Shown here in pieces: positions 1-44,109 of a DNA stretch of 44,109 nucleotides (its first letter is position 1; every line of letters begins with the position of its first letter). Under the pieces are notes generated by a model. That model did no database searches and was not told where the DNA came from. It saw nothing but the letters and a program-made list of their open reading frames with translations. Location: the NCBI GenBank assembly GCA_947474495.1, contig CANJIM010000019.1, forward strand, positions 1-44,109, written 5' to 3'. Made by a program: the position numbers and the translations under genes. This DNA is from Rhodospirillaceae bacterium. GTDB taxonomy: Bacteria > Pseudomonadota > Alphaproteobacteria > SMXQ01.

Positions 1-452
1 GCCGCTTCGATGAGGCGGGCCGCCTGATGATCACCGACCGCAAGAAGGACATCATCGTCAATTCCGGCGGCGACAATATCGCGCCGCAACGCGTCGAAGG
101 TTTCCTGACATTGGAGCCGGAGATCGCCCAGGCCATGGTGTTCGGCGACAAGCGGGCTTACCTGGTTGCGCTGATCGTGCCCGACGAGACCGCCGTGCAG
201 GATTGGGCGAAGGCCGTCGGCCAAAAAGCCGATCCGGCGCTCGCCATGGCCGACCCCGCCTTCAAGGCCAAGATCGGCGAGGCGGTGAAACGCGCCACGG
301 CGCATCTGTCGGTGATCGAGCGCGTGCGCCATTTCGCTTTCGCCGACGAGGGCTTCACCATCGCCAACCATGAATTGACGCCGAGCCTGAAAATCCGCCG
401 CCACGTCATCAAGGCGCGTTACGGCGACCGGCTGACGAAGCTATACGGTTAG
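1..452 (+). CDS. AMP-dependent (long-chain) acyl-CoA synthetase, C-terminal fragment
   Basis: This is the 3' end of a gene cut by the window edge; the reading frame enters at base 3 and stops with TAG at 450-452, leaving about 149 residues. The visible part is the small C-terminal domain of the ANL (acyl-CoA/NRPS/luciferase) superfamily. It starts at the hinge region ITDRKKDIIVNSGGDNIAPQ and ends with TPSLKIRR, which holds the lysine that forms the adenylate. The segment with GDKRAYLVALIVPD matches the long-chain FadD/Faa branch better than acetyl-CoA synthetase. Such enzymes activate fatty or aromatic acids to CoA thioesters at the expense of ATP. The substrate cannot be told without the missing N-terminal domain. 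It is convergent with the next gene, with a palindromic repeat between them. Confidence 0.85.
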   Translation, partial: RFDEAGRLMITDRKKDIIVNSGGDNIAPQRVEGFLTLEPEIAQAMVFGDKRAYLVALIVPDETAVQDWAKAVGQKADPALAMADPAFKAKIGEAVKRATAHLSVIERVRHFAFADEGFTIANHELTPSLKIRRHVIKARYGDRLTKLYG

Positions 453-466
453 GCCGACACACAAAC

Positions 467-554
467 CGTCACCCTCGGGCTTGACCCGAGGGTCCATATC
501 TCAAGCGCCTGGGCGCCGGAAGAATGGATGCTCGGGTCAAGCCCGAGCATGACG
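467..554. repeat. REP-like palindromic intergenic element (two mirror-image hairpins)
   Basis: Two perfect 9-bp stems face each other. The first is ACCCTCGGG at 471-479 with CCCGAGGGT at 485-493 around loop CTTGA. The second is ATGCTCGGG at 528-536 with CCCGAGCAT at 542-550 around loop TCAAG. The loops are reverse complements, and the element is flanked by CGTCA (467-471) and TGACG (550-554), so the whole unit is itself an inverted repeat. This layout is typical of REP/BIME-type elements dispersed in alphaproteobacterial intergenic regions. It may also stop or protect the two convergent transcripts that end here. Only one copy lies in this window. Confidence 0.7.
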
Positions 555-567
555 ATTGTTATGTGAT

Positions 568-1602
568 CTACCGGTCGATCGCCTTCTGCGCCGCTCTGAT
601 CGCGTCTTTCGGATAGTCGGCGAACTTGGCGAGCATGCCCTGCACTTCATCGGGCGTGACCAGCTCAATCTCGATCTGCGCCTTTTGCGCGTCGGCCAGC
701 AAGTCCTTGTCCTTCAGCGTGTCGGCGAAGGCTTTGCGCAGCGCCGCCAGACGATCGGCCGGGACGCCCGGCGGCACCATGAAGGGCCGCGCCAGCAGCA
801 GCTGGCCGAAGTGGATATCGAGCACCTGGCGGTCGATGTCGGTTTTGGCATAGTCGTAAACGCTGGGAATCTTGCCGAAGATGTCGGACTTGTTCGGGCC
901 CATCTGGATGATGAGCCGCATGACGCCCGAATCGATCATCGGCTGGAACGACGTCTGCACCGACGAGATGAACATGCCGCAGATGCCGTCCACCTCCTTG
1001 CGCTCCATCGCCAGGCTGACGTCCTTGGTGCCCTGGTAGCCGGAGATGATCTTGGCGTTGGCGCCGAGCACGTTCTTCATCACCAGCGGATGCTGGTGCG
1101 TGATCGCGGCGGGACCGCTGGAGCCGAAGATCAGCTCCTTCTTGGTCTTGAGCCAGTCGTCGAAGCTGGCGACGCCCGACGATGTGGTGATGCCGCAGAA
1201 GGCGATATCCTTGCTCATCGAGCCGAGCCAGCCGAACTTCGAGGCGTCGAACTGCGCCTGGTCGTTGCCGAGCAGCGGCTCCATCAGCGTCGAGGAGGCG
1301 ACGATGCCGATCTCGGTGCCGTCCTTCGGCGCGGCGGCATAGATGAAGTTGGCCGCTTTCAGCGCGCCGGCGCCCGGCATGTTCTTCGGCACCACGGTCG
1401 GATTGCCGGGAATGTAGCGGCCGAGATGGCGCGCCAGCACGCGGCCGTAGGTGTCGTAGCCGCCGCCCGGCGGAAAGCCGATCTCGATATTGACCGTCTT
1501 GCCTTTGAAGAACTCGGCGGGCGTCTGCGCCATCACCACGCCGGGTAAAACCAAAATGGGCAAGGCGAGAACGGCCAAGCGGAACGCGCGACGTCGCAGC
1601 AT
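568..1602 (-). CDS. Tripartite tricarboxylate transporter-type (Bug/TctC) periplasmic solute-binding protein
   Basis: A 344-residue exported binding protein of the Bug/TctC family, which captures carboxylates or aromatic acids in the periplasm. A signal peptide (MLRRRAFRLAVLALPILVL, cleavage after VMAQ) is followed by the family's FFKGKTVNIEIGFPPGGGYD start, then RYIPGNPTVVPKNMPGAG and the late GRPF-like ARPFMVPPGVPADRLAALR. I chose the ATG at 1602 rather than 1608 because AGGAG (1613-1609) abuts the upper ATG but sits 6 nt from the lower one. Two core cysteines (AFCGI and GICGM) recur at the same places in the other two Bug proteins of the window and may form a disulfide. No membrane partner (TctA/TctB) is present, so it is an orphan. 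The ligand is unknown. Confidence 0.88.
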   Translation of the reverse strand: MLRRRAFRLAVLALPILVLPGVVMAQTPAEFFKGKTVNIEIGFPPGGGYDTYGRVLARHLGRYIPGNPTVVPKNMPGAGALKAANFIYAAAPKDGTEIGIVASSTLMEPLLGNDQAQFDASKFGWLGSMSKDIAFCGITTSSGVASFDDWLKTKKELIFGSSGPAAITHQHPLVMKNVLGANAKIISGYQGTKDVSLAMERKEVDGICGMFISSVQTSFQPMIDSGVMRLIIQMGPNKSDIFGKIPSVYDYAKTDIDRQVLDIHFGQLLLARPFMVPPGVPADRLAALRKAFADTLKDKDLLADAQKAQIEIELVTPDEVQGMLAKFADYPKDAIRAAQKAIDR

Positions 1603-1705
1603 CTGCATCTCCTGATGAAGTCCCTGAGCCCAGCCTTGGATGGCCGGTGCTTATGGCCGCAGTCTCCCGGCTCGGCGGCGTCAAGGCAAGCGCTTCCGTA
1701 AATGG

Positions 1706-1737
1706 AAAAGGGCGCCAAAACCGGCGCCCTTTTCTTT
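1706..1737 (-). terminator. Rho-independent terminator (probably bidirectional)
   Basis: An 11-bp perfect stem, AAAAGGGCGCC at 1706-1716 and GGCGCCCTTTT at 1723-1733, has a 6-nt loop. On the minus strand it lies 25 bp after the stop of the 431-residue binding protein, and the stem's own 3' end supplies the T-run. The plus side also continues into TTTTCTTT. Confidence 0.75.
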
Positions 1738-1758
1738 AAACCGTTGTCGGCCCTGCGA

Positions 1759-3054
1759 TTATTTGCAGCTGACCGATTGCGCGACGTCATTGTTGCCGAG
1801 ATAGACGATCTCGCAGACCTGACCGGCCTTGAGGTCCTCCGCCTTCGCCTCGACGCCGGCGACGGTGATCTTGGTGTCTTCGAGGTTGGCGTTCACCACC
1901 TTGCCGTCATGCTTGAAGGCGACGGCGCTGCGCTTCACGCCGGTCAGCTCTGCATCCTTGGCGGTGAGCCATTTCAAACTGGCCTGGATGACGCCGTCCT
2001 TCATCTGCGTCGCCTCATTCGCGGCATCCTGCACCGCCTGCGGCGTCGCCAGCATCTTGGCGACATGGGCCTGGGCCTTTTCGCCCGAGATCCAATTCAC
2101 TTCGAGCTGCGACTTCTTGGCGTCGGCGATGAAGGCCGGGTCGGTCATCGTCTTCTCGAAGGCGGTGCGCAACGCCGCGACCTTATCGGCCGGCGTGTTC
2201 GGCGGCGCCACGAAGGGACGGCCGATGTATTGGCGCGAGATCAGGAAGTCCATGGTCTCGCGCGCCTGCGGCGAGATGGCGTAATCGACCGCCGAGGCGA
2301 CGCCCTTGAGATCGTCGATCGGCTCGACGTTGACCTGCACCAGCACGCGAATCGACTTGTCGTCGAGACGCGCCTGGCTCGAGGCGAGCAAGCTGTCCCA
2401 GCCGACGCCGCACAGGCCGTCGACCTCGCCGCGCTCCATGGCGAGCTGCACCGATTGCGTCGAGGGATAGCCGCGGATGATCTTGAACTTGGTGCCGGCC
2501 AGCGTGTTGAGGAAGGCGCCGACGATGAAAGTGCTGGAACTGGTGGCGCCGGAGGCGCCGATCAGCAATTCCTTCTGCTGCGCTTCCTTCAGCGTCTGCG
2601 CCGGTGCCTTGTCGGAGACGATGCAGGTGCTGGTCAGCTGATTGGCGCTGCCGATCCACTGGAACTTGTCGGCTTCGTACTGCACCTTGCGACCGAGCAG
2701 CGGCTCGATGACGATGGTGTTGTGCACGATGCCGATGGCCGAGCCGTCGCGCGGCGCTTTGTTATAGAGCGACGAGGCCATGACCAGACCGCTGGCGCCC
2801 GGCATGTTGCGATAGACGAACACCGGATTGCCGGGAATATGCTTGGCGAAATGCTGGCCGACGATGCGGGCATAAGCGTTGTAGCCGCCGGAGGCCTCCG
2901 AGCCGATGAAGACATCGACCTGCTTGCCCTTGTAGAAGCTCTCGACGGCCTTGGCGTCGAACTTGCGCTCGGTCACCTGCTGCGCGGACGCGGCGGTGGC
3001 GAGACATAACGAAACGACGGATAGGAAAATGTATCGCAGAATCGCTGCGCGCAT
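1759..3054 (-). CDS. Bug/TctC-type solute-binding protein with an extra C-terminal domain
   Basis: A 431-residue exported protein. The signal peptide ends near ATAASAQQ. The core resembles Bug/TctC binding proteins: VESFYKGKQVDVFIGSEASG, then HIPGNPVFVYRNMPGASG and GRPFVAPPNTPADKV. Usual family length is about 320 residues. This one carries roughly 90 further residues (about 340-431) ending in DLKAGQVCEIVYLG and a final VSCK. The binding protein at 33957-35243 has the same extension, while the neighbour at 568-1602 lacks it. The ATG at 3054 is preceded by AGGGAG at a good distance. It lies upstream of the 568-1602 gene on the same strand, but a terminator separates them, so they are probably transcribed apart. 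The ligand is unknown and no TctA/TctB genes are nearby. Confidence 0.85.
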   Translation of the reverse strand: MRAAILRYIFLSVVSLCLATAASAQQVTERKFDAKAVESFYKGKQVDVFIGSEASGGYNAYARIVGQHFAKHIPGNPVFVYRNMPGASGLVMASSLYNKAPRDGSAIGIVHNTIVIEPLLGRKVQYEADKFQWIGSANQLTSTCIVSDKAPAQTLKEAQQKELLIGASGATSSSTFIVGAFLNTLAGTKFKIIRGYPSTQSVQLAMERGEVDGLCGVGWDSLLASSQARLDDKSIRVLVQVNVEPIDDLKGVASAVDYAISPQARETMDFLISRQYIGRPFVAPPNTPADKVAALRTAFEKTMTDPAFIADAKKSQLEVNWISGEKAQAHVAKMLATPQAVQDAANEATQMKDGVIQASLKWLTAKDAELTGVKRSAVAFKHDGKVVNANLEDTKITVAGVEAKAEDLKAGQVCEIVYLGNNDVAQSVSCK

Positions 3055-3165
3055 TGGTTATCTCCCTGCATGAAGATCGCGGCTCTTTGCCGACTGTTCT
3101 TGCCGCCATTGTCGCGATTCGCCAGCGCGGCGCAAGCCTGAGATTTGAGGCGGAAAGACAAAGAG

Positions 3166-4146
3166 CTAGAGCTTATGGTACCCGCGGTACCAATCCACGA
3201 AACGCGGAATGCCGGTTTCAATGGGCGTGTCGGGCGCGAAGCCGAGGTCGTGCTGGATGGCCGAAACGTCGGCGTAGGTCTCCTTCACGTCGCCCGGCTG
3301 CATCGGCTTCAATTCGAGCTGCGCCGTCTTGCCGGTCGCCTGCTCGATCACCTTGATGAAGGTCATCAGCGGTTCGGCGCGATGGTTGCCGATGTTGTAG
3401 ATGCGATAGGGCGGCTCGCCCTCTGGCATGACCGGCGCATGGTCGAGCGCGGCGATAACGCCGGTGACGATGTCGTCGATATAGGTGAAGTCGCGCTTCA
3501 TGTCGCCGTGGTTGAACACCTGGATCGGCCTGCCCTTGAGGATCGCTTCGGTGAACAGCCAAGCCGCCATGTCGGGCCGACCCCATGGGCCGTAGACCGT
3601 GAAGAAGCGCAGGCCCGTCGTCGGGATTTTGTAGAGATGGCTGTAGCAATGGCTCATCAGCTCGTCGGCCTTCTTGGTCGCGGCATAGAGCGACACCGGA
3701 TTGTCGACCTTATCGTCCACCGAGAAGGGCAGCTTGGTATTGCCGCCATAGACCGACGAGGACGAGGCATAGACGAGGTGCTGGCAGTCGGCCAGATGGC
3801 GGCACAGTTCCAGGACGTTGAGCTGGCCGACGACATTGGCCTGCACATAGGCGTGCGGATTGATCAGCGAATAGCGCACACCGGGCTGAGCCGCGAGATG
3901 CAGCACGCGGTCGATCTTGGGGAATTCCTTGGCGAGCGCTTCCATGGCGCCCTTGTCGGAAATATCCAGTTCGCGGAAGGTGACGTTTTTCAGCGGCGCC
4001 AATTGCGCGAGGCGCGCGCGTTTGAGGCCGACGTCGTAATAATCGACGAGATTGTCGACGCCGATCACCGTCTCGCCGCGTGCGGCCAGGCGCTGGGCGC
4101 AGTGATAGCCGATGAAGCCGGCCATGCCGGTGAGCAGAATGGTCAT
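3166..4146 (-). CDS. NAD-dependent epimerase, UDP-glucuronate 4-epimerase type
   Basis: A 326-residue extended short-chain dehydrogenase/reductase. The NAD-binding Rossmann motif TGMAGFIG is at residues 6-13, the catalytic serine region YASSSSVYG at 127-134, and the YxxxK pair is Y154/K158 (YAATK). The segments DNLVDYYDVGLKRARL, GVRYSLINPHAYVQAN and TVYGPWGRPDMA are hallmarks of the UDP-glucuronate/UDP-galacturonate 4-epimerase (CapI/LspL-like) group. This enzyme supplies UDP-galacturonate for lipopolysaccharide or capsule in the cytoplasm. Its start is 125 bp from the divergent oxidoreductase gene. No other glycan gene sits next to it, but two related SDRs lie at the far end of the window. 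Confidence 0.85.
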   Translation of the reverse strand: MTILLTGMAGFIGYHCAQRLAARGETVIGVDNLVDYYDVGLKRARLAQLAPLKNVTFRELDISDKGAMEALAKEFPKIDRVLHLAAQPGVRYSLINPHAYVQANVVGQLNVLELCRHLADCQHLVYASSSSVYGGNTKLPFSVDDKVDNPVSLYAATKKADELMSHCYSHLYKIPTTGLRFFTVYGPWGRPDMAAWLFTEAILKGRPIQVFNHGDMKRDFTYIDDIVTGVIAALDHAPVMPEGEPPYRIYNIGNHRAEPLMTFIKVIEQATGKTAQLELKPMQPGDVKETYADVSAIQHDLGFAPDTPIETGIPRFVDWYRGYHKL

Positions 4147-4271
4147 CGTCGTTTGACTCCTCGGGCCATCCTATAGCCCATTGCGCCCCCCGTAACCACC
4201 TGTTGCAGCGGGGAAAATGCGGCCCCAGGAGCGCTGTGGACGAACCGGCGCGGGAAGGCTAGGACTAAGCC

Positions 4272-7200
4272 ATGCCCGATGACCTTTCCGCGACAACCCG
4301 CGCCTTTTTGACCGGTAGCCAGGCGCTTGTCCGCGTCGCGACCGATCAGGCCCGGCGCGACTCCGACGCCGGCTTGGATACCGCCGGCTATGTCTCGGGC
4401 TATCGCGGCTCGCCGCTCGGCGGCCTCGATCAGGAAATGGCGCGCAGCAAGCCGGCGCTGGGTGCGGCGCGTGTCACCTTCCAGCCCGGCCTCAACGAAG
4501 AACTGGCGGCCACGGCGCTGTGGGGCACGCAGCAAGTCGGGCTGTTTCCCGGCGCCAAGCATCAAGGCGTCTTCGGCCTGTGGTACGGCAAGGGCCCCGG
4601 CGTCGACCGCTCGGGCGACGCCTTCAAACATGCCAACCTCGCCGGCACGGCCCCGTTCGGCGGCGTGCTCGCGGTGGCCGGCGACGATCATGGCGCCGCC
4701 TCCTCGACCACGGCGCATCAGAGCGAATATGCCTTCGTCGATGCGATGATGCCGATCCTCTGCCCCGCCAGCGTGCAGGAGATTTACGACTACGGCCTGA
4801 TGGGCCTGGCGCTGTCGCGCTACGCCGGCTGCTGGACGGCGCTGAAGCTGTCCGCCGACATCGCCGAAGCGGCGGCGTCAGTGACGCTGGACTCGCCGTT
4901 GCCCGTGCTGCCGGACGATTTTGCGCCGCCGCCGGACGGATTGCATATCCGCTGGCCCGACCGCGCGCTCGACCAAGAGGCCCGCCTGCAAGGGCCGAAG
5001 ATGCAGGCGGCGCAGGCCTTCGTTCGCGCCAACGGCTTGGACCGCATCAGCGGCGCGGCCAGCGCCAAGCGCGGCATCGTCGCCAGCGGCAAAGCCTGGG
5101 GCGATCTGCGCCAGGCCCTCGCCGATCTCGGCCTCGGCAATGACGACCTGCGGCTCTACAAGGTCGCGCTGGTCTGGCCGCTCGAGCCGGAGCAGCTCTT
5201 GGATTTCGCCGACGGCCTCGACGAGATTCTCGTCGTCGAGGAAAAGCGGCCGCTGATCGAAGATCAAATTCGCCAGACGCTGTATGACGCGGCGGCGCGG
5301 CCGCGCCTCAGCGGCAAGAATTTGCTGCCGTCGTCGGGCGAGCTGACGCCGCAGATCGTTGGCCGGGCTTTACGCGCCTGGCTCGGCCTGCCGGGCGAAC
5401 CTGAGGTCCAAGCGCCACGCGAGAAGCCCCTGCTGCGCCGCACGCCGCATTACTGCTCGGGCTGTCCCCATAGTCGCTCGACGCGCGTGCCGGACGGCAG
5501 CCGCGCGCTGGCCGGCATCGGCTGCCACACCATGGCGCTATGGACCGACCCCAACACCCAGACGCTGACGCAGATGGGCGGCGAAGGCGCCACTTGGATC
5601 GGCCAGGCGCCCTTCACCGACACACCCCATGTGTTCCAGAATCTCGGCGATGGCACCTTCGCCCATTCCGGCCTGCTGGCCATCCGCGCCGCTATCGCCG
5701 CCGGCGTCAACATCACCTACAAGCTGCTGGTCAACGATGCCGTCGCCATGACCGGCGGTCAGGCGGTCGAGGGCGCGCTCTCAGTGCCGCGCCTCGCCCG
5801 CATTCTCGAAGGCGAAGGCGTGGGTCGCATCGTCGTCGTCGCCGAAGAGCCGGATCATTACGCCAAGGCCGATCGCTTTCCGCCCGGCGTCACGGTCATG
5901 GGTCGCGACGGTTTCGATTGCGCTCAGGAGGAATTGCGCCAAGTGCCCGGCGTCTCCGTGCTGATCTTCGATCAGACCTGCGCCGCCGAAAAGCGCCGCC
6001 GCCGCAAGCGCGGGCTGATGCCGCCAGCCCCGCGCGTCGCCGTCATCAACGAGCAGGCCTGCGAAGGCTGCGGCGATTGCGCCACAGCGTCGAACTGCCT
6101 CTCGATCGTGCCGGTCGAAACCGATTGGGGCCGCAAGCGCCGCGTCGATCTTGCCAGCTGCAACGCCGACCTCTCCTGCCTCGACGGTTTCTGCCCTGCC
6201 ATCGTCACGGTCGAAGGTGTCCTCAAACCAACGGCCAAACCTGCGCTCGCCGCGCAGGATGTCTCGTTGCCGCCAGTCCCGATCCTGCCAACCCTCGATC
6301 GGCCGTTAGCCATCCTCATGGCGGGCAGTGGCGGCAGCGGTATCGTCACGCTCGGGCGCGTGCTGGCACGCGCGGCGCATGACAGCGGTTATGCCGTCTC
6401 GCTTGCGGACCAGACCGGCCTTGCGCAAAAAGGCGGCGCCGTGCTCAGCCATCTGCGCATCGCCGGCGACGCCACCGGTCTCGGCGCGGCGCGGGTGCAC
6501 GAGGCCGACCTCATTCTTGGCGGCGATCTCGTCGTCGCCGCCAGCCGCGATGTGTTGTCGCGCGTCAAAACCGGCACGGCAAAAGCCGTCGTCAACGTCG
6601 CCAGCACAATCACCGGCGCTTTCCTGAAGGATGCCGACAAGTCCTTTCCCGCCGAAGGGCTGCAAGTCGCGCTCGCGGCAAAGCTCGGCGCGCAAGCGGT
6701 TGCGCTGTTTGACGCCGCCGACTGCGCCAGCCGCGCCGGTCATGCGGCCGGCGTCAACATGGCGCTGCTCGGCCATGCCTGGCAGAAGGGCCTGCTGCCG
6801 CTGTCGCTCGCCAGCTTGCGCGCCGCCATCGCTGCCGAAGCGCCGCAGGCCGCCGCCAACCTGGAAGCCTTCGATGCGGGCCGGCGGTCTGCCGCCAGCG
6901 ATGCCATGGCCATTCCGCCGGCAGCAGCCGAGTCGCTCGACGCGCGTATCGCGCGCTACGAGCTGTTCCTCACGGCCTACCAAAATAGCCACCTGGCCCA
7001 GCGCTATCGCAATTTGGTCGACCGCGTAAGGACGCTTGAAACCCGCGTCGTACCCGGCCACGAGGCATTGACCGAAGCCGTGGCGCGCCATTACGCCCGG
7101 CTGCTCGCTTATAAGGACGAGTACGAAATTGCCCGCCTGCTCGCGGCGCCTGCGTTCCATGACGATCTCGCCGCGCGGTTCGAAACGCCACGCGTCGCGT

Positions 7201-7604
7201 TTCACCTTGCGCCATCTTGGCTGCCACGCCGCGTGGCCCTGAATGGCCGCGCTGGGAAATACCGTTTTGGCTCCTGGCTGCGTCCGTCGCTGCGCGCCCT
7301 TGCGAGACTGCGGTTTTTGCGCGGCACGCCCCTCGATCCCTTCGGCCATTCCGCGGAGCGCAGGCTTGAGCGCGCGTTGATCGCGGAGTATGAACAAAGC
7401 ATCGTGCAAATTCTCGCAGGCTTGCGACCCGATTCGCATGAGGTCGCTGTTGCTTTTGCGCGCTGGCCGGAAACTCTGCGCGGGTTCGGTCCTCTGAAAA
7501 AAACGTCCGCCGCCAAGGCGCGACTCCATAGGGACGACATGCTCGAGCGCTTCAATTCATTGGCCTTCACCAAAGCCACGTCCTCGCCGCTGGCGGCGGA
7601 ATAG
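4272..7604 (+). CDS. Indolepyruvate:ferredoxin oxidoreductase family protein (fused IorA/IorB, DUF6537-type C-terminus)
   Basis: A 1110-residue fused 2-oxoacid:ferredoxin oxidoreductase. The order is: N-terminal pyrimidine-type domain (GYRGSPLGG near residue 43); thiamine-diphosphate domain (CSGCPHS near 395, GDGTFAHSG near 459, then NDAVAMTGG); a ferredoxin-like insert with cysteines C597, C600 and C603 plus a later SCNADLSC cluster; the gamma/IorB domain from about 683 (GSGGSGIVTLGR, QTGLAQKGGAV); and a long C-terminal region typical of the proteobacterial fused form. The family decarboxylates 2-oxoacids, classically indolepyruvate from aromatic amino acids, to acyl-CoA with reduction of ferredoxin. 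The exact substrate of this branch is not established. A GTG-started exporter follows 2 nt after the stop, so it heads a four-gene operon. Confidence 0.88.
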   Translation: MPDDLSATTRAFLTGSQALVRVATDQARRDSDAGLDTAGYVSGYRGSPLGGLDQEMARSKPALGAARVTFQPGLNEELAATALWGTQQVGLFPGAKHQGVFGLWYGKGPGVDRSGDAFKHANLAGTAPFGGVLAVAGDDHGAASSTTAHQSEYAFVDAMMPILCPASVQEIYDYGLMGLALSRYAGCWTALKLSADIAEAAASVTLDSPLPVLPDDFAPPPDGLHIRWPDRALDQEARLQGPKMQAAQAFVRANGLDRISGAASAKRGIVASGKAWGDLRQALADLGLGNDDLRLYKVALVWPLEPEQLLDFADGLDEILVVEEKRPLIEDQIRQTLYDAAARPRLSGKNLLPSSGELTPQIVGRALRAWLGLPGEPEVQAPREKPLLRRTPHYCSGCPHSRSTRVPDGSRALAGIGCHTMALWTDPNTQTLTQMGGEGATWIGQAPFTDTPHVFQNLGDGTFAHSGLLAIRAAIAAGVNITYKLLVNDAVAMTGGQAVEGALSVPRLARILEGEGVGRIVVVAEEPDHYAKADRFPPGVTVMGRDGFDCAQEELRQVPGVSVLIFDQTCAAEKRRRRKRGLMPPAPRVAVINEQACEGCGDCATASNCLSIVPVETDWGRKRRVDLASCNADLSCLDGFCPAIVTVEGVLKPTAKPALAAQDVSLPPVPILPTLDRPLAILMAGSGGSGIVTLGRVLARAAHDSGYAVSLADQTGLAQKGGAVLSHLRIAGDATGLGAARVHEADLILGGDLVVAASRDVLSRVKTGTAKAVVNVASTITGAFLKDADKSFPAEGLQVALAAKLGAQAVALFDAADCASRAGHAAGVNMALLGHAWQKGLLPLSLASLRAAIAAEAPQAAANLEAFDAGRRSAASDAMAIPPAAAESLDARIARYELFLTAYQNSHLAQRYRNLVDRVRTLETRVVPGHEALTEAVARHYARLLAYKDEYEIARLLAAPAFHDDLAARFETPRVAFHLAPSWLPRRVALNGRAGKYRFGSWLRPSLRALARLRFLRGTPLDPFGHSAERRLERALIAEYEQSIVQILAGLRPDSHEVAVAFARWPETLRGFGPLKKTSAAKARLHRDDMLERFNSLAFTKATSSPLAAE

Positions 7605-7606
7605 AC

Positions 7607-8899
7607 GTGGCCGAGGCGACGCCCAAAGATCAACCAGGCAATTTCGCCGGCTTTGGTGGTGCCATCGCCACGATGCGGGTGGTCGCCTATCGCAACTACA
7701 CCCTCTCCAATGTCGCGTCGCTCACCGGCACCTGGCTGCAGAAGCTGGCGATGAGCTGGCTGGTTTGGGAACAGACCCAATCGCCGAGTTGGCTCGGCAT
7801 GCTGATCTTCGCCGATTTGATCACGGTCATCACGGTCTCGCCCATCGTGGGCGCCGTCGCGGACCGCATGGACCGCCTCCATTTGATGACGCTGGCGCAA
7901 GTCATCATGATGAGTCAGGCGGTCGCCATGGCCCTGTTCTACAGCATGGGCTGGACGAACATCTGGATCCTGCTCGCCATGCAGGTCTGGCAAAGCGCCG
8001 GGCAAGGCACGCATACCGCATCGCGCATGGCCCTGATCCCCAGCCTGGTGCCGAAGCCGTTGCTCGCGCCGGCCATCGGCGTCAACGCCATGACCTATAA
8101 CACGGCGCGCTTTCTCGGGCCTGCCGTCGCCGGCCTCGTCATTGCGCATTGGGGACAGATGCCGGCGTTCATCTTGAACGCGCTGTCTTACATTCCTTTC
8201 ATACTCGTGCTGCGGACCATCACCATCGCAACCCCCGACGAGGTGACGACTTCCAAAGGTAACATCCTGGCGCAAATCGGCGAGGGCATGCGCTATGCCG
8301 CGCGCCACCCCGGAATCGGCCCGCTGATTTTCATCATGGGCATCGTCTCCTTCTCCGTGCGCGCCCTGCCCGACATGCTGCCGGGCTTCGCCGCCGACGT
8401 GTTCGGCCAGGGTGTTGACGGCCTCGCCTGGCTGACCTCGGCGATGGGGATCGGCGCCGCGGCCGCCGGCCTCATGCTGGCGCGCACCAACGGCACGCGC
8501 GGTCTGACAAGCCGTCTTGCCTGGAACGTCGCCTACATGTCGCTCGCTGTGCTGATCTTCGTCGCGACGCGGAATTTCGCCGTTGGCGTCGCCGCCGCCG
8601 TAATTTGCGGCTATGTCATCACCACCAACGGCGCGACGACACAAACCCTCATCCAATCGGCAGTCGACGGCGCCATGCGCGGCCGCGCCATGTCGACCTT
8701 CACGTTGATCTATCTCGGCGCGCCGGCGCTCGGCGGCCTCGTCTTCGGTCATCTTGCCGATATCATCGGCCTTCGGCTGACGTTCGCGATCGGCGCAGGC
8801 CTGTGCTTCTGCTGCTTCCTGTGGATGTTCCCGCGCAAGACGGCGATGGGCGCGGCGCTCGAGATCGGCCGGGCAACCGGCAAGCCGGAAGCCCCATGA
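7607..8899 (+). CDS. MFS transporter (EntS/MFS_3-like exporter), first of a tandem pair
   Basis: A 430-residue major facilitator with about 12 membrane segments. The early SLTGTWLQKLAMSWLVWE and the loop GAVADRMDRLHLM between helices 2 and 3 follow the pattern of the MFS_3 group, which contains EntS-like siderophore and drug exporters. NTARFLGPAVAG marks helix 5. I use the GTG at 7607, 2 nt after the previous stop; an in-frame ATG at 7673 (residue 23) is the alternative. Its stop overlaps the start of the next MFS gene by 4 nt (ATGA), indicating translational coupling. The substrate is unknown. A role in exporting a product or toxic analogue linked to the upstream oxidoreductase is only a guess from the operon. 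Confidence 0.88.
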   Translation: MAEATPKDQPGNFAGFGGAIATMRVVAYRNYTLSNVASLTGTWLQKLAMSWLVWEQTQSPSWLGMLIFADLITVITVSPIVGAVADRMDRLHLMTLAQVIMMSQAVAMALFYSMGWTNIWILLAMQVWQSAGQGTHTASRMALIPSLVPKPLLAPAIGVNAMTYNTARFLGPAVAGLVIAHWGQMPAFILNALSYIPFILVLRTITIATPDEVTTSKGNILAQIGEGMRYAARHPGIGPLIFIMGIVSFSVRALPDMLPGFAADVFGQGVDGLAWLTSAMGIGAAAAGLMLARTNGTRGLTSRLAWNVAYMSLAVLIFVATRNFAVGVAAAVICGYVITTNGATTQTLIQSAVDGAMRGRAMSTFTLIYLGAPALGGLVFGHLADIIGLRLTFAIGAGLCFCCFLWMFPRKTAMGAALEIGRATGKPEAP

Positions 8900-10206
8900 A
8901 AGGTCCACAGCCCCAAGGCGCCGCCGGCTTTCATAACATCGTCGCCGCGCTCAAGAACCGCGATTACGGCATCTTCGCTGCCGCGCATGTGCCGGGTCTC
9001 ATCGGCATGTGGGCCCAACGTATCGCCATCGGCTGGCTCGCCTGGGAACTAACCAAGTCGCCGGCTTGGCTCGGCGCCATCGCCATGGCCGACCTGCTGC
9101 CGGCGATTTTCCTGGCGCCCTTCAGCGGCGCCATCGTCGATCGTGTGAATGTCGCCAAAATGATGGTCTTCACGCAGATCTTCATGGCGACGCACGCGGC
9201 GATCCTGTGGCTGCTGACGCTGACAGGCCTGATGGACATCTGGCTGCTGTTCTCGCTCGCCTTGCTGCTCGGCTTCAACAATCCCTTCGCGACCGCCGCG
9301 CGGCACAATCTGGTACCCTTGCTGGTGCCGACGAAAAATCTTGCCGCGGCGATCTCATTCAATTCCCTGAACTTCAATCTCGCGCGGTTTCTCGGGCCGG
9401 CGCTCGCCGGCGTGGTTATCGCCACCTCAGGCGTCGTCGCGGTCTTCGCCATTGAGATGATCGCCGAATGCATCCTTCTTATCGCACTGCGTTTCTTCAA
9501 TGTGCGTCCGCAGCCACGCCGGGCCAGCGGCGGCGGCTTGACGGCCGTCTTGCGCGACATCCGCGAAGGCATGGTCTATACCGCCCGCCATCCTGGCATC
9601 GGCCCCTGCCTCGCGCTCCTGCTATCCAGCGCCATCACCTCGCGGCCTTCTCTCGAATTGCTGCCGGGCTTCGCCGACGAAGTGTTCGCGCGCGGCGCGA
9701 GTGGCCTCGGCTGGCTCGGCGCGGCGGTCGGCGCCGGCGGTATCCTCGGCTCGATCTGGTTGGCGCGGCGCGGCGCCATCAAAGGCATGACCAATCTCGT
9801 CATCATGCAGACTCTCGGCATGAACCTCTCGCTCATCGTCTTCGCGCTCGCCGGCAACTTCTGGCTGACTTTGCCCTTCCTGGCTCTCACCGGCTTCTTC
9901 ATGGTCGGCAACGGCACGGGCACGCAGGTTCTGCTACAATGGGCGGTGGACCCGATGATGCGCGGCCGCGTCATGTCGATCTACACCTTACTGTTCCGCG
10001 GCGTGCCCGCCCTCGGGGCCTTCCTGATCGGTCTCGCGGCCGAACATTTCGGCTTGCAGGACACGGTGGCCGGCGCGGCCGCACTATCGATTTGCTTCTG
10101 GTTCTGGGCCTACCGCCGGCGGGCCCGCACGGCGGCGGCGATGGAACTGCCACCTCTCGATCAACGCGCGCCGCACGGCTCATCCGTCGGCGTGCCGCCC
10201 ACGTAA
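8896..10206 (+). CDS. MFS transporter (EntS/MFS_3-like exporter), second of a tandem pair
   Basis: A 436-residue major facilitator that resembles its upstream neighbour along its whole length: IGMWAQRIAIGWLAWELTKS, GAIVDRVNVAKMM and NLARFLGPALAGVVIA match the corresponding parts of the first copy. The two probably arose by duplication. The ATG at 8896 lies inside the previous stop (ATGA), which fixes the start even though the frame stays open further upstream. Membrane segments are evenly spread and there is no extra domain. With two complete copies co-translated, either a heteromeric exporter or two related substrates is possible. The substrate is unknown. Confidence 0.88.
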   Translation: MKGPQPQGAAGFHNIVAALKNRDYGIFAAAHVPGLIGMWAQRIAIGWLAWELTKSPAWLGAIAMADLLPAIFLAPFSGAIVDRVNVAKMMVFTQIFMATHAAILWLLTLTGLMDIWLLFSLALLLGFNNPFATAARHNLVPLLVPTKNLAAAISFNSLNFNLARFLGPALAGVVIATSGVVAVFAIEMIAECILLIALRFFNVRPQPRRASGGGLTAVLRDIREGMVYTARHPGIGPCLALLLSSAITSRPSLELLPGFADEVFARGASGLGWLGAAVGAGGILGSIWLARRGAIKGMTNLVIMQTLGMNLSLIVFALAGNFWLTLPFLALTGFFMVGNGTGTQVLLQWAVDPMMRGRVMSIYTLLFRGVPALGAFLIGLAAEHFGLQDTVAGAAALSICFWFWAYRRRARTAAAMELPPLDQRAPHGSSVGVPPT

Positions 10207-10216
10207 AGAGACCATC

Positions 10217-10702
10217 ATGACCTCGATCCTCGACCGCACCGACCGCACCGGCCTGTGGCTTAACATGGCCGCCGCCGTCGGCCTCGCCCTCGTCTGCAAT
10301 GCCATCGTCTTCGGCTTCGGCTGGAACCAGACCAGCATGCGCGTCACCCCGGTCTACGCGCCGCCGGGCGCGGTCGTCGGCATCGTTTGGACGCTGCTGT
10401 TCGCCGGCATGGGTGCCGCGCGCTGGCTCGTGCTGTCGCGCATGACACCGCTGCGCTACCGTCATACCCGCCTGATCGTCTGGCTGGTGATCTTTTGCGC
10501 CGCTTATACCTTCTACGGTCTGGCGCCCGAGAGCCGCATTCCCGGCTTCATCGGCAATCTCGTCACCATTCCGTTCAGCGCCTGGATCGCCTGGACGGTG
10601 CGCACGACATCGCCGCGAGCGGCGTTGCTCATCGGTCTCGTGCCGCTGTGGGTGATCTATGCGACGATCGCCTTCGGACCGTCGATGTTGGCGGCGGGAT
10701 AA
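10217..10702 (+). CDS. TspO/MBR-like (tryptophan-rich sensory protein family) membrane protein, divergent
   Basis: A 161-residue protein with five likely membrane helices, the size and topology of the TspO/MBR family, which binds porphyrins and related ligands. The segment YAPPGAVVGIVWTLLFAGMG fits the family's PP-x-x-x-x-x-VWT-x-L pattern. The tryptophan-rich segment usually found around helix 3 is replaced by AAYTFYGLAPESRIPG, so it is a divergent member. It starts 10 nt after the second MFS gene and is the last gene of the oxidoreductase-MFS-MFS operon. It is convergent with the hydrolase gene, only 2 bp away. The family call is moderate and a generic small membrane protein cannot be excluded. 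Confidence 0.6.
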   Translation: MTSILDRTDRTGLWLNMAAAVGLALVCNAIVFGFGWNQTSMRVTPVYAPPGAVVGIVWTLLFAGMGAARWLVLSRMTPLRYRHTRLIVWLVIFCAAYTFYGLAPESRIPGFIGNLVTIPFSAWIAWTVRTTSPRAALLIGLVPLWVIYATIAFGPSMLAAG

Positions 10703-10704
10703 GC

Positions 10705-11853
10705 TTAATCGACTTTCGTCAGGATGGTGACGAGCTTGCTGTCGCTGCCCTTGCGCTGCCAGGTCGCATCGAGCCGGCCATCCGAGCGGAGCTTGTATTC
10801 CAGCAACGTCGTGGATTCCGTGAAGCTCAACCGGCCGCTCGCCGCGTCGTACTCGCCGCGCCGGCTCGTGTAGTTGGGCTTGTCGCTCGCACTGCGATAT
10901 TGCGGCCGGGTGCTGTAGACAGCGAGGGCGCGATCCTTGCCGACGTCATGGACGACCAACATGAACGGACGGCCGGTGTCATACCAGCCGCGCCAGCGGC
11001 CGACCATGGCGGCAAGGCCGGGCGGCGCGTCCGCCGGGGCCGGCACGATCTTGAGGTTCTTCGGCATGGGAAAGCCGGCATCGGCCAGCGGAAAATCCGC
11101 GCAGGAAAAACCCGGCTTCAAGGGTCCCGGTTCGATGAAGGCCGCGATACAGCCTGCATGTTGATCGGCGAAGGCCAGCGATGCGCCGATGCCATGCCCG
11201 ATGAAACCTGGCGGATAATCGACGATCACGTTGGGCACGCCGCGCGCAGACAGCAGCCGGCGGACTTCCGCGCCGCGCCCGCCAGGATCGTAATCGTCCT
11301 TGTTGAAGAAGAAGGTCAGCACCTTGATGGACGGCCGCACGTTGCCCGCGAAATCGTATAGGTCGGCGGCGTTCTTGCGCCAGTTGTCGTTGGTCGCCAG
11401 CGTGCCGTGCGCCGCCGGCGCCGTCGCGACGATGGCCTCGAACGGACTGTCCGCTTTGCCGGCGGCGTTGTAGGAAATCCAGCCGCCGAAACTCTGGCCG
11501 GCGCTGACCACATGCTGGTAGCCCTGGGCGCGCAATTTGCGGCCTTCCGCGGTCAAGGCCTCAGTCGAATCATAGAGCCGGTCGGACGCCCATTTGCGCG
11601 TCAGCTTGAACACGTCCCAACCGGCCGCCTGCAAGGCATCCGCATAAAACGGCGTATTGGCTTCGCTCTCGGAGAGCCGCGACAGGCCGTGATTCCAGAT
11701 CACTGCACCCTTGGCTTTGGCAGGACCGGCGAGCGGCTTGTCGTCATAGGCCGGGAGCAATTCGGTCTGCGCGCGAGCCGGCGCGACAAGCGCGAGCATC
11801 GCGGCGATGAGCATTGCCACAAGCGAACCGCGCAATGCTCCCTGGTGCGTCAT
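10705..11853 (-). CDS. Exported alpha/beta hydrolase-like protein
   Basis: A 382-residue protein with a signal peptide (LVAMLIAAMLALVAPARAQ). The frame is open further upstream, but that part overlaps the DUF1244 gene. The ATG at 11853, 7 nt after the DUF1244 stop, places the signal peptide at the N-terminus. The alpha/beta hydrolase features are an oxyanion-like NHGLSR at 54-59, a nucleophile elbow GQSFGG with Ser121, and a late GHGIGASLAFADQH that could supply the histidine. The last 110 or so residues (from about GWYDTGRPFMLVVHDV) form a separate beta-rich domain I do not recognise. It is probably periplasmic. The substrate is unknown. It is likely co-transcribed with the DUF1244 gene. Confidence 0.7.
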   Translation of the reverse strand: MTHQGALRGSLVAMLIAAMLALVAPARAQTELLPAYDDKPLAGPAKAKGAVIWNHGLSRLSESEANTPFYADALQAAGWDVFKLTRKWASDRLYDSTEALTAEGRKLRAQGYQHVVSAGQSFGGWISYNAAGKADSPFEAIVATAPAAHGTLATNDNWRKNAADLYDFAGNVRPSIKVLTFFFNKDDYDPGGRGAEVRRLLSARGVPNVIVDYPPGFIGHGIGASLAFADQHAGCIAAFIEPGPLKPGFSCADFPLADAGFPMPKNLKIVPAPADAPPGLAAMVGRWRGWYDTGRPFMLVVHDVGKDRALAVYSTRPQYRSASDKPNYTSRRGEYDAASGRLSFTESTTLLEYKLRSDGRLDATWQRKGSDSKLVTILTKVD

Positions 11854-11860
11854 GCGATTT

Positions 11861-12157
11861 TTAATGTTTCTGCGCCGCCGCCATTTGGGCGAGTTGCTCG
11901 GGCGTCGCTTCCTTCTGGAACTTCTTCTTCCACTCGCCATAGGGCATGCCGTAGACGGCTTCGCGCGCCGCCTCGTCGGTTACTTCGGCGATTCCCTTGT
12001 CGTCGGCGGCAGCCTTGTACCATTTGGATAGGCAATTGCGGCAGAAGCCGGCCAGGTTCATCAGATCGATGTTCTGCACGTCGGTGCGCTCTTGAAAATG
12101 CGCGACCAGTTTGCGGAACGCGGCGGCTTCGAGCTCGGTGCGGGTACGGTCGTCCAT
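11861..12157 (-). CDS. DUF1244 family protein
   Basis: A 98-residue cytoplasmic protein that is a near-complete match to the conserved pattern of DUF1244: FRKLVAHFQERTDVQNIDLM, then NLAGFCRNCLSKWY, then a REAVYGMPYGEWKKKFQ-type block. The FCRNC pair of cysteines is a family feature and may bind a metal, though this is not shown. AGGAGATACCA stands before the ATG at 12157 at the normal distance. The downstream hydrolase starts 7 nt after this stop, so the two form a transcription unit. The biochemical function of the family is not established to my knowledge. Confidence 0.9.
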   Translation of the reverse strand: MDDRTRTELEAAAFRKLVAHFQERTDVQNIDLMNLAGFCRNCLSKWYKAAADDKGIAEVTDEAAREAVYGMPYGEWKKKFQKEATPEQLAQMAAAQKH

Positions 12158-12227
12158 TGGTATCTCCTGAACGGCAAAGCAAAAGAGCGGATATGTCGGG
12201 AGTTTAGCGCTCTAATTCCGCTTTAGG

Positions 12228-13019
12228 CTATGGCAAGTCCGTCAAGCCAGGCTTAAGCGCGGCCGCGAGGATGCCGGCCATGCGCGCCGCGCCTGTAGAA
12301 TCGGCGATTAAGTCTTGGCGCATTTCGATTTCCACATTGGGCAGACCAGCCGGTTCCGCGTGGGTCGCGAGGGTATAGCCATGACCGTTGCGCGCCGAAT
12401 AGGGCTGGTTGTCGCCAACCACAAGATCGTCACGCGCCCGCAAGGCGGCGAGCACCGCCGGCGCCATGCCATGGTCGTGATGATAGAGCACGCCGACGTG
12501 CCAGGGCCGCTCCTGACGCTCATGACCCCAACCGGCGATCACCGGCGTGAAGCTATGCAGCGAAATGACGGCAGGCCGCCGTTTCGCGAGCACGCATTGC
12601 GCCACCGCGTCATGATAGGGCGTGAAAATCTCGCGCTTGCGCGCCGCCTTGTCGCCATGCGCGAGGTCGCGATTGCCCGGCACGACGCTGCGATCGCTGA
12701 TGACGCAGATCGAGGTCGGATCGTCCGGATCGCGATTGAGATCGATGACGAGCCGAGAATAGCCGGCGAGCAACAGCGGCGTGTCGAGCAACGCGGCCAG
12801 CTTGCGCCCGACCATGGCCGCGCCGATATCCCAGGCGATGTGGCGACCCAGCGCTGCCGCATCGAGGCCGAGATCGGCGAGCCGCCCCGGCACCGCATTG
12901 CTCGCGTGATCGCACACCAGCACGGCATTGGCACGGCCGGCGCCGTTGACGATCTCGACGGCGGACGGGTCGCCGGCTTGCAATAAGGCGTGAGAGGAAA
13001 GCGGCGCGTCGGATGGCAT
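12228..13019 (-). CDS. N-formylglutamate amidohydrolase family protein
   Basis: A 263-residue member of the FGase family (PF05013-like), whose characterised members hydrolyse N-formylglutamate to formate and glutamate in histidine breakdown. It shows VLVCDHASNAVPGRL near the N-terminus, RLVIDLNRDPDDPTSI, VISLHSFTPVIAGWGHERQ and PNVEIEMRQDLI. The metal-binding His and Glu residues of the family fall in these blocks. The ATG at 13019 is chosen because longer versions would run through the divergent transporter gene. No hut genes are nearby, so histidine catabolism is not supported by context and a different formyl- or acyl-amide substrate is possible. A second family member lies at 23034-23954. 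Confidence 0.82.
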   Translation of the reverse strand: MPSDAPLSSHALLQAGDPSAVEIVNGAGRANAVLVCDHASNAVPGRLADLGLDAAALGRHIAWDIGAAMVGRKLAALLDTPLLLAGYSRLVIDLNRDPDDPTSICVISDRSVVPGNRDLAHGDKAARKREIFTPYHDAVAQCVLAKRRPAVISLHSFTPVIAGWGHERQERPWHVGVLYHHDHGMAPAVLAALRARDDLVVGDNQPYSARNGHGYTLATHAEPAGLPNVEIEMRQDLIADSTGAARMAGILAAALKPGLTDLP

Positions 13020-13056
13020 GATGTGCCAGTATAGCGCCGGAAATTTCGCACGCATC

Positions 13057-13941
13057 ATGTCCCGCCCAGTTTTCTCTGATCCGCAAACGCGCCTCGCTTT
13101 CGCCGCCCTGATCGCCGGTGGCCTCGCCATTGCCTTCAGTCCGATCTTCATGCGCCTCAGCGAGATCGGCCCGATCGCCACGGCCGTTCATCGCCTGACC
13201 TTGGGTTTGCCCGTGTTCTGGCTCTGGCTGGCCTTAGAAAAAGGCGATGGCCAGCAGCGGGGCCCCGCCAACTGGCGCGATGCCGGTCTGCTGGCGCTGG
13301 CAGGCCTGTTCTTCGCCCTCGACCTCGCCGCTTGGCATTCCTCGCTTGGCTACACCAGCGTCGCCAACGCCACGCTGCTCGCCAACAATGCGCCCATCTT
13401 CGTCGCCCTCGGCGCTTGGGTTTTATGGCGGGAGCGGCCGACGCGCGCCTTCGCTCTCGGCTTGGTCCTGGCGCTCGCCGGCAGCGCCCTGCTCAGCCAC
13501 GGCGGCTTCATTCCCGGTCAGAGCACGCTGCTCGGCGACGGCCTTGCCCTGCTCACCGGCCTCTTCTACAGCGGCTATTTTCTGACCGTGAAGCGGCTGC
13601 GAACCCGCTTCACCACCGCGGCGATCATGACATGGAGCGCCATGGTGGGCGCCGCGTTGCTGCTCCCGACCGCTTGGCTCATGGAAGGCAGTCTGCTGCC
13701 GGCAAGCCTCGCCGGCTGGTCGGTTGTGCTGGCGCTCGCCTTGTTCAGCCATGTCGGCGGCCAGAGCCTGATCACCTATGCCATGGCCCAGCTTCCGGCG
13801 GGCTTCTCGGCATTAACACTGCTCATCCAGCCGGTCGGGGCGGCGATCTTCGCTTGGATCCTGTTCGGCGAGGCGCTCGGGCCCCTGCAATTGACCGGCG
13901 GCCTTATCGTGCTCGCCGGGATCTGGCTGGCGCGGCGGTGA
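13057..13941 (+). CDS. EamA/DMT family transporter
   Basis: A 294-residue membrane protein of the drug/metabolite transporter superfamily with ten predicted helices in two EamA repeats: LAFAALIAGGLAIAFSPIFM at the start, LGYTSVANATLLANNAPIFV ending the first half and LPAGFSALTLLIQPVGAAIF with WILFGEALGPLQLTGGLIVL in the second. Such carriers export amino acids, metabolites or drugs; the substrate here is unknown. The ATG at 13057 is preferred over the ATG at 13018, which overlaps the divergent gene. Only 37 bp separate it from the divergent FGase start, so the two promoters must overlap or lie inside the partner gene. Confidence 0.88.
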   Translation: MSRPVFSDPQTRLAFAALIAGGLAIAFSPIFMRLSEIGPIATAVHRLTLGLPVFWLWLALEKGDGQQRGPANWRDAGLLALAGLFFALDLAAWHSSLGYTSVANATLLANNAPIFVALGAWVLWRERPTRAFALGLVLALAGSALLSHGGFIPGQSTLLGDGLALLTGLFYSGYFLTVKRLRTRFTTAAIMTWSAMVGAALLLPTAWLMEGSLLPASLAGWSVVLALALFSHVGGQSLITYAMAQLPAGFSALTLLIQPVGAAIFAWILFGEALGPLQLTGGLIVLAGIWLARR

Positions 13942-14010
13942 TATAGAATGAGACTCACATTCGCGCGAGTCGGACTGGTATCTGTCATATGCAAGGTTTA
14001 AGGTGCGGCC

Positions 14011-15447
14011 ATGCGACGTTTCCGTAGTGCCAAAATCATCGCCACCCTGGGGCCTGCCACCTCGTCCCCGGCGGTCCTCGAAAAACTGTTCCTCGCCGGC
14101 GCCGACATCTTCCGGCTGAACTTCAGCCACGGCAGCATCGAGGACCATCGCGCGCGCGTGCAATCGATCCGCGCGATCGAGGAAAAATATGGGCGGCCCA
14201 TCGCCATCCTGATGGACCTGCAAGGGCCCAAACTGCGCGTCGCCACCTTCGCCAAGGGCCCGGTGATGCTGAAGGCGGGCCAGTCCTTCCGCCTCGACAT
14301 GGACAAGACTCCGGGCGATATCACCCGCGTCGGCCTGCCGCACAAGGAAGTCTTCGCCGCCCTGGCGCCGAAGCAGGACCTGCTGATCAATGACGGCAAG
14401 ATCCGCCTGCGCGTCGTCAAATGCGGCAAGGACTTCGCTGAGACCAAGGTCATCACCGGCGGCGAAATCTCCGATCGCAAGGGCCTCAATGTGCCCGACG
14501 CGGAGCTGCCGCTCGCGGCGATGACGCCGAAAGACAAGATCGACCTGCAGAACGGCCTCAAGCTCGGCGTCGACTGGGTCGGCCTCAGCTTCGTGCAGCG
14601 CCCGAAAGACATCGAAGACGTCCGCAAGATCGTCAAGGGCCGCGCCGGCATCTGCGCCAAGCTCGAAAAACCCGCCGCCATCGCCCATCTCGACGCGATC
14701 ATCAAGCTGGCCGACGCCGTCATGGTCGCGCGCGGCGATCTCGGTGTCGAAATGCTGCCCGAGGAAGTGCCGATCCTGCAACGCCGCATCGTCCGCGCCT
14801 GCCACAAGGCCGGCACGCCCGTCGTCGTCGCGACGCAGATGCTCGAATCGATGATCACCTCGCCGGCGCCGACGCGCGCCGAAGCCTCCGACGTCGCCAC
14901 CGCGATTTATGACGGCGCCGATGCCGTGATGCTGTCGGCGGAAACCGCCGTCGGCGAATATCCGATGCTGGCGGTCGAGATGATGCATCGCATCATCAAG
15001 CAGGTCGAAGCCGACCCGCTCTATCGCCGCTTCCTCGACGCCGATCGCCCGGCGCCGGAGGCCAATAGTTCGGACGCCATCTCCGCCGCCGCGCGCCAAA
15101 CCGCGCATACCCTGTCGGCAACGGCGATCGTCACCTACACCACCTCGGGTTCGACCGCCGTGCGCGCCGCGCGCGAGCGCCCCAACGTGCCGATCCTTGG
15201 CCTCACCTCGCTGATAACCACGGCGCGCCGTCTGGCGCTCGTCTGGGGCGTCCATCCGGTCAACACGTCGGACGTGCGCAACTTCGCCACCATGGTTGAG
15301 AAGGCGGCGCGCATCGCCGTGCAGGAAGGCTTCGCCAAGACCGGTGAGCGCATCATCGTGACGGCGGGCGTCCCGTTCGGCACGCCGGGCGGCACCAACG
15401 TGCTGCGTATCGTCAAGATCGGCGCGAATCGGTTCGAGAAGGGCTAA
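14011..15447 (+). CDS. pyk: Pyruvate kinase
   Basis: A 478-residue enzyme that converts phosphoenolpyruvate and ADP to pyruvate and ATP in the last step of glycolysis. All diagnostic blocks are present in order: KIIATLGPATSSPAVLEKLF, IFRLNFSHG, LMDLQGPKLRV, GVDWVGLSFVQRPKDIEDV, the signature AKLEKPAAIAHLDAI with the catalytic lysine, VMVARGDLGVEM, and VATQMLESMITSPAPTRAEASD followed by DAVMLSAETAVGEYP. The C-terminal allosteric domain is complete and length is normal. AAGG lies about 8 nt before the ATG. It is monocistronic: a terminator follows and the next gene, rpmJ, is convergent. A strong glycolytic role fits the glucokinase elsewhere in the window. Confidence 0.97.
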   Translation: MRRFRSAKIIATLGPATSSPAVLEKLFLAGADIFRLNFSHGSIEDHRARVQSIRAIEEKYGRPIAILMDLQGPKLRVATFAKGPVMLKAGQSFRLDMDKTPGDITRVGLPHKEVFAALAPKQDLLINDGKIRLRVVKCGKDFAETKVITGGEISDRKGLNVPDAELPLAAMTPKDKIDLQNGLKLGVDWVGLSFVQRPKDIEDVRKIVKGRAGICAKLEKPAAIAHLDAIIKLADAVMVARGDLGVEMLPEEVPILQRRIVRACHKAGTPVVVATQMLESMITSPAPTRAEASDVATAIYDGADAVMLSAETAVGEYPMLAVEMMHRIIKQVEADPLYRRFLDADRPAPEANSSDAISAAARQTAHTLSATAIVTYTTSGSTAVRAARERPNVPILGLTSLITTARRLALVWGVHPVNTSDVRNFATMVEKAARIAVQEGFAKTGERIIVTAGVPFGTPGGTNVLRIVKIGANRFEKG

Positions 15448-15455
15448 GGCTCTTT

Positions 15456-15506
15456 TCGTTCAAGACGGGCTCACGCCCTTTGTCGTTCAAGACGGGCTCA
15501 CGCCCT
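15456..15506. repeat. 24-bp tandem direct repeat behind pyk
   Basis: TCGTTCAAGACGGGCTCACG followed by CCCT occurs at 15456-15479 and again, identical, at 15483-15506 (27-bp period). Each unit carries a short GGGC-TCAC-GCCC hairpin. It lies between the pyk stop and its terminator, in the transcribed 3' region, and has no coding potential. Confidence 0.8.
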
Positions 15507-15518
15507 CAGGGAAATCAA

Positions 15519-15553
15519 AAAGGGCGGACCCGATGGGTCCGCCCTTTGAGTTT
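15519..15553. terminator. Bidirectional Rho-independent terminator between pyk and rpmJ
   Basis: A 13-bp perfect stem, AAAGGGCGGACCC at 15519-15531 and GGGTCCGCCCTTT at 15535-15547, has a tight GAT loop. The plus side continues into GAGTTT and the minus side into TTTTGATTT, so it can serve both the pyk transcript and the convergent rpmJ transcript. Confidence 0.85.
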
Positions 15554-15603
15554 GCTCAGGCGCGATGCGCGAAAGCCATGCGGTCGGCCTTGCGGCCAGA
15601 CGC

Positions 15604-15729
15604 TTAGCCCTGGCGCGCCTTGAAGCGCGGGTTCTTCTTATTGATGACGTAAACGCGGCCCTTGCGGCGCACGATGCGGCAGTTCTTGTCGCGGGTCTTC
15701 GCCGACTTGAGGGAATTGACGATCTTCAT
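15604..15729 (-). CDS. rpmJ: 50S ribosomal protein L36
   Basis: A 41-residue basic protein, [20 protein letters not shown] followed by [21 protein letters not shown]. It is the longer, zinc-free form of L36: only one cysteine (C17) remains where the classical 37-38 residue form has a CxxC...CxxxxH zinc site. The frame is open upstream, but the ATG at 15729 reproduces the exact family N-terminus. Being monocistronic and away from the spc operon is usual for this form in alphaproteobacteria. It assembles into the large ribosomal subunit. Confidence 0.95.
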
Positions 15730-15902
15730 GACTGCGCTCTCGTTTGCAAACAAAAGCCCCGCAGCGGGCGGAGCTCGGAAAGGTCTCGGGCCGGAATTTC
15801 GGTGAGGCGCGGACCATAAGGGCTCGCCCCCCATGCTGTCAACCACGCCGGGGCGCTTTTTATGGCGGCGCCGAACGCAGACTTTGCTTTAAAATCAATA
15901 AG

Positions 15903-16985
15903 TTAAGAAGATCGGCCGGCGCGGCCTTCGTACCATCCCTTGGTCCGCGTCACGATTCGCACGACCGACAGCATGACCGGCACCTCGATCAGCACGCCAA
16001 CCACGGTGGCGAGCGCCGCCCCGGACTCGAGGCCGAACAGGGCGATGGCGGCAGCTACCGCCAGTTCGAAGAAGTTGCTGGCGCCGATCAGCGCCGAGGG
16101 GCCGGCGACGCAATGGGCCTCGCCCGCTTGGCGGTTGAGCCAGTAGGCGAGCCCGGCGTTGAAATAAACCTGGATCAAGATCGGCACGGCGAGCAGCGCG
16201 ATGATCAGCGGCTGGGCAACGATGCGGTTGCCCTGAAAACCGAACAGCAACACCAACGTCGCCAGCAGGGCGAGCAACGAGATCGGCTGCAGACGCGCCA
16301 GCAAGCGGGTCAGCGCCGCCAGCCCGCCCTGCCCGATCACGACGCGGCGCAGCGCCTGTGCCGCGATCACCGGCACGACGATGTAGAGCACGACCGACAG
16401 CAGCAGCGTCTCCCACGGCACGGTGATGGCGGAAAGGCCGAGCAAGAGGCCGACGAGCGGCGCGAAGGCGACGACCATGATGATGTCATTGAGCGCCACC
16501 TGGCTGAGCGTGAAATGCGGCTCACCGTCGCACAGCCCGCTCCACACGAAGACCATAGCGGTGCAGGGCGCGGCGGCGAGCAGGATGAGCCCGGCGATAT
16601 AGCCGTCGATCTGGTCAGCGGGTAGCCACCCCCGAAACAGCCAGCCGATAAAGAGCCAGCCGAGCAGCGCCATCGAGAAGGGCTTGACCGCCCAGTTGAC
16701 GAACAGGGTGACGCCGATGCCGCGCCAATGGGCGCGCACGCCGCCGAGCGCGGCGAAATCTATCTTCACCAGCATCGGCACGATCATCAGCCATACGAGC
16801 CCCGCCACCGGCAGATTGACCTTGGCGATCTCGGCGGCGCCGAGCACCCGGAAAACCGACGGAAACCATTGGCCGAGCGCGATCCCGACGACGATGCAAC
16901 CTGCCACCCAGAGGGTGAGATAGCGCTCGAACAGACCTAAGGCAGCCTTTGGCGGGCGCGGCGCATTGGCGGCAAGGCCGCTCAT
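15903..16985 (-). CDS. acr3: ACR3-family arsenite efflux permease
   Basis: A 360-residue inner-membrane protein with ten predicted helices that exports arsenite. Family marks are LPVAGLVWLMIVPMLVKIDF and AAPCTAMVFVWSGLCDGEPH, in which C141 corresponds to the essential helix-4 cysteine, followed by LSQVALNDIIMVVAFAPLVG. The start codon overlaps the arsC stop by 1 nt (TGATG), so it is the last gene of the arsR-arsI-arsC-acr3 operon. It removes arsenite produced by ArsC and by ArsI. It belongs to the ACR3 group, not the ArsB group. Confidence 0.95.
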   Translation of the reverse strand: MSGLAANAPRPPKAALGLFERYLTLWVAGCIVVGIALGQWFPSVFRVLGAAEIAKVNLPVAGLVWLMIVPMLVKIDFAALGGVRAHWRGIGVTLFVNWAVKPFSMALLGWLFIGWLFRGWLPADQIDGYIAGLILLAAAPCTAMVFVWSGLCDGEPHFTLSQVALNDIIMVVAFAPLVGLLLGLSAITVPWETLLLSVVLYIVVPVIAAQALRRVVIGQGGLAALTRLLARLQPISLLALLATLVLLFGFQGNRIVAQPLIIALLAVPILIQVYFNAGLAYWLNRQAGEAHCVAGPSALIGASNFFELAVAAAIALFGLESGAALATVVGVLIEVPVMLSVVRIVTRTKGWYEGRAGRSS

Positions 16986-17488
16986 CAGACGCTCGCCGGT
17001 TTGTCTGCATCCTGGCCGATCGCCTGCAGACGGCGCTGCAGCGACAGACGATCGAGGGAGACCATGGGCAGATTGACGAAAACGCCGATGCGGCGCAGCA
17101 GAGCGCGATAGGTTTCGAGGAAGGCCGCGCGGATTTCCGCTTCCGAGCCGGTGACGGCGGCCGGATCAGGCAGCCCCCAATGGGCGGTCATCGGCTTCCC
17201 GGGCCAAATCGGACAGACCTCGCCGGCGGCGTTGTCGCAAACCGTGAAGATGAAATCGAGCATCGGCGCGCCGGGCTTGGCGAATTCGTCCCAGCTTTTC
17301 GAGCGCAGGTCGGCAACGTCATGATGCATGCCCGCGAGCAATTCGAGCGCGTAAGGATTGACGCGGCCATTGGGATGGCTGCCGGCGCTATAAGCCTTAA
17401 AGCGCCCCGCGCCCTCGCGGTTGAGAATCGCCTCGGCGAGAATGCTGCGCGCCGAATTGCCGGTGCAGAGAAAGAGCACGTTATACAT
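16985..17488 (-). CDS. arsC: Arsenate reductase, low-molecular-weight phosphatase type
   Basis: A 167-residue reductase that converts arsenate to arsenite in the cytoplasm. The phosphatase-like P-loop LFLCTGNSARS starts at residue 5 with the nucleophilic cysteine C8, and a second pair of cysteines is in VCDNAAGEVCPIWPG, matching the redox relay of the thioredoxin-coupled class. The typical block AHWGLPDPAAVTG follows. The open frame extends 65 codons upstream, but those overlap arsI; the ATG at 17488 gives the canonical MYNVLFLC start. It begins 14 nt after the arsI stop and overlaps acr3 by 1 nt. Confidence 0.94.
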   Translation of the reverse strand: MYNVLFLCTGNSARSILAEAILNREGAGRFKAYSAGSHPNGRVNPYALELLAGMHHDVADLRSKSWDEFAKPGAPMLDFIFTVCDNAAGEVCPIWPGKPMTAHWGLPDPAAVTGSEAEIRAAFLETYRALLRRIGVFVNLPMVSLDRLSLQRRLQAIGQDADKPASV

Positions 17489-17502
17489 GGCAAAAGCCTC
17501 GA

Positions 17503-18009
17503 TTAGCCGCAGCAGGATGCGGCAGGTTTCTCTGAAGCTGCGGGATTCGGGCCGCAGGATTTCGCCGGGGCCGCCGTCAGATCGGGGCGCGGCGCGCAAC
17601 AGGCGCTCGCCGGAGACGATGGCGTTTCCCGCTTGTCTTCGCCATAAACCGTCGCGGCGCCATGACTGAAGAAGGTTTCCCAAGCAATGCCCTGCGGATC
17701 GCTCACCCAGGCTTTGTCTGACCGCGCGTAACAGCAGACGGTATCGTCCTGGTGGATGACGGCGTTACCTGCCGCCGCCAGCTTCTCTGCGGCGGCTGTC
17801 AATTCGAACGTATCATCCACTTGCATACCCAAATGATCGAGACCGACCGCGCCGCGTGTTGAAATCGCGAAGTTCACGCGCGGGTCGTCGAGCATCCATT
17901 TTGCGTAATCGCCTTCCAGCACCGCCGGGCGCATGCCGAACAACGCCGAATAAAAGCCGACCGATTCGGCAATGTCTTTGACACCGAGATGCACATGCAT
18001 ACGTTTCAT
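17503..18009 (-). CDS. arsI: ArsI/CadI-family dioxygenase (C-As lyase) with a cysteine-rich tail
   Basis: A 168-residue glyoxalase-fold protein. ArsI enzymes cleave the carbon-arsenic bond of trivalent methyl- or phenyl-arsenicals using Fe(II) and oxygen. The metal ligands can be placed at the H5/H7 pair (MHVHLG), H59 (LDHLG) and E111 (AWETFF). The arsenic-binding vicinal pair is C92-C93 (VCCYARSDKAWV). After about residue 130 there is a low-complexity tail with CC137-138, C152 and CC166-167. Its ATG at 18009 overlaps the arsR stop by 4 nt (ATGA). Placement in an ars operon with acr3 favours the organoarsenical role over cadmium binding, but no substrate can be proven from sequence. Confidence 0.88.
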   Translation of the reverse strand: MKRMHVHLGVKDIAESVGFYSALFGMRPAVLEGDYAKWMLDDPRVNFAISTRGAVGLDHLGMQVDDTFELTAAAEKLAAAGNAVIHQDDTVCCYARSDKAWVSDPQGIAWETFFSHGAATVYGEDKRETPSSPASACCAPRPDLTAAPAKSCGPNPAASEKPAASCCG

Positions 18010-18404
18010 CGAGAAGACCCTTTCGGAGATGGCGAACAGGACGGATCGCCGCAATCGCTGGCGGGCAGGCCGACACCGCACAACTCCGGCTGGCCTTGGC
18101 AACAGTCGTCGAGCAGGAAGGAGAGCAGCCGTCGTGTGCCGATGAAATCCACAGCGTAAAGGATGCGCCGATCGGCGCGGGCGGAACGCAGGAGGCCGGC
18201 CCGCTCAAGTTGCGCGAGATGCGCCGACAGGGTCGAGGGCGCCACCGCCAGTTCCTCGGCGATATGCCCCGCTGGCAAACCGTCCGGCCCGGCCTTCATC
18301 AGCAGGCGGAATACCGCCAGACGGGTCTCGTGCCCGAGGGCCGACAGCGCTGCAACGGCTTGCTCGAGTCCTTGCGGGGTAGCATTTTTGCTATTTATTT
18401 TCAT
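18006..18404 (-). CDS. arsR: ArsR-family arsenic-responsive repressor
   Basis: A 132-residue winged-helix regulator of the ArsR/SmtB family. The DNA-binding part reads HIAEELAVAPSTLSAHLAQL, with the wing at RADRRILYAVDF. The sensor cysteines are not in the classical ELCVCDL site. They lie at the C-terminus as C101-C102 and C109 (DDCCQGQPELC), close to the three-cysteine arrangement described for the Acidithiobacillus-type ArsR, with C118 and C123 further on. The ATG at 18404 is chosen because a TTG at 18440 coincides with the likely -35 box. It is the first gene of the operon and overlaps arsI by 4 nt. It should repress its own promoter and release on arsenite. Confidence 0.92.
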   Translation of the reverse strand: MKINSKNATPQGLEQAVAALSALGHETRLAVFRLLMKAGPDGLPAGHIAEELAVAPSTLSAHLAQLERAGLLRSARADRRILYAVDFIGTRRLLSFLLDDCCQGQPELCGVGLPASDCGDPSCSPSPKGSSR

Positions 18405-18440
18405 ATTTCGTGAAATACCGAAATATTGACCGACGGTCAA
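18403..18440 (-). promoter_or_regulatory. ars promoter with two nested palindromes (candidate ArsR operator)
   Basis: Two perfect dyads adjoin. ATATTTCG at 18403-18410 pairs with CGAAATAT at 18419-18426 (8-nt spacer), and TTGACC at 18426-18431 pairs with GGTCAA at 18435-18440 (3-nt spacer). On the minus strand TTGACC (18440-18435) can act as -35 with TATTTC (18417-18412) as -10 at 17 nt. The start point would then fall at about 18405, directly at the arsR ATG. Confidence 0.6.
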
Positions 18441-18473
18441 GGCCCTTATGCAGCCTCGGCAAAGCCTGGGGAA

Positions 18474-19061
18474 TTAGCGGAACGGCGGGCCGACGACCCA
18501 AGCGACCAGCGCCGAGCGCGTGCCGCGCGTCACCGGCGTCACCCGATGAACGTAATAAGACGGAAACAGCACCAAAGTGCCGCGCTCGCGCGGACATTTG
18601 TCGACAACGCCGAAGGTGTTCATCTCGAGATCGCCGCCGTCATAGTCTGCCGGATCGGTCATCTGGAACGTGATCGACAGCTTGCGCGTCGTCGAGCCGA
18701 CGTCGGTGTGCCACATGTAATGGCCCTCATCCTTGGCGTCGTAGGTGACGTGATAGAGCGGCTCGTCCAAGCCCGTGATTTCGAATTGGAAATGCTTGGC
18801 GTTGAGCTGCGCCACCATATTGGTGATGCGCTGATAGACCCAGGCGGTGTCAGCTGACGGCGGCAGCGAGCGCACAACCGAACGGTTGGCTTCCGGCTTA
18901 TAGGTGAGATCGCGCCCAACCGTGACCTGCCGCGCCGGTAGCGACCGTGCATGCGCGTTGATCTTGTCGAGCTCTGCCGCCGTGAATAGGCCAGCACCCC
19001 AAACAAAGTTGGGGAGCGGATCATGAACCGGCGGACGCGGCGGGATGGGAAAATGGAACAT
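18474..19061 (-). CDS. 2OG-Fe(II) oxygenase, tandem copy 1 (last in order)
   Basis: A 195-residue non-haem dioxygenase of the prolyl-hydroxylase-like 2OG-Fe(II) family. The iron triad is H118 and D120 (MWHTD) with H172 (YVHRVTPV), and R182 (GTRSALVAW) is placed to bind 2-oxoglutarate. A conserved PLYHVTY segment precedes the triad. It starts with MFHFPIPPRPPV, a short proline-rich leader shared by all three copies. The 153-bp gap before it, rich in A/T, could hold its own promoter, and a 12-bp perfect palindrome lies there at 19184-19195. Family members hydroxylate protein or small-molecule substrates; which one here is unknown. A shorter loop after the HxD motif distinguishes it from the other two copies. 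Confidence 0.85.
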   Translation of the reverse strand: MFHFPIPPRPPVHDPLPNFVWGAGLFTAAELDKINAHARSLPARQVTVGRDLTYKPEANRSVVRSLPPSADTAWVYQRITNMVAQLNAKHFQFEITGLDEPLYHVTYDAKDEGHYMWHTDVGSTTRKLSITFQMTDPADYDGGDLEMNTFGVVDKCPRERGTLVLFPSYYVHRVTPVTRGTRSALVAWVVGPPFR

Positions 19062-19214
19062 ACGGAAGCAAAAAATATCATGACCACCGATTTACACAAT
19101 TCAAGAGTGCGTGAATCGCTGTCCGACTTGGGCAACAAGCCGCTGTGAGATCTTCGTCAATATAGATTGCGAGATACGAAACGTCCGATATCGGATGGTC
19201 CAAAGCGCAGCGCG

Positions 19215-19811
19215 CTAACGGAATCCTGGCCCGACGCTCCAGGCAACCAGCGCAGAACGCGTGCCGCGCGTCACCGGCGTCACACGATGCACTTCATAGG
19301 AGGGAAACAGGATCAGCTTGCCACGCTCGCGCGGGCAGACGTCGATCGAGCCATATGCGTTGATCTCGAGATTGCCGCCGTCATATTGCGACGGATCCGT
19401 CATCTGGAAGGTGATCGACAATTTCCGCGCCGGCTGGCTGTCGCCGCTCTTATCGATATGCCAAGCATAATGGTCTTCGTCTTCGGCATTATAAGTCACA
19501 TGGTAGAGCGGCTCGTCAAAGCCCGTGATGTCGTATTTGTAATGCTGCGAATTGAGCAGTGCCACCATCAGGCTGATCTTCTGATAGATCCACATGGTGT
19601 TGGCGTTCGGCATCAGATGACGCACGGTCGAGCGGTTGAGATTGGGTTTATAAGCCAACGGGATGCCGACCTGCACCTGCTTGGCAGGCAAAGTGAGCGC
19701 ATAAGCGTTGATCTTGTCGAGCTCGGCGTCGGTGAACAGCCCATGGCCCCAGACAAAGGGCGGCGTGCGCTTCTGGACCGCGGGACGCGGCGGGATGGGA
19801 TAATGGAACAT
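19215..19811 (-). CDS. 2OG-Fe(II) oxygenase, tandem copy 2
   Basis: A 198-residue paralogue of the flanking oxygenases. The iron ligands are H118 and D120 (AWHID) and H175 (EVHRVTPV), with R185 for 2-oxoglutarate. It starts MFHYPIPPRPAV; the ATG at 19811 is chosen because it reproduces this shared leader, although the frame stays open upstream into copy 3. The stop of copy 3 lies only 17 nt before it, so copies 3 and 2 are co-transcribed. Compared with copy 1 it has a three-residue insertion after the HxD motif (KSGDSQPARK). All active-site residues are retained, so it is unlikely to be a decayed duplicate. The substrate is unknown. Confidence 0.85.
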   Translation of the reverse strand: MFHYPIPPRPAVQKRTPPFVWGHGLFTDAELDKINAYALTLPAKQVQVGIPLAYKPNLNRSTVRHLMPNANTMWIYQKISLMVALLNSQHYKYDITGFDEPLYHVTYNAEDEDHYAWHIDKSGDSQPARKLSITFQMTDPSQYDGGNLEINAYGSIDVCPRERGKLILFPSYEVHRVTPVTRGTRSALVAWSVGPGFR

Positions 19812-19828
19812 CGATAATCCCTCAGCAG

Positions 19829-20425
19829 TCAGCGCAATGGCGGGCCGACGATCCAGGCCACAAGCGCGTTGCGCACGCCGCGCGTCACCGGCGTGACGCG
19901 GTGGAGCTGGAACGAGGGAAAAAGAATGAGCTTGCCGCGCTCGCGCGGGCAAACCTCGACATCGCCGTCAGCGTTCATTTCCAGGCTGCCGCCGTCATAG
20001 GTCGCCGGATCCGTCATCTGGAAAGTGATCGACAGCTTGCGCGTCGGCTGGTCGTCGGTGGAAACGTCGGTGTGCCAATCGTAATGGCCGAGATCGTCGG
20101 CCGGATAGGTGATGTGGTACAGCGGCTCGTCCATGCCGGTGATGTCGAACTGGTAATGCTGGGCATTGAGCAGAGCGACCGTCGAGGTGATCTTCTGATA
20201 GATCCAGGCGGAGTCCGGACCGGGCGGCAGCCAGCGCGCGATCGAGCGGTTCATCTCCGGCCGATAGACCAGATCCATGCCGACGGTGACCTGCTTGGGC
20301 GGCAAGGTCATGGCGTAGGCATTGATCTTGTCGAGTTCGGCCGTGGTGAACAGCCCTTCGCCCCAAACGAAATTGGGCGTGCGCGCTTGCACGGGAGGAC
20401 GCGGCGGGATGGGAAAGTGGAACAT
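19829..20425 (-). CDS. 2OG-Fe(II) oxygenase, tandem copy 3 (first in order)
   Basis: A 198-residue paralogue and the promoter-proximal gene of the array. Iron ligands are H118 and D120 (DWHTD) and H175 (QLHRVTPV), with R185 (GVRNALVAW) for 2-oxoglutarate. The leader is MFHFPIPPRPPV, and the block CPRERGKLILFPS is shared with copy 2. The ATG at 20425 is the natural start. A 16-bp perfect palindrome lies 36-51 bp upstream. It is followed at 17 nt by copy 2. The proteins have no signal peptide or membrane segment, so they should act in the cytoplasm. The family is close to prolyl-4-hydroxylase/PKHD-type proteins; the target is not known. Confidence 0.86.
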   Translation of the reverse strand: MFHFPIPPRPPVQARTPNFVWGEGLFTTAELDKINAYAMTLPPKQVTVGMDLVYRPEMNRSIARWLPPGPDSAWIYQKITSTVALLNAQHYQFDITGMDEPLYHITYPADDLGHYDWHTDVSTDDQPTRKLSITFQMTDPATYDGGSLEMNADGDVEVCPRERGKLILFPSFQLHRVTPVTRGVRNALVAWIVGPPLR

Positions 20426-20460
20426 GGCGGGACTTTAACGCGGCGGCAGTGGCGCGCAAG

Positions 20461-20476
20461 CCATGAATATTCATGG
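20461..20476. promoter_or_regulatory. 16-bp perfect palindrome upstream of the oxygenase array
   Basis: CCATGAATATTCATGG reads identically on both strands with no spacer. It lies 36 bp before the ATG of the first oxygenase gene, in the range for an operator over or near its promoter. The binding protein is unknown. Confidence 0.5.
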
Positions 20477-20595
20477 AAAACCGATAGAAAAGGCGCTGCG
20501 GCTGCGAGGCGGTCGCGAGATTTCGCGGCCGGCGATCGACAGGGCTGAATATTTAATCGCTCGCGCGATCTCCGTAGAAACTTTTTGTTAGCACT

Positions 20596-20614
20596 TCACG
20601 TGCACTGTCACGTG
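20596..20614. promoter_or_regulatory. Paired TCACGTG sites upstream of the chemoreceptor gene
   Basis: TCACGTG occurs at 20596-20602 and 20608-20614, a 12-bp period, and each contains the palindrome CACGTG. The pair lies 55-73 bp before the chemoreceptor ATG. Helical-phase repetition suggests a transcription-factor site, but no family could be assigned. Confidence 0.4.
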
Positions 20615-20668
20615 GGGAAACGCGCGACTACCAGGAGGATGGCGCGAGTCTGAACAAGGACGCCTGTT

Positions 20669-22675
20669 ATGAGCACACGCATGAAAATCGCCCAAGCCGT
20701 AAATCTATTCGGCCTCATCGTCACCGTCAGCTTCATCGCGACGGTCGGCACAGGGTTCGTGGCGCTCAATCAGCTGAAAGTCGGCGGGCCGCTCTATGAG
20801 CGCATCGTTCTCGGCAAGGACCTGATCGCCGACATCCTGCCGCCGCCTGCCTATATCCTCGAAGCCTATCTCGAAACGACGCTGGCGCTGAACGAGCCCG
20901 GCACCGCCGCCGCCCATCGTGCGCGCCTCGTGCAACTCCGCAAGGATTACGACGAGCGCCACGCCTATTGGCAAAAACAAGATTTCGACCCCAAGCTGCG
21001 CGAATTGCTGACGGTGAATTCGGACGCCGAGGCCGCGCGCTTTTGGGACAAGACCGAAAAGACATTCCTGCCCGCTCTGCAGGCCGGCGACCTCGACACC
21101 GCCCGCCGTGCTTATGCCGACATGACCAAAGCCTATGAGGCCCACCGCGCCGTCATCGACAAGATCGTCGATGGGGCCAATGCGATGAATGCCCAGACCG
21201 AAACCGATGCCAAAGAACGTGATGGTTTCTACAGCGCGATCGTCTGGGGTGTGTCCGCCGTCGTGCTCGTCATCCTGATCGGCGGCGTGCTCGCGATCGT
21301 GTTTGCCGTCATCAAGCCGGTCATCCGCATGACCGGCGTCATGGCCAAACTGGCCGAAGGCGACCATACCGTCGACGTGCCGTCGGTCGGCCGCGGCGAC
21401 GAAATCGGTTCGATGGCCGCCGCCGTCAATGTCTTCAAGGAAAACGCCATCCAAGCCGAGAAAGTGCGCGCTTCGCAGGAGCAAGAGCGGGCCAAGGCGG
21501 AAGAGGACAAAAACCTGGCGCTGCGCAACATGGCCGACAAGGTCGAGCAGGAAACCCACCGGGTCGTCGAAGAGATCGCCAAGCAGACCGGCGAAATGGC
21601 CGCCAATGCCGAGAACATGTCGCGTTCGGCGGATGCCGTGAGCGCCAACAGCCAGAGCGTCGCCGCCGCAGCGACGGAGGCACAGGCCAATATCGGTACC
21701 GTCGCCAGCGCGTCGGAGGAGCTCAGCGCCTCGATCAGCGAAATCGCCAGCCAGATCACCGCCTCGAAAAAAGCGACCAGCGAAGCTGTCGAGGCGTCCT
21801 TGGGCGCGCAGGAAACCATCGGCGCCCTCACCTCGGCCGTGGAGCAGATCGGTGCCGTCACCAAACTGATCAACGACATCGCCAGCCAGACCAACCTGCT
21901 GGCGCTCAACGCCACGATCGAAGCGGCGCGCGCCGGCGAAGCCGGCAAGGGCTTCGCCGTGGTGGCCAGTGAGGTGAAAAACCTCGCCAGCCAGAGCGCC
22001 AAAGCGACCGAAGAGATCACCAGCCAGATCACCGCCATTCAGACCGCGACGGACCACACCGTGCGTTCGGTCAAGGCGATCACGGAATCGGTTTACAGCA
22101 TCGAGGGCCTCTCGACGGCGATTTCCGCCGCCATCGAGGAACAGAGCGCGACCACCAACGAGATCGCCCGCAATGTCGCCGAAACCTCCGGCGCGGCGCA
22201 GGAAGTCGCCGAACGCATCGTCAACGTCTCTCAGGAAGCCGGATCGACCGGCGTTTTGGCGACCAATATCAGCGCGCTGTCAGCGTCCGTCGCCGAAAGT
22301 GTCGAAAACCTGAAAACCGTGCTCATTCGCGTGGTTCGCACCTCCACCAAGGAAGTCGAGCGCCGCCGCAAGCCGCGTTACAACATCGCACGCAGCGCGC
22401 AAGTCTCGATCGACGGCAAGACCTTCAGCGTCACAGTCGAAAACTGCTCCGAAGGCGGCGCCCTGTTCGTCGGCGACACCGGCCCGTTGCGCGCCGGCAG
22501 CAGAGTGTCGTTGACGATCGATGGCGTGCGCGGCGCGCTCGCGAGCCATGTGCTCAGCGTCACCAAAGCCGGCGTGCATGTGAAATTCGACGACAGCGTG
22601 GTGAACAGCGCCAGCTTCGCCGAGCAGTTCCAGCAGATGGTGCGCGGCCTGACGGCACTGGCCGAGGCCGCCTGA
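20669..22675 (+). CDS. Methyl-accepting chemotaxis protein with C-terminal PilZ domain
   Basis: A 668-residue chemoreceptor. Helix TM1 is at about 12-33, a helical periplasmic sensor at about 34-188, TM2 at about 189-215 ([20 protein letters not shown]), and HAMP to about 265. The long coiled-coil signalling domain has the conserved tip [20 protein letters not shown] near 400-425. From about 563 a PilZ domain follows: RRRKPRY supplies the RxxxR motif and [10 protein letters not shown] the (D/N)xSxxG motif of cyclic-di-GMP binding. The receptor would therefore link CheA signalling to c-di-GMP. AAGGA stands 8 nt before the ATG. No che genes are nearby and there is no CheR-tethering pentapeptide at the C-terminus. 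The sensed ligand is unknown. Confidence 0.93.
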
Positions 22676-22731
22676 TAGGCCTGACGACGCGCACGGCAGG
22701 GATGCGGTGCGCAGGGGATATGCTGGGAAAG

Positions 22732-22806
22732 TGGTGGGCGCGACAGGGATTGAACCTGTGACCCCTACCATGTCAAGGTAGTGCTCTACCGCTGAGCTAC
22801 GCGCCC
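22732..22806 (-). tRNA. tRNA-Val (GAC)
   Basis: On the minus strand the sequence folds as a full cloverleaf: acceptor GGGCGCG (22806-22800) with CGCGCCC, D-arm GCTC-AGCGGTA-GAGC, anticodon stem CTACC/GGTAG around loop TTGACAT (anticodon GAC), short variable region GGGTC, and T-arm ACAGG-TTCAATC-CCTGT. The discriminator is A and the CCA end is encoded (22734-22732). It reads GUC and GUU valine codons. No integrase gene is nearby, so there is no sign that this tRNA is an occupied attachment site. Confidence 0.97.
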
Positions 22807-22820
22807 GCACCGCTGGATTG

Positions 22821-22850
22821 CCATGAATTCTGCTATCTCGAATTCCATGG
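22821..22850. other. Imperfect inverted repeat upstream of tRNA-Val
   Basis: CCATGAATTC at 22821-22830 and GAATTCCATGG at 22840-22850 form an inverted repeat with a 9-bp spacer and one extra base. It lies 15 bp before the tRNA-Val 5' end, in its promoter zone. The rest of the gap to 23033 shows nothing recognisable. Confidence 0.4.
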
Positions 22851-23033
22851 GGGCGGTTGACCGCCGCCCGCCCTCGGGGGAAGCGACTTATACCCGATCG
22901 GTCCGGCAATTCAAGATCGTTCCCGCAGCCGTCGCGCGCCGCCGAAAAGCCCCAGATCGCTCTGGAAAATCACGAAATAGCGGGCTTTTCCGCCGCCGGG
23001 TGACAGGCCGGCGGATTGCGCTAAACTACGCCC

Positions 23034-23954
23034 ATGTCCTTAGGCGAACAGAGTTCAGGCCCGGCGATCCAAGCAGTATCGGTCGGCAGCGACGACAATC
23101 CCGTCTGCGAAGTGCTGGAGCCCGCGCGGCAAAGCTTGGCCGCCGTCTTCGCCTCGCCGCATAGCGGCGATCGTTATCCCGACGAATTCATCGCCGCCTC
23201 GCGCCTCGATCCGCATGCGCTGCGCCGCTCCGAAGACAGCTTTGTCGACAAGATCTACGGCGCGGCACCCGAGCTCGGCGCGCCGCTGCTGCGGGCCTTC
23301 TTTCCGCGCGCCTACATCGATCCCAATCGCGAGCCGTTCGAGCTCGATCCGGAAATGTTCGAGGACGAGCTGCCGTCCTATGTCAACGCTACCTCGCCGC
23401 GCGTTGCCGGCGGGCTCGGCACCATCGCCCGCGTCGTCGCCAACGGCGAAGAAATCTACAAGCGCAAATTGCGCTTCGCCGAAGCGGCCGATCGCATCAA
23501 TGCGCTCTACCGCCCCTACCACCGCACGCTGCAGGGACTGATCGAACGGACGCGCGAGCAATTCGGCTACTGCTTGCTGGTCGATTGTCATTCGATGCCG
23601 TCGGTCGGCGGACCGATGGACCGCGACGCCGGTTTGCGCCGCGTCGATATGGTGCTCGGCGATTGTTTCGGCGCCTCTTGCGCGCCGGAGGTCACGCAGA
23701 CGGTGGAAGCGGCGCTGACCGATCTCGGCTACCGCGTGACGCGCAACATGCCCTATTCGGGCGGCTTCACCACGGTGCATTACGGCCAGCCGGCGGCGCG
23801 CGTGCATGCCCTGCAGATCGAGATCAACCGCGAGCTTTACATGGACGAACAGCGGTACACGGCGAAGCCCAAACTCGCCACCCTCACCGCCCACATGGGC
23901 GAGGTCATCGCGCTGCTGAAAACCCGCCTGCCGGACTTAATTGGTAGGAAATAG
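23034..23954 (+). CDS. N-formylglutamate amidohydrolase family protein
   Basis: A 306-residue member of the same FGase family as the 12228-13019 gene, but from a different branch. Family blocks are FASPHSGDRYPDEFIAAS with the first metal histidine, DPNREPFELDPEMF, LLVDCHSMPS with a second histidine and PYSGGFTTVHYG, then HALQIEINRELYMDEQ with the glutamate. Characterised members are zinc enzymes releasing formate from N-formylglutamate. This branch, beginning with a roughly 35-residue leader before the first block, is widespread in alphaproteobacteria and its substrate is not certain. There are no hut genes around it. The ATG at 23034 is the only plausible start. It is monocistronic. Confidence 0.85.
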   Translation: MSLGEQSSGPAIQAVSVGSDDNPVCEVLEPARQSLAAVFASPHSGDRYPDEFIAASRLDPHALRRSEDSFVDKIYGAAPELGAPLLRAFFPRAYIDPNREPFELDPEMFEDELPSYVNATSPRVAGGLGTIARVVANGEEIYKRKLRFAEAADRINALYRPYHRTLQGLIERTREQFGYCLLVDCHSMPSVGGPMDRDAGLRRVDMVLGDCFGASCAPEVTQTVEAALTDLGYRVTRNMPYSGGFTTVHYGQPAARVHALQIEINRELYMDEQRYTAKPKLATLTAHMGEVIALLKTRLPDLIGRK

Positions 23955-24018
23955 CGCCCCTGCCGGGCGACATCGGGCCAGCGCCTTAGGCGCCTGAAGC
24001 GCCACCGTCCACCCGGGC

Positions 24019-24133
24019 AAAAAAATAGGGCCGCGCAAGCGCGGCCCTGAAGTCTAGGGAGGAAACGCCCAAGAAGGGTGTTTACGAACAGAGGGCGCAT
24101 ATCCCTCGTTCGCCCAATAAGAGTGGCACTGTT
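24019..24133 (-). ncRNA. Candidate small RNA with three hairpins and an exposed anti-Shine-Dalgarno motif
   Basis: Minus-strand transcript of about 114 nt in a 337-bp intergenic gap. In order from the 5' end: hairpin A (24112-24085; CGAAC/GTTCG plus AGGG/CCCT); hairpin B (24083-24063; AAAC/GTTT plus CCC/GGG around TTCTT); an unpaired CCTCCC (24062-24057); and a terminator hairpin (24048-24027; AGGGCCGCGC/GCGCGGCCCT, whose innermost pair must open to leave a 4-nt loop) followed by seven T (24025-24019). A promoter-like pair stands just upstream. There is no good open frame in it and no minus-strand gene that the terminator could otherwise serve. The arrangement is that of trans-acting alphaproteobacterial sRNAs that mask ribosome-binding sites. 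Targets are unknown. Confidence 0.62.
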
Positions 24134-24138
24134 CCTGA

Positions 24139-24168
24139 CCTATATCAACTGTTTTATATAAGAGTCAA
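24139..24168 (-). promoter_or_regulatory. Promoter of the candidate small RNA
   Basis: On the minus strand TTGACT (24168-24163) and TATAGG (24144-24139) are 18 nt apart; using ATATAG (24145-24140) gives 17 nt. The start point would fall at about 24132, matching the 5' side of hairpin A. Confidence 0.55.
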
Positions 24169-24291
24169 ATGGCGTCAAAGCCGTCCATTTTTGTTGATAA
24201 TCAAGGCCTCCCCCCATTTCGCCGGCGCGCCTGAAAGCGCCCATTGGCAGGGCATTAACCTTGGCACAGGCCTTGCGACGCTTCTGGGACC

Positions 24292-25131
24292 ATGACCCAG
24301 ATCACACATCCGCGCACCCCCTTCCTGGCCCTTGTTTTCGGCTTTGCCGTCCTATGGGCCGCTGCCGTCAGCACGCCGCTGTCGGCCGCCCCGATTACGC
24401 CACAAGTATTTGATACAAATAAGAAATCCTGCGTCACGCCGATCGCTCGCCAGGAACGAATCTATGGCATTCCGAGCCAGTTGCTGGCTGCCGTGTCGCT
24501 GGCCGAGTCGGGCCGCTGGGACAAAGAAAACTCGGCAAGTTTTGCCTGGCCCTGGACAGTCACTGCCGAGGGCAAGGGGCAATTCTTCGCCAGCAAGGCC
24601 GAAGCCATCGCCCAGGTGCAGGCGCTCAAAGCGCGCGGCATCCGCAACATCGACCTCGGCTGTATGCAGATCAACATGCAATACCACCCGGACGCCTTCC
24701 CCGATCTCGAGACCGCCTTCGAGCCCGAGAGCAACGTCGCCTATGCCGCCAAATATCTGCGCAGCCTGTTCGACGACAGCAAGTCGTGGATCACCGCCGT
24801 CGGCAATTACCACTCGGCGACGCCGGAATATCACTTCCGCTATCGCGCCAAGATCACCGAATTGTGGGGCAAGTCGCGCCGCCAAAGCGCCGAGGAGCGC
24901 CGGCTGGACGTCGCGGCCGCCTATCAGGAGCGCCGCGCCGCCGCCGCGGCAAACCAGACAGCGCGCGCGCCGCTCGACACGAGCGTCCGTCCGCCGCTGA
25001 TGGGGGCGACCAGCGTCGCCGCCAATCGTCCGTCCGCCGCCCCCGCAATGATGCCGGTCGCCGCCGGCCGCCCGATACCGGTCGGCCAGGTCATGCCCCG
25101 CACGACCGCCGTGCCGCTGTTCCGCCGCTGA
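24292..25131 (+). CDS. Lytic transglycosylase (SLT domain) protein
   Basis: A 279-residue exported murein hydrolase. A signal peptide (LALVFGFAVLWAAAVSTPLS, cleavage near residue 33) is followed by a lysozyme-like SLT domain: GIPSQLLAAVSLAESGRWDK with the catalytic glutamate E72, DLGCMQINMQYHPDAF corresponding to the GLMQI motif, NVAYAAKYLRSLFDD, and AVGNYHSATPEYHFRY. Such enzymes cleave peptidoglycan between MurNAc and GlcNAc with 1,6-anhydro ring formation. The last 90 residues are Ala/Pro/Arg-rich and probably disordered or wall-associated. It stands alone, so a link to flagellar or secretion assembly is possible but not shown by context. Confidence 0.87.
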   Translation: MTQITHPRTPFLALVFGFAVLWAAAVSTPLSAAPITPQVFDTNKKSCVTPIARQERIYGIPSQLLAAVSLAESGRWDKENSASFAWPWTVTAEGKGQFFASKAEAIAQVQALKARGIRNIDLGCMQINMQYHPDAFPDLETAFEPESNVAYAAKYLRSLFDDSKSWITAVGNYHSATPEYHFRYRAKITELWGKSRRQSAEERRLDVAAAYQERRAAAAANQTARAPLDTSVRPPLMGATSVAANRPSAAPAMMPVAAGRPIPVGQVMPRTTAVPLFRR

Positions 25132-25280
25132 CGCGGGACGGCAAAAGCCAGGAACTATCCAGCAATCGGGGAGTTTACTCCTAGCAGGGTCTTGCTGCCT
25201 TCCCGGCGGTGGATCGTTGCGCGCCGGCTTGTCCAACCGCCCCATACCGCCCCCATGTTCACAGTCCGGGCCGATCGCGC

Positions 25281-27083
25281 ATGAGCACTCTCGACCTGGC
25301 CGTCATCGGCAATTGCATTTTCTCCGCCCTCATCGACAAACAGGCCCGCATCGTCTGGTCCTGCATGCCGCGCTTCGACGGCGAGCCTGTCTTCTCTAGC
25401 TTGCTCGGCGGCGGCGGCGCCGCCACCGCCTGGGACGCGCCAATCGATGGCGCCTTCGACATCGCCATCGAAAATTTCGACCATAGCGAGCAGCGCTATC
25501 TGAAAAACAGCGCCATCGTCGAAACCATCCTCTACGACACGTCCGGCGCCGCGCTGCGCATCACCGACATCGCGCCGCGCTTCAAGCAACTCGGGCGCAT
25601 CTACCGCCCCATCACCATCGTTCGACGCCTCGAGCCGTTAAGCGGGACTCCCCGGATCCGCATTCGCCTGCGGCCGCATGGCAGCTATGGCGCGGCGCAG
25701 CCTGAGATCACGCGCGGCAGCAACCATGCGCGCTACATCCTGCCGCACCAGACGCTGCGCCTAACCACCGATATTCCGATCTCCTTCATCGTCGATGAAA
25801 TTCCCATGCTGCTCGACCGCCCGGCGAACATGGTACTGGGCCCCGACGAGACGCTGGTCCGCCCGCTCACCGATTACGCGCGCGAGATGGAAGAACGCAC
25901 CCACGAATATTGGATCGAGTGGGTGCGCTACCTGTCGCTGCCGCCCGAGTGGCAGGAAGAGATCATCCGCGCCGCCATCACGCTCAAGCTCTGCTCCTAT
26001 AAGGAGAGCGGCGCCATCATCGCCGCCATGACCACCTCGATTCCCGAAGCGGCGCACACGCAGCGCAATTGGGACTACCGCTTCTGCTGGCTGCGCGACG
26101 CCTATTTCGTGGTGCAGGCGCTCAATCGGCTCGGCGCGACCAAGACGATGGAAGATTATCTCGGCTATATCGCCAACATCGCCGCCGGCGCCCAACACGG
26201 CAACCTGCAGCCGGTCTACGGCATCATGCTGGAAGAGAAGCTGATCGAACGCGAAGTGACGAGCCTCGCCGGCTATCGCGGCATGGGGCCGGTGCGCGTC
26301 GGCAACCAGGCCTACGAGCATATCCAGAACGACATCTACGGCAGCGTCGTGCTCGCCAGCACCCAGGCCTTCTTCGACAATCGCCTGATCCACCCCGGCA
26401 ACCAGGCGATGTTCGAGCGGTTGGAGAAGATCGGCGAGATCGCCGCGCAACTCTACGACAAGCCCGACGCCGGCCTGTGGGAGCTGCGCACCAGCGCCCA
26501 TGTGCACACCTATTCGAGCCTAATGTGTTGGGCCGCCTGCGACCGGTTGGCCAAGATCGCCGCACGTCTGCAGCTTTCCGATCGCGCCCACTATTGGCAA
26601 GGCACCGCCGCGCGCATCCGCGACACCATCTTGACCCATGCCTGGAGCGAGAAGCGCGGCGCGCTCGCCAGCACCTTCGGCGGCCATGAGATGGACGCCA
26701 GCCTGCTGCTGATCCCGACGCTGAATTTCCTACCCGGCAGCGATCCGCGCTTCCTCGGCACGCTGGCCGCCATCGAGACGGATCTGCGGCGCGGCGACAC
26801 CATGTTCCGCTATGCCACGCCCGACGATTTCGGCGTGCCGACCACCGCCTTCAATGTTTGTACCTTCTGGTACATCGAGGCGCTGATCTATGCCGATCGC
26901 AAAGACGAGGCGCGCGAACTGTTCAAGGTGATGCTGGCGCGCCGCAGCAGCTGCGGCCTGCTCTCCGAAGACATGGACGTGACGTCCGGCGAGCCCTGGG
27001 GCAATTTCCCGCAGACCTACTCGATGGTCGGCCTCATCAACACGGCGATGAAGTTGAGTCGTCCCTGGGACGACGTGCTGTGA
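25281..27083 (+). CDS. Glycoside hydrolase family 15 protein (glucoamylase/trehalase-like)
   Basis: A 600-residue cytoplasmic enzyme (no signal peptide). An N-terminal beta-sandwich domain covers about 1-230 (DLAVIGNCIFSALIDKQARI), and an (alpha/alpha)6 barrel follows. Diagnostic sites are NWDYRFCWLRDAYF near 260, GYRGMGPVRVGNQAYEHIQN near 335, and the C-terminal GEPWGNFPQTYSM, which carries the family's second acidic region. GH15 enzymes invert alpha-glucosidic bonds; members in this genomic position include trehalases as well as alpha-glucan hydrolases. The ATG at 25281 fits the family N-terminus. The stop overlaps the otsA start by 4 nt (GTGA), so the two products are made in step. Two small hairpins lie upstream at 25170-25196. 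Confidence 0.9.
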   Translation: MSTLDLAVIGNCIFSALIDKQARIVWSCMPRFDGEPVFSSLLGGGGAATAWDAPIDGAFDIAIENFDHSEQRYLKNSAIVETILYDTSGAALRITDIAPRFKQLGRIYRPITIVRRLEPLSGTPRIRIRLRPHGSYGAAQPEITRGSNHARYILPHQTLRLTTDIPISFIVDEIPMLLDRPANMVLGPDETLVRPLTDYAREMEERTHEYWIEWVRYLSLPPEWQEEIIRAAITLKLCSYKESGAIIAAMTTSIPEAAHTQRNWDYRFCWLRDAYFVVQALNRLGATKTMEDYLGYIANIAAGAQHGNLQPVYGIMLEEKLIEREVTSLAGYRGMGPVRVGNQAYEHIQNDIYGSVVLASTQAFFDNRLIHPGNQAMFERLEKIGEIAAQLYDKPDAGLWELRTSAHVHTYSSLMCWAACDRLAKIAARLQLSDRAHYWQGTAARIRDTILTHAWSEKRGALASTFGGHEMDASLLLIPTLNFLPGSDPRFLGTLAAIETDLRRGDTMFRYATPDDFGVPTTAFNVCTFWYIEALIYADRKDEARELFKVMLARRSSCGLLSEDMDVTSGEPWGNFPQTYSMVGLINTAMKLSRPWDDVL

Positions 27084-28462
27084 GCCGACTGATCGTCATC
27101 TCCAACCGCGTGACCGTGGCTGACAGCCGCCCGGCCAGCAGCGGCGGCTTGGCGGTCGGCGTGCTCGCCGCCTTGCGCGAGACCGGCGGCATCTGGGTCG
27201 GATTTAGCGGCGAGACCAGCGAAACGCCGAGCGATCATGCCAAGCGCTTCACCGCCGGCCATATCGGCTACGCCACCATTGACGTCACGCCCGGCGACTA
27301 TCAGGGCTATTACAATGGTTTCGCCAATTCGGTGCTGTGGCCGCTGTTCCACTATCGGCTCGGCCTGATCAACTTCACGCGCGCCGCGCTCGGCGCCTAT
27401 CAACGCGTCAACGCACGCTTCGCCGATCTGACGGTGCCGCTCTTGAGGGCGGACGACACCATCTGGGTGCAGGACTACCACCTGATCCCGCTCGGCGAGG
27501 AATTGCGCCAGCGCGGCGTCACCCAATCCATCGGCTTCTTCCTGCACACGCCCTTCCCGGCGCGCCAAGTCTTCTCATCGTTGCCGCAGCATCGGGTGAT
27601 CGGCGAGACGCTCGCTGCCTATGACGTCGTCGGCTTCCAGACCCAGAGCGACCGCAATAATTTCGTCGATTACGCCGTGAACACCCTTGGTGCGTCGCGC
27701 ATCGCGGAAGGCCGCCTGCGCTTGAACGGCCGCGTCTTCAGCGCCGAAGCCTTCCCGATCGGCGTGGATGCCGACATCATTGCCGAGTTTGCCAAGCGCT
27801 CCGCCGAATCCCCGAGCGTCATCCGGCTGCGCGACAGCCTGCAGGGCCGCGACCTGATGATCGGCGTCGACCGCCTCGACTACAGCAAGGGCCTGATCGA
27901 GCGCTTCGGCGCCTTCGAGCGGCTGCTCACGCGCTTTCCCGAACGGCGCAAGCGCGTCACCTACATGCAGATCGCACCGCCGACGCGGGCCGACGTCGCC
28001 GAATATTCCGAAATTCGCGCCAAGCTTGAAGCCAGCGCTGGTCATATCAACGGCGGCTTTGCCGAATATGACTGGATGCCGCTGCGCTATCTCAATCGCA
28101 GTTTCACGCGCCAGACGTTGGCCGGCTTCTTCCGCTTTTCGCGCGTCGGCCTCGTCACGCCGCTGCGCGACGGCATGAATCTCGTCGCCAAAGAATATAT
28201 CGCGGCGCAGGATCCCGCCGATCCTGGCGTGTTGGTGCTCTCCGCCTTCGCCGGCGCCGCCGAGCAGCTCGACAGCGCGCTGATCGTCAATCCTTATGAT
28301 GTCGATGAGCTGGCCGAGGCGATGGACCGGGCGCTCGACATGCCGCTCGACGAACGGCAAGACCGCTGGCGCAAAGCCATGGATTCGGTCACGCGCGAAG
28401 ACATCAACCATTGGCGCAATAATCTTCTCGCCACCTTGCGCGGCGCCCACATCCGCGCCTAA
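27080..28462 (+). CDS. otsA: Trehalose-6-phosphate synthase
   Basis: A 460-residue GT20 glycosyltransferase joining UDP-glucose and glucose-6-phosphate to trehalose-6-phosphate. The marks are SNRV near the start, the glycine loop [50 protein letters not shown] and [19 protein letters not shown], all in the positions expected from the E. coli enzyme (474 residues). The GTG start at 27080 lies inside the GH15 stop; no ATG is available at the family N-terminus. Glucokinase follows after 8 nt. There is no otsB phosphatase in the window, so release of trehalose must rely on a gene elsewhere. Confidence 0.95.
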
Positions 28463-28470
28463 ATGCGGGC

Positions 28471-29490
28471 ATGAACGCCCGCGTGCCATCCCCCCTGTCC
28501 GCCCCTCGCCTGTTAGGAGATTTCGGCGGCACTACCGTCCGCCTCGCCCTGCAAAAGCCCGGCGAACCGGCGCGGCGCATCCGGCGCTACGAAGCGGCCG
28601 AATTCACCGGCATCGAGGACGCGTTGCGTCACTATTTCAGCGAATTGCGCCTGCGACCCGGCCAGCAACCGCAAGCGGCGGCCTTCGCCATTGCCGGCCC
28701 GGTAATCGGCACGCGCATCCGCATGACCAATTTGCCTTGGGCGATCTCGCTGCCCGCCCTGCGCCGCCGCTTCGGCTTTCACACCCTGCTGGCGATCAAC
28801 GACTTCGCCGCCGTCGCCGAAAGCATCCCCACTCTCGCCGCGTCCGATCGCCGCAAGCTCGGCGGCGGCGCCGCGATGGCGGACAAGCCGATCGTCGCCT
28901 TCGGGCCCGGCACCGGGCTCGGCGTCTCGGCTTTGGTGCCGATCGAGGCCATGCCCGGAGAATGGCAAGCCGTCGCCACGGAAGGCGGGCATGTCACGTT
29001 GCCGGCCACGTCGCGCGAGGATGCCGCCATCGTCGCCGAACTGCAGAAACGCTTTGGTCATGTCTCGGCCGAGCGGGTGCTGTCGGGGCCGGGCCTCGCC
29101 AATCTGCACGACGCCCTGGCCGCGTTGGCCGGCACGCCGCTCTCTGCGCCGCTGGCGCCGGCGGCCATCACGCGCGCCGCGCAGCGCGGCGACAAGCTAG
29201 CCAAACGCGCCGTCACGCTGTTCTGCGCCATGCTCGGCACGGTCGCCGGCAATCTCGCGCTGACCTACGGCGCGCAAGGCGGCGTCTATATCGCCGGCGG
29301 CGTCGTGCCGAAGCTCGGCCCGCTGTTCGACGTGAAGACCTTCCGCGCAAGATTCGCCGCCAAGGGGCGCTATCGTGGCTATCTCGAGGCCATCCCGACC
29401 TACCTGATCACGCACAAGCTACCCGGCCTGATCGGCCTGGCGACGGCGCTCGATCGCGAAGCGAAGCGGCTGGCTATTCGTAACGCTTGA
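28471..29490 (+). CDS. glk: Glucokinase
   Basis: A 339-residue ATP-dependent hexokinase of the bacterial Glk family, phosphorylating glucose to glucose-6-phosphate. LLGDFGGTTVRLAL (phosphate-binding loop) is near residue 14, FAIAGPVIGTRIRMTNLPW follows, the catalytic aspartate is in INDFAAVAES, and FGPGTGLGVSALVP and EGGHVTLPA complete the site. The usual GTN of the first loop is GTT here. It is the third gene of the GH15-otsA-glk operon: glucose freed by the GH15 enzyme would be phosphorylated here and could feed OtsA or glycolysis. The 3' end overlaps the convergent transporter gene by 17 bp. Confidence 0.93.
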   Translation: MNARVPSPLSAPRLLGDFGGTTVRLALQKPGEPARRIRRYEAAEFTGIEDALRHYFSELRLRPGQQPQAAAFAIAGPVIGTRIRMTNLPWAISLPALRRRFGFHTLLAINDFAAVAESIPTLAASDRRKLGGGAAMADKPIVAFGPGTGLGVSALVPIEAMPGEWQAVATEGGHVTLPATSREDAAIVAELQKRFGHVSAERVLSGPGLANLHDALAALAGTPLSAPLAPAAITRAAQRGDKLAKRAVTLFCAMLGTVAGNLALTYGAQGGVYIAGGVVPKLGPLFDVKTFRARFAAKGRYRGYLEAIPTYLITHKLPGLIGLATALDREAKRLAIRNA

Positions 29491-30730
29491 TCAAGAGTCC
29501 TGCGCCGACGAGCCCGAGCGCGGCGAGGGCGAAGAAGCCAGCGCCGTAACTGCCCGTCGCCGTCACCCAGGCGCCGAACAGAGTCGGTCCCAGCATCACG
29601 CCGGTGAAGGTGAAGAACAGCGAGCCGCCGGTCGCCATCACCGCCTGGCCGGGCGGCGACAGGCGCGACAATTCGGCCAGTTCGACGCCGTTCCAGCTGA
29701 TCGCCGTCGCGCCATAGACCATGGCGATGGCAAACAGGCCGGCGAGCGGCCAAGCCGGCGTCACCAGCGCCATCACCACGCCGCAACCGGCCATCAACAG
29801 ACCGAGCAACATCAAGACATGGCGGGCGCTGAGCAACAGGCCCGAGACACTTCCCCACAAGACGCGCCCCGCCACGCCGGCCATTTGCGCCGCCGCCAGG
29901 ATGAGTCCGGCGGTGACGAGATCGCGCCCGATATCGACCACCAGGTAGGTCACGAGATAAGACAGCAGGCACATCTGCACGGCGGAAAAGGCCGTCGACA
30001 GCAAGGCCATCCGACGTAGGCCGCGTATGCGCCAAACCATGCCGATGGCGCGCAGCGGATTGACCAGCAGTTTTTGCGTGGCGCTGCGGTCGATATCGAG
30101 CCTGGCGCGTAAGGGCTGCAACAGAAACACACTGGTCGCGGCAAAAGCAGCGACGATCAGCGCGGCGCCCTTCCAGTCATACAGCAGCACGAGCGGCGGC
30201 ACGACGGCGCCCGCGAGCATGCCGCCGAGCGGCACGCCCGTCTGCTTGAGAGAGAAGACCAGCGGCATCAGCTTAGGCGGCGTTTGCGCCGACAGGATAT
30301 GCGAAGAGGCCGGCGTCGTCGGCCCGTATGCAATGCCCATGATCAAGGCGCTGAGAATTGCCAAGGGCAGCGTCGAGGTGGTGAGCAAGGTCAGGCTACA
30401 GGCGGCGATCAGCAGACAGATCTGACTGATGCGGATCGCGCCGTAGCGCAAAATGAACGGACCGCAAAGTACCGCCGACGCCATGCCGCTGAGATAAGTT
30501 AGCGAGACATAAACGCCGATCCAAGTCGCCGAGACGCCGATGTCTCCCGCGAGCCGCACAGCGAAGACCGGCACGGTGAGATTGGCCCAAGAGGTCACAA
30601 CTTGGGCAAGCAAGGTGATTGCCAGCGGCCAAATAATGGCGCGGAAACCGGCGGCGGACGCGCGCTCCTGCGGTGCGGAATCGGGCGGCGAAGTGAAACT
30701 CTGTGGCACAAAAACCGCTTTGCTTGGCAT
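29474..30730 (-). CDS. MFS transporter
   Basis: A 418-residue major facilitator with 12 predicted helices. Visible family features are SLTYLSGMASAVLCGPFILR in the first half, GIAYGPTTPASSHILSAQTP around helix 4-5, LVFSLKQTGVPLGGMLAG and ELAELSRLSPPGQAVMATGG in the second half. This resembles the CynX/NimT-like or YfcJ-like permease groups, but the substrate is unknown. The ATG at 30730 is chosen because the open frame above it runs antisense to the divergent methyltransferase gene. A 70-bp divergent promoter gap separates the two. It converges on and overlaps glk by 17 bp. Confidence 0.85.
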   Translation of the reverse strand: MPSKAVFVPQSFTSPPDSAPQERASAAGFRAIIWPLAITLLAQVVTSWANLTVPVFAVRLAGDIGVSATWIGVYVSLTYLSGMASAVLCGPFILRYGAIRISQICLLIAACSLTLLTTSTLPLAILSALIMGIAYGPTTPASSHILSAQTPPKLMPLVFSLKQTGVPLGGMLAGAVVPPLVLLYDWKGAALIVAAFAATSVFLLQPLRARLDIDRSATQKLLVNPLRAIGMVWRIRGLRRMALLSTAFSAVQMCLLSYLVTYLVVDIGRDLVTAGLILAAAQMAGVAGRVLWGSVSGLLLSARHVLMLLGLLMAGCGVVMALVTPAWPLAGLFAIAMVYGATAISWNGVELAELSRLSPPGQAVMATGGSLFFTFTGVMLGPTLFGAWVTATGSYGAGFFALAALGLVGAGLLIKRYE

Positions 30731-30800
30731 CGACAAGCCTTGCGCTAAACTGGTGGCAAGGCGTTGAAACGCCGATGAGGGAACAGGAAGGCTAGTGCAG

Positions 30801-31547
30801 ATGGACATGAGAGAGCAAGCCGAGGACGCCTTGCGTCCGAGCGCCGAGGCGATCGCCGCCATGCGATATTCCGACAACGCCACGATCGCCGGCGAGTTGC
30901 TCGCGGCCACCGATCGCCGCTTGCTCGACATCGGTTGCGGCGCCGGCAAATTCACGCGGCTGATGGCGCAACGCGGCGCGACCGTCAGCGGCATCGATGC
31001 CAATGCCGAAGTGATCGCCGACGCCGAGCGCGCGGCCGCCGAAGCGGGGCTCGTCATCGCCTTTCGTCAGGGCCGCGGCGAAGCTCTGCCGTTCGCCGAC
31101 AACAGCTTCGACATCGTCGTTTTCTCCAACAGCCTGCATCACATGGGGAACATGGATGGCGCGCTGAACGAAGCGGCGCGCGTCCTGACGCCGGATGGAT
31201 TGCTCTATGTGATGGAACCGGTCGCCTGGGGCGATTACCACGAAGCGACAAAGACCGTGAACGACGAGACGGCGGTGCGCACCAACGCCTATGCGGCGGT
31301 CCAGCAGTTGCCCGCACGAGGCTTCACGCCACAAACGGAATTGCTCTATCGCGTGCGCCGCCGCTTTGCGCGCTACGAAGATTGGCGGGACGAGCAGATC
31401 ACGCGCGGCGCCAAGCGTCAGGCGCTGTTCGCCAAACAGGGGGAGGCGATCCGCGCCAGCTTCGCGGCCCATGCCCAACCCGACGGCGACGGCCTGAGGC
31501 TGGACCAAGTCTTTCGGATCAATCTGCTAAGAAAAGCTTCACAATGA
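30801..31547 (+). CDS. Class I SAM-dependent methyltransferase
   Basis: A 248-residue methyltransferase of the UbiE/Methyltransf_11 type. The AdoMet motif I is LLDIGCGAGKFTRLMAQRG, acidic motif II is SGIDAN, and FADNSFDIVVFSNSLHHMGN with LNEAARVLTPDGLLYVMEPV gives motifs post-I to III. I prefer the ATG at 30801, 9 nt after AAGG, over the GTG at 30795. The substrate is unknown. It is followed by a 391-bp AT-richer region with a hairpin that could terminate it, and it stands divergent from an MFS gene, which may share a regulator. Confidence 0.87.
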   Translation: MDMREQAEDALRPSAEAIAAMRYSDNATIAGELLAATDRRLLDIGCGAGKFTRLMAQRGATVSGIDANAEVIADAERAAAEAGLVIAFRQGRGEALPFADNSFDIVVFSNSLHHMGNMDGALNEAARVLTPDGLLYVMEPVAWGDYHEATKTVNDETAVRTNAYAAVQQLPARGFTPQTELLYRVRRRFARYEDWRDEQITRGAKRQALFAKQGEAIRASFAAHAQPDGDGLRLDQVFRINLLRKASQ

Positions 31548-31938
31548 ATGCTGATATCGCGAAATTCGGCGACAAGTTTGTTGCAGCACCGCAACAGAGC
31601 GCGAATTTCGCAATTTCATCAATAGCCTATAGATTAGGCCACATTTTTTTGACGCTGGTGATTTTCTAATCAATGGCCTTTGCCAGGGCCGTGTCGGTAA
31701 TAGTTTTTCTTCAAGATAGCTTTGTCACATATGGTTTTTTGAGAAATACACCGCAACGCTTGGAAATTGCAGCATTTGGTGCAACTGCTGCCTAGAAATT
31801 AGCGTCCCAAAAATGGGGCGTTTTATAGGCTCGGCTGATCAAAAGTTCGGACTTGCCTATATCGACCCCGTTTCCGATTGTGCAGTCGCTTGTGCCTTTG
31901 GGGCCAGCAACAGGCAATCGCGAATTAAGGGCAACATC
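31548..31938. other. AT-richer intergenic region upstream of the TorF porin, with several dyads
   Basis: No gene is visible. The gap holds an extended inverted repeat GCGAAATTCG (31559-31568) with CGAATTTCGC (31602-31611), containing an inner TGTTGC/GCAACA stem. It also holds a weak terminator-like hairpin GCCTA-TAGAT-TAGGC (31625-31639) before seven T (31644-31650), a TTGCA-N8-TGCAA dyad (31767-31784), and a second hairpin-plus-T (31803-31824; CGTCCC pairing with GGGGCG). The last could belong to a short upstream RNA or to the porin leader. Base composition is visibly lower in GC than the flanks. Confidence 0.45.
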
Positions 31939-32682
31939 ATGAAATTACGTATTTTGACCATCGCCGCTGCGGCCATGATCGGCTGGGGCTCGCTTGCTCA
32001 GGCCGCCGATCCGCTCGTGCCGGCCGATGACCTGCCGGGCACGCTGACGGGCAACGTCTCGCTCACCAGCGAGTACTTCTTCCGCGGTCTGAGCCAGTCG
32101 GGCAACGGCACCCCGGCGGTCCAGGGTGGCCTCGACTACGCCCATGAATCCGGCCTCTATGTCGGCACCTGGGCGTCGAACGTCGACTTCTCCGACGCGC
32201 GCGTCGAGATCGACCTGTACGGCGGCTACAAGACCGAGCTCGGCTCCACCGGCTTGCTGCTCGACGTCGGCGGCATCTACTACGCCTATCCCGGCGCCGA
32301 CAACGCGGCCAATGCCGGCCGTGACCTGAACTTCTTCGAAGTCTACGGCAAGGTCGGCTACGACTTCGGCTTCGCGCTCCCGAGCGTGAAGCTGAGCTAC
32401 TCGCCCGACTATCAGAGCGAGTCCGGCACCAGCCTTTACAGCGACTTCAGCGTCGACGTCCCGCTGGGCCAGTACTTCGTTCTCGCCCTGCACGCCGGCT
32501 ACTCGTCGATCGACAAGAACGCCAATTGGGGCACGCGCGATTATTGGGATTACGGCGTCTCGATCGGCACCAACGTGTTCGGTCTCGACCTGAAGGCCGC
32601 TTACATCACCAACGACCTGCCTGACGCGAGCTGCATCGGTGAGTGCGACCGCTTCATCGTCTCGGTCTCCAAGGCCCTCTAA
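31939..32682 (+). CDS. TorF-family putative porin
   Basis: A 247-residue outer-membrane beta-barrel protein. A signal peptide ends at LAQA near residue 22. The body starts GTLTGNVSLTSEYFFRGLSQ, the hallmark of the TorF/Gcw_chp family, and consists of alternating beta-strand segments such as SGLYVGTWASNVDF, EIDLYGGYKTELG and VKLSYSPDYQ. It ends in a strand ISVSKAL-like tail without the classical C-terminal Phe. The family is thought to form outer-membrane channels of unknown specificity. The ATG at 31939 follows AAGGGCAACATC. A strong terminator follows, so it is monocistronic. The long upstream region suggests heavy regulation. Confidence 0.9.
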   Translation: MKLRILTIAAAAMIGWGSLAQAADPLVPADDLPGTLTGNVSLTSEYFFRGLSQSGNGTPAVQGGLDYAHESGLYVGTWASNVDFSDARVEIDLYGGYKTELGSTGLLLDVGGIYYAYPGADNAANAGRDLNFFEVYGKVGYDFGFALPSVKLSYSPDYQSESGTSLYSDFSVDVPLGQYFVLALHAGYSSIDKNANWGTRDYWDYGVSIGTNVFGLDLKAAYITNDLPDASCIGECDRFIVSVSKAL

Positions 32683-32744
32683 GACGCAAGAAACGCTGGC
32701 GGCGCAGATTTAATAGCTGACGCCGCAAGCAGCCCCAAACGGCT

Positions 32745-32777
32745 AGGCCCGATCCATCAGGATCGGGCCTTTTCTTT
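32745..32777 (+). terminator. Rho-independent terminator of the TorF porin gene
   Basis: A perfect 11-bp stem, AGGCCCGATCC (32745-32755) and GGATCGGGCCT (32760-32770), has an ATCA loop and is followed by TTTTCTTT. Confidence 0.9.
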
Positions 32778-32901
32778 GCCGAGGAGCCGCCGTGGATTGC
32801 GGCAGCAGCGTCCGATTGTTCCTTTTTGACCAGTCGTTGTGCCTGCCGAACCGGCAATCTGTACAAATTTTGGCATTTTTCACAATTTCTGTGACGGTTG
32901 C

Positions 32902-32970
32902 TTGACTCGTTTTGCGGGGCGAGTAGCTTTGGTTCGCTTAATCGGAATACGTTTTGTAATACGAAATTCC
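32902..32970 (+). promoter_or_regulatory. Candidate iclR promoter and operator
   Basis: TTGACT (32902-32907) and TAGCTT (32924-32929) are 16 nt apart. Just downstream, AATACG is repeated at 32946-32951 and 32958-32963 (12-bp period) inside a GGAAT (32944-32948)/ATTCC (32966-32970) dyad. This suits autoregulation by an IclR-type dimer, but the site is unproven. The rest of the 32683-33076 gap is AT-rich with no gene. Confidence 0.4.
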
Positions 32971-33076
32971 AGCGGGTTTTTGCCGTCGGGAGGGCTTGGC
33001 GATTTGCGCTTGGGGGGCGCAGCCGCAAGCGCACCGGCAAGCCCGCTCCCATTCACATTATGAGATGGAGCGAACT

Positions 33077-33856
33077 ATGCGGAACGAAGGCGTAAAATCT
33101 GTCGAACGGGCCTTATCCATTCTGGTGGCCTTCCGCGAAGGCGAACGTGAACTGCCGCTGCGCGAGATCGCCGCGCGCACCAAGCTCAACAAGGCGACCG
33201 TGCTGCGCCTGATCTGCTCCTTGGAGCGCCACGGCTTCATGCTACGCCTCGGCGACGGCAAATATGCCCTCGGCCCGGCGCCCTTCCACATCGGCCGCGT
33301 CTATCAGCGCTCGTTCCACTTGGCCGACCATGTGATGCCGGTCCTGCGCGACATCGTGCAGAACACCGCCGAAAGCGCTGCCTTCTACATCCGCAACGGC
33401 GACCGCCGCATCTGCCTGCACAAGGTCGAATCGAGCGAAGCCATGCTGCGCGTCGCCTTCCGCGAGGGCGATGCCCTGCCGCTCGACGGCTCCAGCGGCC
33501 CGGTGCTGCGCGCCTTCGCCAATGAAGAAGGCGAGGACCTGACCCAGATCCGCGCCGACTACTACAACGTCAGCATGGGGCAGCGTCATCCCGAGATCAC
33601 CTCGCTCGCCTGCCCGGTGTTCCGCACCGGCCAGGAGATCGCCGGTTCGCTCTCGATGTCGGGTCCGACCAGCCATTACGCCGGCGAGCGCCAGGCCAGC
33701 TTCCTCGCCGAACTGCTCGACGGCGCCATCCGCCTGACCCGCACGCTCGGCGGCGACGCCGGCCCGCTCGACGCGGCCAAGCGCAAGATCCTCAGCGGCA
33801 ACGCCGGCATGCCGGCCCCCGCCCAAGCGCAGAAGGTCGCCGCCTCCGCCGCCTAA
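33077..33856 (+). CDS. IclR-family transcriptional regulator
   Basis: A 259-residue regulator. The N-terminal winged helix is at about 5-65 (VERALSILVAFREGERELPL, then EIAARTKLNKATVLRLICSL as the recognition part), and the IclR effector-binding domain runs to about 235 (ESAAFYIRNGDRRICLHKVE, GSSGPVLRAFA, ITSLACPVFRTGQEIAGSLS). The last 20 residues are Ala-rich. The ATG at 33077 has GGAG 6 nt upstream. It is convergent with a Bug-family binding protein across a shared terminator; IclR proteins often control uptake and breakdown of carboxylates and aromatics, so that gene is a plausible target. The effector is unknown. Confidence 0.93.
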   Translation: MRNEGVKSVERALSILVAFREGERELPLREIAARTKLNKATVLRLICSLERHGFMLRLGDGKYALGPAPFHIGRVYQRSFHLADHVMPVLRDIVQNTAESAAFYIRNGDRRICLHKVESSEAMLRVAFREGDALPLDGSSGPVLRAFANEEGEDLTQIRADYYNVSMGQRHPEITSLACPVFRTGQEIAGSLSMSGPTSHYAGERQASFLAELLDGAIRLTRTLGGDAGPLDAAKRKILSGNAGMPAPAQAQKVAASAA

Positions 33857-33907
33857 GCGGCAAATACAGGCGCGGCGTCATCGCCGCGCTCACGCGGACA
33901 AAGAAAA

Positions 33908-33937
33908 AGGCCCCGGGATCGCTCCCGGGGCCTTTCT
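33908..33937. terminator. Bidirectional Rho-independent terminator
   Basis: A perfect 11-bp stem, AGGCCCCGGGA (33908-33918) and TCCCGGGGCCT (33923-33933), has loop TCGC. The plus side runs into TTTCTC and the minus side into TTTTTCTT. It separates iclR from the convergent binding-protein gene and serves both. Confidence 0.88.
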
Positions 33938-33956
33938 CATTCAAACGACTGAAGGA

Positions 33957-35243
33957 TTACTTGCAGTCGATCTTGCTGGCTTCCTCGCCATCGGCGACGG
34001 CGGTAATTTCGCACGCCATGCCGGCCTTGAGGGCCTTACGGTCGGTATCCTTACCGGCGACCGAGATCGTCGTGCGCGAGCCCGAGACCTTGGCGTTGAA
34101 CATCTTGCCGTCGGCCTGCTTGAGCACGACCTCACGCGAGTCGTCCTTCAGTTCGGCGATCGTGCCCTTCGGCGTCTCGACCTTGGCCACCGCATTGATG
34201 GCCGGGCCGTTGTACTCGGTCGCCTTGTCGGCGCGGGCGACGACGGCCGGCGAGGCCTTCATCAGCTTCTCGATCAGGGCCTGCACTTCCAGACCGCTGA
34301 CCGGGGTGAGCTCCTGCTTCTGCTTCTCAGCGTCGGCGATCAGCGCCGGGCTTTTGACCGCGGAGTCGAACGCGGCGCGCAGCATGTCGACGCGTTCCTT
34401 CGCCACGCCCGGCGGGATCACGAACGGGCGGCCGAAGACCTGACGGGCAAACAGGAAGTCGAGCACCTCCTTGTCTTCCTGAGTCTTGGCGAACTCGTCG
34501 ATCAAGCGGACGTTGGGCAGGTCCGGATGCTTGGCGCTGGAGATCTGCACCAGGATGTTGATCTTCTTGTCGCGCACCCAGTCCGGATGCTGAGTCATCA
34601 CCGACGACCACGACCAGCCGCAACGGCTCTGCACTTCGCCGCGCTCCATGGCGAGGTCGACCGCGGTACCGCTCGGATAACCCGAGATGATCTTGAACTT
34701 GGTGCCGACGATGTTGTTCAGCACGGCCGGGAATTGCTCGGTGTCGTTCTGGCCAGAGCCGCCGACGATCATCTCCATCTTCAGGGCGTCTTCCATCGTC
34801 TTGACCGGGGCAGTGTGCCAGGCGACGCAGACCGAGACTTCGTTGTTCATGCTGCCGAGCCAGAAGAACTTCGCGGCGTCGAACTGCGTGCCGGGCAGGC
34901 CGAGCTGCGGCGCCTGTGGCACCGTGCGATGCACGCCGCCGATCATCAGGCCGTCCTTGGTGGCGACGTTATAGAGATAGTTGGCGGCCTTGATGCCGCC
35001 GGCGCCTGGCATGTTCTGCACGATAATCTGCGGCTGGCCGGGCACGAAGTTGCCCATGTGGCGGGCGAGCAGGCGGGCGCTGGAGTCGTAGCCGCCGCCG
35101 GCATCTGAGCTCGAGATCAATTTGATCTGCTTGCCCTTGTAGACCGACTCGAGCGACTGCGCGGACGCGGCGCTGCTGAGGGCGGTCGCGCCGAGAAGAA
35201 CTGCGGCACTCAGAGCGAGGGCGGAGTAAGAGCGTGGGGTCAT
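33957..35243 (-). CDS. Bug/TctC-type solute-binding protein with an extra C-terminal domain
   Basis: A 428-residue exported binding protein. The signal peptide ends at SSAASAQS. The core carries VYKGKQIKLISSSDAGGGYD, NFVPGQPQIIVQNMPGAGG and GRPFVIPPGVAKERVDMLR, as in the other two Bug proteins of the window. Beyond the usual length it continues for about 100 residues, ending ALKAGMACEITAVADGEEAS and a final DCK, homologous to the extension of the 1759-3054 protein. The ATG at 35243 is chosen with GGGAG upstream; a small CGGGG/CCCCG hairpin (35265-35278) precedes the ribosome site. It has no TctA/TctB partner. The substrate is unknown, and the iclR gene across the terminator may regulate it. 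Confidence 0.86.
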   Translation of the reverse strand: MTPRSYSALALSAAVLLGATALSSAASAQSLESVYKGKQIKLISSSDAGGGYDSSARLLARHMGNFVPGQPQIIVQNMPGAGGIKAANYLYNVATKDGLMIGGVHRTVPQAPQLGLPGTQFDAAKFFWLGSMNNEVSVCVAWHTAPVKTMEDALKMEMIVGGSGQNDTEQFPAVLNNIVGTKFKIISGYPSGTAVDLAMERGEVQSRCGWSWSSVMTQHPDWVRDKKINILVQISSAKHPDLPNVRLIDEFAKTQEDKEVLDFLFARQVFGRPFVIPPGVAKERVDMLRAAFDSAVKSPALIADAEKQKQELTPVSGLEVQALIEKLMKASPAVVARADKATEYNGPAINAVAKVETPKGTIAELKDDSREVVLKQADGKMFNAKVSGSRTTISVAGKDTDRKALKAGMACEITAVADGEEASKIDCK

Positions 35244-35446
35244 AACGACGTCTCCCAATTGTGCCGGGGATTTCCCCGTGCGTTGTTCAGCCTCTGTTTT
35301 TTCCCGGTCTTGATGCCGGTGGCTTATGCGATTTTGGCGCGGACCATATCATCGCGACCGGTCCCTCACAATGCGAAGGATTGCCGAGGATTTAGGCTTT
35401 TCTAAAGTGTTTTCGCGGGTCCGCGAAGATGGTCAAAGTGAACGAC

Positions 35447-36019
35447 TTAACCCTTGCGGCTGTCGATCAAGCGCTGAAAGGCGGCGAGCGTCTCGCGGCT
35501 GCAATGATGCTCCATGCCCTCGGCGTCGGCATGGGCGGTGTCCTCGCTGACGCCGATGGCGCGCAGGAAGGCGAGCACCACCTCGTGACGCTTGCGCGAC
35601 TCTTCCGCCATCTGGCGACCCTTGTCGGTCAGGAAGATGGCGCGGTACGGCCGGCTCTGCACCAGGCCGACCTCTTGCAAGCGCGTCACCGTCTTGACCA
35701 CCGTGGCGTGCGACACGCCGAGCCGGCGGGCGATATCCACCGCACGCGCCTCACCGTCCTGCTCGATCAGATCGGCGATCATCTCGACATAGTCTTCCGT
35801 GACCTCGGTGCGGCGGTTGGCGCGTGTGTGGCGGAAATTCGCCGCCCGCTCGCCGGCCGCCAGATCGTTGAGATCGCGTGCGCTGTCGCCGTTGGCCGCC
35901 GGCTTCTCGCCCGGCGGCTTGTCGGCCGACGGCTCAGCCTTGGCCGCTTTCACGGCGGACTTCGCGGCCGGCTTATCGGCGGCGGATTTGCGGGGAGCGG
36001 GCGATGCGCTGGTCATCAT
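35447..36019 (-). CDS. mntR: Manganese-responsive DtxR-family repressor MntR
   Basis: A 190-residue metalloregulator. The DtxR/MntR part starts at about residue 73 (TEDYVEMIADLIEQDGEARA), with the DNA-binding helix VDIARRLGVSHATVVKTVTR, the wing RPYRAIFLTDKGR and the metal-site helix ADAEGMEHHCSRETLAAF. The D/E, Glu, His and Cys ligands expected for Mn(II) are all there. There is no SH3 domain, as in MntR. About 70 residues before the domain are rich in Ala, Lys and Pro, which is longer than in E. coli MntR. Start: two adjacent ATGs, 36019 and 36016. It is divergent from mntH across a gap with a clear MntR box. Confidence 0.9.
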   Translation of the reverse strand: MMTSASPAPRKSAADKPAAKSAVKAAKAEPSADKPPGEKPAANGDSARDLNDLAAGERAANFRHTRANRRTEVTEDYVEMIADLIEQDGEARAVDIARRLGVSHATVVKTVTRLQEVGLVQSRPYRAIFLTDKGRQMAEESRKRHEVVLAFLRAIGVSEDTAHADAEGMEHHCSRETLAAFQRLIDSRKG

Positions 36020-36126
36020 GGCTGCGACATTAAGCCGGGGACCGGCGTTTTGACAATTACTTGCAACAACAGGCAAGCCGATTCCCCGCATCCGGCGGTC
36101 AGCCGGGCCGGCTTTGATCTTGCGAT

Positions 36127-36148
36127 AAGTGTAACCAAGGCTACACTT
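36127..36148. promoter_or_regulatory. MntR box in the mntR-mntH divergent promoter
   Basis: AAGTGTA (36127-36133), ACCAAGGC and TACACTT (36142-36148) form a 22-bp dyad. It aligns in length, spacing and centre with the E. coli MntR box (AAACATAG-CAAAGG-CTATGTTT). It would overlap a TTGCGA/TACACT promoter (36120-36125 and 36142-36147) for mntH. Confidence 0.75.
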
Positions 36149-36212
36149 TATAGGAGACTCACGAATCGGCGCCCGCTTTCCCCGGCGCCTTCCCGCATTC
36201 CCGCCCTGCCCC

Positions 36213-37550
36213 ATGGATATGACCGTGGCCGATCCCGACCGCCCGTCCCGCCCCCGCCTCCTCGCCAGCCTGCCGGAAATCCATCACAGCGTGCGGATTC
36301 CCGCCACCGCGGGCGCCTTGCGCAAGCTGCTGGCCTTCGCCGGGCCGGGCTATCTGGTGGCCGTCGGCTATATGGACCCGGGCAATTGGGCGACCGCCCT
36401 GGCCGGCGGCTCGGCCTATGGCTACACGCTGCTCGCCGTCGCCCTGACCTCCAGCCTAATGGCCATGCTGCTGCAGGTGCTGTGCGCCCGGCTCGGCATC
36501 GTCGTCGGGCGCGATCTGGCGCAGCTGTGCCGCGAGCGGTTTCCCAAACCGGTCGCGCATGCCCTGTGGGTGCTGGCGGAAATCGCCATCGTCGCCACCG
36601 ACCTTGCCGAACTGATCGGCACCGCCATCGCCTTGCAGCTCCTGTTCGGCGTGCCGCTGCTGATCGGCGTCTTGCTCACCGCACTCGACGCCTTCCTCAT
36701 CCTCTGGCTGCAGAACAAGGGCGTGCGCTGGCTTGAAGCGGTGATCGTGGCGATGATCCTGCTGATCCTCGCCTGCTTCGCCGTCAACATTGTCTATTCC
36801 GCCCCCGAGATCGGCGCCGTGTTGCGCGGCTATATCCCGTCGGTCGAGATCGTCGGCAATCCCGACATGCTGTATCTCGCCATCGGCATTCTCGGCGCCA
36901 CCGTGATGCCGCATAATCTTTATCTGCACACCGCCGTGGTGCAGAGCCGCGCCGTCGGGCCGAGCCCCGAGCAAAAGCGCGAAGCGATCAAGTTCGCCTC
37001 ACTCGATTCGACGATCGCGCTGACCATTGCCCTGTTGATCAATTCGTCGATCCTGATCCTGGCGGCCGCCACCTTCCATACGGCGGGCCGCACCGATATC
37101 GCCGAGATTCAAGAAGCCTATCAGCTGCTGTCGCCGATGCTCGGCGCCGGCGTCGCCGCGACGCTGTTCGCCGTCGCGCTGCTCGCCTCCGGCATCAATT
37201 CCACCGTGACGGCCACGATCGCCGGCCAGGTGGTGATGCAAGGCTTTCTGCGGTTGACCCTGCCGATGTGGCTGACGCGGCTGCTGACCCGCCTCGTCGC
37301 CATCGTGCCGGCGATCGCCGTCACCTGGCTTTATCAGGAGTCCGGCACGGCAGAGCTTTTGGTGCTGTCGCAGGTCATCCTCAGCCTGCAGCTGCCCTTC
37401 GCGGTGATTCCGCTCATGCTGTTCATCAGCGATCGCAAGCTGATGGGCGATTTCCGCCCGCCGGCCTGGATGATCCTGCTGGGCTGGGCCTGCGCGGCGC
37501 TAGTCGTGACGATCAACGTGAAATTGCTGTTCGATATGGCCCTGGGATAA
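36213..37550 (+). CDS. mntH: Nramp-family manganese transporter MntH
   Basis: A 445-residue proton-coupled divalent-metal importer with eleven helices. The metal-binding helix-1 motif is [10 protein letters not shown] and the helix-6 motif is [15 protein letters not shown], both intact. Other family blocks are [35 protein letters not shown] and [20 protein letters not shown]. The ATG at 36213 is used; a purine-rich AGGAG further up (36153-36157) is too far to serve it. Divergent mntR and the shared operator make Mn(II)-dependent repression very likely. It ends 3 bp before the stop of the convergent flippase gene. Confidence 0.95.
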
Positions 37551-37553
37551 TGC

Positions 37554-38897
37554 TTATGCGGGCTTTGCCCTGCCTCCGACTGCGACCAGACTTCGCCCTA
37601 GCCACCAATAAGCGAAAGCGATGCCCAATCCGTGTACGACGCTGATCGCGATGAGTGAGGCGCGGATATTGACCAGAGGGAACAACACTAGGATCAGGCC
37701 GAGTTTTGCCGTCATTTCGACCGTTGCGATGCACAGCAGGCCGCGCATCCGCGATAAGGACTGGGCGAGAACGCTCGGCAGACGCGAGGCGCCGAGCCAT
37801 AGAATAGCAGAGCCCGCCAGCCAGTAGAGCCACGGATCCTTCGGCGCGCGTTCAGCGCCAACCCAAAGCTGCATGATCCAAGGGCCCGTCAGGGCATAAC
37901 CTAGAGCGATGATCGCCGAGAGTAATAAGAGCCACCAATAGGCCTCATGGTACACCCTCCGAAGGCGCTCTCGGTCATCGTTGACATCCATGGCGAGAAA
38001 TTCCGGCTGCAGATGGATCGTCATGCGCGAAATGACCAGGACCACGACGTCGGCAATCTTCCACACCAGCACAAATTGCGCCGTGACGTCGGCCCCGGTC
38101 AACATGCCGATGATTAACACATCGGACTGCAGCACCATGGCGACCAAGGCATAAGCGAAATAGGGTATCGCACGGCCCGACAGCAATTGCCGGCAGGTTG
38201 CGCCAAAGCCCGTAGTCAATGCCGAGAGCCGAATCTTTAGTTTGGCTCGCCGCAAGCTGATGATGGCATAAAGCCGCGACAGGACGTCGCCGAGTAAGAA
38301 GCAGCCCATGACTCCGGCAAGCCCACCGCCGGATAGCAGCCAGGGAATGACCGCTACAGCGAAAGCGATCAACCCAATTAAGGCCGATAGATTAGCGGAC
38401 ACTTGGCGCTGAATCGCCGAAAACAATGTCTGTTCGACGGACACTTCGCACATCAGAAAAAAATGCACCACGGCGAGTACCGTAGCCCACCAGATTTCGC
38501 TTTGCATGTCGGATGGAACATCTTCGAAGAAGACCGGATGCCAAGTCTCTACGCCGAGCACGATGAAGCCGAACAAGGCACCGATCGCCAACAAGATCAT
38601 TTTGCCAGCTACATAGACGCGGGAGAATTCGGCCGTGTCGCCGGCCGACAGACTTTCGCTAAGCCGGCGTAGCAGCACGCTGTAGAAAAAACCGACGAAC
38701 AAGTAGCCGAAGGCAATCTGCGCCGACAGGATCATCAAAGCGCCAAAACGGTAGCTGCCGAGCGTGTTCAAATACAACGGCACTAGCAGAATCTGAATGA
38801 CGATCTGGAGACCCATCGAGACATAACCGGTCAGAATCGCCCCCGCGTAATCCGGGTTATTCTTGGCTTTGGCGATGAGACTAGAGAGCTTGTTCAA
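37554..38897 (-). CDS. Polysaccharide flippase (Wzx/MOP-type membrane protein)
   Basis: A 447-residue membrane protein with 12-14 predicted helices of the MOP superfamily, as used to flip lipid-linked glycans. The start NNPDYAGAILTGYVSMGLQI leads straight into helix 1, with VPLYLNTLGSYRFGALMILS next; AQFVLVWKIADVVVLVISRM and LQPEFLAMDVNDDRERLRRV mark the middle. It appears to begin with TTG at 38897. The first ATG (38816) would cut into helix 1, so the rare start is preferred, with modest certainty. Codon choice looks less GC-biased than in neighbours. It is followed upstream by a methyltransferase gene on the same strand, both probably in surface glycan synthesis. Confidence 0.8.
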   Translation of the reverse strand: MNKLSSLIAKAKNNPDYAGAILTGYVSMGLQIVIQILLVPLYLNTLGSYRFGALMILSAQIAFGYLFVGFFYSVLLRRLSESLSAGDTAEFSRVYVAGKMILLAIGALFGFIVLGVETWHPVFFEDVPSDMQSEIWWATVLAVVHFFLMCEVSVEQTLFSAIQRQVSANLSALIGLIAFAVAVIPWLLSGGGLAGVMGCFLLGDVLSRLYAIISLRRAKLKIRLSALTTGFGATCRQLLSGRAIPYFAYALVAMVLQSDVLIIGMLTGADVTAQFVLVWKIADVVVLVISRMTIHLQPEFLAMDVNDDRERLRRVYHEAYWWLLLLSAIIALGYALTGPWIMQLWVGAERAPKDPWLYWLAGSAILWLGASRLPSVLAQSLSRMRGLLCIATVEMTAKLGLILVLFPLVNIRASLIAISVVHGLGIAFAYWWLGRSLVAVGGRAKPA

Positions 38898-38991
38898 TGT
38901 CCTGGCCGATAGCTGCGCAGCGGGCTTACACGCTAGCCTGGCTTTGTAACATAGGTTCAGGCGAAAGTCGTCTATAGTGGCGCTGCGCCGC

Positions 38992-39804
38992 TCATTTCCG
39001 AAAAACGAACTCGTTGCAGGGCGACCCGAGCAGCCCGGCGATCGGCGCCGGTTTGATAACTTCCCGCACCAGTACGAAACCGCGTGCCACCAAGAATAAC
39101 TTTAGCTCATGCGGCGTCGCTGATTCGTAAGGATAGCCGCCGAGCCAGTCCTTAACGTCGTGCGCCCAGTCCATACCGCGGTTGCGCGAATAGCCTGAGA
39201 TGTAGCGTGCCGGATTGCGGCCGGTTAGCAGCAGACCGGCGATGTAGAGAGATTTGTAGAGCCACTCGAGCGGTCGGCGGAGCCAGCGCGGGCCATGGGT
39301 ATATAAGCGCTTCTCGACCCGCCAGAACCCGCACAGTGGCGTGCGGTCGTAAAGCGCCAAAACGAAGTGGCCGCCAGCGTCGACCAAGTCCGCCGCCTGT
39401 GCAATCGCCTTCCACATGCCGCCGGTGTGGTGCAGTACACCCCAGGAATAGACGATGCCGAAGCGGCCGACCGCCTCCGGCCGTAGGTCGAAGACGCTGG
39501 TTTCTTCGCAGCTCCAAGCCTTATCCTCGGCGTGGCGCATCAGGGTGGCCCGCGTGGTGGCGACCGAGACGGGATCGTAATCTACAGCATGGACGCGCGC
39601 GCAGCCGAGGCGCAGCGCCGCCAGGGAGGACAGGCCGGAGCCGCTGCCGATATCGAGGAAGGTCGCTCCCGCGGTCTCCGTCGGCAACAGGGCCGCAAGG
39701 TCGCGGGTCGCATTAGCGATCTTTTCCGCATCGATATTTTGCGAAAACGAGTCCCAGTTCCGGCCGAATTCGTAGTGCGACTCGATCGACGTCTTGTCGG
39801 CCAT
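38992..39804 (-). CDS. Class I SAM-dependent methyltransferase (surface glycan context)
   Basis: A 270-residue methyltransferase. Motif I is FLDIGSGSGLSSLAALRLG, acidic motif II is HAVDYDPVSV, and FGIVYSWGVLHHTGGMWKAI with LVDAGGHFVLALYDRTPLCG completes the AdoMet fold. The C-terminal half has the pattern RNRGMDWAHDVKDWLGGYPY and ESATPHELKLFLVARGF, seen in methyltransferases of O-antigen and related clusters. The ATG at 39804 is chosen. It lies 94 bp before the flippase gene on the same strand and is divergent from the SIS-isomerase operon. The acceptor, probably a sugar, is unknown. Confidence 0.83.
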   Translation of the reverse strand: MADKTSIESHYEFGRNWDSFSQNIDAEKIANATRDLAALLPTETAGATFLDIGSGSGLSSLAALRLGCARVHAVDYDPVSVATTRATLMRHAEDKAWSCEETSVFDLRPEAVGRFGIVYSWGVLHHTGGMWKAIAQAADLVDAGGHFVLALYDRTPLCGFWRVEKRLYTHGPRWLRRPLEWLYKSLYIAGLLLTGRNPARYISGYSRNRGMDWAHDVKDWLGGYPYESATPHELKLFLVARGFVLVREVIKPAPIAGLLGSPCNEFVFRK

Positions 39805-39935
39805 GAACGACTTTCCCAAACGCCGACCATCGGCGCGCTGCGATACATAATCGATCCATATGGATAAATAAATACGCGCCTGACGCCAGGGTATGCGCAG
39901 AACCTCGCGCGGGCCACCGGGACGAATTTAAGTAT

Positions 39936-39990
39936 TTGGCCATGCGGCCAAAACACATGATATAATCTGCTGAATCGTCGTTTTTACGAC
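39936..39990 (+). promoter_or_regulatory. Promoter and dyad upstream of the heptose-type operon
   Basis: A perfect -10 TATAAT stands at 39961-39966. TTGGCC at 39936-39941 is a weak -35 at 19 nt and is part of the perfect dyad TTTGGCC-ATGC-GGCCAAA (39935-39952), a likely operator. A GTCGT-TTTT-ACGAC hairpin (39977-39990) would form at the start of the mRNA leader. Confidence 0.55.
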
Positions 39991-40024
39991 CTAAGATCAC
40001 CCTTTTCAGTCAGCGCTGCCGATA

Positions 40025-40609
40025 ATGACCCACGTGAAGACCTACCTCGAAGAGGTCCAAAAGACAGCTCAGCTGCTCTCGAGCGAAACCATCGAAAACC
40101 TCGCCGAAGAGTTGGCCCAACTGCGCGACCGCGATGGTCGCCTCTTCTTCCTCGGCGTCGGCGGCAGCGCAGGTAACTGCGGCCATGCTGTCAACGACTT
40201 CCGCAAGCTCTGCGGCATCGAGGCCTATGCGCCGACCGACAACGTCTCGGAACTGACGGCCCGCACCAATGACGAGGGCTGGCACACGGTGTTCTCCGAG
40301 TGGCTCAAGGTCAGCCGAGCCTCCGCCAAGGACGCGGTCTTCATCTTCTCGGTCGGCGGCGGCAACCTGGAAAAGAACGTCAGCCCGAACATCGTTGCGG
40401 GCGTGAAAGAAGCCAAGGCGCGCGGGATGAAGGTTTTCGGCGTCGTCGGCCGTGACGGCGGCTACACCAAGCAGGCGGGCGACGTCGTCGTCGTCATCCC
40501 CACAGTCGCCGACGACCGCGTGACTCCGCATTCCGAGGCCTTCCAGGCTGTCGTATGGCATTGCCTCGTGTCGCATCCCCGGTTGCAAACCACCTCCACC
40601 AAGTGGTGA
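40025..40609 (+). CDS. SIS-domain sugar-phosphate isomerase (GmhA-like)
   Basis: A 194-residue protein consisting of one SIS domain. The phosphosugar-binding loop is FLGVGGSAGNCGHAVNDFRK near residue 42, VFIFSVGGGNLEKNVSPNIV follows near 107, and HSEAFQAVVWHCLVSH is near the end. GmhA converts sedoheptulose-7-phosphate to D-glycero-D-manno-heptose-7-phosphate, the first step of heptose synthesis. The usual GNGGSA loop is GVGGSA here, so this is a GmhA-like paralogue, not a sure GmhA. A GmhB-type phosphatase starts 7 nt downstream and a transaldolase follows, which supports a heptose role. Confidence 0.78.
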   Translation: MTHVKTYLEEVQKTAQLLSSETIENLAEELAQLRDRDGRLFFLGVGGSAGNCGHAVNDFRKLCGIEAYAPTDNVSELTARTNDEGWHTVFSEWLKVSRASAKDAVFIFSVGGGNLEKNVSPNIVAGVKEAKARGMKVFGVVGRDGGYTKQAGDVVVVIPTVADDRVTPHSEAFQAVVWHCLVSHPRLQTTSTKW

Positions 40610-40616
40610 TCGACCG

Positions 40617-41156
40617 ATGTCGATCGCAGCCGTTTTTCTCGACCGCGATGGTGTAATCAACGTCAACGAAGTCCGTGGCGGCAAGCCTTATGCCCCTACT
40701 CGACTTGAGGATTTCAAGCTCTTGCCGGGGGTTGAAGAGGCTGTCCACAGTCTGAAAGCGGCGGGATTCCTGATCGTCGTGGCGACCAACCAGCCGGACG
40801 TGACCAACGGAATCACGCCACAAGCAACACTCGAATCCATGCACGATCTCATGCGAAAAAAGCTGCCGATCGACGACATCAAAATCTGCTATCACACGGA
40901 TGCTGACGCGTGCGATTGCCGCAAGCCAAAACCCGGCATGCTATTGAGCGCGGCGCGCGATCACGACATCGACCTTGCTGCGAGCTACATGGTCGGGGAC
41001 CGCTGGCGGGACGTCGCCGCCGGACGGGCTGCCGGATGCGCCACCGTCTTGGTAGAGTACGATTACGCCGAGCCCGAGGCGGATTCGCCGGACGCGGTCG
41101 TCGCCAGTTTAAGCGAAGCGGCCGATTGGATTTTGAGCCGCGAGAAGGGGACGTAA
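40617..41156 (+). CDS. HAD-IIIA phosphatase, D-glycero-D-manno-heptose-1,7-bisphosphate 7-phosphatase type
   Basis: A 179-residue HAD phosphatase. The nucleophile motif FLDRDGVINVN has D9 and D11, VVATNQPDV gives motif II, RKPKPGM the lysine, and YMVGDRWRDVAAGRAAG motif IV. The zinc loop characteristic of GmhB is present as C91-x-H93 and C99-x-C101 (CYHTDADACDC). GmhB removes the 7-phosphate from heptose-1,7-bisphosphate; variants of the family accept histidinol phosphate, but the neighbours point to heptose. It lies 7 nt after the SIS gene and 3 nt before the transaldolase gene. The bifunctional kinase/nucleotidyltransferase (HldE/HddA-type) is not in the window. Confidence 0.87.
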   Translation: MSIAAVFLDRDGVINVNEVRGGKPYAPTRLEDFKLLPGVEEAVHSLKAAGFLIVVATNQPDVTNGITPQATLESMHDLMRKKLPIDDIKICYHTDADACDCRKPKPGMLLSAARDHDIDLAASYMVGDRWRDVAAGRAAGCATVLVEYDYAEPEADSPDAVVASLSEAADWILSREKGT

Positions 41157-41159
41157 AAA

Positions 41160-41894
41160 ATGACTGCCACGCCTAAAGTCGCCGACCTGCGCATCAAGAT
41201 TTACGCGGACGGCGCCGATATCGCCGGCATCAAGGAAATGCATGGCAACCCGCTGATCAAGGGCTTCACCACCAATCCGACCCTGATGCGCAACGTCGGG
41301 ATTTCCGACTACAAGGCCTTCGCGCTCGACGTCCTCAAGATCGTCACCGACCGACCGGTCTCTTTCGAGGTGTTCGCCGACGACTTCCCGACCATGAAGG
41401 CGCAGGCCCTGGAAATCGCCTCCTGGGCCCCGAACGTCTACGTCAAAATTCCCGTCACCAACACCAAGGGCGAATTCGCCGGGCCGCTGATCGCCGAACT
41501 GTCCAAAGCCGGCGTGAAGCTCAACGTGACGGCGATCATGCCGATCGAGCAGATCAAGGCCGTGGCGGATGCGCTCGACGCCAAGACCCCGGCCGTCGTT
41601 TCAGTTTTCGCAGGGCGCATTGCCGATACCGGGCGCGATCCTGTGCCGCTCATGGCCGAGGGCGTCAAAATCCTGAAGAATAAGCCCCTGGCTGAACTGC
41701 TATGGGCCAGTCCCCGCGAACTGCTGAACATTTTCCAGGCCGACGCCATCGGCTGCCAGGTCATTACCGTCACCAATGACGTTCTGAAGAAACTCTCCCT
41801 GGTCGGCAAGGAACTCAACGGCTATTCGCTCGAAACGGTCGCCATGTTCTACAAGGACGCCACCGCCGCCGGTTACAGCATCGCGACCAAATAA
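41160..41894 (+). CDS. Transaldolase (short TalC/FSA-like class)
   Basis: A 244-residue aldolase of the small transaldolase class. KIYADGADIAGIKEM begins the barrel, GFTTNPTLMRN is the typical loop, and K96 in YVKIPVTNTKG is the Schiff-base lysine. Later blocks are LNVTAIMPIEQIKAV, SVFAGRIADTGRDP and LLWASPRELLNIFQAD. Transaldolases exchange a dihydroxyacetone unit between fructose-6-phosphate and erythrose-4-phosphate, giving sedoheptulose-7-phosphate. In this operon it would supply the substrate of the SIS isomerase two genes upstream. It starts 3 nt after the phosphatase gene with AAGGGG upstream. Confidence 0.88.
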   Translation: MTATPKVADLRIKIYADGADIAGIKEMHGNPLIKGFTTNPTLMRNVGISDYKAFALDVLKIVTDRPVSFEVFADDFPTMKAQALEIASWAPNVYVKIPVTNTKGEFAGPLIAELSKAGVKLNVTAIMPIEQIKAVADALDAKTPAVVSVFAGRIADTGRDPVPLMAEGVKILKNKPLAELLWASPRELLNIFQADAIGCQVITVTNDVLKKLSLVGKELNGYSLETVAMFYKDATAAGYSIATK

Positions 41895-42082
41895 GCCCCG
41901 ATTGGGGCTCATTTCGGAACGGGTTTGCGCGGCCACGGAGCCCTTTACCGGGCGGCGCAAAACGTCTAGAAAAACTTGTGAAATCCGCGACGAAGGCAGC
42001 GTCTCGCCCCCTGTCAAAACCCGACCTCTGGACCGTCGATTCCTCGGCCCGCGCCAGCTTGCATAAGGAAGATTTTCGTCCC

Positions 42083-43078
42083 ATGAAGAACGTGCTGATC
42101 ACCGGCGGCGCCGGCTATGTAGGTCATATCCTCACACCTCGTCTGCTGGCGCGCGGCTTCAAGGTCACCGTCTACGACATGCTCTACTTCGGCTGCCGTC
42201 TGCCGAACGATCCGAACTTGACCGTGATCGAGGGCGATATCCGCGATACCGCGAAGCTCGCCAAAGCCATGGAGGGCCAAGACGCCGTTCTCCATCTCGC
42301 CTGCATTTCGAACGACGCCAGCTTCGAGCTCGACGAGAACCTCTCCAAGACCATCAATTTTGACTGTTTCGAAAGCATCGTCGTCGCCGCCAAGACCGCC
42401 GGCGTGAAGCGCTTCGTCTACGCGTCCTCGAGCTCGGTCTACGGCGTCAGCGACTCGCCGAACGTGACCGAGGAGCATCCGTTGCTGCCGCTCACGCTCT
42501 ACAACAAGTTCAAGGGCATGTGCGAGCCCATCCTATGGAAGCACAAGGCCGACAATTTCACCTGCGTCACCATCCGCCCGGCGACGGTGTGCGGCTACAG
42601 CCCGCGCACGCGCCTCGATCTGTCGGTCAACATCCTGACTAACCACGCGGTCAACAAAGGCAAGATCACGGTGTTCGGCGGCACGCAGATGCGCCCAAAC
42701 CTGCATATCGAAGACATGGTCGACGCCTACGAACTGATGCTCGACGCGCCGCACGAAAAGATTCACGGCGAAGTGTTCAACATCGGCTACGAAAACCATT
42801 CGATCGCCACCATCGCTGAAATGGTGAAGAACGTCGTCGAGCAGGAAATACCGGAGCTCGGCACGATCGAGATCGTCACCACGCCGTCGAACGACAATCG
42901 CTCATACCACGTCAATTCGGACAAGGTGTTCCGCGTCCTCGGCTTCCGCCCGAAGCGCACCATCGAAGACGCGATCCATGACATGGTCCGCGCCTTTAAG
43001 AATAAACTCCTACCCGGCAGCTTCGACGACGATTGGTACTACAACGTCCGCACCATGAAGAAGCTTGGCGCAAAATGA
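42083..43078 (+). CDS. NAD(P)-dependent extended SDR, sugar-nucleotide epimerase/dehydratase A
   Basis: A 331-residue extended SDR. The Rossmann motif TGGAGYVG is at residues 7-14, the catalytic serine region YASSSSVYG at about 113-121, and the YxxxK pair is Y140/K144 (YNKFK). IRPATVCGYSPRTRLDLSVN and FNIGYENHSIATIAEMVK fit sugar-nucleotide epimerases related to GDP-heptose or dTDP-sugar enzymes. The ATG at 42083 with AAGGAAG upstream is preferred over the GTG at 41978. It lies 188 bp after the transaldolase stop and its 3' end overlaps the next SDR by 4 nt (ATGA). The exact sugar is not known. Confidence 0.85.
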   Translation: MKNVLITGGAGYVGHILTPRLLARGFKVTVYDMLYFGCRLPNDPNLTVIEGDIRDTAKLAKAMEGQDAVLHLACISNDASFELDENLSKTINFDCFESIVVAAKTAGVKRFVYASSSSVYGVSDSPNVTEEHPLLPLTLYNKFKGMCEPILWKHKADNFTCVTIRPATVCGYSPRTRLDLSVNILTNHAVNKGKITVFGGTQMRPNLHIEDMVDAYELMLDAPHEKIHGEVFNIGYENHSIATIAEMVKNVVEQEIPELGTIEIVTTPSNDNRSYHVNSDKVFRVLGFRPKRTIEDAIHDMVRAFKNKLLPGSFDDDWYYNVRTMKKLGAK

Positions 43079-44082
43079 GCGTCAATAAGCCGACAGCCAT
43101 CGTCACCGGCGGCGCTGGCTTCATCGGCAGCCATATGGTCGATATTTTGCTCGCGCGCGGCTATCGCGTACGGGCGATCGACAGCCTGATCGGCGGCCGC
43201 GCGGCCAACGTCGCCCATCACGCGTCGAACCCGGATTTCGAATTCGCCGAATCGGACATTCGCGATTATCAGCCCGGCGACAAGCTGTTCGCCGACGCCG
43301 ACTACGTGATCCATTTCGCCGGCATCGGCGACATCGTGCCCTCCATCGAAAAGCCGATGGAATACATGTCGACCAATGTGCAGGGCACCGTCCATATGCT
43401 CGAATGCGCCCGCGCCGCTCATGGCGGGCGCGGCGTGAAGAAGTTCGTTTATGCCGCGTCGTCCTCCTGCTACGGCCTGGCGCAGACGCCGACCCGCGAA
43501 GACCATCCGATCGCCACGCTCTATCCTTACGCGCTCAGCAAGTATCAGGGCGAGCAGGCGACGCTGCATTGGGGCAAGCTCTACAAGCTGCCGGTCAACG
43601 TCATCCGCATCTTCAATGCCTACGGCACGCGCTCGCGCACATCGGGCGCCTATGGCGCGGTGTTCGGCGTGTTCCTCAAGCAGAAGCTGGCCGGTAAGCC
43701 CTTCACCGTCGTCGGCGACGGCACGCAGACGCGCGACTTCCTCTACGCCACCGACGTCGCCGAGGCCTTCCGCTTGGCCGCCGAAACCGATAAGACCGGC
43801 GAAATCTGGAATCTCGGCGCCGGCAATCCGCAGTCGGTGAACAAGCTCGTCGAACTGCTCGGCGGCCAAGTCACCTACATTCCCAAGCGGCCGGGCGAGC
43901 CGGACTGCACCTGGGCGGACATCACGAAAATTCAGCGCGATCTCGGCTGGAAGCAGCAGGTCAGCTTTGAAGAGGGCGTCGGCCGCATTCTCGCGAATAT
44001 CGATTATTGGCGCGAAGCGCCGTTGTGGGAGCCGGATTCGATCGCCAAAGCGACCGCCGGCTGGTTCAAGGCGCTATCGTAA
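43075..44082 (+). CDS. NAD-dependent extended SDR, sugar-nucleotide epimerase B
   Basis: A 335-residue extended SDR related to UDP-glucose/UDP-GalNAc 4-epimerases. TGGAGFIGSH is at residues 11-20, YAASSSCYG at about 126-134, and the catalytic pair is Y152/K156 (YPYALSKYQGE). It continues with IRIFNAYGTRSRTSGAYGAV, VVGDGTQTRDFLYATDVAEA and NLGAGNPQSVNKLVELLGG, all close to the UDP-hexose epimerase pattern. The ATG at 43075 overlaps the stop of SDR A (ATGA). Substrate is unknown; in this operon it probably converts one nucleotide sugar into the form used by a surface glycan assembly pathway. Confidence 0.87.
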   Translation: MSVNKPTAIVTGGAGFIGSHMVDILLARGYRVRAIDSLIGGRAANVAHHASNPDFEFAESDIRDYQPGDKLFADADYVIHFAGIGDIVPSIEKPMEYMSTNVQGTVHMLECARAAHGGRGVKKFVYAASSSCYGLAQTPTREDHPIATLYPYALSKYQGEQATLHWGKLYKLPVNVIRIFNAYGTRSRTSGAYGAVFGVFLKQKLAGKPFTVVGDGTQTRDFLYATDVAEAFRLAAETDKTGEIWNLGAGNPQSVNKLVELLGGQVTYIPKRPGEPDCTWADITKIQRDLGWKQQVSFEEGVGRILANIDYWREAPLWEPDSIAKATAGWFKALS

Positions 44083-44095
44083 CGGGGTTGCGGGG

Positions 44096-44109
44096 ATGAT
44101 GGACGAAGC
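44096..44109 (+). CDS. Possible start of the next operon gene (cut by the window edge)
   Basis: Thirteen bases after the epimerase stop, ATG at 44096 and again at 44099 follow GGGG (44092-44095). Too few codons remain to identify the product. The spacing suggests the operon continues. Confidence 0.3.

Follow-up and report, generated by a model that had tools for sequence, protein, structure and literature searches.

We asked whether the minus strand of positions 24,019 to 24,168 in a contig of a Rhodospirillaceae bacterium from the order SMXQ01 (the whole stretch analysed, 44,109 nucleotides, is called the window) encodes a small RNA, to which family such an RNA would belong, and where it would start and act. 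The alphaR8 RNAs, also named MmgR, SisA or suhB, form a known family that is widespread in bacteria, and they are thought to stop translation of nutrient-use genes by covering ribosome-binding sites. Positions 24086-24013 (-) matched the Rfam model RF00519, titled suhB / 'Makes More Granules Regulator RNA', from end to end (model positions 1-77 of 77) with 66.1 bits and an E-value of 1e-11; membership in this family is defined by a covariance-model score above the curated gathering cut-off of 41 bits. The core UUUCCUCCCU at 24065-24056 (-), a putative anti-Shine-Dalgarno seed downstream of a weak hairpin, is identical to the 10-mer described as the core of alphaR8 for Caulobacter SisA-D (PMC12559287). 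Judged by its sequence, the sRNA of the window is a real gene and a member of the alphaR8 family. Working from the sequence alone, the original prediction had thus picked out a genuine member of a curated sRNA family, and its sRNA reading is supported by this membership. It had, however, treated the RNA as uncharted, whereas Rfam already has a curated entry for the family, and its members in Sinorhizobium and Caulobacter have been studied. The additional copy leaves the picture of the family unaltered, and the sRNA is ordinary for its class; what is new is a corrected promoter, an order-specific box and the loss of a PhaR-like motif, all of them small and testable.

The genes around the sRNA fit this assignment. 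An N-formylglutamate amidohydrolase (FGase) gene (23034..23954, +; PF05013, Pfam 8.5e-77) converges on it, and a lytic transglycosylase (SLT) gene (24292..25131, +; Pfam 1.7e-7) diverges from it. Most species have an alphaR8 copy adjacent to the FGase gene (PMC12559287), which makes this gene a published synteny partner. Likewise, FGase adjoined alphaR8 in most of the relatives examined, and the lytic transglycosylase gene lay on the far side in many of them. The locus resembles that of SisA in Caulobacter crescentus (PMC12559287) in the same UUUCCUCCCU core, the weak hairpin before it, the Rho-independent terminator, the FGase neighbour and the presence of Hfq in the genome (hfq at G000:C9). 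In contrast to Caulobacter with its SisA-D, the genome of the window has no further copy above the family cut-off. Two candidates for an extra copy were rejected: a weaker RF00519 match at G000:C7:43204 is, by eye, the terminator region after the end of a ribosomal protein S9-like gene, and a second weaker match, at G000:C87:2992, reaches a higher score as a SorX-like RNA, though again below cut-off. With MmgR (alphar8) of Sinorhizobium meliloti, the sRNA shares the full-model RF00519 match, and both genomes contain PhaR and a phasin gene. Within the order, alphaR8 copies above cut-off were present in 9 of 11 genomes, and a tenth copy was truncated because its contig stops within the RNA. The alphaR8 regulator of Caulobacter and Sinorhizobium, together with its FGase linkage, thus reaches the order SMXQ01. 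In one relative, three tandem alphaR8 copies, each above the family cut-off, lie within 600 bp (L008, G043:C7:54432-55030).

The promoter was the part of the original prediction that changed most. A transcript of 114 nt had been proposed to start near 24132 from the hexamers TTGACT (24168-24163) and TATAGG (24144-24139). Both hexamers are present with an 18-nt spacer (24139..24168, -), but as a promoter the pair did not hold: it did not pass a standard sigma-70 consensus scan, is weakened to TTGAGT/TTTAGG within the same genus, and has nothing similar in other genera. A different pair, about 20 bp downstream, is conserved, as all eight order copies carry TTGA(C/T)(A/T) and, after a 17-base spacer, a hexamer with TGN directly before it. 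In the window, the most likely -35 element is TTGATA (24143..24148, -; TTGAYW in 8/8 copies), which lies 17 bp from the -10. The most likely extended -10 is TGC-CACTCT (24120..24128, -), with the TG at 24128-24127 and the hexamer at 24125-24120; the TG and the A2 of the hexamer were found in 8/8 copies and its T6 in 7/8. Because this conserved promoter lies about 20 bp downstream of the pair first proposed, transcription probably starts at about 24114 and gives a predicted RNA of about 95 nt (24020..24114, -; the 5' end plus or minus 2 nt from the conserved promoter, the 3' end from the terminator), so that the start near 24132 and the length of 114 nt are probably wrong. A new kind of sRNA, about 114 nt long and driven by the upstream hexamers, would account for their existence and spacing. 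It is nevertheless improbable, given that the family is known, that these hexamers are unconserved and failed the consensus scan, and that the other promoter is conserved in 8/8 copies.

Assignment to another alphaproteobacterial sRNA family with CCUCCC (AbcR/alphar15, SorX, SorY or BjrC1505) would also explain the combination of this motif with a terminator, and three of these families gave Rfam scores here. All were below threshold: 31.7 against 50 bits for BjrC1505 (RF02356), 15.4 against 46.6 for SorX (RF02784) and 20.9 against 111 for SorY (RF02651), whereas RF00519 scored well above its own cut-off. AbcR1 and AbcR2 are Hfq-type sRNAs with CU-rich anti-Shine-Dalgarno motifs in unpaired stretches (PMC7143759), and the window sRNA is like them in having such a motif in such a stretch. 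However, AbcR1/AbcR2 (alphar15) are a different family with two motifs and tandem genes by lsrB, a layout that the window locus, with its single core and its FGase and SLT neighbours, does not have. As loci that fit these families better occur elsewhere in these genomes, we regard membership of the window sRNA in any of them as very improbable.

One sRNA-like locus in the same genome (L003, G000:C87:1492-4566) is more AbcR-like than the window sRNA. Its RNA, near 1430-1570 of the locus, has CUCCCAGACGUGAAGCCUCCCUGUUAAACUU and a terminator, lies downstream of a LysR-type regulator gene and shows an AbcR-like layout; its best Rfam match is SorX, below threshold at 35.5 against 46.6 bits, and a distance of about 150 nt separates its terminator from an upstream PhaR-like palindrome, TTGCACTGCAGCA. 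L067 is the counterpart entry of this locus in the sister species. Two further loci, L061 (G004:C18) and L066 (G010:C297), are copies of the BjrC1505 family with 51.5 and 51.0 bits against a cut-off of 50. They have a module of CCTCCCTGTTAAACTT plus terminator in common with the SorX-like loci, a shared 3' module in different sRNAs.

Returning to the alphaR8 assignment, the predicted RNA consists of a 5' stem-loop (helix 1; 24084..24113, -) whose structure is conserved while its sequence is not, a second, weak stem-loop, ACCC-UUCUU-GGGC, found by folding upstream of the core (24063..24083, -), and an intrinsic terminator (24019..24048, -) with a 9-bp G+C-rich stem (24048-24027) and U7 (24025-24019). 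CCUCCCUAGACUUC is mostly unpaired in the predicted fold of the minus strand. Re-reading and folding therefore recovered everything that had been listed for the RNA body, namely two stem-loops, the pyrimidine stretch CCUCCC, a GC-rich terminator and U7, in that order. The 115-nt segment folds at -43.8 kcal/mol against a shuffle mean of -32.0 (z -3.2), which beats 199 of 200 dinucleotide shuffles. The mean unpaired probability of the core 9-mer is 0.53 in the window copy compared with 0.85-0.95 in several relatives; the first core bases of the window copy can pair with an upstream AAAC, which counts against an exposed core.

Comparison of the order copies indicated that the structure is under selection. 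Across eight copies and 25 pairs, 9 pairs had two-sided changes (shuffle mean 5.0) in 21 cells (shuffle mean 8.0), and none of 500 shuffles reached either the pair or the cell count; 95.5% of cells were paired compared with 39-55% when the partner was slid. The structure was taken from the same alignment as was tested, which favours it over the slid versions, and sequences that share ancestry can exceed shuffles, so these counts lend support but should not be read as a probability. Six of the nine two-sided pairs fall in the 5' hairpin (6/10 pairs of helix 1, with 90% of cells paired), where the sequence is free to change while pairing is kept, and the remaining three fall in the terminator (3/10 pairs of helix 3). 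The second stem hardly varies, and covariation is thus silent on it, neither for nor against. A lack of covariation in relatives had been named at the outset as what could refute the sRNA, and the test for covariation gave a positive outcome. In an alignment of 22 copies from the class, core positions one to nine did not vary, which is partly by construction, since the core had served to locate the copies.

An 87-aa open reading frame (24100-23837, -) exists at this site, and the locus could in principle be a short coding gene or a dual-function peptide RNA, but the frame begins within the 5' hairpin and continues across the terminator, 4 of 6 copies examined have no ATG at that place and the sequence changes follow pairing, which makes a coding role highly improbable. 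Of the terminator-like matches in the region, that of the sRNA is the strongest. A U-run follows the hairpin on the minus strand alone, with no T-run on the plus side, and the sole minus-strand gene found nearby, tRNA-Val (22732-22806, -), lies downstream of the sRNA, so the terminator is otherwise unexplained; both points agree with what had been noted originally. That the hairpin merely terminates a neighbouring transcript, as its position between two genes might suggest, is hardly credible, since the two neighbours are plus-strand genes and the U-run belongs to the minus strand, and since a terminator would require far less conservation than core and promoter show. We are therefore confident in the combined reading of the locus as an FGase-linked alphaR8 sRNA, an orthologue of SisA and homologue of MmgR, which would be transcribed from an extended -10 promoter with a start at about 24114, end at an intrinsic terminator and block ribosome-binding sites with the aid of Hfq.

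The upstream region of the alphaR8 sRNA differs from what is known of its homologue. In S. meliloti, PhaR (AniA) represses mmgR, and the mmgR promoter contains a PhaR motif (WNWD2NYGCRNYGCRNH2WNW; PMC12542648). Here, no such promoter site was found, and a TTATATAAAAC box lies upstream of the -35 instead. The motif core YGCRNYGCR was sought in alphaR8 promoter windows, with windows from the same loci as controls. It was present in 13 of 22 alphaR8 promoters outside the order, compared with 7.3% of control windows (p about 1e-9), and in 0 of 10 inside the order (p 0.0016 if the copies are independent). As the order is one lineage, this loss may be a single event. The order-specific box, CTTATATAAAAC (24151..24162, -), adjoins the -35 upstream and could be an UP element or a regulator site. 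A search for CTTATATAAAAC with the -35 attached, one mismatch allowed, found a single occurrence in each of 8 order genomes out of 11 (two with one mismatch); seven of these boxes are at alphaR8, and the eighth (G005) is at an alphaR8 copy within which the contig breaks off. Its occurrence once per genome, always at the sRNA, points to a dedicated element and not to the box of a large regulon.

PhaR itself is encoded in the genome of the window, and the single phasin gene found there has TGCAATGCA and TGCAGTGCA upstream. Together with the lack of the motif at the sRNA, this means that the PhaR circuit seems intact while the sRNA seems to have left PhaR control. We tentatively propose, as a possibility that we hold to be somewhat doubtful, that the alphaR8 sRNA of this small order no longer belongs to the PhaR (carbon-storage) regulon and is instead controlled by a dedicated promoter element, TCTTATATAAAACATTTGAC, found nowhere else in these genomes. 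These patterns would suggest that transcription was rewired with the anti-Shine-Dalgarno action unchanged; if true, a conserved sRNA retained its seed while its input signal was swapped.

By homology with SisA, the sRNA would act as an anti-Shine-Dalgarno, Hfq-assisted repressor. In Caulobacter, the UUUCCUCCCU core of SisA was shown to pair with mRNA 5'UTRs, and a single C40G change in the core removed the roughly six-fold repression that SisA exerted on a reporter (PMC12559287). Core pairing on Hfq and repression have been shown in Caulobacter only (PMC12559287), and repression of a SisA target reporter through the same 10-mer (PMC12559287) supports the anti-Shine-Dalgarno role first suggested for the window RNA. 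We infer that the sRNA is expressed in the source organism, where its exposed UUUCCUCCCU core, with Hfq, would base-pair with ribosome-binding sites rich in G and A and would keep genes for nutrient uptake and catabolism from being translated.

Targets were sought by sequence pattern searches only, and the genes below are candidates only, because Shine-Dalgarno sequences naturally resemble the complement of the core. The best predicted target, at G000:C58:11516, has TAGGGAGGAAACGCCC just before its GTG start, with 16 perfect pairs and a duplex energy of -41.3 kcal/mol. It encodes a TENA/haem-oxygenase-like protein with multiple paralogues in sister genera. In the sister species the site persists with one G-U pair, but the pairing extends no further than the genus, within which the flanking DNA is conserved as well; beyond it, no more than a partial match was seen. 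The start of a TctC-type binding protein gene (G000:C58:14401) contains the complement of the whole 10-mer. Both genes belong to a catabolic-looking cluster (G000:C58:10413-16423; L096:2414-8424) of LysR, TENA/haem-oxygenase-like, SDR, one further protein, TctC receptor and DHDPS-like genes, in which two translation starts thus have a perfect core complement. Further near-matches precede genes for a second substrate-binding-like protein (without a Pfam match), an E1 dehydrogenase component and a cupin.

The sequence AGGGAGGAAA occurs 14 times in the genome. Nine matches belong to one repeated element and two are translation starts; the others are the sRNA's own antisense strand, a pyrG-like coding sequence and an RNA that we take, by eye from its GAGGAAAGTCCGGGCTCC motif, to be RNase P RNA. 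Unlike Caulobacter with CrfA, no exact-complement sponge RNA was found among all 14 AGGGAGGAAA sites; an imperfect sponge RNA is possible. The repeated element, whose end GCAATGGCGAGGGAGGAAATAATGCACTAACATTTAACCTGGACCACCTAATGGGGGCCGATC bears the exact complement of the sRNA core, occurs near many contig ends (G000: C49:25806, C69:12833, C77:94, C82:11720, C93:94, C99:54, C109:95, C116:92 and C121:94) and is probably an insertion sequence at which the assembly broke off.
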